In this document: positions 1 to 64,000 of the stretch, piece after piece
How the letters are laid out: every line of letters starts with the position of its first letter
Numbering within the stretch: the stretch's first letter is position 1
Source: Clostridia bacterium
GTDB taxonomy: Bacteria; Bacillota_A; Clostridia; Lachnospirales; Cellulosilyticaceae
Reading direction: 5' to 3'
Assembly: GCA_029239935.1 (NCBI GenBank)
Contig: JARBTY010000001.1
Location: 1 to 64,000 of the forward strand
Length of the DNA: 64,000 bases
The notes under the pieces: generated by a model
The model's database searches: none
What the model was told of the DNA's origin: nothing
What the model saw: the letters and a program-made list of their open reading frames with translations, nothing else
Position numbers and translations under genes: made by a program

Positions 1-66
1 TATATAAATGATAAAAGCAATATCACCAAGAATAAATGAGCTATAATACAGTCAAACTAATTTTTG

Positions 67-112
67 ACCTCCTTACAGTGCTGATATCACTTGTAAGGAG
101 GTTGTTTTATTC
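67..112 (+). terminator. Hairpin with T-rich tail
   Basis: Perfect 11-bp arms at 67-77 and 92-102 enclose a 14-nt loop and are followed on the + strand by a T-rich stretch. It probably ends a + strand gene that lies left of the window. It could also stop the minus-strand MerR gene, but the T-rich side faces right. Confidence 0.6.
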
Positions 113-505
113 TTTCTCTTCTTGCTCTAAAAATATATCAGAAAGAGAGGAGTTGCCGTCGGAATCATAAAGAGCAATTTTCAAATTGATGATATTTAAA
201 TTTTTCTTTAAATTATCTATTTGTTTTATAACCTCTTTTCGATGATTAATCATAATCTGCTTTCTTTGTGCAGAGGTTTCAGTTCCTTGCATGGCTAAAT
301 CAATATACCTTCTGATTTCTTTAACTTGCATTCCAGTATTCTTCAAACAGCAAATAAGTTTGACCACGTTTAAATCTGAATCACTAAATTGTCTATTTCC
401 GGTACTATTTCTTGAGACAAAAGGGAGCAGCCCTTCTTTATCATAGAACCGAATGGTATGAGGTGAAATATCACAAATATTAGCTACTTCATTTATTGTA
501 TACAT
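107..505 (-). CDS. MerR family transcriptional regulator
   Basis: A 132-aa cytoplasmic DNA-binding regulator. The N-terminal winged helix-turn-helix is clear (TINEVANICDISPHTIRFYDK, residues 3-23, then the wing with KEGLLPFV near residue 23). A long dimerisation helix follows at about 75-110 (QRKQIMINHRKEVIKQI). Size and operator match the NmlR/AdhR-like branch, which responds to electrophile or aldehyde stress; the effector is not visible here. It is divergent from a promoter at 566-596 that it probably controls. No metal-binding cysteine pair is seen in the C-terminal part. Confidence 0.85.
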   Translation of the reverse strand: MYTINEVANICDISPHTIRFYDKEGLLPFVSRNSTGNRQFSDSDLNVVKLICCLKNTGMQVKEIRRYIDLAMQGTETSAQRKQIMINHRKEVIKQIDNLKKNLNIINLKIALYDSDGNSSLSDIFLEQEEKE

Positions 506-565
506 TGATTTATTCTCCTATGTAATGGGTTATAAAAGATTCAGAAAAAGTTTTAAAAATGTGCT

Positions 566-596
566 TTGACTTAGATAGAACTCTAAGTGATACTGT
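566..596 (+). promoter_or_regulatory. MerR-type promoter with operator between -35 and -10
   Basis: TTGACT (566-571) and TACTGT (591-596) are separated by 19 bp, the long spacer typical of MerR-activated promoters. The spacer region holds a perfect 7-bp inverted repeat, ACTTAGA at 569-575 and TCTAAGT at 582-588. The sequence resembles NmlR/AdhR operators. It reads rightward into decayed genes and probably also autoregulates the divergent MerR gene. Confidence 0.75.
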
Positions 597-658
597 TAGT
601 ATAAACCTCATTTAAAGAATCTACAAGGATTTAATGAAAAAAGATTCACCCCTAGAAG

Positions 659-742
659 ATGGAAAAGTATACACTGGAATCATCCTTTAAAGAATTGATG
701 GGCTATAGTTCTGATCGCGCAAGGAATATGTATCTTACATAA
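659..742 (+). CDS. Possible 27-aa peptide downstream of the MerR promoter
   Basis: An ATG at 659 opens 27 codons (begins MEKYTLESSF, ends RNMYLT) before TAA. The upstream ribosome site is weak. It is the first reading frame after the MerR-type promoter, and its composition looks like coding sequence, so it may be the start of a lost gene. I do not recognise a family. Confidence 0.2.
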   Translation: MEKYTLESSFKELMGYSSDRARNMYLT

Positions 743-751
743 TGCTTCAAA

Positions 752-1099
752 GTGTGGTCTATGGTGTTGGATGATTTTGGTATAGTGTCAAATATCGCAC
801 CAGCTGCCTGGGGAGTCATTGTTTATATAGCATTGACATGTACTTGCATTGCATACGTGTTACAAAATTTGGCATTAGTACACCTCTCGTCCAGTATAGT
901 TTCAATGCTTCAATGCACACAACCCATTTTAACTGCAGTATGTTCATTCATTATTCTTAGAGAAACAATGAGCTTTAGAGGCATATTGGGAGGGGTAATA
1001 ATCATCGGCTCAATCTTAGTCGCGAACCTGCTCGAAAAAAATGAAAAAGCGAATCAAGTCACAAAAGTGGGTGATGAATTTACTGCTGCTCTTAAGTAA
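752..1099 (+). pseudogene. C-terminal fragment of an EamA/DMT-family transporter
   Basis: About 115 codons encode the last transmembrane segments of a drug/metabolite transporter (EamA). The typical ending is visible: an IALTCTCIAYVLQNLAL helix, LSSSIVSMLQCTQPILTAV, then a GGVIIIGSILVANLL helix and a polar tail. Full EamA proteins are about 290-300 aa with ten helices; here only about four remain and nothing upstream continues the frame. There is no good ribosome site at the ATG. I read it as the relic of a deleted gene that was perhaps once driven by the MerR promoter. Confidence 0.7.
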
Positions 1100-1108
1100 G
1101 TGAAGAAA

Positions 1109-1581
1109 ATGCATACAAACAGCTATAAGTTTATTATTCGCTTTTCAAAAATACAGCGGATTTAGCTTTAGAAATAGCAATTCAAACTGATGGGACTATA
1201 AGAGAACTCATTCCTGATAAAAAATATTCCTTTGACTATAATACGGCTGCTAAAGAAATAAGAGATGAAATCTCTAGAGGATTTTGCCCTAAGCTAATAT
1301 CTGGCAATGAGCCGATAGATGATTATCAGACAATATTTATTGGTACGCCGAACTGGTTTAAAACATTAGCACCACCAGTTATGAGCTTTCTTAGACAACA
1401 TGATTTCACAGGGAAAACAATCATTCCGTTCTGTACTCATGGAGGCGGTGGATTTTCCGAAATTGAAAATGGTATAGCAAAAGAGTGCCCGAAATCCATC
1501 ATGCTGCCTGGTATTGCTGTAAATGGCGCAGTTAAGTCAGAAGAGGTTGCAAAATGGCTTGAGGCAATTGGGTATGAATAA
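1109..1581 (+). pseudogene. Flavodoxin-like protein, N-terminus frameshifted
   Basis: Codons from 1129 to 1581 read a flavodoxin-type fold: VYYSLFKNTADLA (FMN-phosphate loop region), then DDYQTIFIGTPNWF, CTHGGGGFSEIENGI and a closing helix EEVAKWLEAIGYE. This frame is closed by a TAA at 1126-1128, so it has no proper start. The frame beginning with ATG at 1109 gives MHTNSYKFII and then runs out of frame. A loss of one base near 1127-1130 would explain both. The gene is probably inactive unless this is a sequencing error. The ATG at 1381 is internal, not a start. Confidence 0.65.
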
Positions 1582-1676
1582 TAAATATAAACTTTTCTCA
1601 ATTCCTTTATAATTCTTGACTCTACCATAATGTGAGACTATATAATTGATATATGACGGATAGAAGGAGGGGAAAT

Positions 1677-1763
1677 GTGATTAAAAGACATATGAAAAGA
1701 CATCAGGCCGCATTAAATGAAGAAAAACGAAAAAAAGAAAAGCAAGGGATGATCAAATGCTAA
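1677..1763 (+). CDS. Small basic peptide (28 aa) ahead of nitroreductase
   Basis: A GTG at 1677 follows a strong ribosome site (AGGAGGGG, about 8 nt upstream) and opens 28 codons ending at 1763. The product is very rich in Lys, Arg and Glu. It overlaps the first 7 nt of the nitroreductase gene, so translation may be coupled. The alternative ATG at 1675 stops at once. The function is unknown; the strong ribosome site is the only positive evidence. Confidence 0.35.
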   Translation: MIKRHMKRHQAALNEEKRKKEKQGMIKC

Positions 1764-2320
1764 TCAACGAAACATTAAAAGTTATTAAGGAACGTAGGAG
1801 TATTCGCAGTTATAAAAAAGAGCAAATCAAGGATGAAGAATTACAGGCAGTTTTAGAAGCTGGATTATATGCACCTCATGCCGGTGGTCAGGCGTGGCAT
1901 TTTACAGTCATTCAAAAGAAAGAAATTCTAGAAAAAATTAATTATCTTGCAAAAGAAAACCTAAAGTTACATGTGGTTGAAGATTTAAGGAAGCTTGGTA
2001 ACGATGAAAGCTATAATGGGTTATACGGAGCACCAACGTTAGTCATTGTTTCTGGTAAAAAAGAGTTTGTACCACTAGAATTTGATTGTGCTGCCGCTAC
2101 ACAAAATATGTTACTTGCAGCAGAGTCAATTGGGATTGGTTCCTGTTGGATTTATTTTCCGGTGTTTGCATTTGATTCGCAAGGAGAAGATGATTTAAGA
2201 AGAGAGCTTAAAATACCACAAGGATACACCCCTTATTGTTCGTTGCTCCTTGGATACAAGGATGGCTCAGTAACAGATGTTATTGAAAGAGAGCATAACC
2301 TTATAACATTTATTAAGTAA
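1757..2320 (+). CDS. Nitroreductase family protein
   Basis: A 187-aa FMN-dependent oxidoreductase of the nitroreductase fold, reducing nitro groups, quinones or flavins with NAD(P)H in the cytoplasm. The N-terminal FMN-binding motif is present (ERRSIRSYKKEQI, residues 12-24), as are APHAGGQAWHFTVI (38-51), YGAPTLVIVSG, and the C-terminal AAESIGIGSCWI helix that contacts the flavin. Length is usual for the family. ATG 1757 has an AAGGGA ribosome site and overlaps the preceding small frame. A terminator at 2416-2450 ends the unit. The substrate cannot be told from sequence. Confidence 0.9.
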   Translation: MLINETLKVIKERRSIRSYKKEQIKDEELQAVLEAGLYAPHAGGQAWHFTVIQKKEILEKINYLAKENLKLHVVEDLRKLGNDESYNGLYGAPTLVIVSGKKEFVPLEFDCAAATQNMLLAAESIGIGSCWIYFPVFAFDSQGEDDLRRELKIPQGYTPYCSLLLGYKDGSVTDVIEREHNLITFIK

Positions 2321-2415
2321 CCATATCTACAAAATTTTATCAGAAGTTAATGTAGTTGTTCTCTCACTGATTATAGAGGGTCATCTTCATGCATATCAAT
2401 ATTTCTTTTTAGGTG

Positions 2416-2450
2416 TTCTCTCAGGCGGATTGTTTGAGAGAATTTTTTAT
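2416..2450 (+). terminator. Rho-independent terminator after nitroreductase
   Basis: Eight-bp arms TTCTCTCA (2416-2423) and TGAGAGAA (2435-2442) are followed directly by six T residues. Confidence 0.75.
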
Positions 2451-2503
2451 TTTGAAATTTACGAGAAGAAATGATGTACTTCTATTTTTTATAAAATATT
2501 GAT

Positions 2504-2547
2504 TTTGATTATAACATATGTTACTATTAACATATGTTATAATCAAA
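2504..2547. promoter_or_regulatory. Large palindromic operator upstream of padR-DUF4180
   Basis: A perfect 19-bp inverted repeat (2504-2522 and 2529-2547) with a 6-nt spacer ends next to the ribosome site of the PadR gene. Each arm contains the self-palindrome AACATATGTT. PadR proteins typically bind ATGT/ACAT-type dyads, so this is probably the autoregulatory operator. TATAAT at 2538-2543 lies inside the right arm. Confidence 0.7.
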
Positions 2548-2559
2548 GGAGGATGTAAG

Positions 2560-3546
2560 ATGTCAATCAATTATGCAATTTTAGGGATACTAAGCTGCAA
2601 GTCAATGACAGGATATGATATAAAAAGAATTATTCAAGCCTCTGCTTTTATGCATTGGTCAGGAAATAATAATCAAATTTACAAAGCGCTGACTGACCTC
2701 TTCGATAAAGGGTTAGTAACTCATGTAGTTAAGCATCAAGAAAGTTCCCCCACCAAAAAAATCTATTCAATAACCAGTGAAGGGTTTAACTATTTAAAAG
2801 AATGGGTTCTTTCTCCAGCTGAACCCAGTGAAATAAAAAAGCCATTTCTTGTGCAGCTTGCATGGTCCAAGCAGCTTAATACGAATGAATTGAATACGCT
2901 GCTTGATAACTATGAAGACCAAGTTAAGATGCAATTGTTAATGGAGAAGAATAATAAACAGGAAATGAACTTTTTATCAGATAGTACTGCTCTTCAAAAT
3001 ACAATATGGCATTTTATCAACGATAATATTCGAAGAACCTATGAAAATGAACTGGGATGGATTCAAGATCTGCGAAGAGCTATAGTCAATATTCCTAATG
3101 AGAATGATGTAACTGAAGATGCAAGTATGAAAATGACAGCTCAGGAAGAAAAAAGTGAAGGACTAATGAAGTATACCGTAGCCAGCAGTAATGAAATAAG
3201 TTATGTTTATTTTAATGATTCAGAGACTAAACTAGAAACAGAAAGAAATATTTTAGAAGCAATTACTCGGCTTGCAGAAAACAATACCCAGTTTGTGCTG
3301 TTTGACAGTGAAACTCTTTCCGAGGACTTCTTTGAACTTAAAAAAGGATTGGTTGGAACTATGCTTCAAAAATTTACAATGTATCATATTAAATCTGCAA
3401 TTGTTATCAAAAACATAAATAACTTGAAAAGTAAATTTAAAGATTCAATTGCTGAAAGCAAAAAACATGATGTTCTTAGAGTATTTACAAATATTGCAGA
3501 TGCAGAAAAATGGTTCTTAAGCCTAAAGCAAAAGGGGAAATTTTAA
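2560..3546 (+). CDS. PadR regulator fused to a DUF4180 domain
   Basis: A 328-aa protein. Residues 1-80 are a PadR winged helix (YAILGILSCKSMTGYDIKR, then NNQIYKALTDLFDKGLV and PTKKIYSITSEGF). The PadR C-terminal helical dimer region runs to about 180. A linker rich in Glu and Lys leads to a C-terminal domain (about 205-325) that matches DUF4180, including FELKKGLVGTMLQKFTMYHIKSAIVI. ATG 2560 is chosen because AAAGGAGG sits 8 nt upstream; an in-frame ATG at 2518 lies inside the operator. A second DUF4180 gene follows 118 bp downstream. The fused domain may sense a ligand or bind the free DUF4180 protein (inference). Confidence 0.85.
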   Translation: MSINYAILGILSCKSMTGYDIKRIIQASAFMHWSGNNNQIYKALTDLFDKGLVTHVVKHQESSPTKKIYSITSEGFNYLKEWVLSPAEPSEIKKPFLVQLAWSKQLNTNELNTLLDNYEDQVKMQLLMEKNNKQEMNFLSDSTALQNTIWHFINDNIRRTYENELGWIQDLRRAIVNIPNENDVTEDASMKMTAQEEKSEGLMKYTVASSNEISYVYFNDSETKLETERNILEAITRLAENNTQFVLFDSETLSEDFFELKKGLVGTMLQKFTMYHIKSAIVIKNINNLKSKFKDSIAESKKHDVLRVFTNIADAEKWFLSLKQKGKF

Positions 3547-3645
3547 ATGAAAAAACTTGTTCCAAATGCTAGGATCAATATTTTGCCTGATGGAGGGCAC
3601 AGTATAATAAATCAAACTGATACAATATATGAACAAATAAAGTGA
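3547..3645 (+). pseudogene. Fragment of an alpha/beta hydrolase C-terminus
   Basis: Directly after the PadR stop, 32 codons read KKLVPNARINILPDGGHSII and a short tail. This looks like the end of an alpha/beta hydrolase: the IPNA..EILPDAGH pattern with the catalytic His of the triad. The rest of the fold, about 230 residues, is missing, so this is a relic. The short frame could still be translated as an operon filler. Confidence 0.5.
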
Positions 3646-3663
3646 GAAGGAGATACTTAAATA

Positions 3664-4020
3664 ATGAACTACACTTTTTTAGGAAAAAACGATTCCATTG
3701 TATATATTGAAAGCGAAGATATTTTAATATCTGACTCGCAATCTGCACTGGACTTAATGATGACGGTACAATATGAGAAAGGCTGCAGCAGAATTATTTT
3801 AGACAAAAATGCCATATGTGAAGAGTTCTTCGTACTTAGCAGCGGCATTGCCGGTGAAGTGCTGCAAAAATTTATTAATTACCATACTAAGCTGGCTATT
3901 ATGGGTGACTTTTCCAAGTACACAAGTAAGCCTTTGCATGATTTTATTTATGAATGTAATAAAGGTAATGATATTTTTTTTGTAGATAATTTGGATCAAG
4001 GGGTAGAGAAGTTGACTTAA
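3664..4020 (+). CDS. DUF4180 domain protein
   Basis: A 118-aa stand-alone DUF4180 protein. Recognisable family features are the N-terminal beta strands, DSQSALDLMMTVQYEKGCSRIIL, ICEEFFVLSSGIAGEVLQKFINYHTKLAIMGDF and a C-terminal FFVDNLDQGVEKL. No transmembrane segment or known catalytic motif is seen. AGAAGGAGA precedes the ATG. It is homologous to the C-terminal domain of the PadR fusion just upstream, and the genes share the same direction and terminator. The family has no assigned function. Pairing with a PadR regulator suggests a stress-response or ligand-binding role (inference). Confidence 0.85.
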   Translation: MNYTFLGKNDSIVYIESEDILISDSQSALDLMMTVQYEKGCSRIILDKNAICEEFFVLSSGIAGEVLQKFINYHTKLAIMGDFSKYTSKPLHDFIYECNKGNDIFFVDNLDQGVEKLT

Positions 4021-4078
4021 AGAGGGTCTATGTACAAGATATATAAGATATCGAGTACATAGACCCTCTTTGGTTTTA
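4019..4078. terminator. Bidirectional terminator between convergent genes
   Basis: A perfect 17-bp stem (4019-4035 and 4055-4071) overlaps the TAA of the DUF4180 gene and is followed by GGTTTT. The facing minus-strand isomerase gene ends at 4096, and the left arm begins with AAA, giving a U run in that direction too. Confidence 0.8.
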
Positions 4079-4095
4079 AGTCAAAATGATAATAT

Positions 4096-5019
4096 TTATT
4101 CTATGAACTGATTAAGATGTTTATAACTTAGGTTAATTGCTTTGAGAATGTTTTCAAGGCTGCCTTCAAAAGACTTATCTTCAATTTCAACGCAAGCAGC
4201 CTCGTTGTATCCTATATCCTGTAAAGCTGAAATAAAAGAGCCCCAATTGATGCCGCCATGACCTGGTATTTTAGGAGCCATGTAATTAAGTGGATAGGTA
4301 AATATGCCGTATTCATCTATTTTATCAGGATAAATTTTAATATCTTTTAGATGAATGTGTTTTATTTTATCTCTAAACTGATAAATAGGTTTAATATAGT
4401 CCATTCTTTGAAAATATAAATGAGAAGGATCGTAGGAGAGTCCAAAGTATTCACTATCAATTATGCTAAACAACTGTTTCCAAATATGAGGAGAAGATGC
4501 GAGGTTTAATCCTCCGGGCCACTCATCTTTAGTAAAATACATAGGACAATTTTCTATGCCGATCCATACCTCATGTTGCTCGGCAAAATCAATAATCGGA
4601 GGCCAGACTTTTTCAAAAACCTCAAGATTTTCCTCGATGGTTTTATCTTTGTCTTTACCAATAAAAGTACTAACTCTATGAATTCCTAATTGTTTAGCTG
4701 CAATAATTAAGGTTTTAAGATGTTCGATATAAATAGACCGATTTTCAACTTTGGGGTCAAGCGGATTTGGGTAGTAGCCTAAAGCAGCTATCTGAACGTC
4801 TTTTTGCTGACAATAGTTTAAGATATATGCTGTTTTAGAAGCATCTAAATCAGCAGCATTAATATGGGAGACGCCTGCATAACGTCTTTCAGCTTTTCCA
4901 AAGGGCCAACAAGCAAGCTCAACTGTTTTAAAGCCGATTATGCTTGCCTGATCAATTACTTGTTCAAAAGTATACTCCGGAAGAATAGCGCTGTGTAATC
5001 CTAATTTCATAGGGTTCAC
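4096..5019 (-). CDS. Sugar phosphate isomerase/epimerase family (TIM barrel)
   Basis: A 307-aa protein of the xylose isomerase-like TIM barrel (AP-endonuclease 2 superfamily), a cytoplasmic metal-dependent sugar isomerase or epimerase. Candidate metal ligands stand at the expected places: Glu in WIGIENCP (about 155), Asp and His in SYDPSHL (about 197-200), His in HIHLKDIK (about 222) and Glu in CVEIED (about 290). The family includes IolE/IolI, hydroxypyruvate isomerase and 3-ketoglucoside enzymes; which one applies is open. It is 8 bp from the upstream dehydrogenase gene and co-transcribed with it, suggesting a two-step conversion of the imported sugar. Confidence 0.85.
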   Translation of the reverse strand: MNPMKLGLHSAILPEYTFEQVIDQASIIGFKTVELACWPFGKAERRYAGVSHINAADLDASKTAYILNYCQQKDVQIAALGYYPNPLDPKVENRSIYIEHLKTLIIAAKQLGIHRVSTFIGKDKDKTIEENLEVFEKVWPPIIDFAEQHEVWIGIENCPMYFTKDEWPGGLNLASSPHIWKQLFSIIDSEYFGLSYDPSHLYFQRMDYIKPIYQFRDKIKHIHLKDIKIYPDKIDEYGIFTYPLNYMAPKIPGHGGINWGSFISALQDIGYNEAACVEIEDKSFEGSLENILKAINLSYKHLNQFIE

Positions 5020-5027
5020 TCCTTATA

Positions 5028-6164
5028 TTATATTTTAACCCACTGGCCTGTTTGGGCACTTTCATAGATTTTATCACAAAGAATCATTTGTCTTAAGCCG
5101 TCTTCAAAGGTAGCGTAGTCTTTTCTAAGTATAGGGTCTTCGATAGAAGCGTATACTTGTTTGAATATCTGTTTAAAAGCATCAGGAAATCCTTCTAAAT
5201 GTCCACCAGGATAACTAGATAGTAATTTAGATTCAGGATGAAGCAACATAGGATCTTTAGTAACAATTAAGTTTGGATCATTACGGCGACCAAGTTTGAG
5301 ATTATTAAGATCATTGGAGTCCCACTGAGCAGACATCTCAGATCCGCCTATAAAGATAGAAATTTTATTTTTTTCTCCTGCAAACATTTGAGAAATAGTT
5401 GTGTTTCCTATGGCGCCATTATCAAATCTCAAAAGCATACATGCAAGATCTTCAGTATCAATTTTTACATTTTCATATTCCGAGGAAGTATCATCGGCTT
5501 TTGAAAAAGTATTGATAGATTTTAACGGACGTTTTCTGGTTTTGTAAAAAGTGCTGAATTCTGCAAATACCTCTATAACTTTTAGTCCTGTTACATATTC
5601 CACAAGGTCTAGCCAATGAGAGCCGATATCAGCTACAGCACGAGTTTTTCCGGAAACAGATGAAATAAGACGCCAATTGAAATCGGTTTCAAATTGAAGC
5701 CAATCCTGAACGTAGCCTCCGTGTATAGAAAATATGATCCCTAATTGACCTTCTTTAATAATTTGTCTCATATGGTGCGTGATAGGGTAAAAGCGGTTAT
5801 GAAAGTTTACGGCATTAACTAGATTTTTTTTCTTTGCAGTTTCAACTAGTTTTTCTGCTTCTAAAATAGTAGTTGTCATTGGTTTTTCACAAAGCACATG
5901 AACACCCCGTTCCATGGCATACATGGCAATTTCATAATGAGAGTCATTGGGTGTGCAAATATGTATGATATCAAGAGCTAAAGAATCTAACATTTGCTTA
6001 TAATCGAAAAAACTATTGGCTATATTTAATTCAGCTGCTTTTAGGGTCAAATCATCCTGACTTGCTAGGGCTACTACTTCTACATTACCTAAACGCCTTA
6101 ATGCCTCTACATGAGCTACACCGATAAAGCCTGCACCGATGACGCCGGCTTTAATTTTTTTCAT
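5028..6164 (-). CDS. Gfo/Idh/MocA family oxidoreductase
   Basis: A 378-aa NAD(P)-dependent dehydrogenase. The N-terminal Rossmann fold shows GVIGAGFIGVAHVEAL (residues 7-22), then ICTPNDSHYEIA and the cofactor-binding signature EKPMTTT near residue 94. The C-terminal alpha/beta domain carries the usual DIGSHWLDLVEYVTG with the candidate catalytic His near residue 183. Substrates in this family are sugars, inositols or sugar acids. It is the first gene of the minus-strand pair, with a GGGGGG-type ribosome site, and is divergent from the LacI gene. A shared 15-bp operator-like site upstream suggests control by that LacI protein. Confidence 0.9.
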   Translation of the reverse strand: MKKIKAGVIGAGFIGVAHVEALRRLGNVEVVALASQDDLTLKAAELNIANSFFDYKQMLDSLALDIIHICTPNDSHYEIAMYAMERGVHVLCEKPMTTTILEAEKLVETAKKKNLVNAVNFHNRFYPITHHMRQIIKEGQLGIIFSIHGGYVQDWLQFETDFNWRLISSVSGKTRAVADIGSHWLDLVEYVTGLKVIEVFAEFSTFYKTRKRPLKSINTFSKADDTSSEYENVKIDTEDLACMLLRFDNGAIGNTTISQMFAGEKNKISIFIGGSEMSAQWDSNDLNNLKLGRRNDPNLIVTKDPMLLHPESKLLSSYPGGHLEGFPDAFKQIFKQVYASIEDPILRKDYATFEDGLRQMILCDKIYESAQTGQWVKI

Positions 6165-6256
6165 AATGAATCCCCCCTATTTTAATATCAGTTATTATTT
6201 TATCAATCGTTTAGCTAGCTATTACTGTAAACAATTGGGGTGAAAATAATAAGAAA

Positions 6257-6281
6257 TGTAATCGATTAGAAAACGATTACA
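6257..6281. promoter_or_regulatory. LacI/cre-like operator, distal copy
   Basis: TGTAATCG (6257-6264) and CGATTACA (6274-6281) form a perfect 8-bp dyad with a 9-nt spacer. Its right half contains TAGAAAACGATTACA, repeated exactly at the lacI promoter (6560-6574). This word fits 12 of 14 positions of the cre consensus TGWAARCGYTWNCW. It lies about 90-120 bp upstream of the oxidoreductase start, in a 443-bp intergenic region that otherwise shows no gene. Confidence 0.6.
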
Positions 6282-6526
6282 AAAATATTGTATAAATAAA
6301 TAAGATGAAAGTCAATAATATTATGAATAAATATTTAATATACTTATTTTTAGAAGTTGAAGTAATTAAAAGAATGCTTTAAGAGGATAGGGAATGAGGT
6401 ATTGAAAATACAAGGTTTATTTGCGAAATGATTCGATAAAACTTGAATAATAGTACATTGTAAGAAGAAAATGAGAAATAAGTCTTAAAAGAAATAACAA
6501 AATAAAATAAACTCGTATCAAAAATA

Positions 6527-6574
6527 TTGACAATAGTTTAAATTAAATTTATAATTAACTAGAAAACGATTACA
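6527..6574 (+). promoter_or_regulatory. lacI promoter with operator at the start of transcription
   Basis: A consensus sigma-A promoter, TTGACA (6527-6532) and TATAAT (6550-6555) with a 17-bp spacer. The expected transcription start near 6562 falls inside the cre-like word TAGAAAACGATTACA (6560-6574), the same 15-mer found at 6267-6281. This arrangement suits repression at the start site, probably by the LacI protein itself. Confidence 0.75.
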
Positions 6575-6607
6575 TTTTAATTACAAATGATTGGTGGATA
6601 TGAGTAT

Positions 6608-7603
6608 ATGACAATTAAGGACATTGCAAAATTAGCAGGAGTATCAGTAGCTACTGTTTCAAGGGTTATTAATGATGATCCAGGCGTAGCTGAAAAGTTA
6701 AAGAATAAGGTTATCCAAGTGGTTAAAGAAACAAACTATGTTCCAAATACTGTTGGGAGAAACCTAAGGATGTCTAAAAGCAATATGATATTAGTCATGC
6801 TTCCTACTTTGTCTAATCCTTTTTATTCTAAAATATTAAAAGGAATTGAGCAAAGAGCTAGTGAAAATGGATATGGCATATTGGTAAGTGTAACACATCA
6901 TGATGTGAAGATAGAAAAAAAATACTTAAGAATGTTACAAATGAAGCAGGCGGATGGGGTAATCTCTCTTTTTTCAACGTTAAACATCGAAGAGCTCAAT
7001 CAAGCAGCAGCTAAGTACCCTTTTGTTCAGTGTTGTGAATATACAGAAGGGGCAAAGCTTCCTTATGTAATGATTAATAATACAAATGCAGCTTATGAAG
7101 CAACGCGTTATTTTATTTCTCATGGACATAAGCGTATTGGAGTAATTAGTGGTTCTTTTTATGAAAGTTCTGAAACAGCTAGAGAAAAAGGGTATAGAAG
7201 TGCCTTAGTTAGCGCAGGGCTGGACTTTGATGAAAAATATATCATTAAAAGTAACTATAAGCCTGAGGATGGGATGGAAATTTGTCATAAGTTATTAAGC
7301 TTTTCAGAACCTCCTACTGCTATACTAGCACTTTCGGATACTTTAGCTATTGGGGCAATCAGATACCTTAAGAGCGTAGGGATGAAGGTGGGAGAAGAAA
7401 TAGAAGTTATAGGATTTGATAATTCTTCTATTGCTAGGGTATATGACCCTGCACTATCTACAGTAGCACAGCCTCGTTTTGATTTGGGGACAGTCTCTGT
7501 TGATCTAGTGATAGAAAAGATAAATGATTTAAGTATAGTGAATAAAGGGATTATTTTGCCGCATGAACTGATCTTAAGAGAATCAACATGTAAAAGAGAA
7601 TAG
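6608..7603 (+). CDS. LacI family transcriptional regulator
   Basis: A 331-aa repressor. The N-terminal lambda-like HTH is clear (TIKDIAKLAGVSVATVSRVI, residues 2-21) with the hinge helix near 50. A periplasmic-binding-protein-like sugar domain follows (VMLPTLSNPFYSKILKGIE; HKRIGVISG; GYRSAL; PTAILALSDTLAIGAI; VIGFDN; STVAQP). ATG 6608 is preferred over an in-frame ATG at 6587 because the HTH starts right after it and GGTGGA lies upstream. It leads the importer genes and is divergent from the isomerase/dehydrogenase pair, so it is the likely local regulator of both. The inducer is unknown. Confidence 0.92.
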   Translation: MTIKDIAKLAGVSVATVSRVINDDPGVAEKLKNKVIQVVKETNYVPNTVGRNLRMSKSNMILVMLPTLSNPFYSKILKGIEQRASENGYGILVSVTHHDVKIEKKYLRMLQMKQADGVISLFSTLNIEELNQAAAKYPFVQCCEYTEGAKLPYVMINNTNAAYEATRYFISHGHKRIGVISGSFYESSETAREKGYRSALVSAGLDFDEKYIIKSNYKPEDGMEICHKLLSFSEPPTAILALSDTLAIGAIRYLKSVGMKVGEEIEVIGFDNSSIARVYDPALSTVAQPRFDLGTVSVDLVIEKINDLSIVNKGIILPHELILRESTCKRE

Positions 7604-7677
7604 AAAGATAAAGTTTAATTATATTATAGGGCTAAACGTTCTATTAATATATAATTTAACATTATGGAGGGAAGAGT

Positions 7678-8769
7678 ATGAAGAAATTATTAGTATTTGT
7701 GTTGTCTTTAGTCATGGTAATGTCTTTTGCAGGATGTAGCCAAAATGCCCCAACAGCATCAAGTGAAACAGCAACAAGTGAGGCTAAGCCAAGTGAACCT
7801 AGTTCAAATGAAACTAAAGAGGCTGAACCTGCAGCTGAAAAGAAAGTTCTTGCAGTTGTTATGCCTAATGCGACACATGGATTTTTAGGGGAAAGTATAA
7901 AACACGCAGAAGATGCTACAAAGAAATTAGCACAGCAATATGGTTTTGAATACAAGTTTTTAACTTCTGGGGAGTCTTCAGAACAAAATAATCAATTAGA
8001 TACATTAATCAATGAAAAAGTAAGCTGTATTGTTTTATGGCCACATAATGGGGATGAGTTAAGATCAGGAGCTCAAAAAGTTATGGATGCAAAAATTCCT
8101 CTAATTATTTACGATCGCTTGATTACAGGATTTAAACCAACTGCAGAAGTAATGGGAGATAATGTAACAATTGGTCAGGAAACTGGTAAGTATTTTAATA
8201 AATATTTTGCAGAAGAATTAGCAAAAGGAGAAGTTAATATTCTTGAATTTAAAGGGGACAACTCAACAGTACCTCAGCAACGTTCAGATGGATTTAAAGA
8301 AACGGCAGATAAAAATATTAAAGTGGTTCAGCAGTTTAGTACAGATTGGCAACGTGCAAAAGCTCAAGAACAAATGGAAACATTTCTAAATACAAGTGAT
8401 GTAAAAGAGATTGAAAAAATCAAAGCTGTTTTTACACACGACGATGAAGTTGTATTAGGGGTGTTAGATGCAATTAGTAACTATAAGGGCACTGCAAAAT
8501 TAGATATACGTGTTGTAAGCGGTGTAGGCGGGCGCCGTGAAAATCTAGATACTTTCAAATCTTATAAAGAAAAATATAATATTGATCAAGTAACCTATTT
8601 ATTTTCACCGACTATGGTTCGTGATGCAGTTGAGTATGGGGTAAAAGTGCTAAATGGAGAAGAGGTTTCAGGATTATATCTTATTGATACACAAGAAATC
8701 ACTTTAGAAAACGAACAAGAGTTCCGCAAATCAGATACCTGGAAAATTCGTTACGAAAGCGGACTTTAA
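7678..8769 (+). CDS. Sugar ABC transporter substrate-binding lipoprotein
   Basis: A 363-aa extracellular solute-binding protein of the ribose/xylose (CUT2) class. Residues 1-20 are a lipoprotein signal peptide ending in the lipobox FAGC (Cys20 is the lipidation site), followed by a Ser/Thr/Glu-rich linker to about 55. The two-lobed binding fold shows VLAVVMPNATHGFLG, CIVLWPHNGDEL, IPLIIYDRL and VFTHDDEVVLGVLDAI. XylF/ChvE-type proteins have a similar DRL and DDEV arrangement, so a pentose or aldose is likely (inference). GGAGGG precedes ATG. A 12-bp hairpin after the stop probably stabilises this part of the message. Confidence 0.9.
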   Translation: MKKLLVFVLSLVMVMSFAGCSQNAPTASSETATSEAKPSEPSSNETKEAEPAAEKKVLAVVMPNATHGFLGESIKHAEDATKKLAQQYGFEYKFLTSGESSEQNNQLDTLINEKVSCIVLWPHNGDELRSGAQKVMDAKIPLIIYDRLITGFKPTAEVMGDNVTIGQETGKYFNKYFAEELAKGEVNILEFKGDNSTVPQQRSDGFKETADKNIKVVQQFSTDWQRAKAQEQMETFLNTSDVKEIEKIKAVFTHDDEVVLGVLDAISNYKGTAKLDIRVVSGVGGRRENLDTFKSYKEKYNIDQVTYLFSPTMVRDAVEYGVKVLNGEEVSGLYLIDTQEITLENEQEFRKSDTWKIRYESGL

Positions 8770-8785
8770 TAGTATATAATTACAT

Positions 8786-8814
8786 AATCGACTAGGAGGT
8801 ATTCCTAGTCGATT
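8786..8814 (+). promoter_or_regulatory. Intercistronic hairpin between binding protein and ATPase genes
   Basis: Perfect 12-bp arms, AATCGACTAGGA at 8786-8797 and TCCTAGTCGATT at 8803-8814, with a GGTAT loop and no following T run. Such hairpins after ABC binding-protein genes usually protect the 5' message and allow more binding protein than ATPase. Full termination is unlikely. Confidence 0.65.
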
Positions 8815-8851
8815 GCATATTAAACATCTGTCAAAGAGAGGCTGGGGCGAT

Positions 8852-10345
8852 ATGTTCTTGGAAATGAAAGGGATTACAAAACTATTTGGGGAATTAAAAG
8901 CACTAGATAATGTCTCCCTTCAGATTGATAAGTCAGAGATTCATGGACTTTTAGGAGAAAACGGAGCTGGTAAATCAACCTTGATGAATATTTTAGCTGG
9001 GTCTTTTCCATCAACTAGCGGAGAAATATTTCTAGATGGCATAAAAGAAGAAAATTTAACAACCCATAGGGCAAATGAGCTAGGGATACGCTTTATTCAT
9101 CAAGAGCTAAATCTTGTAAATGATTTAACAGTATATGAAAATTTGTTTTTAGGTGAGGAACTTACCAATAAATTTGGGTTTTTAGATAAAAACCAAATGA
9201 TCAAGCGAGCTGCAGAAGTTTTTGAACGTATGAATATTTATATTGATCCACGAGAGAATGTCGAAAATCTTGAAACTTCAAGAAAACAGCTGGTAGAAAT
9301 CGCTAAAGCACTTTTGTTTGAATCTAAAATTATTATTATGGATGAGCCAACTACTGCATTAACCTATAAAGAAATAGAAAATTTATTTGTTATCATGAGA
9401 GGTCTTAAAGAGGCTGGAGTAAGTATTATTTACATATCTCACAAAATGCCAGAACTATTTGAAATATGCGATAAGTATACAGTGCTACGAGATGGAAAAT
9501 TAATTGAAAGCGGTTATTTTAAGGATATAGATGAAAAGAAAGCCTCAGAACTTCTGGTTGGTAGAAGCTTGATAGAAGAGGATAAGAGGGTGAAAGCAGC
9601 CACGGAGGAAGTGGTTATGAAAGTAACCAATCTAAGCTGTGCTCGTGCCTTTGTTAACATTCATTTTGAATTGAAAAAAGGAGAAGTCTTAGCGATTACT
9701 GGACTCCATGGAGATGGTAAGGGGGAGCTTGCAGAGGCGCTGTTTGGAGCTAGAGCCATTACAGGGGGAGAAATAGAGGTTCATAATAAACCCTTAGATG
9801 TAAGAAGCATTGATAAAGTAATGCAGTCGGGGATTGGAATGGTACCTAGAAATAGAAAAGAGCGTTCAATCATTAAAGATATGAATATAGTAGATAATAT
9901 GTGTATTGCTTATTATATTAACAGTAAGGGAGCCTTTGTTCGAAAAAAAGATATCTTAGAACGTTTTCATAGAAATAAAAGTGCTATATCAATCAAAGCG
10001 GGTAGTCCGGAAGACTATATAACCTCTTTAAGTGGGGGGAATCAACAGAAAATTATTATTGCGCGTTGGTTAGAGATAGACTCGGATATTTATATACTAG
10101 ATAACCCAACTCAAGGGATTGATATAGGGGCAAAATTTGAAATTTATAAGATGATTAATGATCTAGCAAGAAAAGGAAAAAGCGTTATAGTATTTAGTGC
10201 TGAGTTTCCAGAAATTCACAAGGTAGCAGATCGATGCCTTGTTATGTATAAAGGGAAAATTAATGCGGAGCTGACAAGGGATGAATTAACAGAAGTAAAT
10301 GTGATGTATTACGCAACCGGCTCTAATATGGAGGGACTTTTATGA
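8852..10345 (+). CDS. Sugar ABC transporter ATP-binding protein (two nucleotide-binding domains)
   Basis: A 497-aa fused double ATPase of the RbsA/XylG/MglA type that powers monosaccharide import at the inner face of the membrane. The first domain has Walker A GENGAGKS (about 36-43), Walker B IIIMDEPTT and a switch His in YISHKM; its signature is degenerate (LETSRKQLVEIAKAL). The second domain has a degenerate Walker A (TGLHGDGKGE), signature LSGGNQQK and Walker B DIYILDNPTQGIDIG, as is normal for this class. ATG 8852 has GGCTGGGG upstream; an in-frame TTG at 8813 lies inside the hairpin. It overlaps the permease gene by 4 nt. Confidence 0.92.
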   Translation: MFLEMKGITKLFGELKALDNVSLQIDKSEIHGLLGENGAGKSTLMNILAGSFPSTSGEIFLDGIKEENLTTHRANELGIRFIHQELNLVNDLTVYENLFLGEELTNKFGFLDKNQMIKRAAEVFERMNIYIDPRENVENLETSRKQLVEIAKALLFESKIIIMDEPTTALTYKEIENLFVIMRGLKEAGVSIIYISHKMPELFEICDKYTVLRDGKLIESGYFKDIDEKKASELLVGRSLIEEDKRVKAATEEVVMKVTNLSCARAFVNIHFELKKGEVLAITGLHGDGKGELAEALFGARAITGGEIEVHNKPLDVRSIDKVMQSGIGMVPRNRKERSIIKDMNIVDNMCIAYYINSKGAFVRKKDILERFHRNKSAISIKAGSPEDYITSLSGGNQQKIIIARWLEIDSDIYILDNPTQGIDIGAKFEIYKMINDLARKGKSVIVFSAEFPEIHKVADRCLVMYKGKINAELTRDELTEVNVMYYATGSNMEGLL

Positions 10346-11316
10346 ACAACGAAGTGATAACAAACCATGTGTTGGTACCGAAAATCAAAAAGTTTTATTC
10401 TCAATATACCTACTTATTTTCTTTTGCTGTATTAGTTATTATAGCAATCATAGTAAATGATAAGTTCTTAACCTATTCTAATTTATCGACATTAATGCTT
10501 CAATCTGCAATTAAAGGGATTATCGCATTAGGAATGACACTAGTTATCATTTCTGGACAAATTGACCTATCAGTTGGTTCATCTTGTGCACTTGTTTCGG
10601 GGCTTGGTGTTGTTGTATTAAATCAAGGTAAAAGTATCTTTTTAATGTTGATATTTTGTCTTATCTTTGGTACTTTGCTAGGCCTTATTAATGGGCTTTT
10701 AGTTACTAAGGGGAAAATAGCAGCGTTTATTGTAACACTTGCTACAATGAGTGCTTATCGATCTATTATTGTACAGCTTGGTCAGGGAGGACCTTTTAAT
10801 GTAAGCGAGGAAATGTATGAAAGCTTTCGAATGATAGCTGCAGGCAGTATTTTAGGCATCCCTAATTTAGCAATTGTTTTTGTTATTATTGTAGCAATTA
10901 TAGCACTTATTATGAGTATGACTAAGTTTGGGAGGTATGTATATGCTGTAGGTTCGAATGAGAATGCGTCAAGACTTACAGGGATTAACGTAGACCTTGT
11001 TAAAACTTTATGTTTTGCAATTACGGGCTTATTAACAGGAATTTCAGCGTTTTTACTATCTTCCAGGCTTACTTCCATAACTGCTCCAAATGTTGGTGCT
11101 TCCTTTGAATTAGATGCTATTGCAGCTGTTGCAATAGGGGGGACTGCAATGAGCGGTGGTAGAGGGAAAATAGTAGGAACCTTTTTAGGAGCTATTATGC
11201 TGCAAATGATCGAGGGAATCCTAATTGCAGCACAAATACCACCTTTCCTAACAGGCCTAGTTAAGGGCGTAATTATTATCCTTGCTGTTTTATTTCAAAG
11301 TAGAAAAGACAAGTAA
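10342..11316 (+). CDS. Sugar ABC transporter permease (RbsC/XylH family)
   Basis: A 324-aa integral membrane protein with eight to ten predicted helices, the channel of the CUT2 importer. The family signature is present: GIIALGMTLVIISGQIDLSVGS near residues 55-80, and the conserved loop AVGSNENASRLTGINVDLVK near 199-218, followed by AIAAVAIGGTAMSGGRGKI. Its start ATG overlaps the ATPase stop (ATGA), so translation is coupled. One permease gene suffices because the membrane part is a homodimer. A hairpin at 11331-11370 closes the operon. Confidence 0.92.
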   Translation: MNNEVITNHVLVPKIKKFYSQYTYLFSFAVLVIIAIIVNDKFLTYSNLSTLMLQSAIKGIIALGMTLVIISGQIDLSVGSSCALVSGLGVVVLNQGKSIFLMLIFCLIFGTLLGLINGLLVTKGKIAAFIVTLATMSAYRSIIVQLGQGGPFNVSEEMYESFRMIAAGSILGIPNLAIVFVIIVAIIALIMSMTKFGRYVYAVGSNENASRLTGINVDLVKTLCFAITGLLTGISAFLLSSRLTSITAPNVGASFELDAIAAVAIGGTAMSGGRGKIVGTFLGAIMLQMIEGILIAAQIPPFLTGLVKGVIIILAVLFQSRKDK

Positions 11317-11330
11317 ATGATGAGCGTTAA

Positions 11331-11370
11331 AAGCTGCCATGCCGTTTGTGTAGATACGGTATGGCAGCTT
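11331..11370 (+). terminator. Hairpin ending the sugar operon
   Basis: AAGCTGCCAT (11331-11340) pairs with ATGGCAGCTT (11361-11370), extended by CCGT/ACGG. The T run after it is weak (GTTATTAAT), so it may terminate only partly. Confidence 0.55.
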
Positions 11371-11431
11371 GTTATTAATAATAAAAGGAGATGGCCGAAT
11401 GGGGAAAACAGCTTAACACATACAAAATGGA

Positions 11432-11644
11432 ATGACAGGTATCAATGAAAAGGACGATAGTGTGAGCTTGTTTAGCCAAAGGGCAAGTGCACTTGGGGCC
11501 AATGCAGTTGTTGGAATTGATCTGGATTATGAAATGATTGATGTTGATAGTAGGATGATGATGGTTACTGCTTTAGGCACTATGGGCAGAAGCCTGTTAA
11601 CATTGTGTGAAAGCTCCGCGAAGCATTACCGGCGGGGATTGTAA
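11432..11644 (+). pseudogene. YbjQ/UPF0145 family remnant
   Basis: Seventy codons contain the central YbjQ pattern: ALGANAVVGIDLDYEMI and MMMVTALGTM, normally part of a roughly 105-aa pentameric protein whose role is unclear. The N-terminal third, with the usual GxxVG motif and repeat region, is missing, and no convincing ribosome site precedes the ATG. An AAAAGGAGATGG at 11384-11395 may be the old start region. I read it as a decayed gene. Confidence 0.5.
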
Positions 11645-11749
11645 GTCAAGCCTAAAAAGCATTGTAAATAGATAATACTTTCATCTCCTCTTGTATTATT
11701 CAACAACCTGTTGTATGATGATAGCATACTCATGTTTTTACTTACCATC

Positions 11750-11778
11750 AACCGACAATATAATCATAGTTGTCGGTT
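11750..11778. promoter_or_regulatory. Operator overlapping the -10 box of the tetR gene
   Basis: AACCGACAA (11750-11758) and TTGTCGGTT (11770-11778) are perfect 9-bp arms around a TATAAT -10 box at 11759-11764. The dyad just upstream of the TetR start is the expected layout for self-repression. Confidence 0.7.
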
Positions 11779-11798
11779 TAATAGGAGATGAAAATTAA

Positions 11799-12374
11799 AT
11801 GAAAAAACAGCCAGAGGTAACAGCACAAACTAAGCAAAATTTAATAGATGCATTTTGGTCTTTGTACTGCGAAAAAAGAATAGAGAAAATAACTGTGAAA
11901 GAGATCACACAAAGAGCAGGATATAACAGAGGAACCTTTTATGAGTATTTTACTGATGTTTATGACGTTCTTGATCAGATTGAAGAGTTGCTTGTACCTA
12001 CGCTAGATGAATTGCCGCCAACAACTAAGCCGGATCATCATGTAGATATGCCTTTTGATATGTTTCTTAAGCTATACGAGCAAAATGGCAAATATTACTC
12101 GGTTTTGCTTGGCGATAATGGAGACCCAGCTTTTGCAAGTAAAATTAAGAGTTCAATAAAACCACTCATTACAAAGGCAATTTCTGAAAAAGCTGGCATA
12201 AATGACATTGAACTTGATTTTATCTTAGAATATATTCTTTCAGCCATGATAGGTATGGTAAGCTATTGGTTTAGAATGAACAAGACATTACCTGCAGAGG
12301 AACTTATAACTCTTATGTTTCAGCTTATGGATAATAAGGTTATGAACAAACTTACGGAGCAAAAGCTTTACTAA
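11799..12374 (+). CDS. TetR/AcrR family regulator
   Basis: A 191-aa repressor. The N-terminal three-helix HTH spans about residues 10-55 (TVKEITQRAGYNRGTFYEYF is the recognition part). The C-terminal part (60-190) is the all-helical ligand and dimer domain, ending in helices like those of the TetR_C_7-type group. A strong GGAGATG site lies upstream and a dyad operator overlaps its promoter. It is monocistronic with its own terminator, so apart from itself its target is unknown; the flanking YbjQ remnant and c-di-GMP genes show no matching dyad. Confidence 0.88.
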   Translation: MKKQPEVTAQTKQNLIDAFWSLYCEKRIEKITVKEITQRAGYNRGTFYEYFTDVYDVLDQIEELLVPTLDELPPTTKPDHHVDMPFDMFLKLYEQNGKYYSVLLGDNGDPAFASKIKSSIKPLITKAISEKAGINDIELDFILEYILSAMIGMVSYWFRMNKTLPAEELITLMFQLMDNKVMNKLTEQKLY

Positions 12375-12399
12375 AAATTTTCATCGGCAGGATGCAGAA

Positions 12400-12438
12400 A
12401 GAAACCAGTATAAATTAACTATGCTGGTTTCTTTTTTT
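12400..12438 (+). terminator. Terminator after tetR
   Basis: AGAAACCAG (12400-12408) pairs with CTGGTTTCT (12424-12432) and a run of T residues follows. Confidence 0.8.
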
Positions 12439-12580
12439 CTTCAAGATTTTCCAAAAATAAGAAAAATATATTTTAAAAAGTGGAATTATATATTATAATT
12501 AGAATTATTGTGATATAAGAATAATTGTTAATTAGAGTAAATCTATAAATATGAAAGTATTGCATTAAAGGGGAATATCC

Positions 12581-14122
12581 ATGGACAGAAATAGTATATT
12601 TTCATCACTTTCATTAGCTGCAACGTATCTCTATATTTACATAGGAATCTATGCTTTTAAACAACATACAAAGTCTATTATTCATAGAGTTTTCTTAGCT
12701 TTGTGTATGAGCTACGCTATTTGGTCATTTGCGTATGCTTTTGCGTATGCAGCTGCGGATCAATGGGCTTTTTCAATATGGAATAAAGTATCAGCTGTTG
12801 GCTGGTGCAGCTTTAGCTCACTATCTTTATACCTTGTTTTGCTTATTACAGATCATAAGATGGCTATGAAAAGAATAATTAAGATAGGAATATTTCTGCC
12901 TGCAGGGTTATTTTTTTTAATGGCTGTTTTTTTATTTGGAGAAGGGATTAATACGCCCATTATTATTTCTAATATCTTTTATATGGGTAATTTTTTATAT
13001 AATTTCTCTTTTTTATTAATCAGTATAGTCTTGCTGTCTTTATGGGGAATTCACGCGAGCAGTTTAAGAATAAAAAAGCAAGCCTTTATATTAGTTTTAT
13101 CAAGTACTATTCCATTTGTCTTAAATCTAGTTACTCAAACGATACTGCCGATAATCGGAATAAACGAGTTTCCGCTTATGGGGCAATTATATGCCGTCAT
13201 CCTGATAATAGGAATTTACATCGTTATTACTAAGTATAAATTTTTAAAGCTTCCAGAAAAGTTTATATTTGAGGAAGTAGTGAATGAAGTCATGGATATG
13301 GTGATAGTACTTAACGAAAAAGGTGAAATCGTAAGAATTTCTAGGCATACTTTAGGTGCTTTAGGATTTTCGGAAGATGAAGTATTAAAGAAAAATATTA
13401 ATATACTTATTGATGAGGCTGATAAAGAAACACTATCTATTGATCAAATGAAAAAAGACAATAAAAAGTATACGGCTATGCATTTAGCCAGGCGAGATGG
13501 GGGTAAAATGCCAGTCAATATTTCTAGTATAAGAATATTTGATAAGGTTATTGATGAATTTTTGGGAATCATTCTTGTGGTACAAGATATAAGTATGTAC
13601 TATGAGCTGCAAAGGAAAAATGAGGAGCTCGAGCAAAGAGCTATAAGAGACGGTTTAACAAAGCTCTATAACCATCAATATGCTATTGAACTTATTGAAG
13701 ATGAAGTTAAGTCGGCTAGAACAAGTAAGGGAGTTAAGCCTCTGTCTGTAATGATGCTGGATATTGATTTCTTTAAGCATGTTAACGATCATTATGGACA
13801 TCAAACAGGTGATTACGTACTTGAAACAATATCCTCTCTTTTAATGGAAATTATTAGCGAGAAAGGGCATGTTGGGAGATTTGGAGGAGAAGAATTTATA
13901 GTTATTCTTCCAGGAATGCCTATAGATGAGGCATGTGTTTTAGGAGAAAAAATTAGAAGAGAGATTAATGCCTTTAAGTTTGAACATGGTCAAAATATAA
14001 CGGTCAGCAGTGGTATTAAGCAGCTTAGAGATGAAGATTCTGTGAAACTTATCAAACGTGCAGATGAATTATTATATCAAGCTAAGAAAAATGGAAGAAA
14101 TAGAATTGAATACGGGTACTAG
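12581..14122 (+). CDS. Membrane diguanylate cyclase (7TM-PAS-GGDEF)
   Basis: A 513-aa protein that probably makes cyclic di-GMP from two GTP. Residues 1-215 hold seven predicted membrane helices of the HisKA_7TM sensor type. A PAS domain follows (about 220-340, starting VVNEVMDMVIVLNEKGEIV), then a GGDEF domain (about 350-513) with DGLTKLYNH, MMLDIDFFKHVNDHYGH and the active-site GGEEF (about 433-437). The inhibitory RxxD I-site is absent (SEKG at that place). It is 71 bp upstream of a GGDEF-EAL gene in the same direction and probably cotranscribed. Confidence 0.9.
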   Translation: MDRNSIFSSLSLAATYLYIYIGIYAFKQHTKSIIHRVFLALCMSYAIWSFAYAFAYAAADQWAFSIWNKVSAVGWCSFSSLSLYLVLLITDHKMAMKRIIKIGIFLPAGLFFLMAVFLFGEGINTPIIISNIFYMGNFLYNFSFLLISIVLLSLWGIHASSLRIKKQAFILVLSSTIPFVLNLVTQTILPIIGINEFPLMGQLYAVILIIGIYIVITKYKFLKLPEKFIFEEVVNEVMDMVIVLNEKGEIVRISRHTLGALGFSEDEVLKKNINILIDEADKETLSIDQMKKDNKKYTAMHLARRDGGKMPVNISSIRIFDKVIDEFLGIILVVQDISMYYELQRKNEELEQRAIRDGLTKLYNHQYAIELIEDEVKSARTSKGVKPLSVMMLDIDFFKHVNDHYGHQTGDYVLETISSLLMEIISEKGHVGRFGGEEFIVILPGMPIDEACVLGEKIRREINAFKFEHGQNITVSSGIKQLRDEDSVKLIKRADELLYQAKKNGRNRIEYGY

Positions 14123-14193
14123 CTGTAACTTAGAGTTTGTTCATTTTATTTAATGATAAGGATTAAGTATCTTGCAGACAAAGGAGAAAAAAG

Positions 14194-17058
14194 ATGTTAT
14201 TAAAGAGAAAAATTCCAATTGCCATGATATCTCTCGTTTCAATACCGCTTATTTTTCTAAGCATCATGATATACACTTATACATCTCATACCTTAATCGA
14301 ATTAAGTAAAAATAGAATAAGGAACATCTCTGAAGTGGAGACTGAATACCTCAATAGTATTATTACGTCACAAAAAAGAGAGCTTCAGTTTATAGCAAGA
14401 TCAAATGAAATTATACAGACCTTAGAAGCTAATCGCAATGCTGTATTAGGCCAGAATCACTCAGATTTGAAGGAAGCTGCGGTTCTTATATTAGAAACGA
14501 CTTTAGAGAACTCGCCAGGAATTGATAATATCTTTGCGGTGAGTGCAGAAGGCGAAGTGATACTTAGTGCAAATGGACTTAGTGCCGATGTAGGCGATAA
14601 ACAATTTTTTAAAGATGCAATGAAGGGAAAGATTATTACAACAAACATTATTCAGTCTGATTTTAAAAAGCAAAAGGTCGTTGCGATGGCTGCCCCTGTC
14701 AGAAATAAAGATAATGAAGTCATAGGCGTTCTGATTAGTCATATACAATTAGATTATTTTAAGTATCAAATTACTAATCTACACATGGAAAACAGGGGAT
14801 ATGCCTATGTGGTAGATACGGATGGTATTATTGTATCTCACCCTGATGCAGCTAGAGTCGGAACACAAGTAGAGAATGAAACAATCAATGCTATTATAAA
14901 AAAAATGAAAAACAAGGAAATGATAACAGAGAAAGAGGGCTCCTATACGTATAAAGGCAGGGAAAAATACATGGCTTACGGTATATTGCCTGATATCCAC
15001 TGGCTGCTGGTATTTGCACAAGATAAAGTTGAAATGAATGAGCCCGCATTCTTAGTACTTTTACTTATTATTATAACGACTTTAACTTTTATCATATTAT
15101 CTATTATGACAAGCATAAAGTTTTCTCAGTCAATTACAAGACCCATTGATAAGCTAATCGAATCTATGGATAAAGCAACAAATGGAGATCTTAGTGCACA
15201 GTGCAGCTTTCAATCAAAAGATGAATTCGGTATGCTTGCTAAAAACTTTAATATTATGCTAAAAAGGTTAAATTTAAGTTATGAGGAATTAACAGCTATT
15301 TATGAAGAATTAACAGCAACAGAAGAAGAACTGCGGGCTCAATACGATGAACTTCAGATGAACGAAGAATATTTAAGAAAAAGTGAAGAAAAATATAAGT
15401 TAGCCATAGAGGGAGCGAATGATGTCATATGGGAGTGGGATCATGAAGAGAAGGTATTTTATGTTTCAGATAAATGGCATGATATAGCTCCAAAGATACA
15501 AACTAAAAAGTTAACCATTAAAAGTTTCTTTAAACTCGTCCATGAAGAAGATATTAAAGCAGTTATGTTTAATATAGAGGAGCATATAAAATATAATACA
15601 GAGTCTTATAAAGGTGAATTTAGAATTAAGGTGGATGAGAGCAGTTATAAATGGATACTAGCAAGAGGGAAAGCACTGCGTAATAGAAAAGGTGAGCTTG
15701 TTAAAATAGCTGGTTCCATGACAGATATTTCAGAGAGAAAAGAAATAGAAAATAAAATAAAATATATGGCCTATTATGATACACTGACAAAGCTTCCTAA
15801 TCGCATTTTGTTTATGGAAAAATTAGAAAATGAACTTAAGAGATCTAAAGCAAAAAGTATTTCGGGGGCAGTCATGTTTATAGATCTTGATAACTTTAAA
15901 AACATTAATGATACACTTGGTCATGATTATGGAGATAAATTATTAGAATATATAGCAGATAAGCTGCAGGCTATTACTGGTAAAGGTGATACATTATGCA
16001 GGTTTGGGGGCGACGAATTTCTTATTTTAAAATCTAACATGCAGGGTGAAGAAGAAATGATAGGTTTTGCTGAAGAAATGCTTAGGATTTGTGAGGCACC
16101 TTGCTTTATCCTGGATAAACTTATCTATATTACAGTAAGTATAGGAATAGCAGTTTACCCTAAAGATGGTGAGAAGACAAGCGTGATTCTTAAGAATGCT
16201 GATACAGCGATGTATACAGCAAAAGCTTTAGGTAAAAACAATTACATATTTTTTAATCCTGAAATGTGCCTGGAACTGGAAAGAAAAATTAAGATAGAAT
16301 CTATTTTAAGACAAGCACTCATAAACAATAGTTTCGAACTCTATTACCAGCCTCAAGTAGATGTTAAAAATAAAAAGATAGTTGGTTTTGAGGCACTTTT
16401 AAGACTGAATTCTGAAGAAATGGGTTTTATACCACCTAATGAGTTTATTCCTATAGCTGAGGAGTCTGGACTTATAAAAGAAATAGGCTTATGGTGCTTA
16501 AAAAGTGCTTGTTTAAAAAACAAAGAGTGGAGAGAACAAGGCTATGTATTTGAAACGATATCAGTAAATATTTCGGCTGTCCAATTTGAACAAGGCAATT
16601 TTATTGAAATGGTTATTAATACGTTAGAAGAAACAGGTCTTAGACCGGAATTTTTGGAAGTAGAAATAACAGAGTCAGTCTTAATGAAGTCACTGCAAAA
16701 AAATATTGAAACGCTGGAGAGGTTAAGAAAAATAGGTATTAAAATTGCACTTGATGATTTTGGAACGGGTTACTCCTCTTTTAATTACCTAAGGAAATTG
16801 CCGATTCATACTTTAAAAATAGATAAATCATTTATTGATGGTATATGTTCAAGCCGTAAAGAGCAGGCTATTGCCCATGGTATTATTCAGCTGGCTCATC
16901 AGATGAGCTTACAAGTAGTAGCTGAAGGAGTTGAAAAAGAGGAGCAGCTGGCAACATTAAGGGCAAAAGAATGTGACAAGGTTCAAGGCTATCTTTTTAG
17001 CAAGCCATTACCAGCTGATAAAGCAGAAGAATTGATGAAGAATTTTAAAAATTACTAA
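14194..17058 (+). CDS. Cache-HAMP-PAS-GGDEF-EAL signalling protein
   Basis: A 954-aa membrane protein handling cyclic di-GMP. TM helix about 9-28, extracellular double Cache domain about 30-285, second TM about 287-308, HAMP about 310-362, a Glu-rich coiled coil, PAS plus PAC about 400-520, GGDEF about 528-690 with intact GGDEF (about 603-607) but no I-site arginine, and EAL about 705-950. The EAL part keeps the catalytic residues seen in active phosphodiesterases: EALLR, NISAVQF, EITES, DDFGTGYSS, IDKSF and VAEGVE. Synthesis and hydrolysis are therefore both possible. The Cache domain suggests control by a small extracellular ligand. AAAGGAG precedes ATG. Confidence 0.92.
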   Translation: MLLKRKIPIAMISLVSIPLIFLSIMIYTYTSHTLIELSKNRIRNISEVETEYLNSIITSQKRELQFIARSNEIIQTLEANRNAVLGQNHSDLKEAAVLILETTLENSPGIDNIFAVSAEGEVILSANGLSADVGDKQFFKDAMKGKIITTNIIQSDFKKQKVVAMAAPVRNKDNEVIGVLISHIQLDYFKYQITNLHMENRGYAYVVDTDGIIVSHPDAARVGTQVENETINAIIKKMKNKEMITEKEGSYTYKGREKYMAYGILPDIHWLLVFAQDKVEMNEPAFLVLLLIIITTLTFIILSIMTSIKFSQSITRPIDKLIESMDKATNGDLSAQCSFQSKDEFGMLAKNFNIMLKRLNLSYEELTAIYEELTATEEELRAQYDELQMNEEYLRKSEEKYKLAIEGANDVIWEWDHEEKVFYVSDKWHDIAPKIQTKKLTIKSFFKLVHEEDIKAVMFNIEEHIKYNTESYKGEFRIKVDESSYKWILARGKALRNRKGELVKIAGSMTDISERKEIENKIKYMAYYDTLTKLPNRILFMEKLENELKRSKAKSISGAVMFIDLDNFKNINDTLGHDYGDKLLEYIADKLQAITGKGDTLCRFGGDEFLILKSNMQGEEEMIGFAEEMLRICEAPCFILDKLIYITVSIGIAVYPKDGEKTSVILKNADTAMYTAKALGKNNYIFFNPEMCLELERKIKIESILRQALINNSFELYYQPQVDVKNKKIVGFEALLRLNSEEMGFIPPNEFIPIAEESGLIKEIGLWCLKSACLKNKEWREQGYVFETISVNISAVQFEQGNFIEMVINTLEETGLRPEFLEVEITESVLMKSLQKNIETLERLRKIGIKIALDDFGTGYSSFNYLRKLPIHTLKIDKSFIDGICSSRKEQAIAHGIIQLAHQMSLQVVAEGVEKEEQLATLRAKECDKVQGYLFSKPLPADKAEELMKNFKNY

Positions 17059-17089
17059 AACAAGCAGTTGCTGCAATTGCTTGTTTTTT
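17059..17089 (+). terminator. Terminator after GGDEF-EAL gene
   Basis: AACAAGCA (17059-17066) pairs with TGCTTGTT (17078-17085), followed by T residues. Confidence 0.8.
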
Positions 17090-17154
17090 GCTGTGAGGAT
17101 ATAGGAACGTGTACCTAATTCGGTAACTATGATTACAGACAGCTCACATTTTTT

Positions 17155-17182
17155 TAGTTAAACTAACAATAGTTAAACTAAC
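17155..17182. promoter_or_regulatory. Tandem TAGTTAAACTA repeats upstream of asrA
   Basis: TAGTTAAACTA occurs at 17155-17165 and 17170-17180, 15 bp apart. Each copy is a perfect 5-bp dyad around one base, and the 12-mer AGTTAAACTAAC is repeated exactly. This looks like a double operator about 70-95 bp upstream of asrA. The regulator is unknown; an anaerobic, sulfite or redox regulator is the natural guess. Confidence 0.55.
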
Positions 17183-17250
17183 TATTGATACTACATATTA
17201 ACGTGAAGCTGACTATCTAAAAAATAACATTTGCAGGAGGTAAATACACG

Positions 17251-18273
17251 ATGGCTTATAGACTTACTACGAGTGAATTTGATAAATATTTAACAAAAGT
17301 TTCGCTTGCATTTAATATTTATGGCCCTATTCGCCATAAAGACAAAGGGGCGTTTTCCCATACAGATTTGGTAGGTTATGGTGAACTTTCAAGCTTTAAT
17401 GAAATGATATTAGATGAAAAATCTTATTATTCACCAAAAGAAATATTTTATCCTATCAGAGAGACTTTATTTTATTTCTTAAATAATGAAATGCGTGAAG
17501 CAGAAATAAGCACTAAACCTATTCTGCTGTTTTTAAGGCCTTGTGATATTAATGGGATTGAGCGGCTTGATACAATCTTTTTAAAAAATGGAGCAGAAGC
17601 AGATTATTATTATTTAAGGAGAAGAAAACTTTTAAAGTTTGTTATGATTGAATGTACTGAAGGGTTTGACACCTGTTTTTGTGTCTCTATGGGAGCTAAT
17701 AAGACAAGTCATTATGATGCAGTAATACGTAAAGAAGGGTCCGAAGTTGTGTTTGAGACAGAGGATGAAGATCTTTTGAGGGATGTATTAACAGATCAAA
17801 AGGAAGAGCCATTTATGCCAAAGTTTATTGAAGAAAACAAGGTGAAAGTAACAGTTCCAGATCCAAGCTTAGTTACTAAGGAGATGTTTGATCATGACTT
17901 GTGGACAGAATACACAAAGAGGTGTATTGCCTGCGGCAGATGCAATACCTCATGTATATCATGTTCTTGTTTTACAATGCAGGATGTACAGGTAAGTGAT
18001 GATAAGAAGTTAGGAGAAAGAAGAAGAGTATGGGCAGGCTGTCATGTAGCTGGCTACACGGATATGGCAGGCGGTCATAGCTTCCGCCAGAAAAATGGCG
18101 AAAAAATGCGGTTTAAAACAATGCATAAAGTCAATGATTTTTATAAACGTTTTGGCACGCATATGTGCGTAGGCTGCGGCAGATGTGATGACGTCTGTCC
18201 AGAATATATATCTTTCTCTAAATGTATTAATAAACTTAATCAAATTGTTATGGAGGGTCAGACTCATGCATAA
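17251..18273 (+). CDS. asrA: Anaerobic sulfite reductase subunit A
   Basis: A 340-aa iron-sulfur subunit of the AsrABC complex that reduces sulfite to sulfide. The N-terminal part resembles the hydrogenase beta/HydB-like family (LFLRPCDINGIERLDTIFL). The C-terminal third carries two ferredoxin-type clusters, starting with CIACGRCNTSC near residue 225 and CVGCGRCDDVCP near 306, with extra cysteines in SCISCSC. Length agrees with known AsrA. GCAGGAGG precedes ATG 17251. It overlaps asrB by 8 nt, and the three asr genes form the usual order A-B-C. Confidence 0.95.
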   Translation: MAYRLTTSEFDKYLTKVSLAFNIYGPIRHKDKGAFSHTDLVGYGELSSFNEMILDEKSYYSPKEIFYPIRETLFYFLNNEMREAEISTKPILLFLRPCDINGIERLDTIFLKNGAEADYYYLRRRKLLKFVMIECTEGFDTCFCVSMGANKTSHYDAVIRKEGSEVVFETEDEDLLRDVLTDQKEEPFMPKFIEENKVKVTVPDPSLVTKEMFDHDLWTEYTKRCIACGRCNTSCISCSCFTMQDVQVSDDKKLGERRRVWAGCHVAGYTDMAGGHSFRQKNGEKMRFKTMHKVNDFYKRFGTHMCVGCGRCDDVCPEYISFSKCINKLNQIVMEGQTHA

Positions 18274-19057
18274 TGCTTATTTGCCAAAGCCCTATAAGAT
18301 ATTAAAAATTACGCAGGAAACAGACATTGATTATACCTATAAAATAGCCTATGAAGGGAGCATAATAGGCGGACAGTTTATGGAGATTTCCATACCAGGA
18401 GTGGGTGAAGCCCCCATCTCAATCAGTGATTTTGATGATCACTCCCTGGACATGACAATTCGCAGGGTCGGGAGGCTTACTGATAAGGTATTTGAACTAA
18501 AGGCTGGAGACGCTTTGTTTATGAGAGGACCTTACGGCAATGGTTTTGATCTGGATCTATTTAGAGGGAAAGATTTAACGATTATTGCAGGAGGAACAGG
18601 ACTTGCGCCTGTTAAAAATCTAACCCGTTATTTTGCAGAACACCTTGACGAAGTCAAAAAACTTGAGGTGCTGCTTGGTTTTAAATCTCCAAAAGATATA
18701 TTGTTTTTGGAAGAGATTAAAAAATGGTCACAAAGCTGCCCTATTTATATGACAGTCGATCAGCCGGGTGATAACTGGCAAGGAGAAACAGGACTTATAA
18801 CAACACATGTGACTAAATTAGATTTAGCTGATGTAAAAGAAAAGATGGCAGTAGTTGTTGGGCCGCCGATCATGATGAAGTTTATGACACTTGAACTCAT
18901 TAAAAATGGCTTTTTAGAAGAAAATATCTGGGTTTCCTTTGAACGAAAGATGAGCTGCGGCATTGGAAAATGCGGCCATTGTAAAATAGATGAAACTTAC
19001 GTGTGCCTGGAAGGTCCCGTATTTAATTATGTAAAAGCAAAAAGTTTGATTGATTAG
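18266..19057 (+). CDS. asrB: Anaerobic sulfite reductase subunit B (flavin reductase)
   Basis: A 263-aa NAD(P)H-oxidising subunit passing electrons to AsrA/AsrC. It has an FAD-binding beta barrel, a nucleotide domain (TIIAGGTGLAPVKNL, VVVGPPIMMKF) and a C-terminal 2Fe-2S site, CGIGKCGHC plus a later Cys in YVCLEGPVF, as in dihydroorotate dehydrogenase electron-transfer subunits. ATG 18266 is chosen because GGAGGG lies upstream and it aligns with the family start; an earlier in-frame ATG at 18185 would overlap asrA by 89 bp. The stop is 11 bp before asrC. Confidence 0.95.
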   Translation: MHNAYLPKPYKILKITQETDIDYTYKIAYEGSIIGGQFMEISIPGVGEAPISISDFDDHSLDMTIRRVGRLTDKVFELKAGDALFMRGPYGNGFDLDLFRGKDLTIIAGGTGLAPVKNLTRYFAEHLDEVKKLEVLLGFKSPKDILFLEEIKKWSQSCPIYMTVDQPGDNWQGETGLITTHVTKLDLADVKEKMAVVVGPPIMMKFMTLELIKNGFLEENIWVSFERKMSCGIGKCGHCKIDETYVCLEGPVFNYVKAKSLID

Positions 19058-19068
19058 GAGGGCGCAGC

Positions 19069-20046
19069 ATGAGTGTAAATAGAAAAGACATCGCAAAGAA
19101 TGCTTATAGGATTACTAAAACAAGAAACATGACGGCACTTAGAATCAGAGTGCCAGGAGGGCATCTTGACACCAAATTTTTACCGCTTATTCAGTCTATA
19201 GCAGAGGAATATGGAAATGGAACAGTTCATATTACAACAAGACAAGGTTTTGAAATACCAGATATTGGCTTTGAATATATGGCTGAAATTAATCAAAAAA
19301 TAAGACCTCTTATTGAATCCCTTGGACTTAACCTTATTGTTCAAGACGGAGGTTATCCTGCAGCGGGGACAAGAAATATTTCGGCATGCATAGGCAATAG
19401 AGTTTGTCCCTATGCCAATGATGATACAACAAGGATTGCTAAAAATTTAGAAAAGGCAGTTTTTCCTCATGATTTTCATTTTAAAATTGCAGTAACAGGG
19501 TGCCCTAATGATTGTATTAAAGCACACATGCAGGATTTCGGAATTATCTGTGTGATAGAACCACAGTATGATGTGGCAAGATGCATTAGCTGTGAGGCAT
19601 GTGTGAAAAATTGCACAAAGAAGGTAACAGGAGCATTGACTTTAAAGGATTTTAATGTTCATAGAGATCATGAAAAATGTATTGGCTGCGGTGAATGTGT
19701 TTTGAAGTGTCCGAGCGGGGCATGGACAAGAAGTGAGAAAAAGCTGTATCGTATGGTAATAATGGGCAGAACAGGCAAAAAAAATCCTAGAATAGCGATG
19801 CCTTTTATTAAATGGGGAACAGAAGAAGTGTTAACACAAATTATACAAAATACGTACCGTTATGTAGATAAGTATATTGACAGATCGCTTCCTAAAGAAC
19901 ACATCGGGTATATTGTGGACCGAACAGGTTATCATGTTTTTAAAGAAGAAGTTCTAAAAGATGTCGCTTTGAATCCAGAAGCACAGGTGGCTCAAAATAT
20001 TGAGTGGTCAGGTTATTGGTATAAGGAAGGTGAAAATTTTAAATAA
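19069..20046 (+). CDS. asrC: Anaerobic sulfite reductase subunit C (siroheme subunit)
   Basis: A 325-aa catalytic subunit. The nitrite/sulfite reductase ferredoxin-like half-domain and the siroheme-4Fe4S core are present, with cysteines in NISACIGNRVCPYA and TGCPNDCIKAHM. Two extra ferredoxin clusters are inserted (CISCEACVKNC and CIGCGECVLKCP), as is typical of AsrC. GGAGGGCG precedes the ATG. The product, hydrosulfide, would feed the cysteine pool or leave through the FNT channel encoded next. Confidence 0.95.
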   Translation: MSVNRKDIAKNAYRITKTRNMTALRIRVPGGHLDTKFLPLIQSIAEEYGNGTVHITTRQGFEIPDIGFEYMAEINQKIRPLIESLGLNLIVQDGGYPAAGTRNISACIGNRVCPYANDDTTRIAKNLEKAVFPHDFHFKIAVTGCPNDCIKAHMQDFGIICVIEPQYDVARCISCEACVKNCTKKVTGALTLKDFNVHRDHEKCIGCGECVLKCPSGAWTRSEKKLYRMVIMGRTGKKNPRIAMPFIKWGTEEVLTQIIQNTYRYVDKYIDRSLPKEHIGYIVDRTGYHVFKEEVLKDVALNPEAQVAQNIEWSGYWYKEGENFK

Positions 20047-20133
20047 GGAGTAGCCATGAAGCTGTTGATCTCTTATGAATGAAGAGCGGGAACACTTGAA
20101 GTTTTACTCAGATATAAGTAAAGGAGAAATGTT

Positions 20134-20895
20134 ATGTATAAAGAAATGATCGATAAGATTTCAGACGTTGGTATAGTAAAGGATAAGCTGTTAAAAGAAA
20201 GTAAACTCAAATATTTTATTTTATCTATGTTAGCAGGGATTTACGTAGGATTTGGTATCTTACTCATTTTTAGCATTGGAGGAAGCATAGGTGACTCGCC
20301 GTATAAAAAATTATTAATGGGACTTAGTTTTGGTATTGCTTTAAGCTTAGTTATTATGGCTGGCGGTGAGCTTTTTACAGGCAATAACATGATTATGACC
20401 GTAGCTTCTTTGAATAAAAAAGTAAAATGGATGGATACTTTTAAGATTTGGATATACTCTTTTTTTGGTAACTTAGCAGGTGGGATACTTTTAGCATGGC
20501 TCTTTGTTATGGGCGGTGGAGCTAAAGGCACAGTAGGTGAATTTTTTATTAAAATAAGTGCAGCCAAAATGAGTGGTAGTTTTACCGAACTTTTCTTTAA
20601 AGGCATTTTGTGTAATATGCTGGTTTGTTTGGCTATTTTTACATCGATTAAACTTAAGGAAGAAACAGCAAAGCTTATTATGATTTTTTGGTGTCTGTTT
20701 GCTTTTATTACTTCAGGTTTTGAACACAGTGTTGCTAACATGACTATTTTGTTTGTAGGATTATTTATTCCTAATGGCGGAGTGCTTAGCATGAGCGGCT
20801 TTTTAGCCAATATGATCCCTGTAACACTTGGAAATATGGTAGGCGGAGCAGTATTTATTGGAATAAGCTATTGGCTAGTTGGAAAAGATAAGTAA
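20134..20895 (+). CDS. Formate/nitrite transporter family channel, probably hydrosulfide
   Basis: A 253-aa membrane protein with six predicted helices, pentameric in this family. The hallmark GGELFTGNNMIM lies near residues 74-85, and FEHSVANMTIL near 192-202 contains the conserved His of the central pore loop. FNT members carry formate, nitrite or hydrosulfide. In Clostridioides difficile the FNT3/HSC channel gene neighbours asrABC and exports HS-, and the same neighbourhood is seen here. I therefore infer hydrosulfide release; formate or nitrite cannot be excluded from sequence. AAAGGAG precedes the ATG; the 87-bp gap to asrC holds no gene. Confidence 0.88.
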   Translation: MYKEMIDKISDVGIVKDKLLKESKLKYFILSMLAGIYVGFGILLIFSIGGSIGDSPYKKLLMGLSFGIALSLVIMAGGELFTGNNMIMTVASLNKKVKWMDTFKIWIYSFFGNLAGGILLAWLFVMGGGAKGTVGEFFIKISAAKMSGSFTELFFKGILCNMLVCLAIFTSIKLKEETAKLIMIFWCLFAFITSGFEHSVANMTILFVGLFIPNGGVLSMSGFLANMIPVTLGNMVGGAVFIGISYWLVGKDK

Positions 20896-20928
20896 GGTTA
20901 TTAAAAAATAGTGGGAGGAGTGAAACCT

Positions 20929-21624
20929 ATGAGTGAGATGTTTAGCAAAAATGATAAGATTGGGGATATCGTTACAAAGTTCCCAGGAGCCAGTGATATT
21001 TTTTATAAGTACCGTATTGATTTTTGCTGCGGAGGCAACAGACCTTTAAGTGCTGCTATAGAAGAACAAAATGTGGATGAACAGGAAGTCCTTGAAGCAG
21101 TTAACAATAAGTATACAGAATTTAAAGAAAAGAATAGTGAGTTTACAGACTGGGCAAAAGAAAGTCCAAGTAGATTAATCGACTATATTATTAATAAGCA
21201 TCATGCCTATCTTAGAGAAAAACTTCCGCAGCTGGGCGACTATGTTCTTAAAATAATGAAAGTTCATGGACAGAATCATGAGGAGCTCTTTAAAGTACAC
21301 AAACTCTTTAATCATTTAAGAACAGAGCTAGAAGGTCATTTAGTAAAGGAAGAAGAACTTGTTTTTCCGCTTATTAAAGAGTATGAAAAAACAAAAGATG
21401 AGAAGGTTAGAGACAAGGCCTTAAAACTGATTAAAGAATTAGAAGACGAACATACAGGGGCAGGAGATGTTATTAAGGAATTACGAGAAGTAACAGATCA
21501 CTATCACATTCCAGCCGATGCCTGCAGAACCTTTGAGACAGCTTACAATGGATTAAAGGAGATAGAAACTGACTTATTTCAGCATATTCATTTAGAAAAT
21601 AATATCTTATTTCCTAACTTCTAA
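20929..21624 (+). CDS. ric: Iron-sulfur cluster repair di-iron protein (ScdA/YtfE/RIC family)
   Basis: A 231-aa protein that restores Fe-S clusters damaged by nitric oxide or oxidants. The N-terminal DUF542 domain contains IVTKFPGASDIFYKYRIDFCCGG (Cys pair near residue 37). The hemerythrin-like domain (about 75-228) supplies the di-iron ligands in HHAYLREKLP, HGQNHEELF, HLVKEEELVFP, DEHTGAGD and HIHLENNILFP. ATG 20929 is preferred because GGGAGGAG precedes it; a GTG at 20911 is upstream in frame. Its place after asrABC-FNT fits protection of the Fe-S- and siroheme-rich reductase. Confidence 0.92.
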   Translation: MSEMFSKNDKIGDIVTKFPGASDIFYKYRIDFCCGGNRPLSAAIEEQNVDEQEVLEAVNNKYTEFKEKNSEFTDWAKESPSRLIDYIINKHHAYLREKLPQLGDYVLKIMKVHGQNHEELFKVHKLFNHLRTELEGHLVKEEELVFPLIKEYEKTKDEKVRDKALKLIKELEDEHTGAGDVIKELREVTDHYHIPADACRTFETAYNGLKEIETDLFQHIHLENNILFPNF

Positions 21625-21651
21625 TCCCTTAGAAAAGTGGAACAATTTTCC

Positions 21652-21681
21652 TTGACAGTCTATAACCTAAACATGTAAAAT
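21652..21681 (+). promoter_or_regulatory. Sigma-A promoter of rubredoxin gene
   Basis: TTGACA (21652-21657) and TAAAAT (21676-21681) with an 18-bp spacer lie about 100 bp upstream of the rubredoxin start, so this gene has its own strong promoter. Confidence 0.65.
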
Positions 21682-21784
21682 AAGACAATAACAATAGTTT
21701 AAATACTCTGAATGGAGAGGCTATTGCTATAAAAATTAAAGCCTTTAAAAGTGATAAAAATATTATTATGAGGAGGTTTATCGT

Positions 21785-21946
21785 ATGCAAAAGTATATTT
21801 GTACAGTATGTGATTATGTTTATGATCCAGTAGATGGAGATCCAGATGGCGGCATAGCTCCAGGAACAGCATTTGAAGATATCCCAGAGGATTGGGTTTG
21901 TCCAGTATGCGGCGTTTCAAAATCTGATTTTGAAGTAACAGAATAA
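21785..21946 (+). CDS. Rubredoxin
   Basis: A 53-aa one-iron electron carrier of the cytoplasm. The two CxxC knuckles are complete ([12 protein letters not shown] at residues 4-15 and [13 protein letters not shown] at 37-49), and the intervening PDGGIAPGT and EDIPEDW motifs are textbook. GAGGAGG precedes the ATG. In clostridia rubredoxin serves oxygen or NO detoxification (flavodiiron proteins, rubrerythrin), consistent with the Fe-S repair gene upstream. It has its own promoter and a terminator at 21991-22035. Confidence 0.97.
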
Positions 21947-21990
21947 GTATAAAAAAGTAGATTTATCTATTCATAAAAAGTAAAAATAGA

Positions 21991-22035
21991 GGTCAGAGGT
22001 CAACTTACAAGTGAAGTGATCACTGGCCTTTTTTG
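21991..22035 (+). terminator. Terminator after rubredoxin
   Basis: An approximately 15-bp stem with one mismatch and one bulge (21991-22006 with 22014-22028) is followed by six T residues. Confidence 0.75.
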
Positions 22036-22073
22036 CGATAAACTATAAATTTAGAAGGTCAGGTAACACTATC

Positions 22074-23315
22074 ATGAAGGATAAAATATCATATCAATCT
22101 ACTATTTATGCATGCTACATAGGCAACTTTGTACAGGCAGCAGTCGTTAATTTAACACCTATTCTTTTCATTCCTTTACGTGAGCAATTTGGGCTCACCT
22201 ATACACAGTTTGGCCTATTAATCCTTGCAAACTTTATAACACAAGTTTTGTTCGATATTTTATTTAGTAAGGCTGTCGACAGGCATGGATTTAGACCATT
22301 CATTGTTTCTGCCCATGTTTTGTGTGTGATAGGTTTTGTTTTATTTGCACTTGCACCTGTCTTATTTAAAGGTTCAGAGTTTATGGGATTTCTGACAGCG
22401 ACAATTATCTTCTCTGGTTCAGGAGGGTTATTAGAACTTTTGCTAAGTCCTATCGTAGATGCCATTCCTACAGACGAAAAGGAAAAGGCTATGACAATGC
22501 TGCATTCTTTTTATGCATGGGGACAAGTAACAGTAGTTCTTTTAACGACACTCTTTATCTTTTTCTTTAAGGGAAGAAGCTGGCATATCATTGTTTTATT
22601 ATGGGCCATTGTGCCTTTCTTTAATATCTTTTTGTTTTCTAAGGTGCCTCTTGCACAAAAAGTACATGAAAGTCAGATGATGAAAGTAAGACATCTCATT
22701 AGGAATCCTGTTTTTATATTAGCTTTTTTTGCCATTGCTTGCGGGGGAGCTTCTGAAATTACTATGGCGCAGTGGACTTCAGCTTTTATGGAAAAAGGAT
22801 TGGGACTACCTAAAATAATGGGAGATGCTTTAGGTTTATGCGGCTTTGCCTTTATGCTTGGGATCGGAAGAGTACTGTATGGCATGTATGGAAGTAAAAT
22901 AAACATTCATAAGGTTATGCTTTATGGATCACTGCTTACGGCCTTATGTTACATAGTTGTTGCCTTATCCCCTAGCAAAAGTCTTTCACTTACAGCCTGC
23001 ATTCTTTCTGGTATAGGCGTAAGCTTATTGTGGCCTGGGACACTCATTGTTGCATCTCAAAAACTGCCCCTTGCAGGAGCATCTATGTTTGCACTTCTTT
23101 CAGCCGGCGGAGACCTTGGCGCATCAGTTGGGCCATGGTTCACAGGCGTTATAACAGATGCTGTAACACAGACAGTGCCTTTTAGTATGATAGAACGATT
23201 TAGTCTGTCTGGAGAGCAGTTTGGACTTAGAATAGGGTTGTTTATTTCTATCCTTTTCCCGCTGGGTTCACTTATTTTTCATTGGCACCTCAAGACAAAA
23301 GTTAAAAAAGTTTAA
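22074..23315 (+). CDS. MFS transporter
   Basis: A 413-aa major facilitator superfamily permease with about twelve predicted helices. The loop 2-3 signature is recognisable (FDILFSKAVDRHGFRP, about 60-75), with a central hydrophilic loop near 195-215. The C-terminal half includes GIGVSLLWPGTLIVASQ and SAGGDLGASVGPW, which resembles the fucose/FucP-like or NarK-like groups, but the substrate is unclear. It follows the rubredoxin terminator and stands alone. A weak GGTCAGG lies upstream of ATG 22074. Confidence 0.85.
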   Translation: MKDKISYQSTIYACYIGNFVQAAVVNLTPILFIPLREQFGLTYTQFGLLILANFITQVLFDILFSKAVDRHGFRPFIVSAHVLCVIGFVLFALAPVLFKGSEFMGFLTATIIFSGSGGLLELLLSPIVDAIPTDEKEKAMTMLHSFYAWGQVTVVLLTTLFIFFFKGRSWHIIVLLWAIVPFFNIFLFSKVPLAQKVHESQMMKVRHLIRNPVFILAFFAIACGGASEITMAQWTSAFMEKGLGLPKIMGDALGLCGFAFMLGIGRVLYGMYGSKINIHKVMLYGSLLTALCYIVVALSPSKSLSLTACILSGIGVSLLWPGTLIVASQKLPLAGASMFALLSAGGDLGASVGPWFTGVITDAVTQTVPFSMIERFSLSGEQFGLRIGLFISILFPLGSLIFHWHLKTKVKKV

Positions 23316-23407
23316 ATGGGAATTTAATGAAAACTAAATCATTATATAGTATAATAAATGCAATTGATTGATAAAAAATAAACTAGAAAGAGAGAGGGGG
23401 AACCTCA

Positions 23408-24709
23408 TTGACAATTTCTATGCTGCAGAGTGGTGATACACTTACATCCAGGCATGCTGTTACTTATAAAATCGTCAGATTATTAGGAAGCGGCGGTCAA
23501 GGAGAAGTCTATGAAGTAACAGCAAACGGCAGACGCTATGCTTTAAAATGGTATCATGTCCATACAGCAACTAAAAATCAAAAAAAGATTATTGAAAAGT
23601 TAGTAGAAGATGGGAAACCGGATGAACGCTTTTTATGGCCGATAGATATGATTGAGTCTTCTAAAACCTTTGGATATATTATGGATCTTAGGCCAGCTTC
23701 ATATAAGAGCATCGTTGATCTTATGAAGAGGCGCGCTGAACCTTCTTTTAGAGAGTTATGTACAGCAGGGTTTAATCTAGCAGACTGTTTTCAAAAATTG
23801 CATTCTTTAGGTTACAGCTACTGTGATATTTCTTTTGGAAATACGTTTTTAAATCCAGACAGCGGAGAAGTATTAATATGTGACAATGACAATGTTATTG
23901 TTAATGGCATGACAAACAGCAGTGTACAAGGGACACTAGGTTTTATGGCTCCGGAAATTGTAATAGGAGAAAAAGGCCCTTCTGCTGAAACAGATTTATT
24001 TTCACTTGCGATTTTATTATTTTATATGTTTATGCTTCATCATCCTCTCGAAGGTTCACAGGAAGCAAATATCAGATGCTTTGATGCAGCTGCAAAACAA
24101 AAGGTATATGGTCACAATCCAGTTTTTATATGGCACCCTGAGGATAAAAGCAACAGGCCTATTTCAGGGTATCAGGACAACGCTATTATATACTGGGGCA
24201 TCTACCCTAAGTTTATTAAAGAATTGTTTATGACTGCTTTTACAGAAGGAATCACTAATCCTAAAAGGAGAATAGTTGAGAATCAGTGGAAACGTGCATT
24301 TATTCAGCTAAGGGACAGTATTATTATTTGTCCTCATTGTGGCTGTGAAACCTTTTATCAAGACAGCTTAACAATTGGAGCGGGCAATATATGCTGGAAT
24401 TGCAGTAAAAATATTGAGGCGCCTCCTTTGCTTCAGATAGGACATCATTTTATGATACTTAACAAGCAAACTGTCCTTTTTGAACATCATTTATTTAATG
24501 ATTTTAATTTAGAGGATAAGGTGGCAGAGGTATCTCAGCATCCTCTCGACCCTAAAAAATGGGGACTCAAAAATGTAAGTCAGGAGAATTGGTTATTTAC
24601 AAAACCAGATGGCAATAGTGTGGTAGTAGAGCCAGGTAAAAATGTTCCGCTTATATGCGGCACTAAAATAAACTTTGGAAATGTTGAAGGTGAAATAAGA
24701 AGAAACTAA
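23408..24709 (+). CDS. Ser/Thr protein kinase-like protein with zinc ribbon
   Basis: A 433-aa cytoplasmic protein. The kinase fold (about 15-300) has a Gly-rich loop GSGGQGEV (27-34), Lys47 in YALKWY, a catalytic loop YCDISFGNTF (Asp140, Asn145), a metal motif altered from DFG to DND (159-161) and an APE motif at 181-183. A zinc ribbon follows (Cys308, 311, 313 with 329, 332). Residues 340-433 end in VPLICGTKINFG, perhaps an FHA-like fold (inference). The TTG start is chosen because GAGGGGG lies about 7 nt upstream; ATG 23420 would be too far. First gene of a kinase-vWA-PP2C-Sel1 operon like the TerY-P triad. Confidence 0.85.
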   Translation: MTISMLQSGDTLTSRHAVTYKIVRLLGSGGQGEVYEVTANGRRYALKWYHVHTATKNQKKIIEKLVEDGKPDERFLWPIDMIESSKTFGYIMDLRPASYKSIVDLMKRRAEPSFRELCTAGFNLADCFQKLHSLGYSYCDISFGNTFLNPDSGEVLICDNDNVIVNGMTNSSVQGTLGFMAPEIVIGEKGPSAETDLFSLAILLFYMFMLHHPLEGSQEANIRCFDAAAKQKVYGHNPVFIWHPEDKSNRPISGYQDNAIIYWGIYPKFIKELFMTAFTEGITNPKRRIVENQWKRAFIQLRDSIIICPHCGCETFYQDSLTIGAGNICWNCSKNIEAPPLLQIGHHFMILNKQTVLFEHHLFNDFNLEDKVAEVSQHPLDPKKWGLKNVSQENWLFTKPDGNSVVVEPGKNVPLICGTKINFGNVEGEIRRN

Positions 24710-24722
24710 GGAGGTAGTTAAC

Positions 24723-25424
24723 ATGTCAGAAGGATTTAAAAGACCAGGCGGGGAAATGGCATCAAGGCCGCTTCATTTCATATGGTTAGTAGATTGTTCA
24801 GGATCTATGATGGGGGAAAAAATTCAGTCTCTCAATTATGCTATCAGACAGACTATACCTGATATGAGAAGCGCAGCAGATGAAAATCCAAACGCACAGC
24901 TTTATATAAGAGCCGTTAAGTTTTCAGAAGGAGCAAGCTGGCATATTAGTGCGCCAACACCTATTGATGAGTTTGAGTGGATTGATTTAGAGGCAGACGG
25001 TCTTACCGATATGGGTAAAGCTTTTGAACTTGTGGCAGATCAGCTTCAAATGCCGCCGATGCCAGAAAGAGCATTACCGCCGGTACTTGTACTCCTTTCG
25101 GATGGTCAGCCTACAGATGAGTATAAAAAAAGTCTGGAAGGGCTTTTAAGCTTACCGTGGGGTAAAAAAGCAGTCAAAATTGCTATCGCAATAGGAAGCG
25201 ATGCGGATACCACAGTTCTGCAGGAGTTTATGAATAACAGTGAATTACCTGTACTACAGGCTAACAATCCTCAAGCACTTATTAAGTACATAAAATGGGC
25301 TTCTACAGTTGCAAAACAGGTATCTTCCCCTAATAGTAATGCAGCAAGCATCACTTCAAAACAAACACCTATTGATACTGCTGCTATTCCAGTTGCTTCA
25401 GATGAAGACAGTGATGTGTGGTAA
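24723..25424 (+). CDS. von Willebrand factor A domain protein (TerY-like)
   Basis: A 233-aa protein formed almost entirely by one vWA domain. The metal-ion-dependent adhesion site is complete: DCSGSMMG (Asp24, Ser26, Ser28), the Thr in DGLTDMGKAF (about 99) and Asp in LLSDGQPTDEY (about 131). There is no signal peptide, so it acts inside the cell. It lies 13 bp after the kinase gene with AAGGAGG upstream, and 10 bp before a PP2C phosphatase. This set matches the TerY-P triad, where vWA, kinase and phosphatase are thought to form a signalling complex. The C-terminal 40 residues are a polar tail. Confidence 0.88.
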   Translation: MSEGFKRPGGEMASRPLHFIWLVDCSGSMMGEKIQSLNYAIRQTIPDMRSAADENPNAQLYIRAVKFSEGASWHISAPTPIDEFEWIDLEADGLTDMGKAFELVADQLQMPPMPERALPPVLVLLSDGQPTDEYKKSLEGLLSLPWGKKAVKIAIAIGSDADTTVLQEFMNNSELPVLQANNPQALIKYIKWASTVAKQVSSPNSNAASITSKQTPIDTAAIPVASDEDSDVW

Positions 25425-25434
25425 GGAGACAAAG

Positions 25435-26256
25435 ATGACATGGTCAGCTATTGGTGAATGTGTTACGGGAAGCTCACATATAAGAAATAAAAAGCCTTGT
25501 CAAGATGCATTAAAAATTTATCATATGCAGGAATTAGGGGTGATCTGTACCCTTGCTGACGGCCATGGAAGCCAAAAATGTCTTTATAGCGATGATGGCG
25601 CTGAAATAGCAGTTGCTGCCACACTGTCTATCATCGAAACAATAGTATGGCATCATAAAGAGGAAGAACTATATAGTGTGATGCGAAGTATTAAAGACGT
25701 GGTGCTCCCTAAAAACATAGAAAGGGAATGGAAGGCGCAGGTTAAGGCTTTTCACGAACACAAAAAGAGAGAAGCAGCTGCAAGTGATAAAGCATTGTAT
25801 GAGTTATATGGCACAACTCTTATGCTGCTGTTTGTAACCAAACAGTTTATTTTTGCCATGCAGATAGGAGACGGGGATATTCTGACCGTATTTGATAACG
25901 GAGAAACTTCTTGGCTTATTGAGCCAGAGGTGCAGTACGGGACAGAAACGTATTCTCTGTGCCTTACTAATAGCTGGAAATATTTTAAAAATCAGCTCAT
26001 TCCCATCTCACAGTATACCATACTGCCTAGGCTTTTTTTAGCAAGTACAGATGGTTATGCCAATAGTTTTATAAGTTCTGGGGAATTTCTTAAGATCGGA
26101 AAAGACTATTTAGATATAGTTAAAGAGAATCAAATAGACACTATACAAACACATCTTAAGGAGTGGCTGATGCATACATCTTCCTCAGGAAGCGGAGATG
26201 ATATAACTTTTGTAATGATTTATAACAATGATTCAGATCTATTTTGTGGAGGTTAA
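25435..26256 (+). CDS. PP2C family Ser/Thr phosphatase
   Basis: A 273-aa metal-dependent protein phosphatase. Motifs in order are SHIRNKKPCQDAL (residues about 14-26, metal Asp), TLADGHGSQKC (about 39-49), FAMQIGDGDILTV, LFLASTDGYANS and the closing GSGDDITFVMI. Three metal-binding Asp positions are conserved, so it should be active. ATG 25435 is chosen because AAGGAG precedes it and it begins at the fold; an in-frame ATG at 25309 lies inside the vWA gene. It probably reverses phosphorylation by the kinase two genes upstream. Confidence 0.9.
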   Translation: MTWSAIGECVTGSSHIRNKKPCQDALKIYHMQELGVICTLADGHGSQKCLYSDDGAEIAVAATLSIIETIVWHHKEEELYSVMRSIKDVVLPKNIEREWKAQVKAFHEHKKREAAASDKALYELYGTTLMLLFVTKQFIFAMQIGDGDILTVFDNGETSWLIEPEVQYGTETYSLCLTNSWKYFKNQLIPISQYTILPRLFLASTDGYANSFISSGEFLKIGKDYLDIVKENQIDTIQTHLKEWLMHTSSSGSGDDITFVMIYNNDSDLFCGG

Positions 26257-26263
26257 ATGCCGT

Positions 26264-27316
26264 ATGAGAAAAAAGATAATAGATAAATTAATGGATCTTA
26301 AAAATACATATGGCGAAGAAATACTTTTTGATAAGAGAAGGCTCATTGCTTTTATAAAAGATTATTTTCCTTTTGCAAAAAGGGAGCATCATCTGATAAC
26401 GAAAGGAATGGCGATAGACCTGTACCAAACAATGAAGGACTGTGATATTCATAACTGTATTTTGCTTAGAAACAAATGTATCAGTATTCTTCATAAGGAA
26501 CAGCTTATGGATATGCGCTCTGCAGAAGATGCTGTAGATTTTTGGATCAGCTTTATTAAAAAGGAACAGGGCATAGATACGGCGTTCAGCGAGGATAAAC
26601 TTTTGCTGCAAAAACTTGATGAGGCTTCTATGAATGTTCTAAAAGGCTACCAAAATACAGCTGAACTGGGAGATATAGAATCTATTATGCATATAGCAGA
26701 CAGCTATTACAATGGAGAAGGTACGATTCAAAACTACGTGGAAGCTATGAAGTGGTATAAAAAAGCTGCCGATAGGGGAAATGTAGCTTCAATGAATTAT
26801 ATCGGCAACATTTATTATATAGGGCAAGGGGTTGCCCAAAATTACGAAGAGGCCCTAAAGTGGTACCAAAAAGCAGCTGCATTAGAAAGCGCTGTAGCCA
26901 TGAATTATATTGGCAATATCTATTATGAAGGAAAAGGGGTCAAAGCAGATAATGAGGAAGCTATGAAATGGTATCAAAGAGCAGCAAGACTTGGTAATTA
27001 TACGGCCATGTTTAATATTGGCTATATGTACTATGAAGAGCATATGGGAGAACATAAGCAAAGCTTAACTTGGTATCAGGAAAAAGCCAAAGAAGAGGAT
27101 ATAGAAGCGATGAATCATTTGGCGTATATGTATCATACAGGAGATGGGACAGATCAGAATTATGAAAGGGCACTGTTTTGGTATCAGAAAATAGCTGCTT
27201 TAGGGCAGACCTCGGCTATGATATGGATTGCTTATATGTATTTAAATGGGCAAGGCGTAAAAAAAGATTATAATGAAGCCATGAAGTGGTGTAAAAAAGC
27301 AGCCTATATGCTATAG
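26264..27316 (+). CDS. Sel1-repeat protein
   Basis: A 350-aa scaffold-type protein. Residues about 130-345 form six Sel1-like repeats with the pattern A..Ig..Y..G.GV..NYeeAmkWYqkAA. The N-terminal 110 residues include YGEEILFDKRRLIAFIKDYF and a KREHHLIT segment, similar in pattern to a domain found at the start of various bacterial stress and signalling proteins (from memory, not checked). ATG 26264 has GGAGG 12 nt upstream and starts 7 nt after the phosphatase stop. As last gene of the kinase-vWA-PP2C operon it may be substrate or scaffold (inference). Confidence 0.85.
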   Translation: MRKKIIDKLMDLKNTYGEEILFDKRRLIAFIKDYFPFAKREHHLITKGMAIDLYQTMKDCDIHNCILLRNKCISILHKEQLMDMRSAEDAVDFWISFIKKEQGIDTAFSEDKLLLQKLDEASMNVLKGYQNTAELGDIESIMHIADSYYNGEGTIQNYVEAMKWYKKAADRGNVASMNYIGNIYYIGQGVAQNYEEALKWYQKAAALESAVAMNYIGNIYYEGKGVKADNEEAMKWYQRAARLGNYTAMFNIGYMYYEEHMGEHKQSLTWYQEKAKEEDIEAMNHLAYMYHTGDGTDQNYERALFWYQKIAALGQTSAMIWIAYMYLNGQGVKKDYNEAMKWCKKAAYML

Positions 27317-27337
27317 GTATTATAAATTTCATAAAAG

Positions 27338-27381
27338 AGGTTATCATAATGAAAGAGTAAATTATGATACCTATTTTTTTT
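27338..27381 (+). terminator. Terminator between kinase operon and his operon
   Basis: AGGTTATCATAAT (27338-27350) pairs with ATTATGATACCT (27361-27372) with one bulge, followed by a long T run. Confidence 0.85.
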
Positions 27382-27397
27382 ATTATTGCATATTGTC

Positions 27398-27426
27398 TTG
27401 ATTTTTTTAAAAAATGAGGCTATACT
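27398..27426 (+). promoter_or_regulatory. Promoter of the histidine operon
   Basis: TTGATT (27398-27403) and TATACT (27421-27426) with a 17-bp spacer. The leader from the expected start near 27433 to hisZ is only about 55 nt, too short for a T-box or a classic attenuator. Confidence 0.65.
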
Positions 27427-27488
27427 TACTTTATTGATTTAGTTGTTTATTAGTTTAAAACTTTAACTTGGTGAAGCGAGGGATTGAA

Positions 27489-28733
27489 ATGAAGAATTAT
27501 ACACTACATATTCCAGAGGGCGTTAAAGATTATATTGGCGCAGAGGCCTCTTTAAAAGAAAAAATTCAAAACAAAATCAAAAATATTTTTTATACGTATA
27601 GTTATAATCTTATTGAGACTCCTACATTTGAGTATTTAGATGTTTTCACATTAGGAGAATCAGGTTTTCAGCAGCCCCAGCTCTATAACCTTATTAACAG
27701 ACAGGGGGAGCTGGTTGCTTTAAGAAGTGATATGACCCGTGCTATAGCGAGAGTTGTATGTACTCAAAACAGCAATATGCCTGTTCCGCAGCGTTATGCT
27801 TACATGGCAAATAGTTTTAGATACCCTGAGCGTTATCAAGGGAAGCTCCATGAATTTACTCAAGCCGGCGTAGAACTTGTTGGGATGAGCTGTGCTGAGG
27901 CAGATGCGGAAGTGATTAAGGTGGCCATAGAAGCACTTAAAGCAGCAGGCCTTAACGATTTCACAATGCATATAGGCAGCAGTGAGTTTTTAGAGTATAT
28001 GTTAAATGATATAGGGCTTGATCAAGAAGATAAGCAAGCAGTCTACTATGCCATAGAGTGCAAGGATGCAGTTAAGCTAAAAAGCATATTAGAGGGCTCT
28101 GATATAGATGCAGATACACTGAGCCTGCTTTTAGAACTTATTCAGTGTGCCGGCAAAATAGATTTACTTAGAAGTGTTAAGGAAAAAATCACTTCTCCAA
28201 AGTCCAAACAGGCCCTTGAATATTTAGAAAATGTTTATGAAGTTCTTGATGAATACAGCATAAGCGAATTCGTTTTATTTGATTTTAGTATCTTATCTTA
28301 TGGGAAGTACTATACGGGGATAATGTTCCAGGCTTTTACTCATGGCATAGGCAGTGCCGTTGTAGAAGGGGGCAGATATGATTCTCTTTTATGCAAATTT
28401 GGAAACAATCTTCCGGCAGTGGGCTTTGGAATCCATATTAGTTTATTGCTTCAAAAAATCATTCAGCAAAAGCCGCTTCTGCCTATTAATCGTTCAAAAA
28501 CCCTCATTGTCTATACTAAAGCAACTAGAAAAGCTGCACTAAGCGCAGCTGATGGTTTTAGAAAAGATGGGTTAGCAGTTGAAAACAGCTTTTTTGAGAC
28601 AATAGAGACAGCACTTGTTTATGCAAAAGAAGCAGGGCTGGGAGGCATTTTGTATTTTAAGCAGGATGACAAAGTAGAAGTGTATAATATGAAAGAAAAT
28701 ACTATGGAAGAAACCACGATCAGTCAGCTATAG
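27489..28733 (+). CDS. hisZ: ATP phosphoribosyltransferase regulatory subunit
   Basis: A 414-aa paralogue of histidyl-tRNA synthetase that has lost aminoacylation and activates the short HisG. The class II synthetase fold is visible: PEGVKDYIGAEA (start), FEYLDVFTL, LRSDMTRAIARV (motif 2 region), RYAYMANSFRYPE and VVEGGRYDSLLCKFG (motif 3 region). The C-terminal 90 residues replace the anticodon domain. ATG 27489 has GAGGG 7 nt upstream; in-frame TTG/GTG codons from 27468 are upstream alternatives. First gene of a nine-gene histidine operon. Confidence 0.95.
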   Translation: MKNYTLHIPEGVKDYIGAEASLKEKIQNKIKNIFYTYSYNLIETPTFEYLDVFTLGESGFQQPQLYNLINRQGELVALRSDMTRAIARVVCTQNSNMPVPQRYAYMANSFRYPERYQGKLHEFTQAGVELVGMSCAEADAEVIKVAIEALKAAGLNDFTMHIGSSEFLEYMLNDIGLDQEDKQAVYYAIECKDAVKLKSILEGSDIDADTLSLLLELIQCAGKIDLLRSVKEKITSPKSKQALEYLENVYEVLDEYSISEFVLFDFSILSYGKYYTGIMFQAFTHGIGSAVVEGGRYDSLLCKFGNNLPAVGFGIHISLLLQKIIQQKPLLPINRSKTLIVYTKATRKAALSAADGFRKDGLAVENSFFETIETALVYAKEAGLGGILYFKQDDKVEVYNMKENTMEETTISQL

Positions 28734-28748
28734 AATAGGGAGGGTATT

Positions 28749-29390
28749 ATGAATCAGATTACATTTGCACTGGCAAAAGGAAGACTTGCTAAAAAAGCAA
28801 TGAAGATATTAAAAGAAATTGGGATCGAATGCACTGAGATGGAAAGTGAAAGCCGCAAGCTGCTCTTTACAAGTGATGATGGGAATTTTAGATTTTTTTT
28901 ATCTAAGGCATCAGATGTACCAACCTACGTAGATTATGGGGTTGCAGATATTGGTATAGTGGGAAAAGATACTATTTTGGAAGAGAACAGAGATGTTTAT
29001 GAGGTTTTAGATTTAGGATTCGGGGCCTGTCAAATGGCAGTAGCAGGCGAGCCTGGTAAAAAGGCATTATTAGAGGGAGGCGGGTTTTTAAGAGTTGCAA
29101 CCAAATACCCGTACATAGCAAAAAAATATTTTGAAAAAACCAATAGGCCAGTTGAAATCATAAAGCTCAATGGTTCAGTAGAACTAGGACCTATAGTTGG
29201 TCTCTCAGACGTCATTGTAGATATAGTTGAGAGCGGCAAAACGTTAGAAGAGAATGGACTTATCGTACTAGAGCATATTGTTCCGCTCTCAGCAAGATGT
29301 ATTGTTAATACGGCAAGTTTAAAGGTAAAACATGAGGCAATAAGAGATCTGTTAAATAAAATAGAATCTAAAATGGGGGATTTGAAATGA
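28749..29390 (+). CDS. hisG: ATP phosphoribosyltransferase, short form
   Basis: A 213-aa catalytic subunit of the first step, joining ATP and PRPP. Its length marks the short form that lacks the C-terminal His-sensing domain and therefore needs HisZ, encoded 15 bp upstream. Motifs are LAKGRLAKKA at the start, the DVPTYVDYGVADIGIVGKD region, and the PRPP loop near VELGPIVGLSDVIVDIVESGKT. The start of hisD overlaps its stop by 4 nt. Confidence 0.96.
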   Translation: MNQITFALAKGRLAKKAMKILKEIGIECTEMESESRKLLFTSDDGNFRFFLSKASDVPTYVDYGVADIGIVGKDTILEENRDVYEVLDLGFGACQMAVAGEPGKKALLEGGGFLRVATKYPYIAKKYFEKTNRPVEIIKLNGSVELGPIVGLSDVIVDIVESGKTLEENGLIVLEHIVPLSARCIVNTASLKVKHEAIRDLLNKIESKMGDLK

Positions 29391-30691
29391 TTAAAATAAT
29401 AGATAACGCACTTTCTAAACAAGCCTTTCTTGACACACTTGTCGTAAGAGGCAATATGGATACTGGTAAATATGCGTTAGCTACAAAGCAAATTGTAGAT
29501 GATGTACGCATAAATGGGGATGAGGCTCTTTTTAAATATACCTCCCTCTGGGATTTTAAAGGCATCAGCAAAGAAAATATAAGAGTAGCTAAAGAAGAAA
29601 TGAAAAAGGCTTTTTACTCCTTGGATGAAGAGCTGCAAGAAGCCATTCTGCTTGCCGGCGGAAGGATTGAACAATTCCATCAGAAACAGAAATCCAATAC
29701 ATGGATGGATGTAAAAGAAAATGGCGAAATATTAGGCCAAAGAATCACCCCTATAGAAAAAGCAGGGGTTTATGTTCCAGGAGGTAAGGCGGCTTATCCT
29801 TCTTCGGTTTTAATGAATGTTATTCCTGCTAAAGTCGCAGGGGTTAAACGTATTGTTATGGTTACACCCGCTTCAAAAACTGGGGAAGTTCCTAAAGAAG
29901 TCTTGGCAGCAGCTTATGTTGCTGGAGTTGATGAGATTTATAAAATTGGAGGAGCACAAGCTATAGCGGCGCTTGCTTTTGGGACAGAAACTATTCCTAA
30001 AGTAGATAAAATTGTTGGGCCAGGCAATATTTATGTGACACTTGCCAAAAGAGAAGTGTTTGGTTATGTGAGTATAGACTCCATTGCAGGCCCAAGTGAG
30101 ATACTTGTTATTGCCGATAAAAGCGCTAATCCAACTTTTGTAGCAGCAGATCTTTTATCACAGGCAGAGCATGATGAGCTTGCATCAGCAGTGATGATTA
30201 CAACAGATAAGGATTTAGCCATTAAGGTCAAAGAAGAAGTAGCTAGGTTATATGAAACAATGCCTAGAAAAGAAATCCTTAAAGAATCTCTGCAAAATTA
30301 TTGTGCCATTCTTATAGAAGAAAGTATGGATGCTGCATGTGAGCTTTCTAATCATATAGCACCAGAACATTTAGAGCTTGCAGTCAGTGCGCCTTTTGAA
30401 GTGCTTACTAAAATAACTCATGCAGGGGCTATTTTCCTGGGACATTATACGCCGGAACCTGTTGGAGATTATATGGCAGGACCTAATCATGTCCTTCCGA
30501 CCAATGGTACAGCAAGGTTTTTCTCACCTCTTGGGGTAGATGATTTTGTAAAGAAAAGCAGCATTCTTTCATTTACAAAAGAAGCCCTTATGCCTCTTGG
30601 GGATAAGATTGTTAAGTTTGCAGAAAGTGAAAGACTTTTTGCCCATGCACTGTCTGTTCAGGTCAGACTAGATGAGGAGGGAGCAAAATGA
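29387..30691 (+). CDS. hisD: Histidinol dehydrogenase
   Basis: A 434-aa zinc enzyme doing the last two oxidations from histidinol to histidine with NAD. It has GVYVPGGKAAYPSSVLM, VGPGNIYVTLAKREV, SIAGPSEILVIAD, LSQAEHDELASA (zinc Gln and His) and the EHLEL and GPNHVLPT motifs. Length is standard. It overlaps hisG and hisC by 4 nt on either side, so translation is coupled. GGGGGATTTG precedes the ATG. Confidence 0.97.
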   Translation: MIKIIDNALSKQAFLDTLVVRGNMDTGKYALATKQIVDDVRINGDEALFKYTSLWDFKGISKENIRVAKEEMKKAFYSLDEELQEAILLAGGRIEQFHQKQKSNTWMDVKENGEILGQRITPIEKAGVYVPGGKAAYPSSVLMNVIPAKVAGVKRIVMVTPASKTGEVPKEVLAAAYVAGVDEIYKIGGAQAIAALAFGTETIPKVDKIVGPGNIYVTLAKREVFGYVSIDSIAGPSEILVIADKSANPTFVAADLLSQAEHDELASAVMITTDKDLAIKVKEEVARLYETMPRKEILKESLQNYCAILIEESMDAACELSNHIAPEHLELAVSAPFEVLTKITHAGAIFLGHYTPEPVGDYMAGPNHVLPTNGTARFFSPLGVDDFVKKSSILSFTKEALMPLGDKIVKFAESERLFAHALSVQVRLDEEGAK

Positions 30692-31728
30692 GGTTTTTAA
30701 GAGACAGATTTAAAGGTATGACGCCTTACCATTCTGATTATATTACAGAAGGTATTAAATTAGATGCCAATGAAAATCCTTATCCGGTTCCTGAGGAAAT
30801 GATAGACCATATGCAAAACTGGGTGCGAAGTATGAATGTTTCAAGATATCCGGATACAGATAGTATGGATCTTGTAAATGCAATAGCTAAAGCATATGAA
30901 GTAGCTGCTGAAAATGTAGTATGCGGCGTCGGGTCAGATGAGCTTATAGACTGTATTTTAAGAAGCACAATAGAAGCGGGAGACTATGTTCTTGCTCCAA
31001 ATCCATCTTTTAGCATGTATCCTCAGTTTACAGTGATTAACAGCGGCAAGCTTATTCAAGTACCTCTTAATAAGGACTTCTCTTATGATGTTGAAGGCAT
31101 CATTCAGGCTATTAAGACCTATAATCCTAAAGTTGTATTTTTATGCAATCCTAATAATCCAACTGGAAGTCTATTAACTTTTGAGGAAATTAAATACATT
31201 ACAGAACTATCAAAGGGCTTAGTTGTTGTAGATGAAGCTTACGGAGAATTTTGTGATGTAACAGCTCTGCCGCTCATTAAGACATACAATAATATTGTTA
31301 TCCTTAAAACCTTCTCGAAGGCCTATGCACTTGCAGGGGCAAGAGTAGGATACGGTATTGCAGATAAGGAGGTCATTGATCTTATCAATACTGTACGAGT
31401 TCCTTACAATTTAAATATTTTTTCACAGGAGGCAGCAACATGGGCTATTCAAAACAGGGCTGTTTTTGAACCCATTATCAAAAATATCATAGATCAGAGA
31501 GCCTTTTTGTATCATGAACTTGAAAAACTTGGGCTCACTGTCTATCCATCATATACTAACTTCATTTGGATGGAAATGCCAGAGAACATCTATTTGGCTT
31601 TAGAGAAGGCCTGTATTTATATTAGGAAAATGAAGTACGACAATAAACCTTATTATCGCATTACAGTAGGAACTAGCGAAGAAAATGAAGCTTTGCTTGA
31701 AGTTATTACTAAATATTTAAAAGCCTAG
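30688..31728 (+). CDS. hisC: Histidinol-phosphate aminotransferase
   Basis: A 346-aa PLP-dependent class I/II aminotransferase, converting imidazole-acetol phosphate to histidinol phosphate with glutamate. Motifs are LDANENPYPVPEEM, RYPDTDSMDLV, GVGSDELIDCILR, FLCNPNNPTG, VVVDEAYGEF and the PLP lysine in LKTFSKAYALAGARVGYGI. The GAGGAGGG site lies inside the end of hisD. Confidence 0.96.
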   Translation: MRFLRDRFKGMTPYHSDYITEGIKLDANENPYPVPEEMIDHMQNWVRSMNVSRYPDTDSMDLVNAIAKAYEVAAENVVCGVGSDELIDCILRSTIEAGDYVLAPNPSFSMYPQFTVINSGKLIQVPLNKDFSYDVEGIIQAIKTYNPKVVFLCNPNNPTGSLLTFEEIKYITELSKGLVVVDEAYGEFCDVTALPLIKTYNNIVILKTFSKAYALAGARVGYGIADKEVIDLINTVRVPYNLNIFSQEAATWAIQNRAVFEPIIKNIIDQRAFLYHELEKLGLTVYPSYTNFIWMEMPENIYLALEKACIYIRKMKYDNKPYYRITVGTSEENEALLEVITKYLKA

Positions 31729-31742
31729 GAGGGGATTAACAG

Positions 31743-32333
31743 ATGAGAACGGCAAGTATTCAAAGAAAAACAGCTGAAACAAGTATCACACTTAGCTTAG
31801 ATATTGATGGGGAAGGCAAAACAACTATTGAAACAGGGGTTGGTTTTTTTGATCATATGTTAACCCATATAGGTAAGCATTCACTATGTGATCTTACGAT
31901 TAAGGCAGAAGGGGATATTCACATTGACTGTCACCATACTGTAGAAGATACAGGGATTGTTCTGGGGCAGGCCTATAAAGAAGCTCTTGGCACAAAAGAA
32001 GGGATTACAAGATATGGTCACGCGATTGTACCGATGGAGGAAGCCTTGATTTTATGTGCTGTAGATATATCAGGAAGACCTTACCTGGATATGGATACCC
32101 CATTTACTACTGATCGTGTAGGAGATTTTGATACTGAAATGACAGAGGAATTTTTTAGGGCAGTCTGCATTCATGCAGGACTCAATCTGCATATACAAGT
32201 TTTAAAGGGTAAAAATAATCACCATATTATAGAAGGTATGTGCAAAGCCTTTGCAAAAGCTATGATGGATGCAATGAGCTTAAATCCAAGAGTCAAAGGA
32301 GTTCCGTCTACAAAAGGAATGTTAGAGGTGTGA
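31743..32333 (+). CDS. hisB: Imidazoleglycerol-phosphate dehydratase
   Basis: A 196-aa single-domain HisB carrying only the dehydratase, as in Gram-positives (no fused phosphatase). The manganese-binding His clusters are present: FFDHMLTHIGKH, DCHHTVEDTGI, and the second-half copies FFRAVCIHAGLNLHI and NNHHIIEGMCKAFAKA. AGGAGGGG precedes the ATG; the stop is 1 nt from hisH. Confidence 0.97.
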   Translation: MRTASIQRKTAETSITLSLDIDGEGKTTIETGVGFFDHMLTHIGKHSLCDLTIKAEGDIHIDCHHTVEDTGIVLGQAYKEALGTKEGITRYGHAIVPMEEALILCAVDISGRPYLDMDTPFTTDRVGDFDTEMTEEFFRAVCIHAGLNLHIQVLKGKNNHHIIEGMCKAFAKAMMDAMSLNPRVKGVPSTKGMLEV

Positions 32334-32334
32334 T

Positions 32335-32937
32335 ATGAAAATAGCGATTATAGATTATGGAATGGGTAATTTAAAGAGCGTCTATAAGGCTTTCTTATCT
32401 CTGGGTTTAGAGGCAGTAGTTACCTCAGATGCAAAAGAGATATTAAAGGCAGATAAAGTAGTTCTCCCAGGGGTAGGGGCTTTTAAGGATGCTATGGCAG
32501 AATTAACAAAAAGCGGACTTCTGGATGCTATCTATGAGACCGTAGAAAAGGGTAAGCCTTTTTTAGGCATATGCCTTGGTATGCAGCTTCTTTTCGATAA
32601 GAGCTATGAATATGGAGAAGTTGAAGGGTTAAAGCTTTTAAGAGGAGAGATAGTAAAACTTGATGTGCCTCTTAAAGTTCCTCATATGGGGTGGAATACG
32701 CTTGCAATTACTAAAAGAGATCCTCTTTTTACTGACATTGCCGATAATAGTTATGTCTATTTTGTGCACTCATATTATTTAGAAACGGCTGAGGATATCG
32801 TAAGCAGCTATACGACTTATGGGAAAGAAATAGCTGTATCAGTACAAAAAGATAATATTTTTGGAGCGCAGTTCCACCCAGAAAAAAGTGGAGACATAGG
32901 ACTTCAAATGCTTAGAAATTTTGGAGGGATAAAATAA
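32335..32937 (+). CDS. hisH: Imidazole glycerol phosphate synthase, glutaminase subunit
   Basis: A 200-aa class I glutamine amidotransferase that supplies ammonia to HisF. The triad is complete: the nucleophile Cys in FLGICLGMQLLF (about residue 80), His in FGAQFHPEKSG and the following Glu. MDYGMGN-like start (IIDYGMGNLKSV) and PHMGWN are also typical. It overlaps hisA by one base. Confidence 0.97.
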   Translation: MKIAIIDYGMGNLKSVYKAFLSLGLEAVVTSDAKEILKADKVVLPGVGAFKDAMAELTKSGLLDAIYETVEKGKPFLGICLGMQLLFDKSYEYGEVEGLKLLRGEIVKLDVPLKVPHMGWNTLAITKRDPLFTDIADNSYVYFVHSYYLETAEDIVSSYTTYGKEIAVSVQKDNIFGAQFHPEKSGDIGLQMLRNFGGIK

Positions 32938-33671
32938 TGAAGCTATATCCAGCAATTGACTTAAAAGACGGCAACTGCGTGAGACTCCTTCAGGGAGATT
33001 ATAATGAAGTAACAGTGTATGGAAGTAATCCGGCAGAAATGGCAAAACAATGGGAAAGTCTGGGAGGGGATTACTTACATATTGTAGATTTAGATGGGGC
33101 TAAAGAGGGTAAGGGGATTAATGACGAAGCGATAAAAGCAATTGTTGATGCTATTGATATTCCTATAGAGCTTGGCGGAGGCATACGTACTTTAGAAGAT
33201 ATTAAAGCAAAGCTTGCTATGGGAGTAGATCGTGTCATACTTGGCAGTGCTGCAATTAAAAACAAATCACTTGTTAAAGAAGCTATTGACACTTTTGGGG
33301 CAGAAAAAATAGTTGTAGGAGTAGATGCAAAAGGCGGTATGGTAGCTATAGAAGGCTGGCTGGAAGTGACTGATGTTTCAGCACTTGAATTTTGCAAGGA
33401 GCTTGAGGTGATTGGTGTTAAAACAGTTATCTATACGGATATTGCTAAAGACGGCATGATGCAAGGTCCTAACATCGAAGAGACAGCGAAGCTTGTAGAA
33501 GAAACAAATCTTGATATTATAGCTTCAGGAGGAGTGTCGACTCTAAGTGATCTGCAAAAGCTTGAGGAAATTAAAGTCTATGGAGCTATTATAGGTAAAG
33601 CACTTTATATAGGAGCAATACAACTGGAAGAAGCGGCAAAGATGTTTAGCGGGAGGAATGAATCATGTTAA
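32937..33671 (+). CDS. hisA: Phosphoribosylformimino-5-aminoimidazole carboxamide ribotide isomerase
   Basis: A 244-aa TIM barrel performing an Amadori rearrangement (ProFAR to PRFAR). Signature motifs: [14 protein letters not shown] (catalytic Asp), [45 protein letters not shown] (second catalytic Asp) and ASGGVST. It overlaps hisF by 7 nt. Confidence 0.97.
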
Positions 33672-34426
33672 GTAAAAGGATCATACCCTGTCTTGATGTT
33701 AAAGCTGGAAGAGTTGTAAAAGGAATTAACTTTGTTAATCTTATTGATGCAGGGGATCCAGTGAAGATTGCAAAGGCCTATAGTGATGCAGGAGCTGATG
33801 AAGTCGTATTCTTAGATATTACAGCTTCTTCAGATGAGAGAAATATTATATTAGATGTAGTAGAGCGTACAGCTAGTGAAGTCTTTATCCCTCTTACAGT
33901 AGGCGGAGGGATTAGAAGTATTGAAGACATTCGTAATATCTTAAATGCCGGTGCGGATAAAATATCAATGAATTCATCGGCTATTAAAGATCCAAGTCTT
34001 ATCAATAAGGGAGCAGAACGTTTTGGAAATCAATGTATAGTTGTAGCAATTGATGCTAAACGAAAACAAACGGGAGACGGCTTTGAAGTTTATATTCATG
34101 GAGGCAGAATTCCAACGGGAATAGATGCTATCGAGTGGGCTAAACTTGCAGAACAAAGAGGGGCTGGAGAAATCCTTCTAACCAGTATGGATGCAGACGG
34201 CACAAAGATGGGATATGATTTAGAGGTGACAAGACTTGTGAGTGAGGCTGTCTCAATCCCTGTTATTGCTTCAGGCGGAGCTGGAAAGATGGAACACTTT
34301 TTAGATGCCTTTGAAGAAGGTAAGGCGGATGCGGCTCTTGCAGCTTCTCTGTTCCACTTTAAAGAGCTTGAGATCATAGATCTTAAAAGATACTTAAATG
34401 CACATCATATACCAGTTAGATTATAA
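33665..34426 (+). CDS. hisF: Imidazole glycerol phosphate synthase, cyclase subunit
   Basis: A 253-aa TIM barrel that partners HisH and makes IGP and AICAR from PRFAR and ammonia. Motifs: [16 protein letters not shown] (catalytic Asp11), [49 protein letters not shown] (catalytic Asp near 130) and [22 protein letters not shown] overlaps the end of hisA. Confidence 0.97.
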
Positions 34427-34438
34427 GGAGAATAAATT

Positions 34439-35107
34439 ATGACAAAACAGGAATTTTTGGGAGCAGTTCACTATGATAAACAGGGACTTGTGCCTGTTAT
34501 TGCACAAGATGTGCATTCTAAAAAGGTAAGAATGTTAGCTTATATGAATGAAGAAGCTTTAACAAAAACGCTGGAGACAGGTAAGGTACATTATTTTAGC
34601 AGAAGCAGAAACGAGTTATGGCTAAAAGGAGAAACGTCTTCAAACTATCAGTATCTGAAGAGTATCAGTATAGACTGCGACGGAGATACTTTGCTGCTGC
34701 AAATTGAACAACAGAACGGTATCTCCTGTCATACAGGTAACTCAAGCTGCTTCTTTAGAGAGCTTAAAGAAGAAATAAAGCAAACAGAAAATCCTGATCA
34801 AGAAGAGATAGTGCAAACTTCTGACACTGAGAGGAATATGCTGACTGAACTGTATGATGTTATTCTAGATAGAAAGCTTCATCCTAAAGAGGGTTCCTAC
34901 ACAAATTATTTATTTGAAAAAGGTGTGAATAAAATCCTTAAAAAAGTAGGAGAAGAGTGTACGGAAGTCGTTATTGCAGCTAAAGAAGAAGATAAGGCAG
35001 AGCTTGCTTTTGAAATATCTGATCTTGTGTACCATTTAACTGTACTAATGGCAGAAAAAGGGCTCACATGGCAGGAAGTTGAAAGAGAACTTCATAAAAG
35101 AAAATAA
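34439..35107 (+). CDS. hisIE: Bifunctional phosphoribosyl-AMP cyclohydrolase / phosphoribosyl-ATP pyrophosphatase
   Basis: A 222-aa fusion for steps two and three. The N-terminal HisI part (1-115) has [24 protein letters not shown], and the metal motif IDCDGDTLL plus [11 protein letters not shown]. The C-terminal HisE part (about 125-222) is an all-helical NTP pyrophosphohydrolase with [20 protein letters not shown] and EECTEV and [19 protein letters not shown] precedes the ATG. It ends the operon; no hisN phosphatase gene follows. Confidence 0.96.
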
Positions 35108-35136
35108 AGGCTTATACACCTAAACTTAAGCTGGCT

Positions 35137-35182
35137 ATAACTTTAATTGTAGGATATACTATAAAGAAAAGTTTAAAGTTAT
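35137..35182 (+). promoter_or_regulatory. Inverted repeat before the asparaginase gene
   Basis: ATAACTTTAA (35137-35146) and TTAAAGTTAT (35173-35182) are perfect 10-bp arms 26 nt apart. The right arm ends next to the ribosome site. It could be an operator or a messenger structure. A TATACT at 35155-35160 lies between the arms and may be a -10 box. Confidence 0.35.
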
Positions 35183-35196
35183 ATGAGGAGGCTGGA

Positions 35197-36189
35197 ATGA
35201 GCGAGTCAAAGGTTTGTATTATCTTTACAGGCGGAACGATATCCATGGATTTAGACGAGGAAACAGGCGCTGCTGTACCTAGATTATCAGGTGAACAAAT
35301 ATTAGCTATGGTTTCGAATAAAGAGAAACTTTCAGATATAGAAGTTATTAATTTTTGTAAGATACCGGGTCCGCATATGACTATTGATAAGCTTCTTGAA
35401 CTAAAAAAGCTTATTCAAGATTTACTTAATAGGCAAGATATAACAGGAGTTATTGTGACCCATGGCACAGATACCTTGGAAGAAACAGCTTATTTCTTAG
35501 ATCTGACTATTAAACATGAAAAACCTGTTGTTGTTGTGGGAGCTATGCGTAACATTTCTGAGCTAGGGTATGATGGATCGAGTAATTTGGCAGCAGGGAT
35601 TTGTGTAGCTATTTCTGAAAAAGCAAGAAATAAAGGAGTCCTTGTCGTTCTTAATGATGAAGTTAACTTAGCTTCAGAAACGGTTAAAACTAATACATCT
35701 TCATTAGATACTTTTCAATCCCCTTATGGTAAGTTTGGCATTGTTGATGCAAATGAATTCATACCTTATAGATATGGGAGCTTTAGGCAATATATCAATA
35801 CGGATGTTGTGGAAAGAAGAGTAGATCTTATTAAGGCGGCTCTTGATATGGATGATCGTTTTATTAAAAGTTCAGTTGATTCAGGGGCTGTCGGTATGGT
35901 TATAGAGGCAATGGGGAGAGGTAATCTGCCTCTTAAAATGCTTGAAGGCGTTAAATATGCTCTTAGCAAAGGGGTCATTGTCATCATTGTATCAAGATGC
36001 GGTGCAGGAAGAGTATTTGAAAGTTACGGTTATGAAGGCGGAGGGAAAGGCCTTTCAGATTTGGGAGCTATCATGGGTGGAGAAGCAAAAGGACTTAAGG
36101 CAAGAATAAAACTTATGTTAGCTCTAGGCAAAACCAAAGACAGAGAGGTCATAAGAGCCTTATTTAAAGAAAAAGACTATACGCTGTGA
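35197..36189 (+). CDS. L-asparaginase family protein
   Basis: A 330-aa amidohydrolase that splits asparagine to aspartate and ammonia. The catalytic threonines sit in FTGGTISM (residues about 9-16) and VTHGTDTLEETAYFLDL (about 88-104), the latter with the Thr-Asp-Lys relay partner Asp. There is no signal peptide, pointing to a cytoplasmic enzyme. The C-terminal GGGKGLSDLGAIMGG region departs from some characterised enzymes, and the family also includes Glu-tRNA(Gln) amidotransferase subunit D, but the length and lack of an extra domain favour asparaginase. It is monocistronic with GAGGAGG and its own terminator. Confidence 0.9.
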   Translation: MSESKVCIIFTGGTISMDLDEETGAAVPRLSGEQILAMVSNKEKLSDIEVINFCKIPGPHMTIDKLLELKKLIQDLLNRQDITGVIVTHGTDTLEETAYFLDLTIKHEKPVVVVGAMRNISELGYDGSSNLAAGICVAISEKARNKGVLVVLNDEVNLASETVKTNTSSLDTFQSPYGKFGIVDANEFIPYRYGSFRQYINTDVVERRVDLIKAALDMDDRFIKSSVDSGAVGMVIEAMGRGNLPLKMLEGVKYALSKGVIVIIVSRCGAGRVFESYGYEGGGKGLSDLGAIMGGEAKGLKARIKLMLALGKTKDREVIRALFKEKDYTL

Positions 36190-36232
36190 TAGAAAATGTT
36201 AAATCTAAAAATTGATGTTTACCAGATAAAGC

Positions 36233-36279
36233 AAAGAGAGTGTTCAAAAAGTCAAATGACTTTTAAACACTCTCTTTTT
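36233..36279 (+). terminator. Terminator after asparaginase
   Basis: AAAGAGAGTGTT (36233-36244) pairs with AACACTCTCTTT (36266-36277); T residues follow. Confidence 0.85.
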
Positions 36280-36403
36280 CGTACAGAAAAGTACGGGATA
36301 ATATTTGACTAAGAAGAATAGGTATTCAAATACATACTAACACTAGTAAAAACTTTTATTTTAAAATTTTTTATAGAGGAAATAATGAAGAAGAGGTGTT
36401 ATT

Positions 36404-37768
36404 TTGAAAAATGTAGATGAAATTTCAATTAGCAGCATTCATGAGATGATAAAAAATAAAGAAATATCTATAGTAGAATTGGTACAGGAATACTTAAAGC
36501 GCATTGCTTTAGTCGATCAAGGACCTAATGGGCTTAACAGCATTTTAGAAATTAATCCGGATGTACTTTTTATTGCTAAAGAGCTGGATGCGAGGCGCAC
36601 TGAGTATACAAGTAAGTTATATGGTGTACCTATTCTTTTAAAAGATAATCTAGATACAGCAGATCGGATGCATACGTCTGCAGGATCGCTGGCGCTGTCT
36701 GAATCATTTGCATCCGCAGATTCAGATATTGCTAAGAACTTAAGGATAAAAGGAGCAGTCCTATTAGGCAAAACCAATATGACTGAATTTGCTAATCACA
36801 TGACAAAAGGCATGAAGGCAGGATACAGTTCAAGAGGAGGAGAGGTGAGATCCCCTTACAATAAAAACAAGAGTCCCTCAGGATCAAGTACAGGATCAGC
36901 TGTTGCTGTGTCGGCCAACCTTTGCGCTGCATCAATCGGTACGGATACTTCCGGCTCCATTATTTCTCCGGCCGTGACAAATGGCATTGTGGGGTTTCGA
37001 CCCTCTATAGGGGCACTTAGTCAAAAAGGCATCATTCCTGTAAGTTTTACAATGGATGCTGCAGGACCTATGACTCGTACTGTAATGGATTCAGCCATAT
37101 TATTTTCTGAACTTACTCATACATTTATCGAAATGAATGAAGGCAGCTTAAAAGGCACAGTTATAGGAATTAACCAGTCTTCTTTACAGAACATGACTCA
37201 TGAAGAAGAAAAAAAGGCCAGAACAGTTATAGAAAACCTTAAAAAAGCAGGTGCAATACTAAAGAAAGTGACGATACCCCAGATACCTAGAAAAGAACTA
37301 AAGCAGATACAACTTTATGAATTTAAGTATAGTCTAAATAAATATCTCTCCAATCTGCCAAGCTCGTTTCGAATTTGTTCACTGAAGGACATTATTGCAT
37401 TTAATGATTTGCATCCAAACCAAACCTTAAAGTACGGACAGACTCTTCTCATTGATGCAGAAGAAAATACAAGGGGAGATTTAAGTGAAATAACTTATAA
37501 ACAATTATTGCAGAGAAGAGAAAAGACTAAAAAGGAAATGGTCAAGCTATTACAGGGACTTGATATCTGCATCATGTTTGAGCAAAATCTTATACTGCAG
37601 TATGTTGGACTCCCAATTATTACGATACCTCAAGGTTTATACAATAATGGTATGCCAAAAGGGATTTATTTAACAGCCCTTAATGATGCAATCCTTTTAA
37701 AACGCGCCTATCAAGTAGAGCAGCTTATTGGGCGCCGAGTACCGCCTAAAATAGCATTTACAGAGTAG
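36404..37768 (+). CDS. Amidase signature family protein
   Basis: A 454-aa hydrolase of carboxamides, related to GatA but not the GatCAB subunit by context. The Ser-cisSer-Lys triad is visible: Lys80 in ILLKDNLDT, Ser161 in GSSTGSAVA and Ser185 in GTDTSGSI. The N-terminal helices (SISSIHEMIKNKEISIVELVQEYL) and SIGALSQKGIIP are also typical. The TTG at 36404 is the start, with AAGAAGAGGTG upstream; no signal peptide. Its substrate cannot be predicted. It lies between two terminated units and is probably transcribed alone. Confidence 0.88.
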   Translation: MKNVDEISISSIHEMIKNKEISIVELVQEYLKRIALVDQGPNGLNSILEINPDVLFIAKELDARRTEYTSKLYGVPILLKDNLDTADRMHTSAGSLALSESFASADSDIAKNLRIKGAVLLGKTNMTEFANHMTKGMKAGYSSRGGEVRSPYNKNKSPSGSSTGSAVAVSANLCAASIGTDTSGSIISPAVTNGIVGFRPSIGALSQKGIIPVSFTMDAAGPMTRTVMDSAILFSELTHTFIEMNEGSLKGTVIGINQSSLQNMTHEEEKKARTVIENLKKAGAILKKVTIPQIPRKELKQIQLYEFKYSLNKYLSNLPSSFRICSLKDIIAFNDLHPNQTLKYGQTLLIDAEENTRGDLSEITYKQLLQRREKTKKEMVKLLQGLDICIMFEQNLILQYVGLPIITIPQGLYNNGMPKGIYLTALNDAILLKRAYQVEQLIGRRVPPKIAFTE

Positions 37769-37914
37769 TTAAGTCTTTAGAATCTGTGATTTTTCTTTGC
37801 TACTGGTAAAATTTTAATAAAACGGCTATAATTTTATTTAGTGCTGCTATGATTCTATTCAATAAAGTTTATATTGACGAGATAAAGAATAGTGCGCCAA
37901 GAAAGGATTAAATC

Positions 37915-40104
37915 ATGTCGAAAAAATTAGTACTTGCAGAAAAACCTAGTGTAGGGAAAGATATAGCCCGTGTACTTAAGTGTCAAAAGTCTGGTAATGG
38001 TTATATAGAAGGAAATGATTATGTGGTAACATGGGCACTCGGGCACTTAGTAGGGCTTGCTGATCCAGAGCATTATGATGATAAATATAAAGTATGGAGC
38101 ATGGATACTCTGCCTATGCTCCCAAAAGAGATGAAACTTGTTGTGCTTAAAGAAAGCGGCAAGCAGTTTCATATTGTTAAAGAGCTGCTTGGACGAAAGG
38201 ATATTACAGAAGTCATTATAGCAACTGATGCAGGAAGAGAAGGAGAACTTGTAGCAAGATGGACGCTGAAGAAAGCTCACTGCAAAAAACCGCTTAAAAG
38301 ACTTTGGATTTCGTCAGTAACAGACAAAGCTATTCTAGAAGGGTTTAAAAACTTAAAACCAGGCAGCAGCTATGAATCTCTTTATAAGGCAGCAGTGTGC
38401 CGTGCAGAAGGAGACTGGCTTGTTGGGCTAAATGTTACGAGAGCACTGACTTGTAAGTACAATGCACAGCTTTCAGCAGGCAGGGTGCAGTCAGCAGCAC
38501 TTGCAATGATTGTAAGGCGGGAAGAGGATATCAGGCATTTTGTACCAAAACCTTATTATACAATCACGGCTAAGTGTCCCGGCTTTAATCTAAGTTATGA
38601 AAGCAAGGATAATAAAAAGCTATTTGACGAAAGTCAAGTGGAAGTCATTCTAAGGGATGCAGCAGGGAAACCAGGCCAAGTTATTGCAGTCAGCTCAGCA
38701 CCCAAAAAACAATATGCACCGCTTCTCTATGATCTTACTGAACTTCAGCGGGATGGGAATAAGTATTTTGGTTTTAGTCCAAAAGAAACACTTTCTATTA
38801 TGCAAAGACTTTACGAAAATCATAAGGTACTTACTTATCCAAGGACAGACTCCAGGTACTTATCAGAAGATATTGTTCCCACACTTAAAGACAGACTAGT
38901 AAGTGTTGCTGATGGAGGGTACAGAGGTTTTGTGATGCCTCTTCTTAATAAAGGTATTAAAGCGCATAAAGGATTTGTAGATAACAGCAGGGTATCAGAC
39001 CACCATGCTATTATTCCTACTGAAGAACCAGTGAGACTCTCAAATCTTAGTAGTGATGAGAGAAAAATATATGACCTTGTTATTAAAAGGTTTTTAAGTG
39101 TGATGATGCCTCCCTATGAGTATACAGCTGTAACGGTTCAGGTTGATATCGGCGGACATGTTTTTGCAGCAAGGGGCAAAAATATCATTTCAAAAGGATG
39201 GAAGGCTCTTTACGATAGAGAAAGTGATGAAATAGAAGATGATGAAGACAAAGATCAAACTTTGCCTGTTTTAGCTAAAGGAGATAGTCTTAAAATAAAT
39301 GCAGTCATTAAGAATAGTCTTATGACAAAGCCACCGGCAAGATTTACAGAAGCAACGCTGCTGTCCGCTATGGAAAAACCTCATCTCTATGTAAGTGTAG
39401 ATAAGGAGTCTGCCAAAACACTTGGAGCGACAGGCGGCATTGGGACCGTTGCGACAAGGGCAGATATTATAGAGAAACTCTACAACATGTACTATATTGA
39501 AAAAAATGGAAAAGATATTCTCCCCACTTCAAAAGGCAAACAGCTTATTGAGCTCGTACCGGAAGAACTTAAATCCCCTCTTCTTACAGCTAAATGGGAA
39601 ATGACACTTGAACAAATAAGTTTAGGAAAACAAAACCCCAATGAGTTTATGGAAAAGATTAGGGCGTACAGTAGTAGCTTAGTTAAAGATGTGAAATCCA
39701 GCAATGATAAATATATACATGACAATTTAACAGGTAAAAGATGTCCTAACTGCTCTAAATTTATGTTAGAAGTTAAAGGCAAATATGGGATGATGTATGT
39801 ATGCCAGGACAGAAGTTGCGGGTACAAAGAAACCATTAGTAAATTTACAAATGTAAGATGCCCGCAGTGTCACAAAAAATTAGAGCAAAGAGGAGACGGA
39901 GAAGGGGCAATCTATATTTGTACAACCTGTACTTTTAGGCAAAAAGTAGCAGCTTATAATAAGCAGTATAGGAATTCAGGGGAAAAGCTTAACAAAAAAG
40001 ATGTAGGCAAATACCTCAAAAAAATACAAAAAGAAAACGAAGAAGGCGGGAACTTTGCTTTTGCAGAAGCCTTTAGTAAACTTAATAAGGATAATAAAAA
40101 ATAA
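37915..40104 (+). CDS. topB: DNA topoisomerase III
   Basis: A 729-aa type IA topoisomerase that resolves single-stranded entanglements. TOPRIM residues are in LAEKPSVGKDIARVL and ATDAGREGELVARW. The active-site tyrosine is Tyr308 in VLTYPRTDSRYLS. SAGRVQSAALAMI and ARFTEATLLSAME are typical. Two C-terminal zinc-ribbon motifs (CPNCSKFM with CQDRSC; CPQCHKKL with CTTC) follow, as in the TopB-like group of clostridia. Length agrees with the family. GAAAGGATT precedes the ATG and trmL follows 25 bp later. Confidence 0.95.
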   Translation: MSKKLVLAEKPSVGKDIARVLKCQKSGNGYIEGNDYVVTWALGHLVGLADPEHYDDKYKVWSMDTLPMLPKEMKLVVLKESGKQFHIVKELLGRKDITEVIIATDAGREGELVARWTLKKAHCKKPLKRLWISSVTDKAILEGFKNLKPGSSYESLYKAAVCRAEGDWLVGLNVTRALTCKYNAQLSAGRVQSAALAMIVRREEDIRHFVPKPYYTITAKCPGFNLSYESKDNKKLFDESQVEVILRDAAGKPGQVIAVSSAPKKQYAPLLYDLTELQRDGNKYFGFSPKETLSIMQRLYENHKVLTYPRTDSRYLSEDIVPTLKDRLVSVADGGYRGFVMPLLNKGIKAHKGFVDNSRVSDHHAIIPTEEPVRLSNLSSDERKIYDLVIKRFLSVMMPPYEYTAVTVQVDIGGHVFAARGKNIISKGWKALYDRESDEIEDDEDKDQTLPVLAKGDSLKINAVIKNSLMTKPPARFTEATLLSAMEKPHLYVSVDKESAKTLGATGGIGTVATRADIIEKLYNMYYIEKNGKDILPTSKGKQLIELVPEELKSPLLTAKWEMTLEQISLGKQNPNEFMEKIRAYSSSLVKDVKSSNDKYIHDNLTGKRCPNCSKFMLEVKGKYGMMYVCQDRSCGYKETISKFTNVRCPQCHKKLEQRGDGEGAIYICTTCTFRQKVAAYNKQYRNSGEKLNKKDVGKYLKKIQKENEEGGNFAFAEAFSKLNKDNKK

Positions 40105-40129
40105 AGACAAAAGAAATAGAGGAGAAAAG

Positions 40130-40618
40130 ATGAATATTGTTTTACATGAACCAGAAATACCACAAAACACAGGTAATATAGCAAGAACTTGCGCGGCAAC
40201 AGGAGCCAAGCTGCATCTGATTGAACCTTTAGGGTTTTCAATTGATGATAAAAGTATCAAAAGAGCAGGCCTCGATTACTGGCATCTTGTTGATGTAAGA
40301 ACTTATAAAAACTTTGAAGAGTTTGTTGCTAAAAATAATAATCCTAAAATTTATATGGCTACGACTAAGTCTAAACAAACCTACACAGAAGTCACTTATG
40401 AAAAAGATGCGTTCATTATGTTTGGCAAAGAAACAGCAGGAATACCAGAAGAAATCCTATTGCAATATAAGCCAACTGCTATAAGAATCCCTATGATAAG
40501 AGAAGCTCGGTCACTTAATCTATCTAATTCTGCAGCTATTGTATTATATGAAGCGCTAAGACAGAATGAATTTGAAGCGCTGGAGACAAAAGGGCAGCTT
40601 CATCATTATGAGTGGTAA
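40130..40618 (+). CDS. trmL: tRNA (cytidine/uridine-34-2'-O)-methyltransferase
   Basis: A 162-aa SPOUT-class (trefoil-knot) methyltransferase that modifies the wobble base of tRNA(Leu). It has the start MNIVLHEPEIPQNTGNIART and the knot motifs MFGKETAGIPEEIL, IRIPM and RSLNLSNSAAIVLYEALR, all characteristic of TrmL/YibK. ATG 40130 has GAGGAG 6 nt upstream; the frame is open back to 40055 but that overlaps topB. Probably cotranscribed with topB. Confidence 0.95.
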   Translation: MNIVLHEPEIPQNTGNIARTCAATGAKLHLIEPLGFSIDDKSIKRAGLDYWHLVDVRTYKNFEEFVAKNNNPKIYMATTKSKQTYTEVTYEKDAFIMFGKETAGIPEEILLQYKPTAIRIPMIREARSLNLSNSAAIVLYEALRQNEFEALETKGQLHHYEW

Positions 40619-40729
40619 ATAAAAATAGTTTATTCTAAAGTGTATAATAATTGAAAAACCTTTCCATAATATAAAATGATTATTTTTCTACCATTTATAT
40701 GGATAAGATGTACATTTTAGGAGGGAATT

Positions 40730-41431
40730 ATGAAAAACTTTAGGAGATGTGTATTTATAGTGAGCTTGCTGTTTTTACCTATAATACAGGTCTACGCAAG
40801 TGATGAAATTTCAAATAAAATTTTTCCAACTTACACAGGAATATCAGGCAAAATTACTGGAAAAGATATTAATATAAGAAGGTATCCCAACATTTATGCA
40901 AATGTTATGACACGTGTTGATAATAAAGAGGTTCGTGTAGTTGGTCAAAATGAGGAATGGTATAAAATTACCATGAATAACGAGGAAGGCTGGGTCTATA
41001 AGCAGTACGTAGAGGTCAGCTTGCCGGATCAGGTTCCTTACAGCAAAATATTAGGAGAAGAAATTGTTGATTATGGCAAGCAGTTTATTGGAACTCCTTA
41101 TATATGGGGAGGCAATGATCTTAAAAGAGGTGTAGACTGTTCCGGACTTACCAAGGAAATTTATAAGACCTTTGATATTGATATCAGCAGAGTATCCTAT
41201 ATGCAGGTTAGAGACGGCAAACGCATTTCAAAGTCAGAGCTTATGCCAGGAGACTTGGTTTTTTTTGATACCTCGGGTAAAAATAGAGGGAATATATCTC
41301 ATGTAGGTATTTATGCTGGCGGTAATAGATTTTTACATGCAGACGGTAAAAAAGGCGTTATGATCAGCAGTCTTAATAGTCCTTACTATACAAGAAATTA
41401 TGTTACAGGTGCACGTATTATTAAAGTTTAA
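40730..41431 (+). CDS. Secreted NlpC/P60 peptidase with SH3 domain
   Basis: A 233-aa cell-wall hydrolase. Residues 1-24 are a Sec signal peptide ending near VYASDE. An SH3b-like domain (about 38-95, GKDINIRRYPNIYANVM) likely binds peptidoglycan. The NlpC/P60 domain (about 105-233) has the catalytic Cys in GVDCSGLTKEIY (about 133), His in ISHVGIYAGG and a third polar residue, His, in FLHADG. Such enzymes cut gamma-D-Glu-diamino acid links. AGGAGGG precedes the ATG; a terminator follows. Confidence 0.92.
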   Translation: MKNFRRCVFIVSLLFLPIIQVYASDEISNKIFPTYTGISGKITGKDINIRRYPNIYANVMTRVDNKEVRVVGQNEEWYKITMNNEEGWVYKQYVEVSLPDQVPYSKILGEEIVDYGKQFIGTPYIWGGNDLKRGVDCSGLTKEIYKTFDIDISRVSYMQVRDGKRISKSELMPGDLVFFDTSGKNRGNISHVGIYAGGNRFLHADGKKGVMISSLNSPYYTRNYVTGARIIKV

Positions 41432-41434
41432 CAT

Positions 41435-41480
41435 AAATCCTTGGATTAAGTATATTTAATCCAAGGATTTATATTTATCA
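41435..41480 (+). terminator. Terminator after NlpC/P60 gene
   Basis: Perfect 15-bp arms (41435-41449 and 41456-41470) enclose a 6-nt loop; the following tail is AT-rich rather than a pure T run. Confidence 0.75.
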
Positions 41481-41562
41481 AAAAATGTACATATTTTCAA
41501 AACCTTTAAGATGTGTCATAATAAATAGAGCTTTATATTCTATATCTATAAGAGGTTAAGTG

Positions 41563-43965
41563 ATGAATGAAAAAACTTTATATAAATTAGAGTTTCACAA
41601 GATAAGAGAACTTTTAAAGAATTTTGCCTTAACAGATGCAGGAAAAGACGTCATTGGCATTTTAATGCCGCTGTCTGATTTTGAGGCTGTTAAAGTGCTT
41701 CAGAAAGAAACCGCTGAAGCGATTAATATGAGTATCAAAAAAGGAAGAATCCCCCTTTCAAATCTTAAAGAAATCAGGCAGATTTTAAAAAGAGTAGAAA
41801 TTGGAGCCATATTAAGCAGCAGTGAGATATTAAATATAAGAGATATTCTCCGCACATCAAGACAAGTTAAAAATTATCAAAAGGAAGATCATCAAAAAGA
41901 GACTGTCTATGAGCACTTAGAGGGTTACTTTGAGAGTCTATCTACTTATGCCGCGCTCGAACGTGAAATAGACAGATGTATTATTGCACCGGAACAATTT
42001 GCAGATGCTGCAACCAATGAACTTTTCCATATCAGAAAACAAATGAAATCAGTAAACGGTAAAATAAAAGAAACGCTTCAAAGCATTATCCATTCAAGCC
42101 GTACCCACGATATGCTTCAGGAAGCCGTTATTACGATGAGACGAGACAGATACTGTATTCCTGTTAAAATCGAGTACAAAAATCAGTTTAAAGGGATTGT
42201 GCATGATCAGTCCGCAACAGGAGCAACCGTCTTTATTGAACCTATTGCCGTTGTTGAGCTTAGTAATGAGCTTAAGGTGCTAGAGACAAAAGAAGAGCAG
42301 GAAATAGAGAAAATACTTATTGACCTTACTAATGAAATAGCTGGAATTACTTCATTTCTTGCTATTAATTATGAGGCACTCATTAAACTGGATGTCATCT
42401 TTGCGCGTTCGGAGTTTTCGCTGAAGTATGACTGCAGAGAGCCAAGGCTTAATCATAACGGGTTTACACGTTTAAAACGTGCAAGACATCCTCTTTTGGA
42501 TAAAGAAACGGTTGTACCTATTGATATTCATATAGGGAAAGAGTTTACAACGCTTCTTATCACAGGACCTAATACAGGAGGAAAAACAGTTGCACTAAAG
42601 ACAGTGGGGCTCTTTACACTTATGGCAGAGGCGGGGCTTCAGATACCGGCAGCAGAAGGATGCGAAATTGCAGTCTTTGATGAGATTTATGCTGACCTAG
42701 GGGACGAACAAAGTATTGAGCAGAGTTTAAGTACGTTTTCAGCTCATATGACTAATATCGTTAATATCTTGGAGCATATGACGACAAACTCTCTTGTTCT
42801 AATGGATGAAGTAGGGTCAGGAACAGACCCTGTTGAAGGGGCAGCCCTTGCTATGGCTATTTTAGAGCACCTTAGAAAGCAGCAAATCAGGACAGTTGCG
42901 ACGACTCATTACAGCGAACTGAAACTCTATGCTGTTTCAACAGATGGTGTTGAAAATGCAAGTTTTGAATTTAACCTGGAGACTTTATCGCCTACTTACA
43001 GACTTCTTATTGGCATTCCAGGAAAAAGTAATGCATTTGCTATATCCATGAAGCTTGGACTTTCTGAGTTTTTAATTGAAGAGGCTAAGGCTTACTTGCA
43101 CAAAGAAAGTGTCAAGATGGAGGACATTCTTGTAGATCTTGAAGAGAGTAAGAAGCTTGCTGAAATAGAGAGCGCTCGTGCTAAAGAATTTAGGAATGAG
43201 GCAGAGCGTTTAAGAGAAGAAATTAAAAATGAGAGACAAAAAATAGAAAAGACTAGAAAAAAAATATTAGAAAGAGCTGAGCTTAAGGCCAAAGAAATCC
43301 TTAAGGAAGCGGAAGCTGAAACCGATAAAATATTAAAAGAAGTTAGAAATGCAGCCCGTAAGGCACAAGTCACCATTGACGAGGGCAGCCTGCAGGAAGT
43401 TAAGAAAAATATGAAGCATACTGCTGAGAAACAGACACAGCAAATAAACAAATCTTTAGGAACAAAAAGTACTTCTATTAAGAAATTAAAAGAAGTAACT
43501 GTTGGAGAAGAAGTTATGGTGACATCTCTTATGCAGCAAGGTATTGTTATTGAACCATTAGATAGCAGCGGCCATGTTGTAGTAAGACTAGGAATTATTC
43601 CAATGAAGGTACACATTTCAAATCTTCAAAGAGCAGAAAGTATGCAAAAGGAAGATAAGAAGACCAAACCTGCTAAAAAAGTGCAGGGGACTGTAAGCTA
43701 CCATATCTCAAAAACAAGTACCATATCCCCTGAGATTGATGTGAGAGGGATGTTAGCAGATGAGGCCACTCAGACAGTCGACAAATATTTAGATGATGCA
43801 TATTTGGCAGGGTTAAAACAAGTTACAATCATACATGGGAAAGGAACCGGCGCACTCCGGGCGGCTATTACGACTATGCTCAAAAAACATCCGCATATAG
43901 AAGGGCATAGACCAGGTAAATATGGAGAAGGCGAAATGGGAGTTACCATTGTAACCATTAAATAG
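41563..43965 (+). CDS. mutS2: Endonuclease MutS2
   Basis: An 800-aa MutS-family ATPase with a C-terminal Smr nuclease domain, involved in suppressing recombination and, in some species, rescuing collided ribosomes. It has the MutS core and lever helices (1-320), Walker A GPNTGGKT (about 335-342), LMDEVGSGTDPVEG (Walker B), TTHYSELK, a long charged coiled coil (about 515-640), a KOW-like stretch, and Smr (about 720-800) with DVRGM and IIHGKGTGALR. ATG 41563 is used with AGAGG upstream; GTG 41560 is an alternative. A two-component system follows 16 bp later. Confidence 0.94.
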   Translation: MNEKTLYKLEFHKIRELLKNFALTDAGKDVIGILMPLSDFEAVKVLQKETAEAINMSIKKGRIPLSNLKEIRQILKRVEIGAILSSSEILNIRDILRTSRQVKNYQKEDHQKETVYEHLEGYFESLSTYAALEREIDRCIIAPEQFADAATNELFHIRKQMKSVNGKIKETLQSIIHSSRTHDMLQEAVITMRRDRYCIPVKIEYKNQFKGIVHDQSATGATVFIEPIAVVELSNELKVLETKEEQEIEKILIDLTNEIAGITSFLAINYEALIKLDVIFARSEFSLKYDCREPRLNHNGFTRLKRARHPLLDKETVVPIDIHIGKEFTTLLITGPNTGGKTVALKTVGLFTLMAEAGLQIPAAEGCEIAVFDEIYADLGDEQSIEQSLSTFSAHMTNIVNILEHMTTNSLVLMDEVGSGTDPVEGAALAMAILEHLRKQQIRTVATTHYSELKLYAVSTDGVENASFEFNLETLSPTYRLLIGIPGKSNAFAISMKLGLSEFLIEEAKAYLHKESVKMEDILVDLEESKKLAEIESARAKEFRNEAERLREEIKNERQKIEKTRKKILERAELKAKEILKEAEAETDKILKEVRNAARKAQVTIDEGSLQEVKKNMKHTAEKQTQQINKSLGTKSTSIKKLKEVTVGEEVMVTSLMQQGIVIEPLDSSGHVVVRLGIIPMKVHISNLQRAESMQKEDKKTKPAKKVQGTVSYHISKTSTISPEIDVRGMLADEATQTVDKYLDDAYLAGLKQVTIIHGKGTGALRAAITTMLKKHPHIEGHRPGKYGEGEMGVTIVTIK

Positions 43966-43981
43966 AGGAGGGCAAATACGA

Positions 43982-44662
43982 ATGATAAAAGTGCTTATTG
44001 TAGATGATGATGCGAATATATCAGAGCTGATTTCTTTGTATCTGAAAAAAGAAGGCTATCAGACAAAAGAAGTTTATAATGGAAGAGAAGCGCTTGAAAC
44101 CTTTGAAGAGTATAGACCAGACATTGTTTTATTAGATATCATGCTTCCAGAAGTAGATGGCTATGATGTATGCAAAGAAATTCGAAGGATTAATAAAACA
44201 CCTATTATTATGCTGACTGCAAAGGGAGAGGTATTTGATAAGGTGCTAGGACTTGAATTAGGAGCAGATGATTATATCGTTAAACCATTTGATCCCAAAG
44301 AGCTTATTGCAAGAGTAAAAGCCGTTTTAAGACGCTGTATTAAGCAAAGTGAACCAGCCAAGGTAAGAAACAGAATTATGCTGGATAATCTTATTATTGA
44401 TAAAGATAATTATTCTGTTACGTATGAAGGTCATTTGATTGAACTGCCCCCTAAAGAACTGGAGGTTTTATATTTTTTAGCCAGTCATCCTATGCAGGTA
44501 TTCACAAGAGAGCAGCTTCTTGACAAAATATGGGGGTATGATTTCGTTGGGGATACAAGAACTGTAGATGTACACATTAAAAGACTAAGGGATAAGTTTG
44601 AGGGTGATCATACATGGAGCATAAAAACCGTATGGGGAGTAGGTTACAAATTCGAAAACTAA
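43982..44662 (+). CDS. Response regulator, OmpR/PhoB family
   Basis: A 226-aa DNA-binding regulator. The receiver domain shows VDDDANISELI, phospho-acceptor Asp52 in VLLDIMLPEVDGY, Thr in MLTAKGE and Lys in DYIVKPFDPKEL. The C-terminal winged helix (about 130-226) ends in TVDVHIKRLRDKF and VWGVGYKFE. GAGGAGGGC precedes the ATG. It overlaps the partner kinase gene by 49 nt. TTNACA boxes at 11-bp spacing in front of the downstream htrA gene are a likely binding site. Confidence 0.93.
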   Translation: MIKVLIVDDDANISELISLYLKKEGYQTKEVYNGREALETFEEYRPDIVLLDIMLPEVDGYDVCKEIRRINKTPIIMLTAKGEVFDKVLGLELGADDYIVKPFDPKELIARVKAVLRRCIKQSEPAKVRNRIMLDNLIIDKDNYSVTYEGHLIELPPKELEVLYFLASHPMQVFTREQLLDKIWGYDFVGDTRTVDVHIKRLRDKFEGDHTWSIKTVWGVGYKFEN

Positions 44663-46107
44663 AAAAGGAATTTGTTTTTCCTACTTTATTTAGCCGCTTG
44701 GTTACAGTCTATATCAGTATTTTAATTGCAACGCTCATTTTTTTGTTTATTGTTTTTACCAATGCATTTCAATCTTATTTTGTACAATATACGCAGGATA
44801 TTATGGTTAAGCAAGCAGAAAATATTGCTGAAGAATACTATAAAGTAGGTATTTACAGTACATCAACAAAGGAAGCAGTTGAAAAGATACTTTACAGAAT
44901 ACAAGTTATGGACAGCTATCTGCAGTCAACTACATGGCTTATTGACCGCTCAAATACAATCGTTGTTGTTTCTGAAAATAGTAATGCTCCTTTCGTTGAT
45001 AAAAGTATTCCTGATGGAGCTGTTATAAAAAAGGTATTTGATGGCAATATTGTAAGAATAGAGAATGGGTTTAAAGAATATTTTTCAACACCTGTGCTTA
45101 CCATTGGTTATCCAATAGAAGTACTAGGCAATATACAATATGCTCTTTTTATCCATACGCCAATGCCTCTTATTCTTCAAACAATAGATGAGGTTAGGAA
45201 TATTATTTTAAAAGTAGTCGGGATTACAGGTACACTTGTTTTTATTTGGATCTATTTTATTTCAAAACAAATGACAAAGCCGCTTAAGCAAATGAATCAA
45301 GTTGCTAAGCAAATCGCCAGCGGCCAGTTTGACAAACGTATAGAGGTAACCGGACAAGATGAGATAGCAGAACTTGGACTATCCTTCAATCATATGGCAA
45401 CAGAGCTTGATAAGATTGAGGAGACGAGGAGGAAGTTTATAGCGAATGTTTCCCATGACCTACGTTCTCCCCTTACCTCCATACAAGGTTTTATTACAGC
45501 GTTGTTAGATGGGACCATTCCAAAGGATAATCAAGAAAAGTATTTGAAGATCGTTCTTGGCGAATCTCAGAGAATGATTACAATGACAAATACGATCTTA
45601 GAACTAAGTAAAATGGAAGAAGGCGCTACTCCTATTCGAAAAGTTCATTTTAACATCTGTACCATGATCAGGGGGATACTCGTAACATTTGAACCCATTG
45701 CAAGAGAAAAGGATATCAAAGTTGAAGTTACCCTCGAAGACAATGAACCCTATGTGACAGCAGATATTGATATGATTGCCCGTGTTATTCAAAATTTACT
45801 GGATAATGCATTTAAATTTGTAGATGAGCATGGCACGATTAAAGTGAGTGCAGCTCTTAAGAATAATAAAATGCTTATAGCTATTGGTAACAGCGGGGCT
45901 CCTATTAGCGAAAAAGAGCAAAAGGATATTTGGAATCGCTTTTATAAAGGTGATTCGTCGAGAGGTAAATATAAAAAGGGACTTGGTCTTGGGCTGGTCA
46001 TTGTTAAGGAAATTATAAAATTACACGATGAAACAATTGGAGTAACTTCTAAAGAAGGAGAATTAGTAACGTTCTTTTTTACGCTCACGGCATCTAAAAA
46101 TACGTAA
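44614..46107 (+). CDS. Sensor histidine kinase (PhoR-like)
   Basis: A 497-aa membrane kinase. TM1 about 22-46, an extracellular sensor part of about 140 residues, TM2 about 197-217, HAMP about 218-270 (KQMTKPLKQMNQ), HisKA with His281 in NVSHDLRSPL, and an HATPase_c domain with NLLDNAFKF (N box), then IWNRFYKGDSS and GLGLGLVIVKEI (G boxes). ATG 44614 has GAGGGTGA upstream and lies within the response regulator gene; ATG 44632 is a later alternative. It probably senses a cell-envelope signal, since htrA is its likely target. Confidence 0.92.
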   Translation: MEHKNRMGSRLQIRKLKKEFVFPTLFSRLVTVYISILIATLIFLFIVFTNAFQSYFVQYTQDIMVKQAENIAEEYYKVGIYSTSTKEAVEKILYRIQVMDSYLQSTTWLIDRSNTIVVVSENSNAPFVDKSIPDGAVIKKVFDGNIVRIENGFKEYFSTPVLTIGYPIEVLGNIQYALFIHTPMPLILQTIDEVRNIILKVVGITGTLVFIWIYFISKQMTKPLKQMNQVAKQIASGQFDKRIEVTGQDEIAELGLSFNHMATELDKIEETRRKFIANVSHDLRSPLTSIQGFITALLDGTIPKDNQEKYLKIVLGESQRMITMTNTILELSKMEEGATPIRKVHFNICTMIRGILVTFEPIAREKDIKVEVTLEDNEPYVTADIDMIARVIQNLLDNAFKFVDEHGTIKVSAALKNNKMLIAIGNSGAPISEKEQKDIWNRFYKGDSSRGKYKKGLGLGLVIVKEIIKLHDETIGVTSKEGELVTFFFTLTASKNT

Positions 46108-46121
46108 ATGTACAAATTTTA

Positions 46122-46186
46122 TTTACATGAATAAAGGTTTATTTTTACAATGTTTTAACAATTCATTCACAAATGCAGTATATACT
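46122..46186 (+). promoter_or_regulatory. htrA promoter with PhoB/PhoP-like TTNACA boxes
   Basis: TTTACA (46144), TTAACA (46155) and TTCACA (46166) start exactly 11 bp apart, and another TTTACA lies two periods upstream (46122). This matches the TTNACA-N5 direct repeats bound by PhoP/PhoB-type regulators. A TATACT -10 box (46181-46186) follows, without a good -35, as expected for an activated promoter. Confidence 0.75.
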
Positions 46187-46225
46187 TATCATTACAGAAA
46201 GCACTATTGTAAGGAGGAATGACGT

Positions 46226-47656
46226 ATGTACGAAGATAATGATTTAAACAAACCTTTTAATGAAAGTAGTTCACCTAATGGATTTGAACCAAATAGGAGT
46301 GAGGACGATAAGTATATAGATGTAGACAAGTATAGCGAGGTAACAAATAAGGAACAAGCCTATACTCAAAATCTATCTCCTAATGGGTATCAAATGCCGC
46401 CTCATCACCAGGCACCGCCATATAGATATGAGGCACCTATTTATAACCATCAACAAGCTCAAAACATTCAGCCAAAGAAGAAAGGTTCATTTGGAAAATT
46501 GATAGCTGGTCTTGTCGTTGTGAGTTTAGTAGGAGGGATTTCGATAGGCGCTAGTTTTGCCTTTATATCCCCTTATGCAAACGACTACTACAACTCAACT
46601 CATAAAAACAGCAGTTCGCTTAGCAGTGGAGGAGACACACAGATTACTGAGAGCAGCGGCGGAGGTGGGAGCAGAGTTCTTCCGCTTGCGACTAATAACT
46701 CCATAGCAGATATAGCTAATAATATCGGGCCTTCGGTTGTATCTATTAAAAATAATCAAGTTGTTGCAACATGGTATGGAGAATTTGATCAATCAGGGCT
46801 TGGCTCCGGTGTTATTTTCAAACAAGATGATAAAAAGATTTATATTGTAAGTAATGCTCATGTAGTAGAAGGTGCAGACAGTCTTGTCGTTAACTTTTTA
46901 GGAAACACAAAGGTTGAGGCAGAAATTGTTGGCGTAGATACCGTTACAGACATAGCCGTTATTGCTGTTAATAAAGAGGCTGTGCCAGCAGAAGCCATGA
47001 AGGATATTAAAGTAGCTCCTTTAGGGAACAGCGAGAATTTACAAGTAGGTGAACTTGCAGTAGCAATCGGAAATCCTATTGATGAAGCCTATAACAATAC
47101 TGTAACAGTAGGGGTAATTAGTGCCCTTAACAGAGAAGTTCAGCTTGTAGATAAAAAGTTAAAGCTCATCCAAACAGATGCTGCTATTAATCCAGGAAAC
47201 AGCGGAGGTGCTCTTGTAGGTCCATCCGGTGAAGTGATAGGGATTAATACCATTAAGCTGGTAGATAGTCAAATCGAAGGTATGGGTTTTGCAATACCTA
47301 TTAATGATATCAAGCCTATTATAGAAGAAATATTGCAAAATGGTAAAATATCAAGACCAGCTCTGGGTATTGTAGGTAAAGATATTGATGCACAAGCAGC
47401 AGAACTTTATGAAATACCCCTAGGCGTTTATGTTGTGGAAGTTGCCCCAGGCAGCAGTGCAGAGCTTGCAGGTATTAGACCAAATGATATATTATTCCAA
47501 TTTGACGGAAACAAAGTTACAGGCATGAATCAGCTTAAGGAGTTCCTCAATAGCAAAAAGGTTGGGGATGTGATAGAAGTTAAAGTAATAAGAGAAGATG
47601 CAAAAAAAACGCTGCAGCTTAAACTAAGAGAGATGCCAAAAGTATCTTATAAATAA
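46226..47656 (+). CDS. htrA: HtrA/DegP-type membrane serine protease with PDZ domain
   Basis: A 476-aa envelope quality-control protease. The N-terminal 88 residues are a charged, Pro/Gln/Tyr-rich cytoplasmic tail, followed by one TM helix (about 91-114), a Ser/Gly linker, the trypsin-like domain with His212 (VSNAHVV), Asp242 (TVTDIAV) and Ser326 (NPGNSGGAL), and a PDZ domain (about 390-470). The catalytic triad is intact. AAGGAGG precedes the ATG. It lies just behind a two-component system, with regulator-type boxes in its promoter, so it is probably induced by envelope stress. Confidence 0.94.
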   Translation: MYEDNDLNKPFNESSSPNGFEPNRSEDDKYIDVDKYSEVTNKEQAYTQNLSPNGYQMPPHHQAPPYRYEAPIYNHQQAQNIQPKKKGSFGKLIAGLVVVSLVGGISIGASFAFISPYANDYYNSTHKNSSSLSSGGDTQITESSGGGGSRVLPLATNNSIADIANNIGPSVVSIKNNQVVATWYGEFDQSGLGSGVIFKQDDKKIYIVSNAHVVEGADSLVVNFLGNTKVEAEIVGVDTVTDIAVIAVNKEAVPAEAMKDIKVAPLGNSENLQVGELAVAIGNPIDEAYNNTVTVGVISALNREVQLVDKKLKLIQTDAAINPGNSGGALVGPSGEVIGINTIKLVDSQIEGMGFAIPINDIKPIIEEILQNGKISRPALGIVGKDIDAQAAELYEIPLGVYVVEVAPGSSAELAGIRPNDILFQFDGNKVTGMNQLKEFLNSKKVGDVIEVKVIREDAKKTLQLKLREMPKVSYK

Positions 47657-47670
47657 AGTGATAATGATAT

Positions 47671-47712
47671 AAAAGACATAGTTACTTAAGTGAAGTCGCT
47701 ATGTCTTTTGTA
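47671..47712 (+). terminator. Terminator after htrA
   Basis: AAAAGACATAG (47671-47681) pairs with CTATGTCTTTT (47699-47709); the tail is short. Confidence 0.75.
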
Positions 47713-47789
47713 TATAATTAAAGAGAGTCATTGAAAAAACTGGCAAATTTTGATAGTATTACTGTAGAAAGACAGTTGGGAGCGATGAT

Positions 47790-48728
47790 ATGACCTTAAT
47801 TTCGGATTTAAAAGCGCAGGAGAACATTAAAGGACAATATTTATGTAAATTTAAACAAATATTAAAAAATAAAAATGGTAAAGACTATTGCAGTGTCAGA
47901 TTGCAGGATCATACAGGAAGTATTGATGGGAAGATATGGTCTCTTCATAGTGGCATTTCCCCTTTTGAGGTAGATGATATAGTAGAAATAGAAGGGGAAG
48001 TTCTTTTGTATCAAGAAAATCTTCAGCTAAGCATTAACAAGCTCAAAAAAGCAGAAGAAGCAGAATATGATTTAAGAAGATTTATTCCACATACTTTAAA
48101 AGATGTAGAAGTTCTTGAAACAGAACTTTTTTCGTTTATAGATAGCATTACACATCCTCACATTAAGACGTTATTAGAAGATATATTTTATGATGAGGGG
48201 ATTTACAAAGAATTTTTAATCCATAGTGCAGCTAAGAGTGTGCATCATGCATATTTAAGCGGTTTATTGGAGCATACTGTAACGGTTGCTAAACTAGGGC
48301 TTAATATGGCCTCTCTTTACGAGGGCGTGAATAAAGATTTAGTCGTTGCGGGGTGTCTCCTGCACGATATCGGTAAGCTTTATGAATTAGCAAACTTCCC
48401 TAAAAATGACTACTCAGATGAAGGACAGCTTATAGGGCACATTGTAATAGGCTCAGAACTAGTACATGACAGAGCCAGCAGGATAGCTGATTTTCCTAAA
48501 GAATTAGAAATGCTTATCAAGCATGTTATACTTTCGCATCATGGGGAATACGAGTATGCTTCTCCAAAACGACCCAAATGTATAGAAGCTATGATTGTTC
48601 ATTTAGCTGACTATACAGATTCGAAGCTCAAAATGCTTGAAGAAATGATACAGGCAGCACCTCATGATGAGCTATACGCTGGTTATAACAAAATACTAAA
48701 TAGAAATATCAGAAAAGTTAAGCTATGA
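47790..48728 (+). CDS. yhaM: 3'-5' exoribonuclease, YhaM family
   Basis: A 312-aa metal-dependent RNase that trims RNA from the 3' end. An N-terminal OB fold (about 10-95, RLQDHTGSIDGKIW) is joined to an HD phosphohydrolase domain (about 125-300) with HHAYLSGLLEHT, CLLHDIGKLYEL and HVILSHHGEYEYASPK. Length is typical. Its stop overlaps the start of the next gene in ATGA, so it heads a tightly coupled operon of five genes reaching rlmD. GGGAGCG precedes the ATG. Confidence 0.92.
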   Translation: MTLISDLKAQENIKGQYLCKFKQILKNKNGKDYCSVRLQDHTGSIDGKIWSLHSGISPFEVDDIVEIEGEVLLYQENLQLSINKLKKAEEAEYDLRRFIPHTLKDVEVLETELFSFIDSITHPHIKTLLEDIFYDEGIYKEFLIHSAAKSVHHAYLSGLLEHTVTVAKLGLNMASLYEGVNKDLVVAGCLLHDIGKLYELANFPKNDYSDEGQLIGHIVIGSELVHDRASRIADFPKELEMLIKHVILSHHGEYEYASPKRPKCIEAMIVHLADYTDSKLKMLEEMIQAAPHDELYAGYNKILNRNIRKVKL

Positions 48729-49003
48729 AAAATGATAGTAAAAAAATATCGGCAAATGAAATCAACCGCTTTCTTTATTGTCCTTATCAATGGTATTATA
48801 CAAGATATTATGGAAGTAAAGCTCTTAATGAAAGCTATAAAGCCTTGGATATACAAACAAGCAAATATGAATCAAATTTTATAAAGGGGCAGAGGTTTCA
48901 TCGTCATTATTACAGAAGCTATCGGTTTAAAAGAATATTACAAGGGCTTCTTATTCTTTTAGCTATTGGCTTTTTAAGCTGGTTGGTGATAAGGTGGATA
49001 TAG
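48725..49003 (+). CDS. N-terminal half of a split Cas4-like nuclease, membrane-anchored
   Basis: A 92-aa protein starting with SANEINRFLYCPYQWYY (residues 9-25). This is the N-terminal signature of Cas4/RecB-type PD-(D/E)XK nucleases, where the Cys (Cys19) is the first ligand of the iron-sulfur cluster. A basic stretch (residues 54-70, KGQRFHRHYYRSYRFKR) precedes a C-terminal TM helix (about 71-91). The nuclease core is absent here but is encoded by the next gene, which overlaps by 10 nt in another frame. It starts inside yhaM with a 4-nt overlap. I infer two polypeptides that assemble in the membrane; a single-base frameshift in one two-TM gene is the alternative. Confidence 0.7.
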   Translation: MKNDSKKISANEINRFLYCPYQWYYTRYYGSKALNESYKALDIQTSKYESNFIKGQRFHRHYYRSYRFKRILQGLLILLAIGFLSWLVIRWI

Positions 49004-49533
49004 TTATACAAATAGGTATTATAGTTGTTATTATAGGCGTATTAGGAGCTAGTTTTAGGCCCAAATATAGAATTAAAAACAAAAGAGAGCTAGGCGTAAA
49101 ATATGCCTCACCTATTTATTCAGATGAGAAAGGGACTAAGCTTCTTGTGGCGCCTAAGCAGCAACTTCAAGGTAAGCCGGACTATATTTTTCAAACATGG
49201 TTTTTGAAAAAATATATACCTCTTGAAATAAAAAGCGGTATATTAAAAGAAGATGAGCCTCATTCTGGAGATGTTTATCAGTTAGCAGCTTACTTTCTTA
49301 TTATAGAAGAGCTTTATGGTAAAAGACCACCTTATGGTAAACTGGTTTATGCGAATAAAACCTTTATCATTAAAAACACTTATAAGATAAGAAAGCAGCT
49401 TAAATACATTTTAACAGAGATGAGAAATATGTTAGAGGGGAAGGGCAGTCTGCAGGCAGAGCCTTCTTTTATCAAATGCAAGCACTGTGTTTGTAAAATG
49501 ACAGTATGCGAATTTAACAAAGGGGAATACTAA
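48994..49533 (+). CDS. C-terminal half of a split Cas4-like PD-(D/E)XK nuclease
   Basis: A 179-aa protein with an N-terminal TM helix (about 3-20) and a nuclease core: GKPDY (Asp63), PLEIKSG (Glu78, Lys80) and the Cas4/RecB QxxxY-type motif YQLAAY (Gln96, Tyr100). The C-terminus has Cys162, Cys165, Cys167 and Cys172, where Cas4 proteins place the last three cluster cysteines. The N-terminal cluster Cys is missing and sits in the upstream gene. GTG start at 48994, overlapping that gene by 10 nt with AAGG upstream. No cas genes or CRISPR array are near, so the role is probably DNA repair or processing at the membrane (inference). Confidence 0.75.
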   Translation: MDIVIQIGIIVVIIGVLGASFRPKYRIKNKRELGVKYASPIYSDEKGTKLLVAPKQQLQGKPDYIFQTWFLKKYIPLEIKSGILKEDEPHSGDVYQLAAYFLIIEELYGKRPPYGKLVYANKTFIIKNTYKIRKQLKYILTEMRNMLEGKGSLQAEPSFIKCKHCVCKMTVCEFNKGEY

Positions 49534-49534
49534 A

Positions 49535-49696
49535 ATGAAAAAAGAAAATGAACCTAAAAAAAGCTCACCGCTTTTAGAGCGTTACATTCAAAGAAGTATG
49601 ATGGATAAAATGCAGCAGTTTGATGAAAGATCCCTGGCGGAGGCTATCAAATCACTGCTCTTGCAAAGTAAAGAGGATCCGAAAAATTTAAATTAG
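49535..49696 (+). CDS. Small 53-aa protein between nuclease and rlmD
   Basis: An ATG with AAGGGGAA upstream, one base after the nuclease stop, opens 53 codons. The product is charged and probably helical (SPLLERYIQRSMMDKMQQ, then DERSLAEAIKSLLL) with no cysteine or TM segment. Its stop is 9 bp before rlmD. Tight spacing on both sides supports translation. I do not recognise a family. Confidence 0.6.
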   Translation: MKKENEPKKSSPLLERYIQRSMMDKMQQFDERSLAEAIKSLLLQSKEDPKNLN

Positions 49697-49705
49697 GAGT
49701 AAAAC

Positions 49706-51082
49706 ATGGAAATACCTATTAAGAAAAATGACCATTTTGAAATGGAAATTATTGATATTGGAGCAGATGGAGAAGGCATAGGCAAAATTAATGATTTCAT
49801 AGTATTTGTGCCTCTGGCTGTAGTAGGAGACGTAGTAGAAGTTGAGGTTACCAAAACTAAGCGAAATTTTGGTTATGGAAAAATCATACGTATGATTACG
49901 CCGTCTGCCTTTCGTGAGGTTCCTAAATGTGAAGCTGCAAGTAGGTGCGGTGGCTGCCAGATTCAGCATATTGCTTATCCTGAGCAGCTTAAGTGGAAAA
50001 CTAAAAAAGTAAAAGAAGCATTAAGACGTATAGGCGGGCTGGGAGATATAGAGGTTGCAGATACGATAGGCATGGAGAGCCCTTTTAACTATCGTAATAA
50101 AGCCCAATATCCCATTCGTAAGGAAGATGGAGAACTTAAAATAGGCTTTTTTGCTCAAAGAAGCTATCGTATCATTACATCAGAAGGCTGTGTGATCCAA
50201 GATGTCAGAAATGAGCAGATTATAGAGCTTGTCAGAGCTTTTCTTACTAAATATAATATCTCTATTTACAATGATGAAACACACGAAGGACTTGTTAGAC
50301 AGTTACTCATTAAAACGGCCTATTATACTAAAGAGGTAATGGTATGTCTTGTGATTAACGGCAATACCCTCACCCATCAAGAAAAGCTTATCGAACTATT
50401 ACAGGAAGTAGAAGGGTTAACGAGTATTGTTCTTAATCATAATACTGATAAAATGAATGCTGCCATAAGTACCAGCACCACAGTCATTTATGGAAAAGAT
50501 TATATTGTAGATAAGATAGGAGACCTCAAATTTAAAATATCTCCTGTATCTTTTTTTCAGGTTAATCCTATTCAAACAAAAATATTATATGATAAAGTAC
50601 TGGAGTTCGCTCAGCTCACAGGTACAGAGACCCTGTGGGATGCCTACTGCGGTATAGGGACCATTTCTTTGTTTCTCGCTGAGAAAGCTAAAATGGTGTA
50701 CGGAGTAGAAGTTGTGTCAGAAGCTATAGAAAATGCTAAGGCTAATGCAGAGCTTAACGGTATTCAAAGTATTGAATTTTATACAGGCAAAGCAGAAGAC
50801 ATCATCCCTAAAATGTATGAGGAAGGGGTAAGAGCAGACATCATTGTAGTGGACCCTCCAAGAAAAGGCTGTGATGCCAAATTACTTGAAACAATATCAG
50901 ATATGAACCCCAGCAAAATTATCTATGTATCCTGCGACCCAGCTACATTAGCTAGAGATGTTGCGTATCTTACGCAAAATGGCTACAAAGCAGATAAAGT
51001 ACAGCCTGTAGATATGTTTCCACATACGGTACATGTTGAGACAGTGGTTTTGATGTCACAGAAAGATAGCTGGAAAGGCTAG
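49706..51082 (+). CDS. rlmD: 23S rRNA (uracil-5-)-methyltransferase, RlmD/RlmCD family
   Basis: A 458-aa SAM-dependent enzyme that methylates C5 of a uridine in 23S rRNA. An N-terminal TRAM domain (about 8-62, DIGADGEGIGKI) is followed by a 4Fe-4S site (CEAASRCGGCQ, about 73-84), a central domain, and the catalytic Rossmann fold with WDAYCGIGTISLFLA, VDPPRKGCD and the nucleophile Cys in YVSCDPATLARDV. ATG 49706 with AGGAG upstream. End of the yhaM operon; a terminator follows. Confidence 0.94.
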   Translation: MEIPIKKNDHFEMEIIDIGADGEGIGKINDFIVFVPLAVVGDVVEVEVTKTKRNFGYGKIIRMITPSAFREVPKCEAASRCGGCQIQHIAYPEQLKWKTKKVKEALRRIGGLGDIEVADTIGMESPFNYRNKAQYPIRKEDGELKIGFFAQRSYRIITSEGCVIQDVRNEQIIELVRAFLTKYNISIYNDETHEGLVRQLLIKTAYYTKEVMVCLVINGNTLTHQEKLIELLQEVEGLTSIVLNHNTDKMNAAISTSTTVIYGKDYIVDKIGDLKFKISPVSFFQVNPIQTKILYDKVLEFAQLTGTETLWDAYCGIGTISLFLAEKAKMVYGVEVVSEAIENAKANAELNGIQSIEFYTGKAEDIIPKMYEEGVRADIIVVDPPRKGCDAKLLETISDMNPSKIIYVSCDPATLARDVAYLTQNGYKADKVQPVDMFPHTVHVETVVLMSQKDSWKG

Positions 51083-51109
51083 ATTTACTGGGGTTTCTAA
51101 GAATATAGC

Positions 51110-51152
51110 AAAGAGGCAAGGTTGGCTGAAAAACTGATCTTGCCTCTTTTTT
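51110..51152 (+). terminator. Terminator after rlmD
   Basis: AAAGAGGCAAG (51110-51120) pairs with CTTGCCTCTTT (51139-51149), followed by T residues. Confidence 0.85.
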
Positions 51153-51228
51153 CGTTTCACGGAAACATATCCACTGATAAATGGCATCTTATGTTCATTA
51201 ACTCTTTCAGAATATTGATTTTAGCGAT

Positions 51229-51257
51229 TTGATATTATTCAGTATAACGTATATAAT
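51229..51257 (+). promoter_or_regulatory. Promoter of the vanRS-like operon
   Basis: TTGATA (51229-51234) and TATAAT (51252-51257) with a 17-bp spacer. Transcription would start near 51264, so an ATG at 51229 cannot be used and the first usable start is ATG 51289. Confidence 0.75.
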
Positions 51258-51288
51258 GTGGGGTATAAAATATTCGGGAGGATTATTT

Positions 51289-51441
51289 ATGGACGATAAT
51301 ACTCCAAAGGATTCCCAAAAGCCGACTGATGGCAGACTGAAATCCCAACGAAAAAAACTTAAATCTACAGCCGAACTACAGATTGCTATGATATCTTTTT
51401 TAGGGAGGGATATTTATGGACATACGAATCTTGCTTGTTGA
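51289..51441 (+). CDS. Small 50-aa ORF leading the vanRS-like operon
   Basis: ATG 51289 follows GGGAGGA and opens 50 codons, ending 26 nt inside the response regulator gene. The product is polar and rich in Lys, Ser and Asp (DDNTPKDSQKPTDGRLK at its start), with no recognisable domain. Its promoter, ribosome site and overlap suggest a translated leader coupled to the regulator gene. VanG-type clusters have a small regulator, VanU, in this position, but this sequence does not show an HTH like VanU. Confidence 0.4.
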   Translation: MDDNTPKDSQKPTDGRLKSQRKKLKSTAELQIAMISFLGRDIYGHTNLAC

Positions 51442-52081
51442 GGATGATGAGCATATATGTAATACAGTCAAAGCTTTTTTATCTGAAGCTGGATATAAGG
51501 TGGATACTTGCTTAGATGGCGATAAAGCACACGCCAAATTTTACGATAACACTTATCACCTTGTCATTCTCGACATTATGCTGCCTGGCATGAGTGGGCA
51601 TGAACTATTGCGGGAGTTCCGTAAGCTGAACAATACGCCTATTCTGATGATGACCGCGCTTTCCGATGATGAAAGTCAAATCAAGGCTTTTGAAGCAGAA
51701 GCAGATGATTATGTGACGAAGCCGTTCAAGATTCAGCTTCTGATAAAACGTGTGGAAGCCTTACTACGGCGAAGTGGTATGCTCGCAAAGGAAGTCTGCT
51801 GTGACAAGCTGACGCTTATGCTGGAAGATTTCAAGGCGGTTTATGATAACGTGGAATTAGCTTTGACACTTAAAGAATTCGAAATCCTTTTGCTATTGGT
51901 TCAGAATAGGGGGAGAACGTTATCTCATGAAATCATCTTATCCCGCGTGTGGGGATATGAATTTGACGGTGACGGCAGTACCGTGCATACTCACATTAAA
52001 AATTTGCGGGCGAAACTGCCGGAAAACATCATCAAAACAGTACGGGGAGTGGGCTACCGATTGGAGGAAGAAACCCAATGA
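51416..52081 (+). CDS. VanR-like response regulator (OmpR family)
   Basis: A 221-aa regulator. Receiver: LVEDDEHICNTV, Asp53 in VILDIMLPGMSGHE, MMTALSD and VTKPFKIQLL (conserved Lys). Winged helix (about 125-221): LTLKEFEILLLLVQNRGRTLS and VHTHIKNLRAKL ... VRGVGYRLEE. Close in pattern to VanR of VanG-type and related clusters. AGGGAGGG precedes ATG. It overlaps the kinase gene in ATGA. Four 11-bp repeats in front of vanY are its likely target. Base composition is richer in GC than in the neighbouring operons, suggesting transfer. Confidence 0.9.
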   Translation: MDIRILLVEDDEHICNTVKAFLSEAGYKVDTCLDGDKAHAKFYDNTYHLVILDIMLPGMSGHELLREFRKLNNTPILMMTALSDDESQIKAFEAEADDYVTKPFKIQLLIKRVEALLRRSGMLAKEVCCDKLTLMLEDFKAVYDNVELALTLKEFEILLLLVQNRGRTLSHEIILSRVWGYEFDGDGSTVHTHIKNLRAKLPENIIKTVRGVGYRLEEETQ

Positions 52082-53412
52082 AAAATCGTGGGATTTTTAT
52101 TAAGGTATTTACTTATACGATAATCTCTATATTGCTACTTGTCGGCGTGACGGCGGCGCTATTTTCTCAACAGTTTGTGTCATTCTACAGAACGACGCAG
52201 AACAGGCAGATAATAGCTTCATATCGGCCTTTGGTGGAACGGATTCAGAGAAACAATTACAGCGACATTGCTGAACTAGCGCAGCGCTTTTACGAGAACA
52301 ACCAGTCTTTTGAATTCTATATAGCAGATAAAGACGGCAGCTCGATATTCGCCACACCAAACGCCGACACATCGGGCAGTTTTGATGGCGATTTTTACTT
52401 TGTTGTGCATAACGATAAGAACTTTTCCATCATTGCCCAAAGCAGGACGGGTTTAGAATCGTTTTATCGTGATTTAATCGTTCGGGCAATTGCCGTGTTT
52501 GCAGTAATGCTTGTGCTCTGTCTCTCCTGCGCTTATGTCTTTGCGCAGCAGATGACAAAACCAATCAAGCGCCTCGTGGACAGTGCCAGGAGGATGGCCA
52601 ATCTCGAAGACGTTTCACCCATGCCGGAGCGTAAAGATGAGCTTGGTATATTAGCCCACGACATTCACTCCATGTATGTCAAGATAAAAGAAACCATCTC
52701 AAGATTGGAGGACGAAATCCTGCGGGAGCGCGAGCTGGAGGAAACACAGAGATATTTCTTCTCGGCGGCGTCCCATGAACTGAAAACGCCTATTGCGGCT
52801 ACAAGTGTTTTGTTGGAGGGAATGCTTGAAAATGTAGGTGATTACAAAGACCATCCCAAATATCTGCGTGAATGCATGAAGATGATGGACGCACAGAGCA
52901 GAATAATTTCTGAGATACTGGAGATTGTTAAACTGAATGATGGAAAAATCGCACCCATTCTTGAAAAACTGGACATCAAGAAAACCATTGCTGACATGTT
53001 GCCTAATTTTCAGGCTTTATCTGAGGCAAACGGGCAGCGTATTGCTATGGATATTCCTGACAAGCAGTACTGCCTTGCCGACTACAAAATGCTGACAAAG
53101 GCACTTTCTAACATTATATTGAACGCCGTGCAGAATACGCCCAAAGGGGGTGAGATTCGGATATGGAGCGAGTCTGTCTCAGGCCAATATCGCCTTTGTG
53201 TACTAAACAAAAGGGTGAAGATTGACGATACTGTTCTGCCGAAGCTATTTGAGCCATTCTACCGCGTGGATAAGGCGCGGAGCAGAAAAAGCGGACGGAG
53301 CGGCTTGGGATTAACTATTGTCCAGAAAACACTGGAAGCGATGCACATTGAGTTTGCTTTAGAAAACACCTCGAATGGAGTTCTGTTTTGGATGGACTTG
53401 CCTAAGGCATAA
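52078..53412 (+). CDS. VanS-like sensor histidine kinase
   Basis: A 444-aa membrane kinase. TM1 about 10-30, a short extracellular loop of about 110 residues, TM2 about 140-160, HAMP (QMTKPIKRLVDSARRMANL), HisKA with His233 in AASHELKTPIAAT, and HATPase_c with NIILNAVQNTPKG, LFEPFYRVDKARS and GRSGLGLTIVQKT. This ending is typical of VanS-like kinases. It presumably controls the VanR-like regulator encoded 4 nt overlapping upstream. The signal may be a glycopeptide or another cell-wall antibiotic (inference). Confidence 0.9.
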   Translation: MKNRGIFIKVFTYTIISILLLVGVTAALFSQQFVSFYRTTQNRQIIASYRPLVERIQRNNYSDIAELAQRFYENNQSFEFYIADKDGSSIFATPNADTSGSFDGDFYFVVHNDKNFSIIAQSRTGLESFYRDLIVRAIAVFAVMLVLCLSCAYVFAQQMTKPIKRLVDSARRMANLEDVSPMPERKDELGILAHDIHSMYVKIKETISRLEDEILRERELEETQRYFFSAASHELKTPIAATSVLLEGMLENVGDYKDHPKYLRECMKMMDAQSRIISEILEIVKLNDGKIAPILEKLDIKKTIADMLPNFQALSEANGQRIAMDIPDKQYCLADYKMLTKALSNIILNAVQNTPKGGEIRIWSESVSGQYRLCVLNKRVKIDDTVLPKLFEPFYRVDKARSRKSGRSGLGLTIVQKTLEAMHIEFALENTSNGVLFWMDLPKA

Positions 53413-53435
53413 TGAGCTATAAGGAGAAAAATACA

Positions 53436-53969
53436 ATGAAACAAGACAAACAATACACAATTACAATCATATTATTCTTAATATATATATTGCTATTGAC
53501 AGGAGTCATTCTTTTTAAGCTGCCATTTTATTCTGCTGAGATATCAGACGGAATACGAGTAATCAACCTGATTCCGCTTAAGGGGTCATTGGATCAAAAC
53601 GGCATTATTGATTCAAGAGAGATTATTCAAAACATATTTATTTTTATACCGTTGGGCATCTATATACACATGCTAAAAAGCGAATGGCCTTTTATGAAAA
53701 AAACTTTCGCAGTCACTGGTTTAACCTTATCGTTTGAAGTTATACAATTTATTTTTACAATGGGAAGAACCGATATAACCGACATACTTGGCAACACGCT
53801 TGGAGGGATAATCGGCATCGGTATTTATGCTATATTATTAAATATTCTCAAAAGCAGGAGAGTTAAAATTGTAAATATGCTTGCTTTGGTAGTAACGATT
53901 TGCGTAGTATTGCGTTTTGCCCATCTGTTTTATCTCAGTCATTTTGTCATGAGGCGTCTGCACCGCTGA
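53436..53969 (+). CDS. VanZ-family membrane protein
   Basis: A 177-aa protein with four to five predicted TM helices and the VanZ-like pattern: INLIPLKGS (about 44-52), SREIIQNIFIFIPLGIYIHML, LSFEVIQFIFTMGRTDITDILGNTLGGIIG. VanZ gives low-level teicoplanin resistance in Tn1546; many homologues have unknown roles. ATG 53436 is chosen, with AAGGAG upstream; an in-frame ATG at 53412 overlaps the kinase stop and has no site. A strong terminator follows, separating it from vanY. Confidence 0.88.
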   Translation: MKQDKQYTITIILFLIYILLLTGVILFKLPFYSAEISDGIRVINLIPLKGSLDQNGIIDSREIIQNIFIFIPLGIYIHMLKSEWPFMKKTFAVTGLTLSFEVIQFIFTMGRTDITDILGNTLGGIIGIGIYAILLNILKSRRVKIVNMLALVVTICVVLRFAHLFYLSHFVMRRLHR

Positions 53970-53996
53970 TGTAAGCAATCATACTTTATCACCTTT

Positions 53997-54026
53997 ACCG
54001 ACAGGGTTATGCCTGTCGGTTTTTTT
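53997..54026 (+). terminator. Terminator between vanZ-like and vanY-like genes
   Basis: ACCGACAGG (53997-54005) pairs with CCTGTCGGT (54012-54020), followed by six T residues. Confidence 0.9.
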
Positions 54027-54030
54027 GCCT

Positions 54031-54104
54031 CTACACACAAACTACAGACTGACTACAGGGGAAATACAGAGTGGTTTGTCATAATGGAAACCATAACATA
54101 CACT
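54031..54104 (+). promoter_or_regulatory. vanY-like promoter with four 11-bp direct repeats
   Basis: CTACA starts at 54031, 54042 and 54053 and ATACA at 54064, each exactly 11 bp apart. The array ends 7 bp before TTGTCA (54076-54081), which is 17 bp from TACACT (54099-54104). One repeat per helical turn directly upstream of -35 is the arrangement used by OmpR-family activators, so the VanR-like protein probably binds here. Confidence 0.75.
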
Positions 54105-54125
54105 CTAGACGAGGAGGTAACTATA

Positions 54126-54932
54126 TTGAAACGTAACCGTAAAGTCAATCGATTGAAACGCTTTATTTATATTGGAGAGATTCTTTTAGTATTATGCGTG
54201 TGGATGGTTTCTTTGGTGAGATATGCTGATTCGGAATGCGATATGAGCGTACCGAATGAGAGTGTGCAATCAAGAGATGAAGCGCTGACAGAGAGTCTCA
54301 CTGAGAGTGCATTGCCTACGTTACCTACGAGAGAACCACGTGAGAGCGCACTGCCTGCGAGCGAGTCATCAGCAAGCGTCACGTATACAAGCAAGTCATC
54401 GAAAGACGTTTTGCTTGTAAACACCGAAAATCCTCTGCCAGAAGATTTTCACCCTGAAAATCTTGTAAATCTTTATATTCAAAGAAATAAGCATTTTCAG
54501 TTGGCGAAAGCTGACATTGAAGTTTGTGAAACTGTTTTTGATTCAATGGAGGCAATGTTTGCAGCAGCACAGAGTGACAGTGTGAGTGGCTTCATTATTA
54601 CCAGCGGATATCGTTCGTATGAAGAACAAAAAGAGATTTACTCAAAAACCACAGACGGAACTGCGGCAAAACCTGGCACAAGTGAGCATGAAACCGGACT
54701 TGCCTTTGACGTGACAGCGATGGGTAATGAAAATTTTGAATTAACCCCACAGTTTGAGTGGCTCTCCAAGCATTGTGCAGAGTATGGGTTTGTTATCCGC
54801 TATCCGAAAGGCATGGAGGATGTGACGGGCTACCCGTATGAACCGTGGCATTATCGCTATGTAGGAGTACCATACGCAAAAGAGATTATGGATGAGAGTA
54901 TTACGTTGGAAGAATATCAGGAGCAACATTGA
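54126..54932 (+). CDS. VanY-like D-alanyl-D-alanine carboxypeptidase
   Basis: A 268-aa membrane-anchored zinc peptidase that trims terminal D-Ala from peptidoglycan precursors. A basic start, a TM helix (about 11-32), a Ser/Glu-rich repeat linker (SLTESAL, ALPASES), then the VanY domain (about 105-268) with SGYRSYEEQKEIY, the zinc ligands in GTSEHETGLAFDVT (His, Asp) and EPWHYRYVG (Glu, His). TTG 54126 is chosen because GAGGAGG lies 8 nt upstream; an ATG at 54009 lies in the terminator and ATG 54084 lies in the promoter spacer. Own inducible-type promoter. Confidence 0.9.
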   Translation: MKRNRKVNRLKRFIYIGEILLVLCVWMVSLVRYADSECDMSVPNESVQSRDEALTESLTESALPTLPTREPRESALPASESSASVTYTSKSSKDVLLVNTENPLPEDFHPENLVNLYIQRNKHFQLAKADIEVCETVFDSMEAMFAAAQSDSVSGFIITSGYRSYEEQKEIYSKTTDGTAAKPGTSEHETGLAFDVTAMGNENFELTPQFEWLSKHCAEYGFVIRYPKGMEDVTGYPYEPWHYRYVGVPYAKEIMDESITLEEYQEQH

Positions 54933-55024
54933 GGAGATCTGTCTGCTGATGAAGAAAGATTTATTTTACAAGGTTCTGCACCTTCATTCATAAGTAAATG
55001 TTAGCGTGTTTTAAGAGAAAATGT

Positions 55025-55067
55025 AAAAATCCTCTATCCCTTCGTTATCAAGGATAGGTGGATTTTT
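55025..55067 (+). terminator. Terminator after vanY-like gene
   Basis: AAAAATCC (55025-55032) pairs with GGATTTTT (55060-55067), with an inner CTATCC/GGATAG stem. The T residues of the right arm serve as the tail. Confidence 0.75.
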
Positions 55068-55087
55068 CTATTTTAGTATATAGCATA

Positions 55088-55161
55088 TTGACAATACTAC
55101 TACTGCGTGATACTATATAGTGGTAGTAAGTAATACTGAATATAAGTAACACTAGATAGTG
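55088..55161 (+). promoter_or_regulatory. Promoter and operators of padR-DUF1048 operon
   Basis: TTGACA (55088-55093) and TACTAT (55111-55116) have a 17-bp spacer. The palindrome ACTATATAGT (55112-55121) covers the -10 box, and a second dyad CACTAGATAGTG (55150-55161) sits next to the ribosome site. Both share the ACTA..TAGT core, fitting self-repression by the PadR protein. Confidence 0.7.
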
Positions 55162-55175
55162 GAGAGGTGATTAAG

Positions 55176-55499
55176 TTGGAAAATATTACAGAAATGTTAA
55201 AGGGTGTACTAGAAGGCTGCGTCCTTGAAATCATAAGCCACGAGGAAACCTATGGTTACGAGATCACGCGACGGCTGAATGCCCTCGGATTTTCAGACGT
55301 TGTGGATGGGACAGTTTACACCATTTTGGTGCGGCTTGAGAAGAATAAACTCGTGAACATAGAAAAAAAACCATCCGATATGGGGCCACCGCGAAAGTTT
55401 TTTACGCTCAACAGCGCGGGGCGTGAGGAGCTGAGGAGGTTCTGGGAAAGATGGGAATTCGTATCATCAAAAATTAACGAGTTAAAGGAGAGGAAATAA
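55176..55499 (+). CDS. PadR family transcriptional regulator
   Basis: A 107-aa short PadR repressor consisting of the winged helix and a short C-terminal helix. Motifs: ENITEMLKGVLEGCVLEIISHEETYGYEITRRL (start to about 33; seen in two overlapping stretches), then VDGTVYTILVRLEKNKLV and PPRKFFTLNSAG. TTG 55176 is preferred because GGAGAGG lies 8 nt upstream and family members start at this point; GTG 55167 is an alternative. It overlaps the next gene by one base. The operators at 55112-55161 point to autoregulation. Confidence 0.9.
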   Translation: MENITEMLKGVLEGCVLEIISHEETYGYEITRRLNALGFSDVVDGTVYTILVRLEKNKLVNIEKKPSDMGPPRKFFTLNSAGREELRRFWERWEFVSSKINELKERK

Positions 55500-55846
55500 T
55501 GAATTTCTGGGAAAAAATCACAGGAAGCGACATGACTAAAGAATGGAAAACTTTTGAATCGCGAGCCAAAATGCTGCCGGATGATTATCAAGCCGCATGG
55601 GAAAATATTAATGCCAATCTTTGGCTGCACTCAGATTTCACCGGTCGCAACCTCATACCAATGCTTGACGGTGTGCTTGGACTGCTCGAAGAAACGGCTG
55701 CGGACGGTCAGAGTGTCCAAGAAGTTTTGGGTGACGATATCAAAGGCTTCTGTTTGGCGCTGGTCGGCGAAGAAGGGGCAAAGTCTTTTCGCGACAAGTG
55801 GCGGGAGCAACTTAACAATAATATCACTAAAAAATTAGGTAAATAG
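55499..55846 (+). CDS. DUF1048 family protein (first copy)
   Basis: A 115-aa protein with an N-terminal WEKITGSDMTKEWKTFESR, a central MLPDDYQAAWENI, and a GVLGLLEETAADGQSVQEVLGDDIKGFC helix pair, matching the DUF1048 family (all-alpha, no known activity). No TM helix or catalytic motif. Its ATG shares a base with the PadR stop. DUF1048 genes are usually found right after short PadR regulators, often in pairs, as here. The composition is richer in GC than the flanking genes. Confidence 0.85.
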   Translation: MNFWEKITGSDMTKEWKTFESRAKMLPDDYQAAWENINANLWLHSDFTGRNLIPMLDGVLGLLEETAADGQSVQEVLGDDIKGFCLALVGEEGAKSFRDKWREQLNNNITKKLGK

Positions 55847-55855
55847 GAGGATGAA

Positions 55856-56206
55856 ATGAGAATACAAGATATCATCGAAGGCAAAAAAGAGTGGCGAGCG
55901 CACATGGCGCGTGTCAAAGCGCTCCCGAAAGATTATCTGATTGTTTATAAAGAAATTCAAAAATACTTCTATAAGGTTGGCCCTGCTGAGCTAACCGACG
56001 GGATAGATTTACTCTCGGGAATTATCGATCTTTTTGAAGAGGGGGCGGCCTTGGGGAAAGGCGTGCTCGAAGTAACGGGCAGTGATGTAGCGGCTTTCTG
56101 CGACGAACTAATCAAAGATTCAAAAACTTACGCTGACATCTATCAAGAATCTGTTGGCCAAGAAGTTAACAAGGCAATAAAAAACGTTACTGAGAAGACA
56201 AAGTAA
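55856..56206 (+). CDS. DUF1048 family protein (second copy)
   Basis: A 116-aa paralogue of the preceding protein, with the same order of features: KKEWRAHMARVKALPKDY, then a DLLSGIIDLFEEGAALGKGVLEVTGSD segment and AAFCDELIKD. AGGAGG precedes the ATG. The two copies differ greatly in sequence, so they are old duplicates and may form a hetero-oligomer (inference). Confidence 0.85.
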   Translation: MRIQDIIEGKKEWRAHMARVKALPKDYLIVYKEIQKYFYKVGPAELTDGIDLLSGIIDLFEEGAALGKGVLEVTGSDVAAFCDELIKDSKTYADIYQESVGQEVNKAIKNVTEKTK

Positions 56207-56245
56207 AAGAAAGCGGTGAAGGGATTTTGCTTAATTGTATAGGTA

Positions 56246-56347
56246 TTATGTTCTCACGAACTTTGTGTAATACCCATAGCTGACAACTACTGAAGCTAGC
56301 TGAATTGCACATGCAGCAAACCCAACAAAAGTGAAAATTCCATTAAT
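56246..56347 (-). CDS. Possible 33-aa membrane peptide after the methyltransferase stop
   Basis: In the same frame as the methyltransferase and directly after its TAG, 33 codons run to a TAA: GIFTFVGFAACAIQLASVVV is a clear hydrophobic helix followed by SYGYYTKFVRT. There is no ATG, GTG or TTG at its start; ATT follows a GGAGG at about 6 nt. It could be a small protein with a rare ATT start, a stop-codon relic, or the tail of a truncated gene. An ATG at 56342 in another frame gives only 15 codons. Confidence 0.3.
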   Translation of the reverse strand: MNGIFTFVGFAACAIQLASVVVSYGYYTKFVRT

Positions 56348-56950
56348 CTATTCCTCCACTTTAACAGCTAAAACGGTATATATAGCATCGTTTATTTTAG
56401 CCTTCTTTGCAACTTTAAACCCAATGGACTCCAGTGCTCTTTCAAGTTCATCTGAGCCAATACGAATGGACATAGGCGGCCCTTCTATTATCTTCTCGTC
56501 CTTTTCATACTCTAGACATAGCAAGTGTCCCCCTGTTTTAAGTACCTCGTATACCTTGGTGAGGGCCTTAGAGAGCGAACCAACTTCATGGAGTATTAAG
56601 GACGCCATAGTAAAGTCAATACTGTTATTTTGAAGGCTTAAGTCTTCAAGATAGTCTTGAATCAGTTCAATATTATGAAGACCTTTTTCTTTTGCCTTTT
56701 CTTCTATGACGCTGAGCATGCGCCTATCAGAGTCCAGGGCGTATACTTTGCTGGACGTGCGCTCTGCCATAGGAATTGTAAAAAAACCTGAACCAGCGCC
56801 TACATCGAGTAAAGTATGGTCTTTTTGAATTGGCATTTGACAAATAAGCGCTTCAGGTGGTATGAGTGTCTCCCTTTGCTTGCTGTCTAAAAAGGCTATT
56901 TTGTTTAGAAATTTTTGATCCTGTGGGTGGTGCTGTTGCATATGATTCAT
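56348..56950 (-). CDS. Class I SAM-dependent methyltransferase
   Basis: A 200-aa cytoplasmic methyltransferase of the UbiE/Methyltransf_11 type. SAM-binding motif I is LLDVGAGSGFFTIPMA (about 49-64), then YALDSDRRML, and motif IV/V in DFTMASLILHEVGSLSKAL and GGHLLCLEYEK. The N-terminal MNHMQQHHPQDQKFLN is His-rich. The substrate is unknown; related genes next to Rrf2 or ArsR regulators often act on arsenic, quinones or small molecules. Here it follows an Rrf2 gene by 91 bp in the same direction. Confidence 0.85.
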   Translation of the reverse strand: MNHMQQHHPQDQKFLNKIAFLDSKQRETLIPPEALICQMPIQKDHTLLDVGAGSGFFTIPMAERTSSKVYALDSDRRMLSVIEEKAKEKGLHNIELIQDYLEDLSLQNNSIDFTMASLILHEVGSLSKALTKVYEVLKTGGHLLCLEYEKDEKIIEGPPMSIRIGSDELERALESIGFKVAKKAKINDAIYTVLAVKVEE

Positions 56951-57041
56951 AAAAACCCTCCTATTAAATATATTGTAGACTATAAATATCTATGATTATA
57001 TTAAAAAATAAGCAGCTACGTTACTGCTTATAATAACTAGC

Positions 57042-57428
57042 TCATTTTTGAACAATATCATAAATGAGTTTTTCTTTAAGATGATTCACCATTTTCTCTT
57101 CGGATTCTCTCATGACCCCCTCAATGCGACAAGCGTGATTTTCACCCATTTCACAGGTGAAAAGCGCCCCGCTGCCTTCAATAGCTTGAATGACGTCATA
57201 AAAGCTTATTTCGGTCTTAGGTTTTCTAAGACTATAACCTCCATTCACCCCAGGTGTAGACTGAATGAGGTCCGCCTTCACCAGCTGCGTTAGAATCTTA
57301 GACAAGTAGGTAGGTGATATATTCATGTGACTAGCTAGTGGCTGCAGACTTAAGTTGTCATTGCCTTCTTGCGTAACAAAATAGGCCATGATATGCAAGG
57401 CATAATTCGTTGCTTTAGTATATTTCAC
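57042..57428 (-). CDS. Rrf2 family transcriptional regulator
   Basis: A 128-aa winged-helix regulator. MKYTKATNYALHIMAYF starts the fold; the wing and recognition helix are in ISPTYLSKILTQLVKADLI and GVNGGYSLRKP. Two cysteines (Cys92 and Cys100) lie where IscR/NsrR have three, so a full Fe-S ligand set is not present; it may be a cluster-free type like YwnA/CymR or a thiol sensor. GGAGG precedes the ATG on the minus strand. It probably controls the methyltransferase gene downstream. Confidence 0.9.
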   Translation of the reverse strand: MKYTKATNYALHIMAYFVTQEGNDNLSLQPLASHMNISPTYLSKILTQLVKADLIQSTPGVNGGYSLRKPKTEISFYDVIQAIEGSGALFTCEMGENHACRIEGVMRESEEKMVNHLKEKLIYDIVQK

Positions 57429-57583
57429 GGGTTTCCTCCAAAAAGATATTATAGAGTGTATTTATCTGTTATTGTATGTGATAAATTTTGTTTTGTCAAT
57501 AATTATTTATGCTAATATATGAAAGTGCCATTGATATTAAAAATATTTAAACCCTCCACTGTCGCACTAGGGTTTTGGGTGTA

Positions 57584-57592
57584 TGCTATAAT
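57584..57592 (+). promoter_or_regulatory. Extended -10 promoter of double-MerR gene
   Basis: TGCTATAAT (57584-57592 region) is an extended -10 box; no good -35 is seen 17 bp upstream. The start would be near 57599, giving a short leader. Confidence 0.5.
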
Positions 57593-57630
57593 AAGAAATA
57601 CAATTTGGGAACCAAAGGAGGAGGTGTGGG

Positions 57631-58365
57631 GTGAGAACCTATAGTACTTCTGAAATTGCCAGGATAATGGGGATACATCCAAACACTATAATGCTATATG
57701 AGAAATGGGGCTATATAGCGCCTGTTCCAAGAAAAGAAAATGGCTACAGGGTCTATACCGAAACACATCTGGAGCAGATAAAATTGGTAAGAATGTCATT
57801 AAGAAGCGAATTAATTAAATGTTATATGAAGTTTGAAGTTCAAAATATTATAAGAAGTGCAGCACAGGGGGATTTGAAAAAGGCTTTAGAGCTAAGCAGA
57901 GAGTATTTAAAACATATACAAAACGAAAAGAATAATGAACTTAAGGTTATGAAAATAATCCAACAAATATTAAAGAATAATTCTCAGGAAGAAAAAAATA
58001 TTTTACTAAATAGGAATGAAGCCGCAAAAAGGCTGGGGGTTTCAATAAATGTCATTGTGTACTGGGAGAGAAATGGACTTCTTGAAGTACCAAGAAGTAA
58101 AAATGGCTATCGCGTTTATGGGGAGGATGAAATAAAGCAGCTTAGAGTTATTAAAGCCTTGAGGAAGGAAAACTATAGCACACAGTGCATAGGAAGTATG
58201 CTTGGAAATCTGAAAACTAATAGTGAGGAAAATGATATATTTTTATCTGAAGAAACAGAGGATCCGGATGAGGGGCTATTGTCTTCACTGTCTGAGGTTG
58301 AGCGTAATACAAAGGAATTGATTGGTTATATATGTGAGTTAATAAGTAAAAAACAGAATGTTTAA
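57631..58365 (+). CDS. Regulator with two MerR helix-turn-helix domains
   Basis: A 244-aa protein with two MerR-type winged helices in one chain. The first starts with YSTSEIARIMGIHPNTIMLY (residues 3-22) with wing ENGYRVYTETHLEQI. The second starts with LNRNEAAKRLGVSINVIVYW (about 127-146) with wing KNGYRVYGEDEIKQL. A helical linker (about 70-120) separates them, and an acidic region leads to a short C-terminal helix. The usual effector domain is missing. GGAGGAGG precedes the GTG. The DUF6273-like gene 18 bp downstream is the probable target or partner. Confidence 0.85.
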   Translation: MRTYSTSEIARIMGIHPNTIMLYEKWGYIAPVPRKENGYRVYTETHLEQIKLVRMSLRSELIKCYMKFEVQNIIRSAAQGDLKKALELSREYLKHIQNEKNNELKVMKIIQQILKNNSQEEKNILLNRNEAAKRLGVSINVIVYWERNGLLEVPRSKNGYRVYGEDEIKQLRVIKALRKENYSTQCIGSMLGNLKTNSEENDIFLSEETEDPDEGLLSSLSEVERNTKELIGYICELISKKQNV

Positions 58366-58383
58366 GATAAAAGGATGAGTGCT

Positions 58384-59097
58384 ATGAATAAAGAAAAAAA
58401 GACTAGTGAATCAAACTTGGAAGTGCAAAAGACTATGCAAAATGCAAAACCTGGAGAAATCATTACTTTCGGTACTTATCCAGAGACTGCAGATGGAAAT
58501 GATGTAACACCGATTAAGTGGCGGGTACTGCAAAATTCAGGGAGTGAACTGTTCATTTTGAGCGAGGACATTTTGGACTGCAAGCGGTATCACGGCAAGT
58601 CCGCGGATATTAAGTGGCGTGATTGCGTGGATATTACGTGGTATGACTGTGATTTGCGCAAGTGGCTGAACGATGAATTCTATAATACTGCATTCACTGC
58701 CTCAGAAAAGGAGTTTATAAAGACGACTCTTTGCACGGACAACGGAGAAGGCACCCCCGATACAGAGGACAAGGTTTTTTTGCTTAGTGTTAATGAGATA
58801 AAGGATCTATCTGATAAATACGGCAAGGATTTGCGGCGTGCTGGTGGAACGGACTTTGCCAAAATGAAAAAATCTGATGGATGCAGTTTATATGTATATG
58901 ATAAAACGAATAAAGATAACTATATCATCAAAAACGGCGAAGAAGTTGGCTGTTCTTGGTGGTGGCTGAGAACACAAGGAAACAAGCCGACCCGTGCATT
59001 TTTTGTGGGGACAGGCTGCAGTATTCGCAGCTACGCCAATGTCAGTTCTGCCCGTGACGGCGTGCGCCCAGCTTTAAAAATTAATCTTGTTTTATAA
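58384..59097 (+). CDS. DUF6273-like domain protein
   Basis: A 237-aa soluble protein. It contains the typical pattern IKWRVLQNSGSELFILSEDILDC (read in two stretches), DLRKWLNDEFYNTAFTASE, LLSVNEIKDL, then WWWLRTQGN and DGVRPALKINL at the C-terminus. This is the DUF6273 (FGE/lectin-like) module widespread in gut Clostridia, often in surface or effector proteins. There is no signal peptide. ATG 58384 is preferred with AAAGG upstream; ATG 58375 is in frame. Function unknown. Base composition shifts towards GC in the middle, suggesting a recent origin. Confidence 0.75.
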   Translation: MNKEKKTSESNLEVQKTMQNAKPGEIITFGTYPETADGNDVTPIKWRVLQNSGSELFILSEDILDCKRYHGKSADIKWRDCVDITWYDCDLRKWLNDEFYNTAFTASEKEFIKTTLCTDNGEGTPDTEDKVFLLSVNEIKDLSDKYGKDLRRAGGTDFAKMKKSDGCSLYVYDKTNKDNYIIKNGEEVGCSWWWLRTQGNKPTRAFFVGTGCSIRSYANVSSARDGVRPALKINLVL

Positions 59098-59101
59098 AGG
59101 C

Positions 59102-59206
59102 ATGCTGATTTATTTTGAAGAAGCCAAGCTTAAGAAAAAATTGGATTATGCTAATAAACAAGATATAGAGAAGGTAATACTAGTGGGGCAAGATGAAATG
59201 TTTTAG
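59102..59206 (+). pseudogene. Possible fragment of a histidyl-tRNA synthetase-like C-terminus
   Basis: Thirty-four codons read EAKLKKKLDYANKQ and IEKVILVGQDEM. The pattern resembles the anticodon-binding domain of HisRS or its paralogues (lkkqlkyAdk..I.yvviiGedE). The rest of the gene is absent and no ribosome site is seen. I treat it as a relic; the likeness is short and may be chance. Confidence 0.35.
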
Positions 59207-59340
59207 AAGAAGTAAGAAGTATAAAAGTGAACTCATATGTTGTCAGCTCCAATTAGAATAAGAGATTTCTCGTAAAAAAGCTGGTAGAAATCATAGGTGA
59301 TATGGTGATATAATTGAGCCATTAGAGTGGAGGTGTGGCA

Positions 59341-59955
59341 ATGAAAAGGTATACATGCCAATGTTGCGGAGCTGATTTAAAGCGATTAAAGAGTAATACC
59401 GTGATTTGTGAATTTTGTGGAAGTACTTTTTATCTTGAAGATGGAGAAAAAATTGTTGATAAAGATGTGACAGATCATCAAGTTTTATCAATTCTAATGG
59501 AAGCTGAGAAATATAGGAAAATCAATAATACTAGTGCCGAAATACAAGAATTAGTGAAAGCATTAGAAGTGAATAATGATTCTGAAGTTATTTGGACAAA
59601 ATTAGGCAGAGCATATAGATGTGGAAATCTATATGATAAGGCATTAGAGTGTTATGAAAAGGCAATTAAATTAAATGCTGAATATGGACAGTCTTATTGT
59701 AATATTGGCGCGGTTGCAATCATGCAGAAAAAATATGAAAAGGCGCGCACTTATTATGAAAAGGGATTAGCATATTTAGATGGTACTGAATACGATTATC
59801 CAGTCTTATTGGCAAATTATGCTTTTGCAATAGGATTGTGTGGAGATAAGAAAAAGGCTTCACAATTGTTAAATGAGGCTGAAAAGCGTGGCTATAAAGA
59901 TGCAAAATCCGTCAGGAATCAATTAGGAATAGGTTTATTTAGTCGGTTTTTCTAG
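59341..59955 (+). CDS. Zinc-ribbon TPR protein
   Basis: A 204-aa protein. An N-terminal zinc ribbon (CQCCGADL and CEFCGSTF, residues about 5-32) is followed by three to four tetratricopeptide repeats (about 60-190), with EVIWTKLGRAYRCGNLYDKALECYEKAI read across helices, AEYGQSYCNIGAVAIMQKKYEKA and ANYAFAIGLCGDKKKA. Such proteins mediate protein-protein contact. ATG 59341 has GGAGG 8 nt upstream; GTG 59335 is an alternative. No link to the neighbours is evident. Confidence 0.8.
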   Translation: MKRYTCQCCGADLKRLKSNTVICEFCGSTFYLEDGEKIVDKDVTDHQVLSILMEAEKYRKINNTSAEIQELVKALEVNNDSEVIWTKLGRAYRCGNLYDKALECYEKAIKLNAEYGQSYCNIGAVAIMQKKYEKARTYYEKGLAYLDGTEYDYPVLLANYAFAIGLCGDKKKASQLLNEAEKRGYKDAKSVRNQLGIGLFSRFF

Positions 59956-60016
59956 AGTAGATAACTTTAGACGTCTTAGGTTATTATTTCATTATTACAT
60001 AAGAGGACTGAATAGG

Positions 60017-62152
60017 ATGGAAACCTTACGTGGAGTAGTAGAACGCATTACTTACGCAAATGAAGAGACAGGCTATAGTGTTATAAAAATCAAGTGTAAA
60101 GGGTATATTGATCTTGTCACTGTTGTGGGTAGCATGGCAACGGTTAATGTGGGATCGATTATTACCCTCAGAGGCTTTTGGGCAAGTAATCCTAAATACG
60201 GAAGGCAATTTGATGCTAAAGAGTGGGAAGAATCCCTTCCGGCAAGTATTTATGGAATAGAAAAGTATTTAGGAAGCGGCCTCATTAAAGGTATCGGTCC
60301 TGTCTATGCTAAAAAGATTGTTAGCCTATTTAAAGAACATACCTTAGATATTATAGAGGAAGAGCCAGATAGAATCATAGAAGTGCCAGGTATTGGAAAA
60401 AAACGTGTGGAAAAGATTAAAAAAGCCTGGCAAGACCAAAAAGAAATCAAAAACATTATGATATTTTTACAGTCTTATGGTATTTCTACTGCTTTTGGGA
60501 GTCGTATCTATAAGGTTTATGGTAATAACAGTATTGAAGTTGTAAAAGAAAATCCGTATAAGCTTGCAGATGATGTCTATGGCATAGGGTTTAAAACAGC
60601 AGATATGCTAGCCTCTAAGTTAGGAATAGATAAAGATTCGTTTAAAAGATGCAGAGCAGGACTATTTTACACACTCAGTCAGCTCTCAGAAGAAGGCCAT
60701 TGCTACGCTACAAGTGAGCAGCTAGCAGCTAAGTGTGTAGAAATACTAGAAATAGAAGAAGCAAAGATTGTGATGAGTATGGATCATCTTTTATTAGCAA
60801 AAGAACTTATAAAAGAAGAACCTGATATGATCTATTTGCCACCGTTTTATTATAGTGAAAAGGGTGTAGCTAGACGATTAAAGCAAATCATGGAAAGTCA
60901 TAGTCGTAAACAAGTAAAGAGCAGTGATAAGGTTATAGATTTATTGGAGAAAGATGATAATATCACCTACGATACTATACAACGAGCAGCTATTAGGCAA
61001 GCTGAGGCTTCTAAAGTTATGGTACTAACAGGTGGACCGGGCACAGGTAAAACGACAACGACTCATGGCATTATCAGCTTATTTAAGCACTCTGGTATGG
61101 AAGTCCTTTTAACTGCACCTACTGGCAGGGCAGCCAAAAGAATGAGTGAAGCCACAGGTATGGAAGCAAAGACAATTCACCGCTTATTAGAATGTAAACC
61201 ACCGGAAGGTTATAAGAAGAATGAGGATAACCTTCTAGAAGGCGATGTGCTTATTATTGATGAGGCGTCCATGATCGATATTATTCTTATGTATAATTTG
61301 CTTAAAGCCGTTCCGGATCACATGATTATTATCATTGTAGGGGATATTGATCAGTTACCTTCTGTAGGTGCTGGAAATGTACTGCAAGATATTATTGCAT
61401 CAGAGGTAATTCCTACTATTAAATTAGAACGTATCTTTAGACAGGCTATGGGCAGTAAAATTATTACCAATGCTCATAAGATAAACAAAGGGGAAACTCC
61501 TGATCTCAAGGGTGGTTCTAATAGTAATTTCTTTTTTATAGAGGAAGAAGATAATGAAGGGGTTATTAATACTATCGTTAACCTCTGTACGAAGCGGTTA
61601 CCTAATTACTACAAAATAAACTCAATACAAGATATTCAAATTCTTACGCCTATGCAAAGAACAGAAACAGGCGCTGCTAATCTAAATACAGTTCTGCAGT
61701 CAGCACTTAATAAAAATCCCCTTTGCTTAAAACGCGGGGCAACTGAATATAGACTTTATGATAAAGTGATGCAGATACGTAATAATTATGATAAGGAAGT
61801 TTTTAATGGAGATGTAGGTTTTATCTCGGCAATTGATTTAGAGGAAAGAATATTAAAGGTGACCTTTGATGATAGAGATATAGAGTATGAGGCATTAGAG
61901 TTAGATGAACTTGTGCTTGCATATGCAACAACTATTCATAAAGCACAAGGAAGTGAATATCCTATTGTGATTATGCCTCTTACATTTAGCCATTACGTTA
62001 TGCTGCAACGTAATCTCCTCTATACAGGGATAACAAGAGCAAAAAAGGCAGTGGTTATAGTAGGCAATAAAAATGCTGTTTATGTAGCTGTAAAAAATAA
62101 TGATGTTAAGAATAGAAATACAAAGCTTGCCGAAATGTTACAAAAGTCATAG
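60017..62152 (+). CDS. recD2: ATP-dependent helicase RecD2
   Basis: A 711-aa SF1B 5'-3' DNA helicase acting outside RecBCD, in repair and replication-fork maintenance. The N-terminal region (1-320) has an OB-like fold and helix-hairpin-helix elements (GIGPVYAKKIV, VPGIGKKRVEKIKKAW, VYGIGFKTAD). Helicase motifs: Walker A GGPGTGKT (about 339-346), LIIDEASMI (Walker B), VGDIDQLPSVGAG, RIFRQAMGSKI, and TTIHKAQGSEYPIVI with NLLYTGITRAK near the end. Length is as expected. AGGACTGAATAGG precedes the ATG. Confidence 0.95.
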   Translation: METLRGVVERITYANEETGYSVIKIKCKGYIDLVTVVGSMATVNVGSIITLRGFWASNPKYGRQFDAKEWEESLPASIYGIEKYLGSGLIKGIGPVYAKKIVSLFKEHTLDIIEEEPDRIIEVPGIGKKRVEKIKKAWQDQKEIKNIMIFLQSYGISTAFGSRIYKVYGNNSIEVVKENPYKLADDVYGIGFKTADMLASKLGIDKDSFKRCRAGLFYTLSQLSEEGHCYATSEQLAAKCVEILEIEEAKIVMSMDHLLLAKELIKEEPDMIYLPPFYYSEKGVARRLKQIMESHSRKQVKSSDKVIDLLEKDDNITYDTIQRAAIRQAEASKVMVLTGGPGTGKTTTTHGIISLFKHSGMEVLLTAPTGRAAKRMSEATGMEAKTIHRLLECKPPEGYKKNEDNLLEGDVLIIDEASMIDIILMYNLLKAVPDHMIIIIVGDIDQLPSVGAGNVLQDIIASEVIPTIKLERIFRQAMGSKIITNAHKINKGETPDLKGGSNSNFFFIEEEDNEGVINTIVNLCTKRLPNYYKINSIQDIQILTPMQRTETGAANLNTVLQSALNKNPLCLKRGATEYRLYDKVMQIRNNYDKEVFNGDVGFISAIDLEERILKVTFDDRDIEYEALELDELVLAYATTIHKAQGSEYPIVIMPLTFSHYVMLQRNLLYTGITRAKKAVVIVGNKNAVYVAVKNNDVKNRNTKLAEMLQKS

Positions 62153-62232
62153 ATGGTCAAGGAAGTGGATTAATGCAAAGGAAACAAGAAAATAGAATAA
62201 ATTAGGATAGATATCTTATTAATAGGAGGAAG

Positions 62233-62550
62233 ATGAGTGTGAAAATAACTATGTACGGTGCAGCCATTTGCCAGGATTGTGTTGAAGCAAAAGCAATGTT
62301 GGAGAAACGTGAAGATATTAAACTGGATTACAAAAATATTACTGAAAGTACCCAAACATTAAAGGCATTCTTAGCGTATCGCGATCATGATGAATTGTTT
62401 GCCGATGTTATTCGAGAGGGCAGAATCGGTATTCCATTTTTTATTTTAGAAGACGGAACAAAAACATTTGAAATATTCGATTATGTCGATGGTGAAAAAC
62501 CGCAGCGAGCTCAGAATGCTTGCTCCATTGACAATAATGGTCAGTGCTAG
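62233..62550 (+). CDS. Glutaredoxin-like thiol protein
   Basis: A 105-aa thioredoxin-fold protein. The redox motif is CQDC (about residues 13-16, in MYGAAICQDCVEAKAML), and the cis-Pro is in GRIGIPFFILEDG. Two more cysteines lie in the C-terminal tail (NACSIDNNGQC), which is unusual and may form a second disulfide or bind metal. Probably a cytoplasmic disulfide reductase. AGGAGGAAG precedes the ATG; a terminator follows. Confidence 0.85.
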   Translation: MSVKITMYGAAICQDCVEAKAMLEKREDIKLDYKNITESTQTLKAFLAYRDHDELFADVIREGRIGIPFFILEDGTKTFEIFDYVDGEKPQRAQNACSIDNNGQC

Positions 62551-62564
62551 TCTATAAAAACATG

Positions 62565-62600
62565 TGGCATCGAGTAAGTACTCGGTGCCATTTAATTTTT
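62565..62600 (+). terminator. Terminator after glutaredoxin-like gene
   Basis: TGGCATCGAGT (62565-62575) pairs with ACTCGGTGCCA (62580-62590) with one G-T pair, followed by a T-rich tail. Confidence 0.85.
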
Positions 62601-62761
62601 CTGCAAAAATTTGCCAGATATACACAAAGATAGAAACTTTGTTATGAATATTTTGATTATTAGAGACCTAACTTATTGTAATAGTCTCTATTAAAAAGTA
62701 TAATTTTAATAGAGATTTGATACAAAAACTAAATGAGTAGTTATTTTTAGGGGGAGATAAA

Positions 62762-63559
62762 GTGAAAATAAATAAGGTTGATAATATGTGGAAATATGTA
62801 ATCTATGCATACTTGTTATTTTGGGTCATGGTGCTAGGCCTAGGTGGGTTGGCATCTTTAGTGTTTCATGTTTCGCCCTATGTAATGAGATGGGTAACAG
62901 TGCTATGCAGCTGGTCTCCAACCATTGTCCTTTGGCTGATGATGAGACAGTTAATGCCTAATACAACCATAAAAGCATTTTATAAAAAGGTATTTAAGGA
63001 AAAAATAAAATTTAGTATCATTTTGGTTGGAACAGCTGCCGTAGTCGGAATTTTCCTAGCAGCAGTGTTTATTCTTGCAGTAGTTGAACAAACTGAAATG
63101 ACAGCTCAATTACATTTTGTTCCTGCTGCATTAGGCAGCAATATTTTATTTACTGCATTGCAAGGACCTAGTGGAGAAGAATCTGGCTGGAGAGGCTACC
63201 TGCGTCAAGAGATGGAAAGCAGATATGGCTTCTTAAAAGGAAGCATCATTTTGGGATTGGTATGGGCTTTCTGGCATATGCCGCTTTGGTTTGTTGCTTC
63301 AGAATTTAGTGGCGGACAGCTCATCATTTATATTGCTTCTGTGGTGGTTGTTCTAACGGCATTTACGCTTATTATTAGTGTTTGTATGAAGAAGTGCAAT
63401 AACCTTTTTTTGGCATTCTGGATGCATTTCTGCTTTAATTTTGCTTTATCCTTCTTGATTGGAGATGTATATTTCTTTGCAATTTTTGCAAGTTTATACG
63501 TGGCAGCCGCTGTGGGATTTACTGCAATATACTTAAAACAAATAAAAGTAAGGGAGTAA
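62762..63559 (+). CDS. CPBP family intramembrane metalloprotease
   Basis: A 265-aa membrane protein with about eight helices, of the CAAX-protease/bacteriocin-processing (Abi/CPBP) group. Motif 1 is EESGWRGYLRQE (two Glu and Arg, about residue 139), motif 2 is WAFWHMP (His near 169), and motif 3 is FWMHFCFNFALS (His near 221). All catalytic positions are kept. GTG start at 62762 with GGGGGAG upstream. Roles in this family include peptide processing and bacteriocin self-immunity; the substrate here is unknown. Confidence 0.88.
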   Translation: MKINKVDNMWKYVIYAYLLFWVMVLGLGGLASLVFHVSPYVMRWVTVLCSWSPTIVLWLMMRQLMPNTTIKAFYKKVFKEKIKFSIILVGTAAVVGIFLAAVFILAVVEQTEMTAQLHFVPAALGSNILFTALQGPSGEESGWRGYLRQEMESRYGFLKGSIILGLVWAFWHMPLWFVASEFSGGQLIIYIASVVVVLTAFTLIISVCMKKCNNLFLAFWMHFCFNFALSFLIGDVYFFAIFASLYVAAAVGFTAIYLKQIKVRE

Positions 63560-63607
63560 CAAATTAGTAGTTATTTTTATTTTAGGTATGAAAGTCATGC
63601 AATACAT

Positions 63608-63636
63608 TTGTCAGATTCCAAACTTACTGGTATCAT
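63608..63636 (+). promoter_or_regulatory. Promoter of the Tet(M)-like GTPase gene
   Basis: TTGTCA (63608-63613) and TATCAT (63631-63636) with a 17-bp spacer; the transcript would start near 63643, leaving a leader of about 78 nt. Confidence 0.6.
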
Positions 63637-63652
63637 AATAATAGAAGAAACG

Positions 63653-63680
63653 ACAGCAAGTCTAAAGGGCTGTGGTTTTT
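63653..63680 (+). terminator. Possible attenuator hairpin in the leader
   Basis: ACAGC (63653-63657) pairs with GCTGT (63669-63673) and is followed by GGTTTTT. It lies inside the leader, 40 nt before the ATG. Premature termination in the leader is known for tet(M) and other ribosome-protection genes. The stem is short, so this is tentative. Confidence 0.4.
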
Positions 63681-63720
63681 AGAAACAAACAGACAAAAAA
63701 TAAAGGATTTGAAATAGATT

Positions 63721-64000
63721 ATGAAAAAATTAGTCATTGGAATACTTGCACATGTGGATGCAGGCAAGACGACATTATCAGAGAGCATGCTTTATCTGAG
63801 CGGTACAATTCGAAAATTAGGAAGGGTTGATAATAAGGATGCCTATTTAGATACCTATGAGCTGGAAAGAGCAAGAGGAATCACTATTTTTTCCAAGCAA
63901 GCTATGTTTGAAGTAGATGAGACTCAGATTACCTTACTAGATACCCCTGGACACGTAGATTTTTCGGCTGAAATGGAGCGAACACTCCAAGTGCTGGATT
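63721..64000 (+). CDS. Tet(M)-like ribosomal protection / translation factor GTPase (partial)
   Basis: The first 93 codons of a translational GTPase; the rest lies beyond the window. G1 is GILAHVDAGKTT (residues about 7-18), G2 is ERARGITIFSKQ and G3 is LLDTPGHVDF. The HVDAGKTTL start and TYELERARGITI resemble tetracycline-resistance proteins Tet(M)/Tet(O) more than EF-G, yet the sequence differs from classic Tet(M) (for example RKLGRVDNKDAYLDTYE in place of the usual region). Clostridia carry many chromosomal members whose resistance role is unproven. The ribosome site (AAAGGATTTG) is weak to moderate. Confidence 0.85.
   Translation, partial: MKKLVIGILAHVDAGKTTLSESMLYLSGTIRKLGRVDNKDAYLDTYELERARGITIFSKQAMFEVDETQITLLDTPGHVDFSAEMERTLQVLD

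Follow-up and report, generated by a model that had tools for sequence, protein, structure and literature searches.

Cas4 nucleases of CRISPR systems (TIGR00372/PF01930; structures 7mi4/7mi5, 8d3l/8d3q, 4ic1 and 4r5q) consist of one chain and are usually encoded beside cas1. In the Fe-S RecB-like nucleases AddB, Dna2, Exo5 and AdnA, an N-terminal cysteine joins three C-terminal cysteines in a cluster around the nuclease core. Each of these enzymes is one chain that also carries a helicase or another domain, and they are not known to form membrane hairpins.

Cas4-family genes are also found outside CRISPR loci. Most Thermoanaerobacteriales and many Chloroflexi are reported to carry a monophyletic solo-Cas4 whose functions are yet to be characterised (Hudaiberdiev et al., 2017; PMC5704561). 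In Synechococcus elongatus, a Cas4-like nuclease is reported to make RSF1010 replicons less readily transferred or maintained (PMC10653904). This nuclease, likewise outside CRISPR, is a precedent in kind only for the locus described here, and the portions of that paper considered do not mention a membrane or split form.

We analysed a 64-kb stretch of DNA (the window) that holds two overlapping genes, gene 1 and gene 2 (Table 1). A preliminary description of the window had read them as a Cas4-like Fe-S nuclease divided between two membrane-anchored chains. That reading is supported overall by a split conserved in 37 of 37 distinct loci. The two open reading frames are present as described, in different frames and with a 10-nt overlap, and gene 1 in turn overlaps yhaM by 4 nt. 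Every residue named in that description is found: Cys19 in gene 1, and D63, E78, K80, Q96, Y100, C162, C165, C167 and C172 in gene 2.

Table 1. Features of the gene 1/gene 2 locus (positions in the window; homologue counts are of the best-scoring 120).
Feature	Position	Strand	Detail
yhaM-like 3'-5' exoribonuclease gene, upstream neighbour	47790..48728	+	NF010007 E 8.5e-53, under its cut-off
Gene 1: Cas4-like nuclease N-terminal part, C-terminal membrane helix	48725..49003	+	ATG to TAG, 92 aa
Cys19 codon, gene 1: proposed N-terminal Fe-S ligand	48779..48781	+	120/120 homologues
His59 codon (G-x3-H), gene 1: proposed active-site His	48899..48901	+	120/120 homologues
Gene 1 membrane helix, predicted N-in	48941..48991	+	hydropathy 2.3; flanking charge
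GGTGAT: Shine-Dalgarno-like site of gene 2	48985..48990	+	6-nt match
Gene 2: N-terminal membrane helix, then PD-(D/E)XK core and C-terminal cysteines	48994..49533	+	GTG to TAA, 179 aa
Gene 2 membrane helix, predicted C-in	49000..49050	+	hydropathy 2.89; flanking charge
Gene 2 Asp63 codon, in GKPD	49180..49182	+	120/120 homologues
Gene 2 Glu78-x-Lys80 codons	49225..49233	+	120/120 homologues
Gene 2 Gln96 to Tyr100 codons	49279..49293	+	Q96 and Y100 each 120/120 homologues
Gene 2 C162, C165, C167 and C172 codons; proposed Fe-S ligands C162, C165 and C172	49477..49509	+	120, 119, 114 and 120 of 120 homologues
53-aa ORF between gene 2 and rlmD, conserved neighbour	49535..49696	+	no family match
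rlmD (23S rRNA m5U1939 methyltransferase), downstream neighbour	49706..51082	+	TIGR00479 E 3.9e-147, over cut-off

The two genes together cover one Cas4 family model. Gene 1 spans positions 1-48 (E 0.0029) and gene 2 positions 46-154 (E 5e-11) of the PADLOC Cas4 profile PDLC01447 (161 positions). On the Cas4d profile PDLC02035 (196 positions), gene 1 spans 6-62 (E 1.5e-5) and gene 2 spans 64-171 (E 3.7e-4). This tiling makes a chance match unlikely. Gene 2 matches TIGR00372 (cas4) at E 4.3e-15 and 56 bits, below the curated cut-off of 65 bits, and matches no Pfam family at E<1. Gene 1 does not match TIGR00372 and has a weak match to PDDEXK_1 (E 0.0013, under the cut-off). Gene 1 and gene 2 also differ from TIGR00372 Cas4 in not being a single polypeptide.

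Homology searches identified 662 gene 1 homologues (E <= 0.001) and 541 gene 2 homologues; conservation was counted on the best-scoring 120 of each, and may therefore be overstated. Gene 1 residues E12, N14, C19, W23, Y24, Y25, G55 and H59 are invariant among the best 120 of 662. Gene 2 residues G60-D63, E78, K80, S81, Q96, Y100, Y119, N121, C162 and C172 are invariant among the best 120 of 541, and thus all 120 have the Cas4-type catalytic residues D, E-x-K and Q/Y. The preliminary description had listed cysteines 162, 165, 167 and 172 as a set; C165 is kept in 119/120, whereas C167, at 114/120, is not fully conserved. It had not mentioned His59, which gives gene 1 the G-x3-H active-site histidine in 120/120. 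The combination of one N-terminal and three C-terminal cysteines is found only when gene 1 and gene 2 are taken together.

Cys19 shares an alignment column with the N-terminal cysteine of 16 single-chain Cas4s, a match that is partly by selection: 16 of 19 offered loci entered through a motif filter (Cys before His, E/D-x-K, CxxC..C) that preselects for such a cysteine. The His59 column is His in 11 of these 16 and D or Q in the other five. The D/E-x-K columns of I-B-like rows are out of register in this alignment, and a stricter filter kept one row.

The preliminary description had also placed a transmembrane helix at the end of gene 1 and another at the start of gene 2, and both are present by a criterion of 17-residue mean Kyte-Doolittle hydropathy of 1.6 or more (residues ~73-89, mean 2.3, and residues ~3-19, mean 2.89, respectively). 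The C-terminal helix is found in 120/120 gene 1 homologues (best 120 of 662) and the N-terminal helix in 113/120 gene 2 homologues (best 120 of 541). The other seven fall under the hydropathy limit; some are short and one is named 'partial'. Gene 2 of one examined locus (L006) apparently has no membrane helix. In contrast, five single-chain Cas4s that were checked have no membrane helix (top 17-residue hydropathy 0.62-1.4). The 15-residue flanks of the helix carry mean net charges of +4.55 (before) and +0.72 (after) in gene 1 (120 homologues) and of -0.47 and +3.32 in gene 2 (113 homologues). By the positive-inside rule, the positive flank of a membrane helix lies on the cytoplasmic side. Because the flanking charges fit this rule, both soluble parts are predicted to be cytoplasmic.

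A scan of genome contigs identified eight first relatives (in Sporanaerobium, Cellulosilyticum, Epulopiscium, a Defluviitaleaceae bacterium, two Thermoanaerobacterium and two uncultured Clostridia). A gene-1-like ORF lies directly 5' of gene 2 in all eight, in two pieces in one of them (L007). We then examined 53 loci, including genomes searched around two of the first relatives. Twelve were repeats of an identical protein and five (L014-L018) scored below 100 bits; the remaining 36 and the window make up the 37 distinct loci, all split, with gene 1 immediately 5' of gene 2. L014-L018 are single-chain Cas4s whose neighbouring ORFs appear Cas1/Cas2-like by eye.

The preliminary description had taken conservation of the split with the same overlap as a sign of a real two-gene system. 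The split is indeed conserved, but the identical 10-nt overlap recurs in only 5 of the 36 other loci (L001, L002, L043, L048 and L052). A possible 4-nt ATGA overlap is seen at Thermoanaerobacterium-like loci and in most of that order, and possible overlaps of 10, 13, 16, 22 or 25 nt at most remaining loci. Gene 2 is in the -1 frame relative to gene 1 at 35 of 37 junctions, a pattern that might suggest a single protein made by programmed -1 frameshifting, with a split that is merely apparent. We consider this highly improbable. L013 (genes overlapping by 17 nt or separated by 34 nt, depending on the start chosen) and L053 (genes one base apart) are in the other frame, which speaks against a conserved frameshift. 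The ATGA overlap is moreover ordinary coupling geometry, the open frames overlap by just 10 nt (L002) and 4 nt (L026), the window's gene 2 begins at a start codon of its own with a 6-nt Shine-Dalgarno match, and inspection of the window by eye found no canonical slippery heptamer.

Sequencing error or a decaying pseudogene is an explanation to which we give almost no credence. Gene 1 is frame-broken beside an intact gene 2 in L007 (3730-4001), its duplicate L020, and L036, which may reflect strain-level loss or sequencing error, and a further copy (L133) is also broken. The split in 37/37 distinct loci and the catalytic residues in 120/120 best-scoring homologues contradict this explanation. 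The pN/pS values of 0.08-0.39 also argue against it (40 sequence pairs, in many of which synonymous sites are saturated; in four cases the gene 1 slice began one or two codons too far upstream). The split, its conservation, the co-occurrence of the two genes, the conserved residues and the hydrophobic helices are read directly from sequence, and at this level the pair is a conserved enzyme form, not a broken gene.

A single two-TM protein, the form that would count against the split, was found once, in the metagenomic protein P0241. It is the only such form among the 27 candidates of one search for long forms. More may exist, since the homologues covered were the best 120 of 541 for gene 2 and of 662 for gene 1. 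P0241 may be an ancestral single chain or a later fusion. It falls beside a split row (support 91/77), and a tree that holds the split rows together without P0241 is not rejected (p-AU 0.183); of the 24 single-chain loci offered to these trees, the 5 with a match to the gene 2 profile were included. When three single-chain Cas4s serve as the root (L098 and L102 left out), all split rows and P0241 fall on one side (95/97), with several long branches. Aligning P0241 with many rows of both genes at once put the halves out of register, and that alignment was discarded. Alignment A4, from local trials, comprises P0241, 21 gene 2 rows and four gene 1 rows.

Structure models were predicted for two single chains, P0241 as a natural single-chain relative and gene 2. 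The models have fold matches to the Cas4 structures 7mi4/7mi5, 8d3l/8d3q, 4ic1 and 4r5q, and also to AddB, Dna2, Exo5 and AdnA. The P0241 model suggests that gene 1 and gene 2 may fold jointly. Confidence is low at the cysteine ends of P0241 (10-residue means 76, 59, 51 and 40 from residue 261) and gene 2 (61, 59 and 46 from residue 151), and the best structural match of the gene 2 model ends at residue 150; the models therefore do not support a cluster geometry. The turn and second helix of P0241 have confidence 57-61. Searches of PDB sequences found nothing for P0241 (phmmer) and no significant match for the gene 1 profile.

The pair thus resembles CRISPR Cas4 in predicted fold, N-terminal cysteine and C-terminal CxxC, but consists of two membrane chains in a window without a CRISPR array. 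As the preliminary description had stated, there is no CRISPR nearby: exact 20-mers repeated at 44-110 nt spacing revealed no CRISPR-like array in the 64 kb. The pair is also not encoded with cas1/cas2, its neighbours being yhaM and rlmD in the window and PdaA-like genes, among others, elsewhere. A CRISPR-adaptation accessory nuclease acting in trans might be considered, since cas1 is present in 21 of 21 pair-bearing genomes in the order of T. butyriciformans (G003), but this role is very unlikely. In the family of the Sporanaerobium genome (G001), cas1 is present in only 3 of 15 pair-bearing genomes, and the pair is therefore not tied to CRISPR. Furthermore, PF01930 matches occur in 23 of 24 genomes of the G003 order, and the strong ones compared (e.g. 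G003:C40, G395:C3 and G416:C32) adjoin a cas1 match, implying that those genomes own a single-chain Cas4. One genome without the split pair has a PF01930 match within a 941-residue open frame (G394:C53:6408-6884).

The solo-Cas4 of Thermoanaerobacteriales likewise belongs to the Cas4 family, lies outside CRISPR loci and comes from the same order; compared by description, it is probably gene 2 of the split pair (PMC5704561). All solo-Cas4 members are described with four conserved cysteines, whereas gene 2 provides three proposed Fe-S ligands and gene 1 the fourth. In the text of that paper, 'split' and 'truncat' do not occur, 'membrane' occurs only in the name of a neighbouring gene, and the section on solo-Cas4 mentions no partner gene or anchoring. 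The preliminary description had called a membrane-bound, two-chain Cas4-like nuclease undescribed. Among the matches listed in open-licence PMC, we found none that describes a Cas4 as split or bound to the membrane, and in one set of 20 papers the phrases 'split cas4' and 'membrane-bound cas4' do not occur. The claim holds to that extent, but solo-Cas4 is known from PMC5704561, and relatives of gene 2 already bear the database name CRISPR-associated protein Cas4.

The distribution of the pair is narrow. Gene 2 is present in 15 of 24 genomes in the G001 family (locus L003) and gene 1 in the same 15, and both genes are present in the same 21 of 24 genomes in the G003 order (locus L008). A class-wide sample contained 2 strong cases in 391 genomes; completeness is unstated for the genomes in all three sets. 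In a phylum-wide sample, gene 1 was identified in 8 of 398 genomes, all eight known pair carriers.

Pair neighbours differ between lineages. The preliminary description had the pair locked between yhaM and rlmD, which holds for relatives of the window (yhaM at 7/7 and rlmD at 6/7 loci) but not in Thermoanaerobacterales, whose downstream neighbour is a PdaA-like gene (6/6 loci by eye; spore_pdaA, TIGR02884, over cut-off in 2/2 tested). Six genomes of the G001 family have yhaM and lack the pair. One has rlmD straight after yhaM (L121), and two keep the 53-aa ORF, with gene 1 and gene 2 both missing (L122 and L127); this ORF is also kept in most window relatives read. The other three (L126, L128 and L129) have other genes after yhaM, with neither rlmD nor the small ORF, and are uninformative for the site. 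Further downstream, the window encodes a response regulator, a histidine kinase, a VanZ-like protein and a VanY-type D-Ala-D-Ala carboxypeptidase consecutively (51416-54932), followed by a PadR regulator, a DUF1048 protein and, by eye, a second similar ORF (55167-56206).

A protein search also identified matches on four plasmids, three from B. subtilis and one from Paludisphaera borealis, and later in Singulisphaera acidiphila and Planctomyces sp. SH-PL62. Intact pairs were read on two of the three B. subtilis plasmids (L130 and L134), in Paludisphaera (L131) and in Singulisphaera (L132); the Planctomyces copy is broken and adjoins an IS701 transposase. The intact pairs share the layout of the window: the upstream ORF is short, contains the Cys and the His and has its helix at the C terminus, and the downstream ORF has its helix at the N terminus and contains D, E-x-K and CxxC. 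With the search space set to 1000, L130, L131 and L132 match the gene 1 profile at E 2.7e-15, 1.1e-6 and 3.6e-4 (best of 300 shuffled sequences 0.95) and the gene 2 profile at E 1.9e-34, 1.1e-13 and 1.2e-9 (best shuffle 0.41). On the ~64-kb B. subtilis plasmids, the pair is flanked by a helicase gene, from which one small ORF separates it, and by an hfq-named gene, with thermonuclease and toprim genes near. On the Planctomycetota plasmids (L131/L135 and L132), it lies near DNA methylase and MobF relaxase genes, and the PALBO2 plasmid carries umuD and a gene for a Y-family polymerase as well.

We consider it likely that gene 1 and gene 2 are two halves of one membrane-anchored, Cas4-like Fe-S nuclease that is active only once assembled. 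Each half would have one helix in the cytoplasmic membrane and its soluble part in the cytoplasm. The gene 1 helix would exit the cell and the gene 2 helix re-enter it, and the pair would form a helical hairpin interrupted at the turn on the outer side. The halves would rebuild the Cas4 fold jointly, with gene 1 supplying Cys19 and His59, and gene 2 supplying Asp63, Glu78-x-Lys80, Gln96, Tyr100 and Cys162/165/172. Overlapping translation of the two genes may aid assembly. Because the cluster and the active site are each incomplete in either chain by itself, activity is expected only upon assembly. The fold and the residues favour a DNA nuclease with an Fe-S cluster; the cluster and the nuclease activity on DNA are predicted by analogy with the family.

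The substrate is the least certain part of this proposal. The membrane location suggests a DNA substrate in contact with, or passing through, the membrane, and the nuclease may, tentatively, act there on single strands from transformation or conjugation, for example, or on injected phage DNA. ComEC is present in 15 of 15 genomes with the pair and 7 of 9 without, and so does not discriminate. Alternatively, the same two-chain membrane nuclease could have a housekeeping function on the cell's own DNA, such as repairing or clearing the ends of DNA at the membrane, perhaps during sporulation; we regard this, too, as a tentative possibility. The stable, apparently chromosomal synteny with yhaM and rlmD in window relatives is consistent with housekeeping, and the PdaA-like synteny in Thermoanaerobacterales keeps a housekeeping or sporulation role open. 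Also in favour of housekeeping, no phage record matched gene 2 of the window or of L130, and a limited, pattern-based search of IMG/VR viral contigs found 0 encoded relatives among 85, 6, 6 and 38 pattern matches. Patchy presence in the G001 family and the class argues against housekeeping, as does carriage on plasmids with MobF relaxase and DNA methylase genes, and umuD and a Y-family polymerase gene on one.

For the two-chain nuclease, we regard as rather unlikely the broader idea that, with the cluster and active site common to two chains, assembly at the membrane would be a switch for cutting at DNA entry, a barrier carried on chromosomes and plasmids in at least two phyla. The Cas4 structures compared here are all single chains, and the conserved two-half form would place such a nuclease at the membrane, with its cluster and active site dependent on assembly. 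The pair offers a concrete, testable handle on the 'solo Cas4' genes, and it indicates that entries named 'Cas4' in databases cover, for these bacteria, only part of the enzyme.
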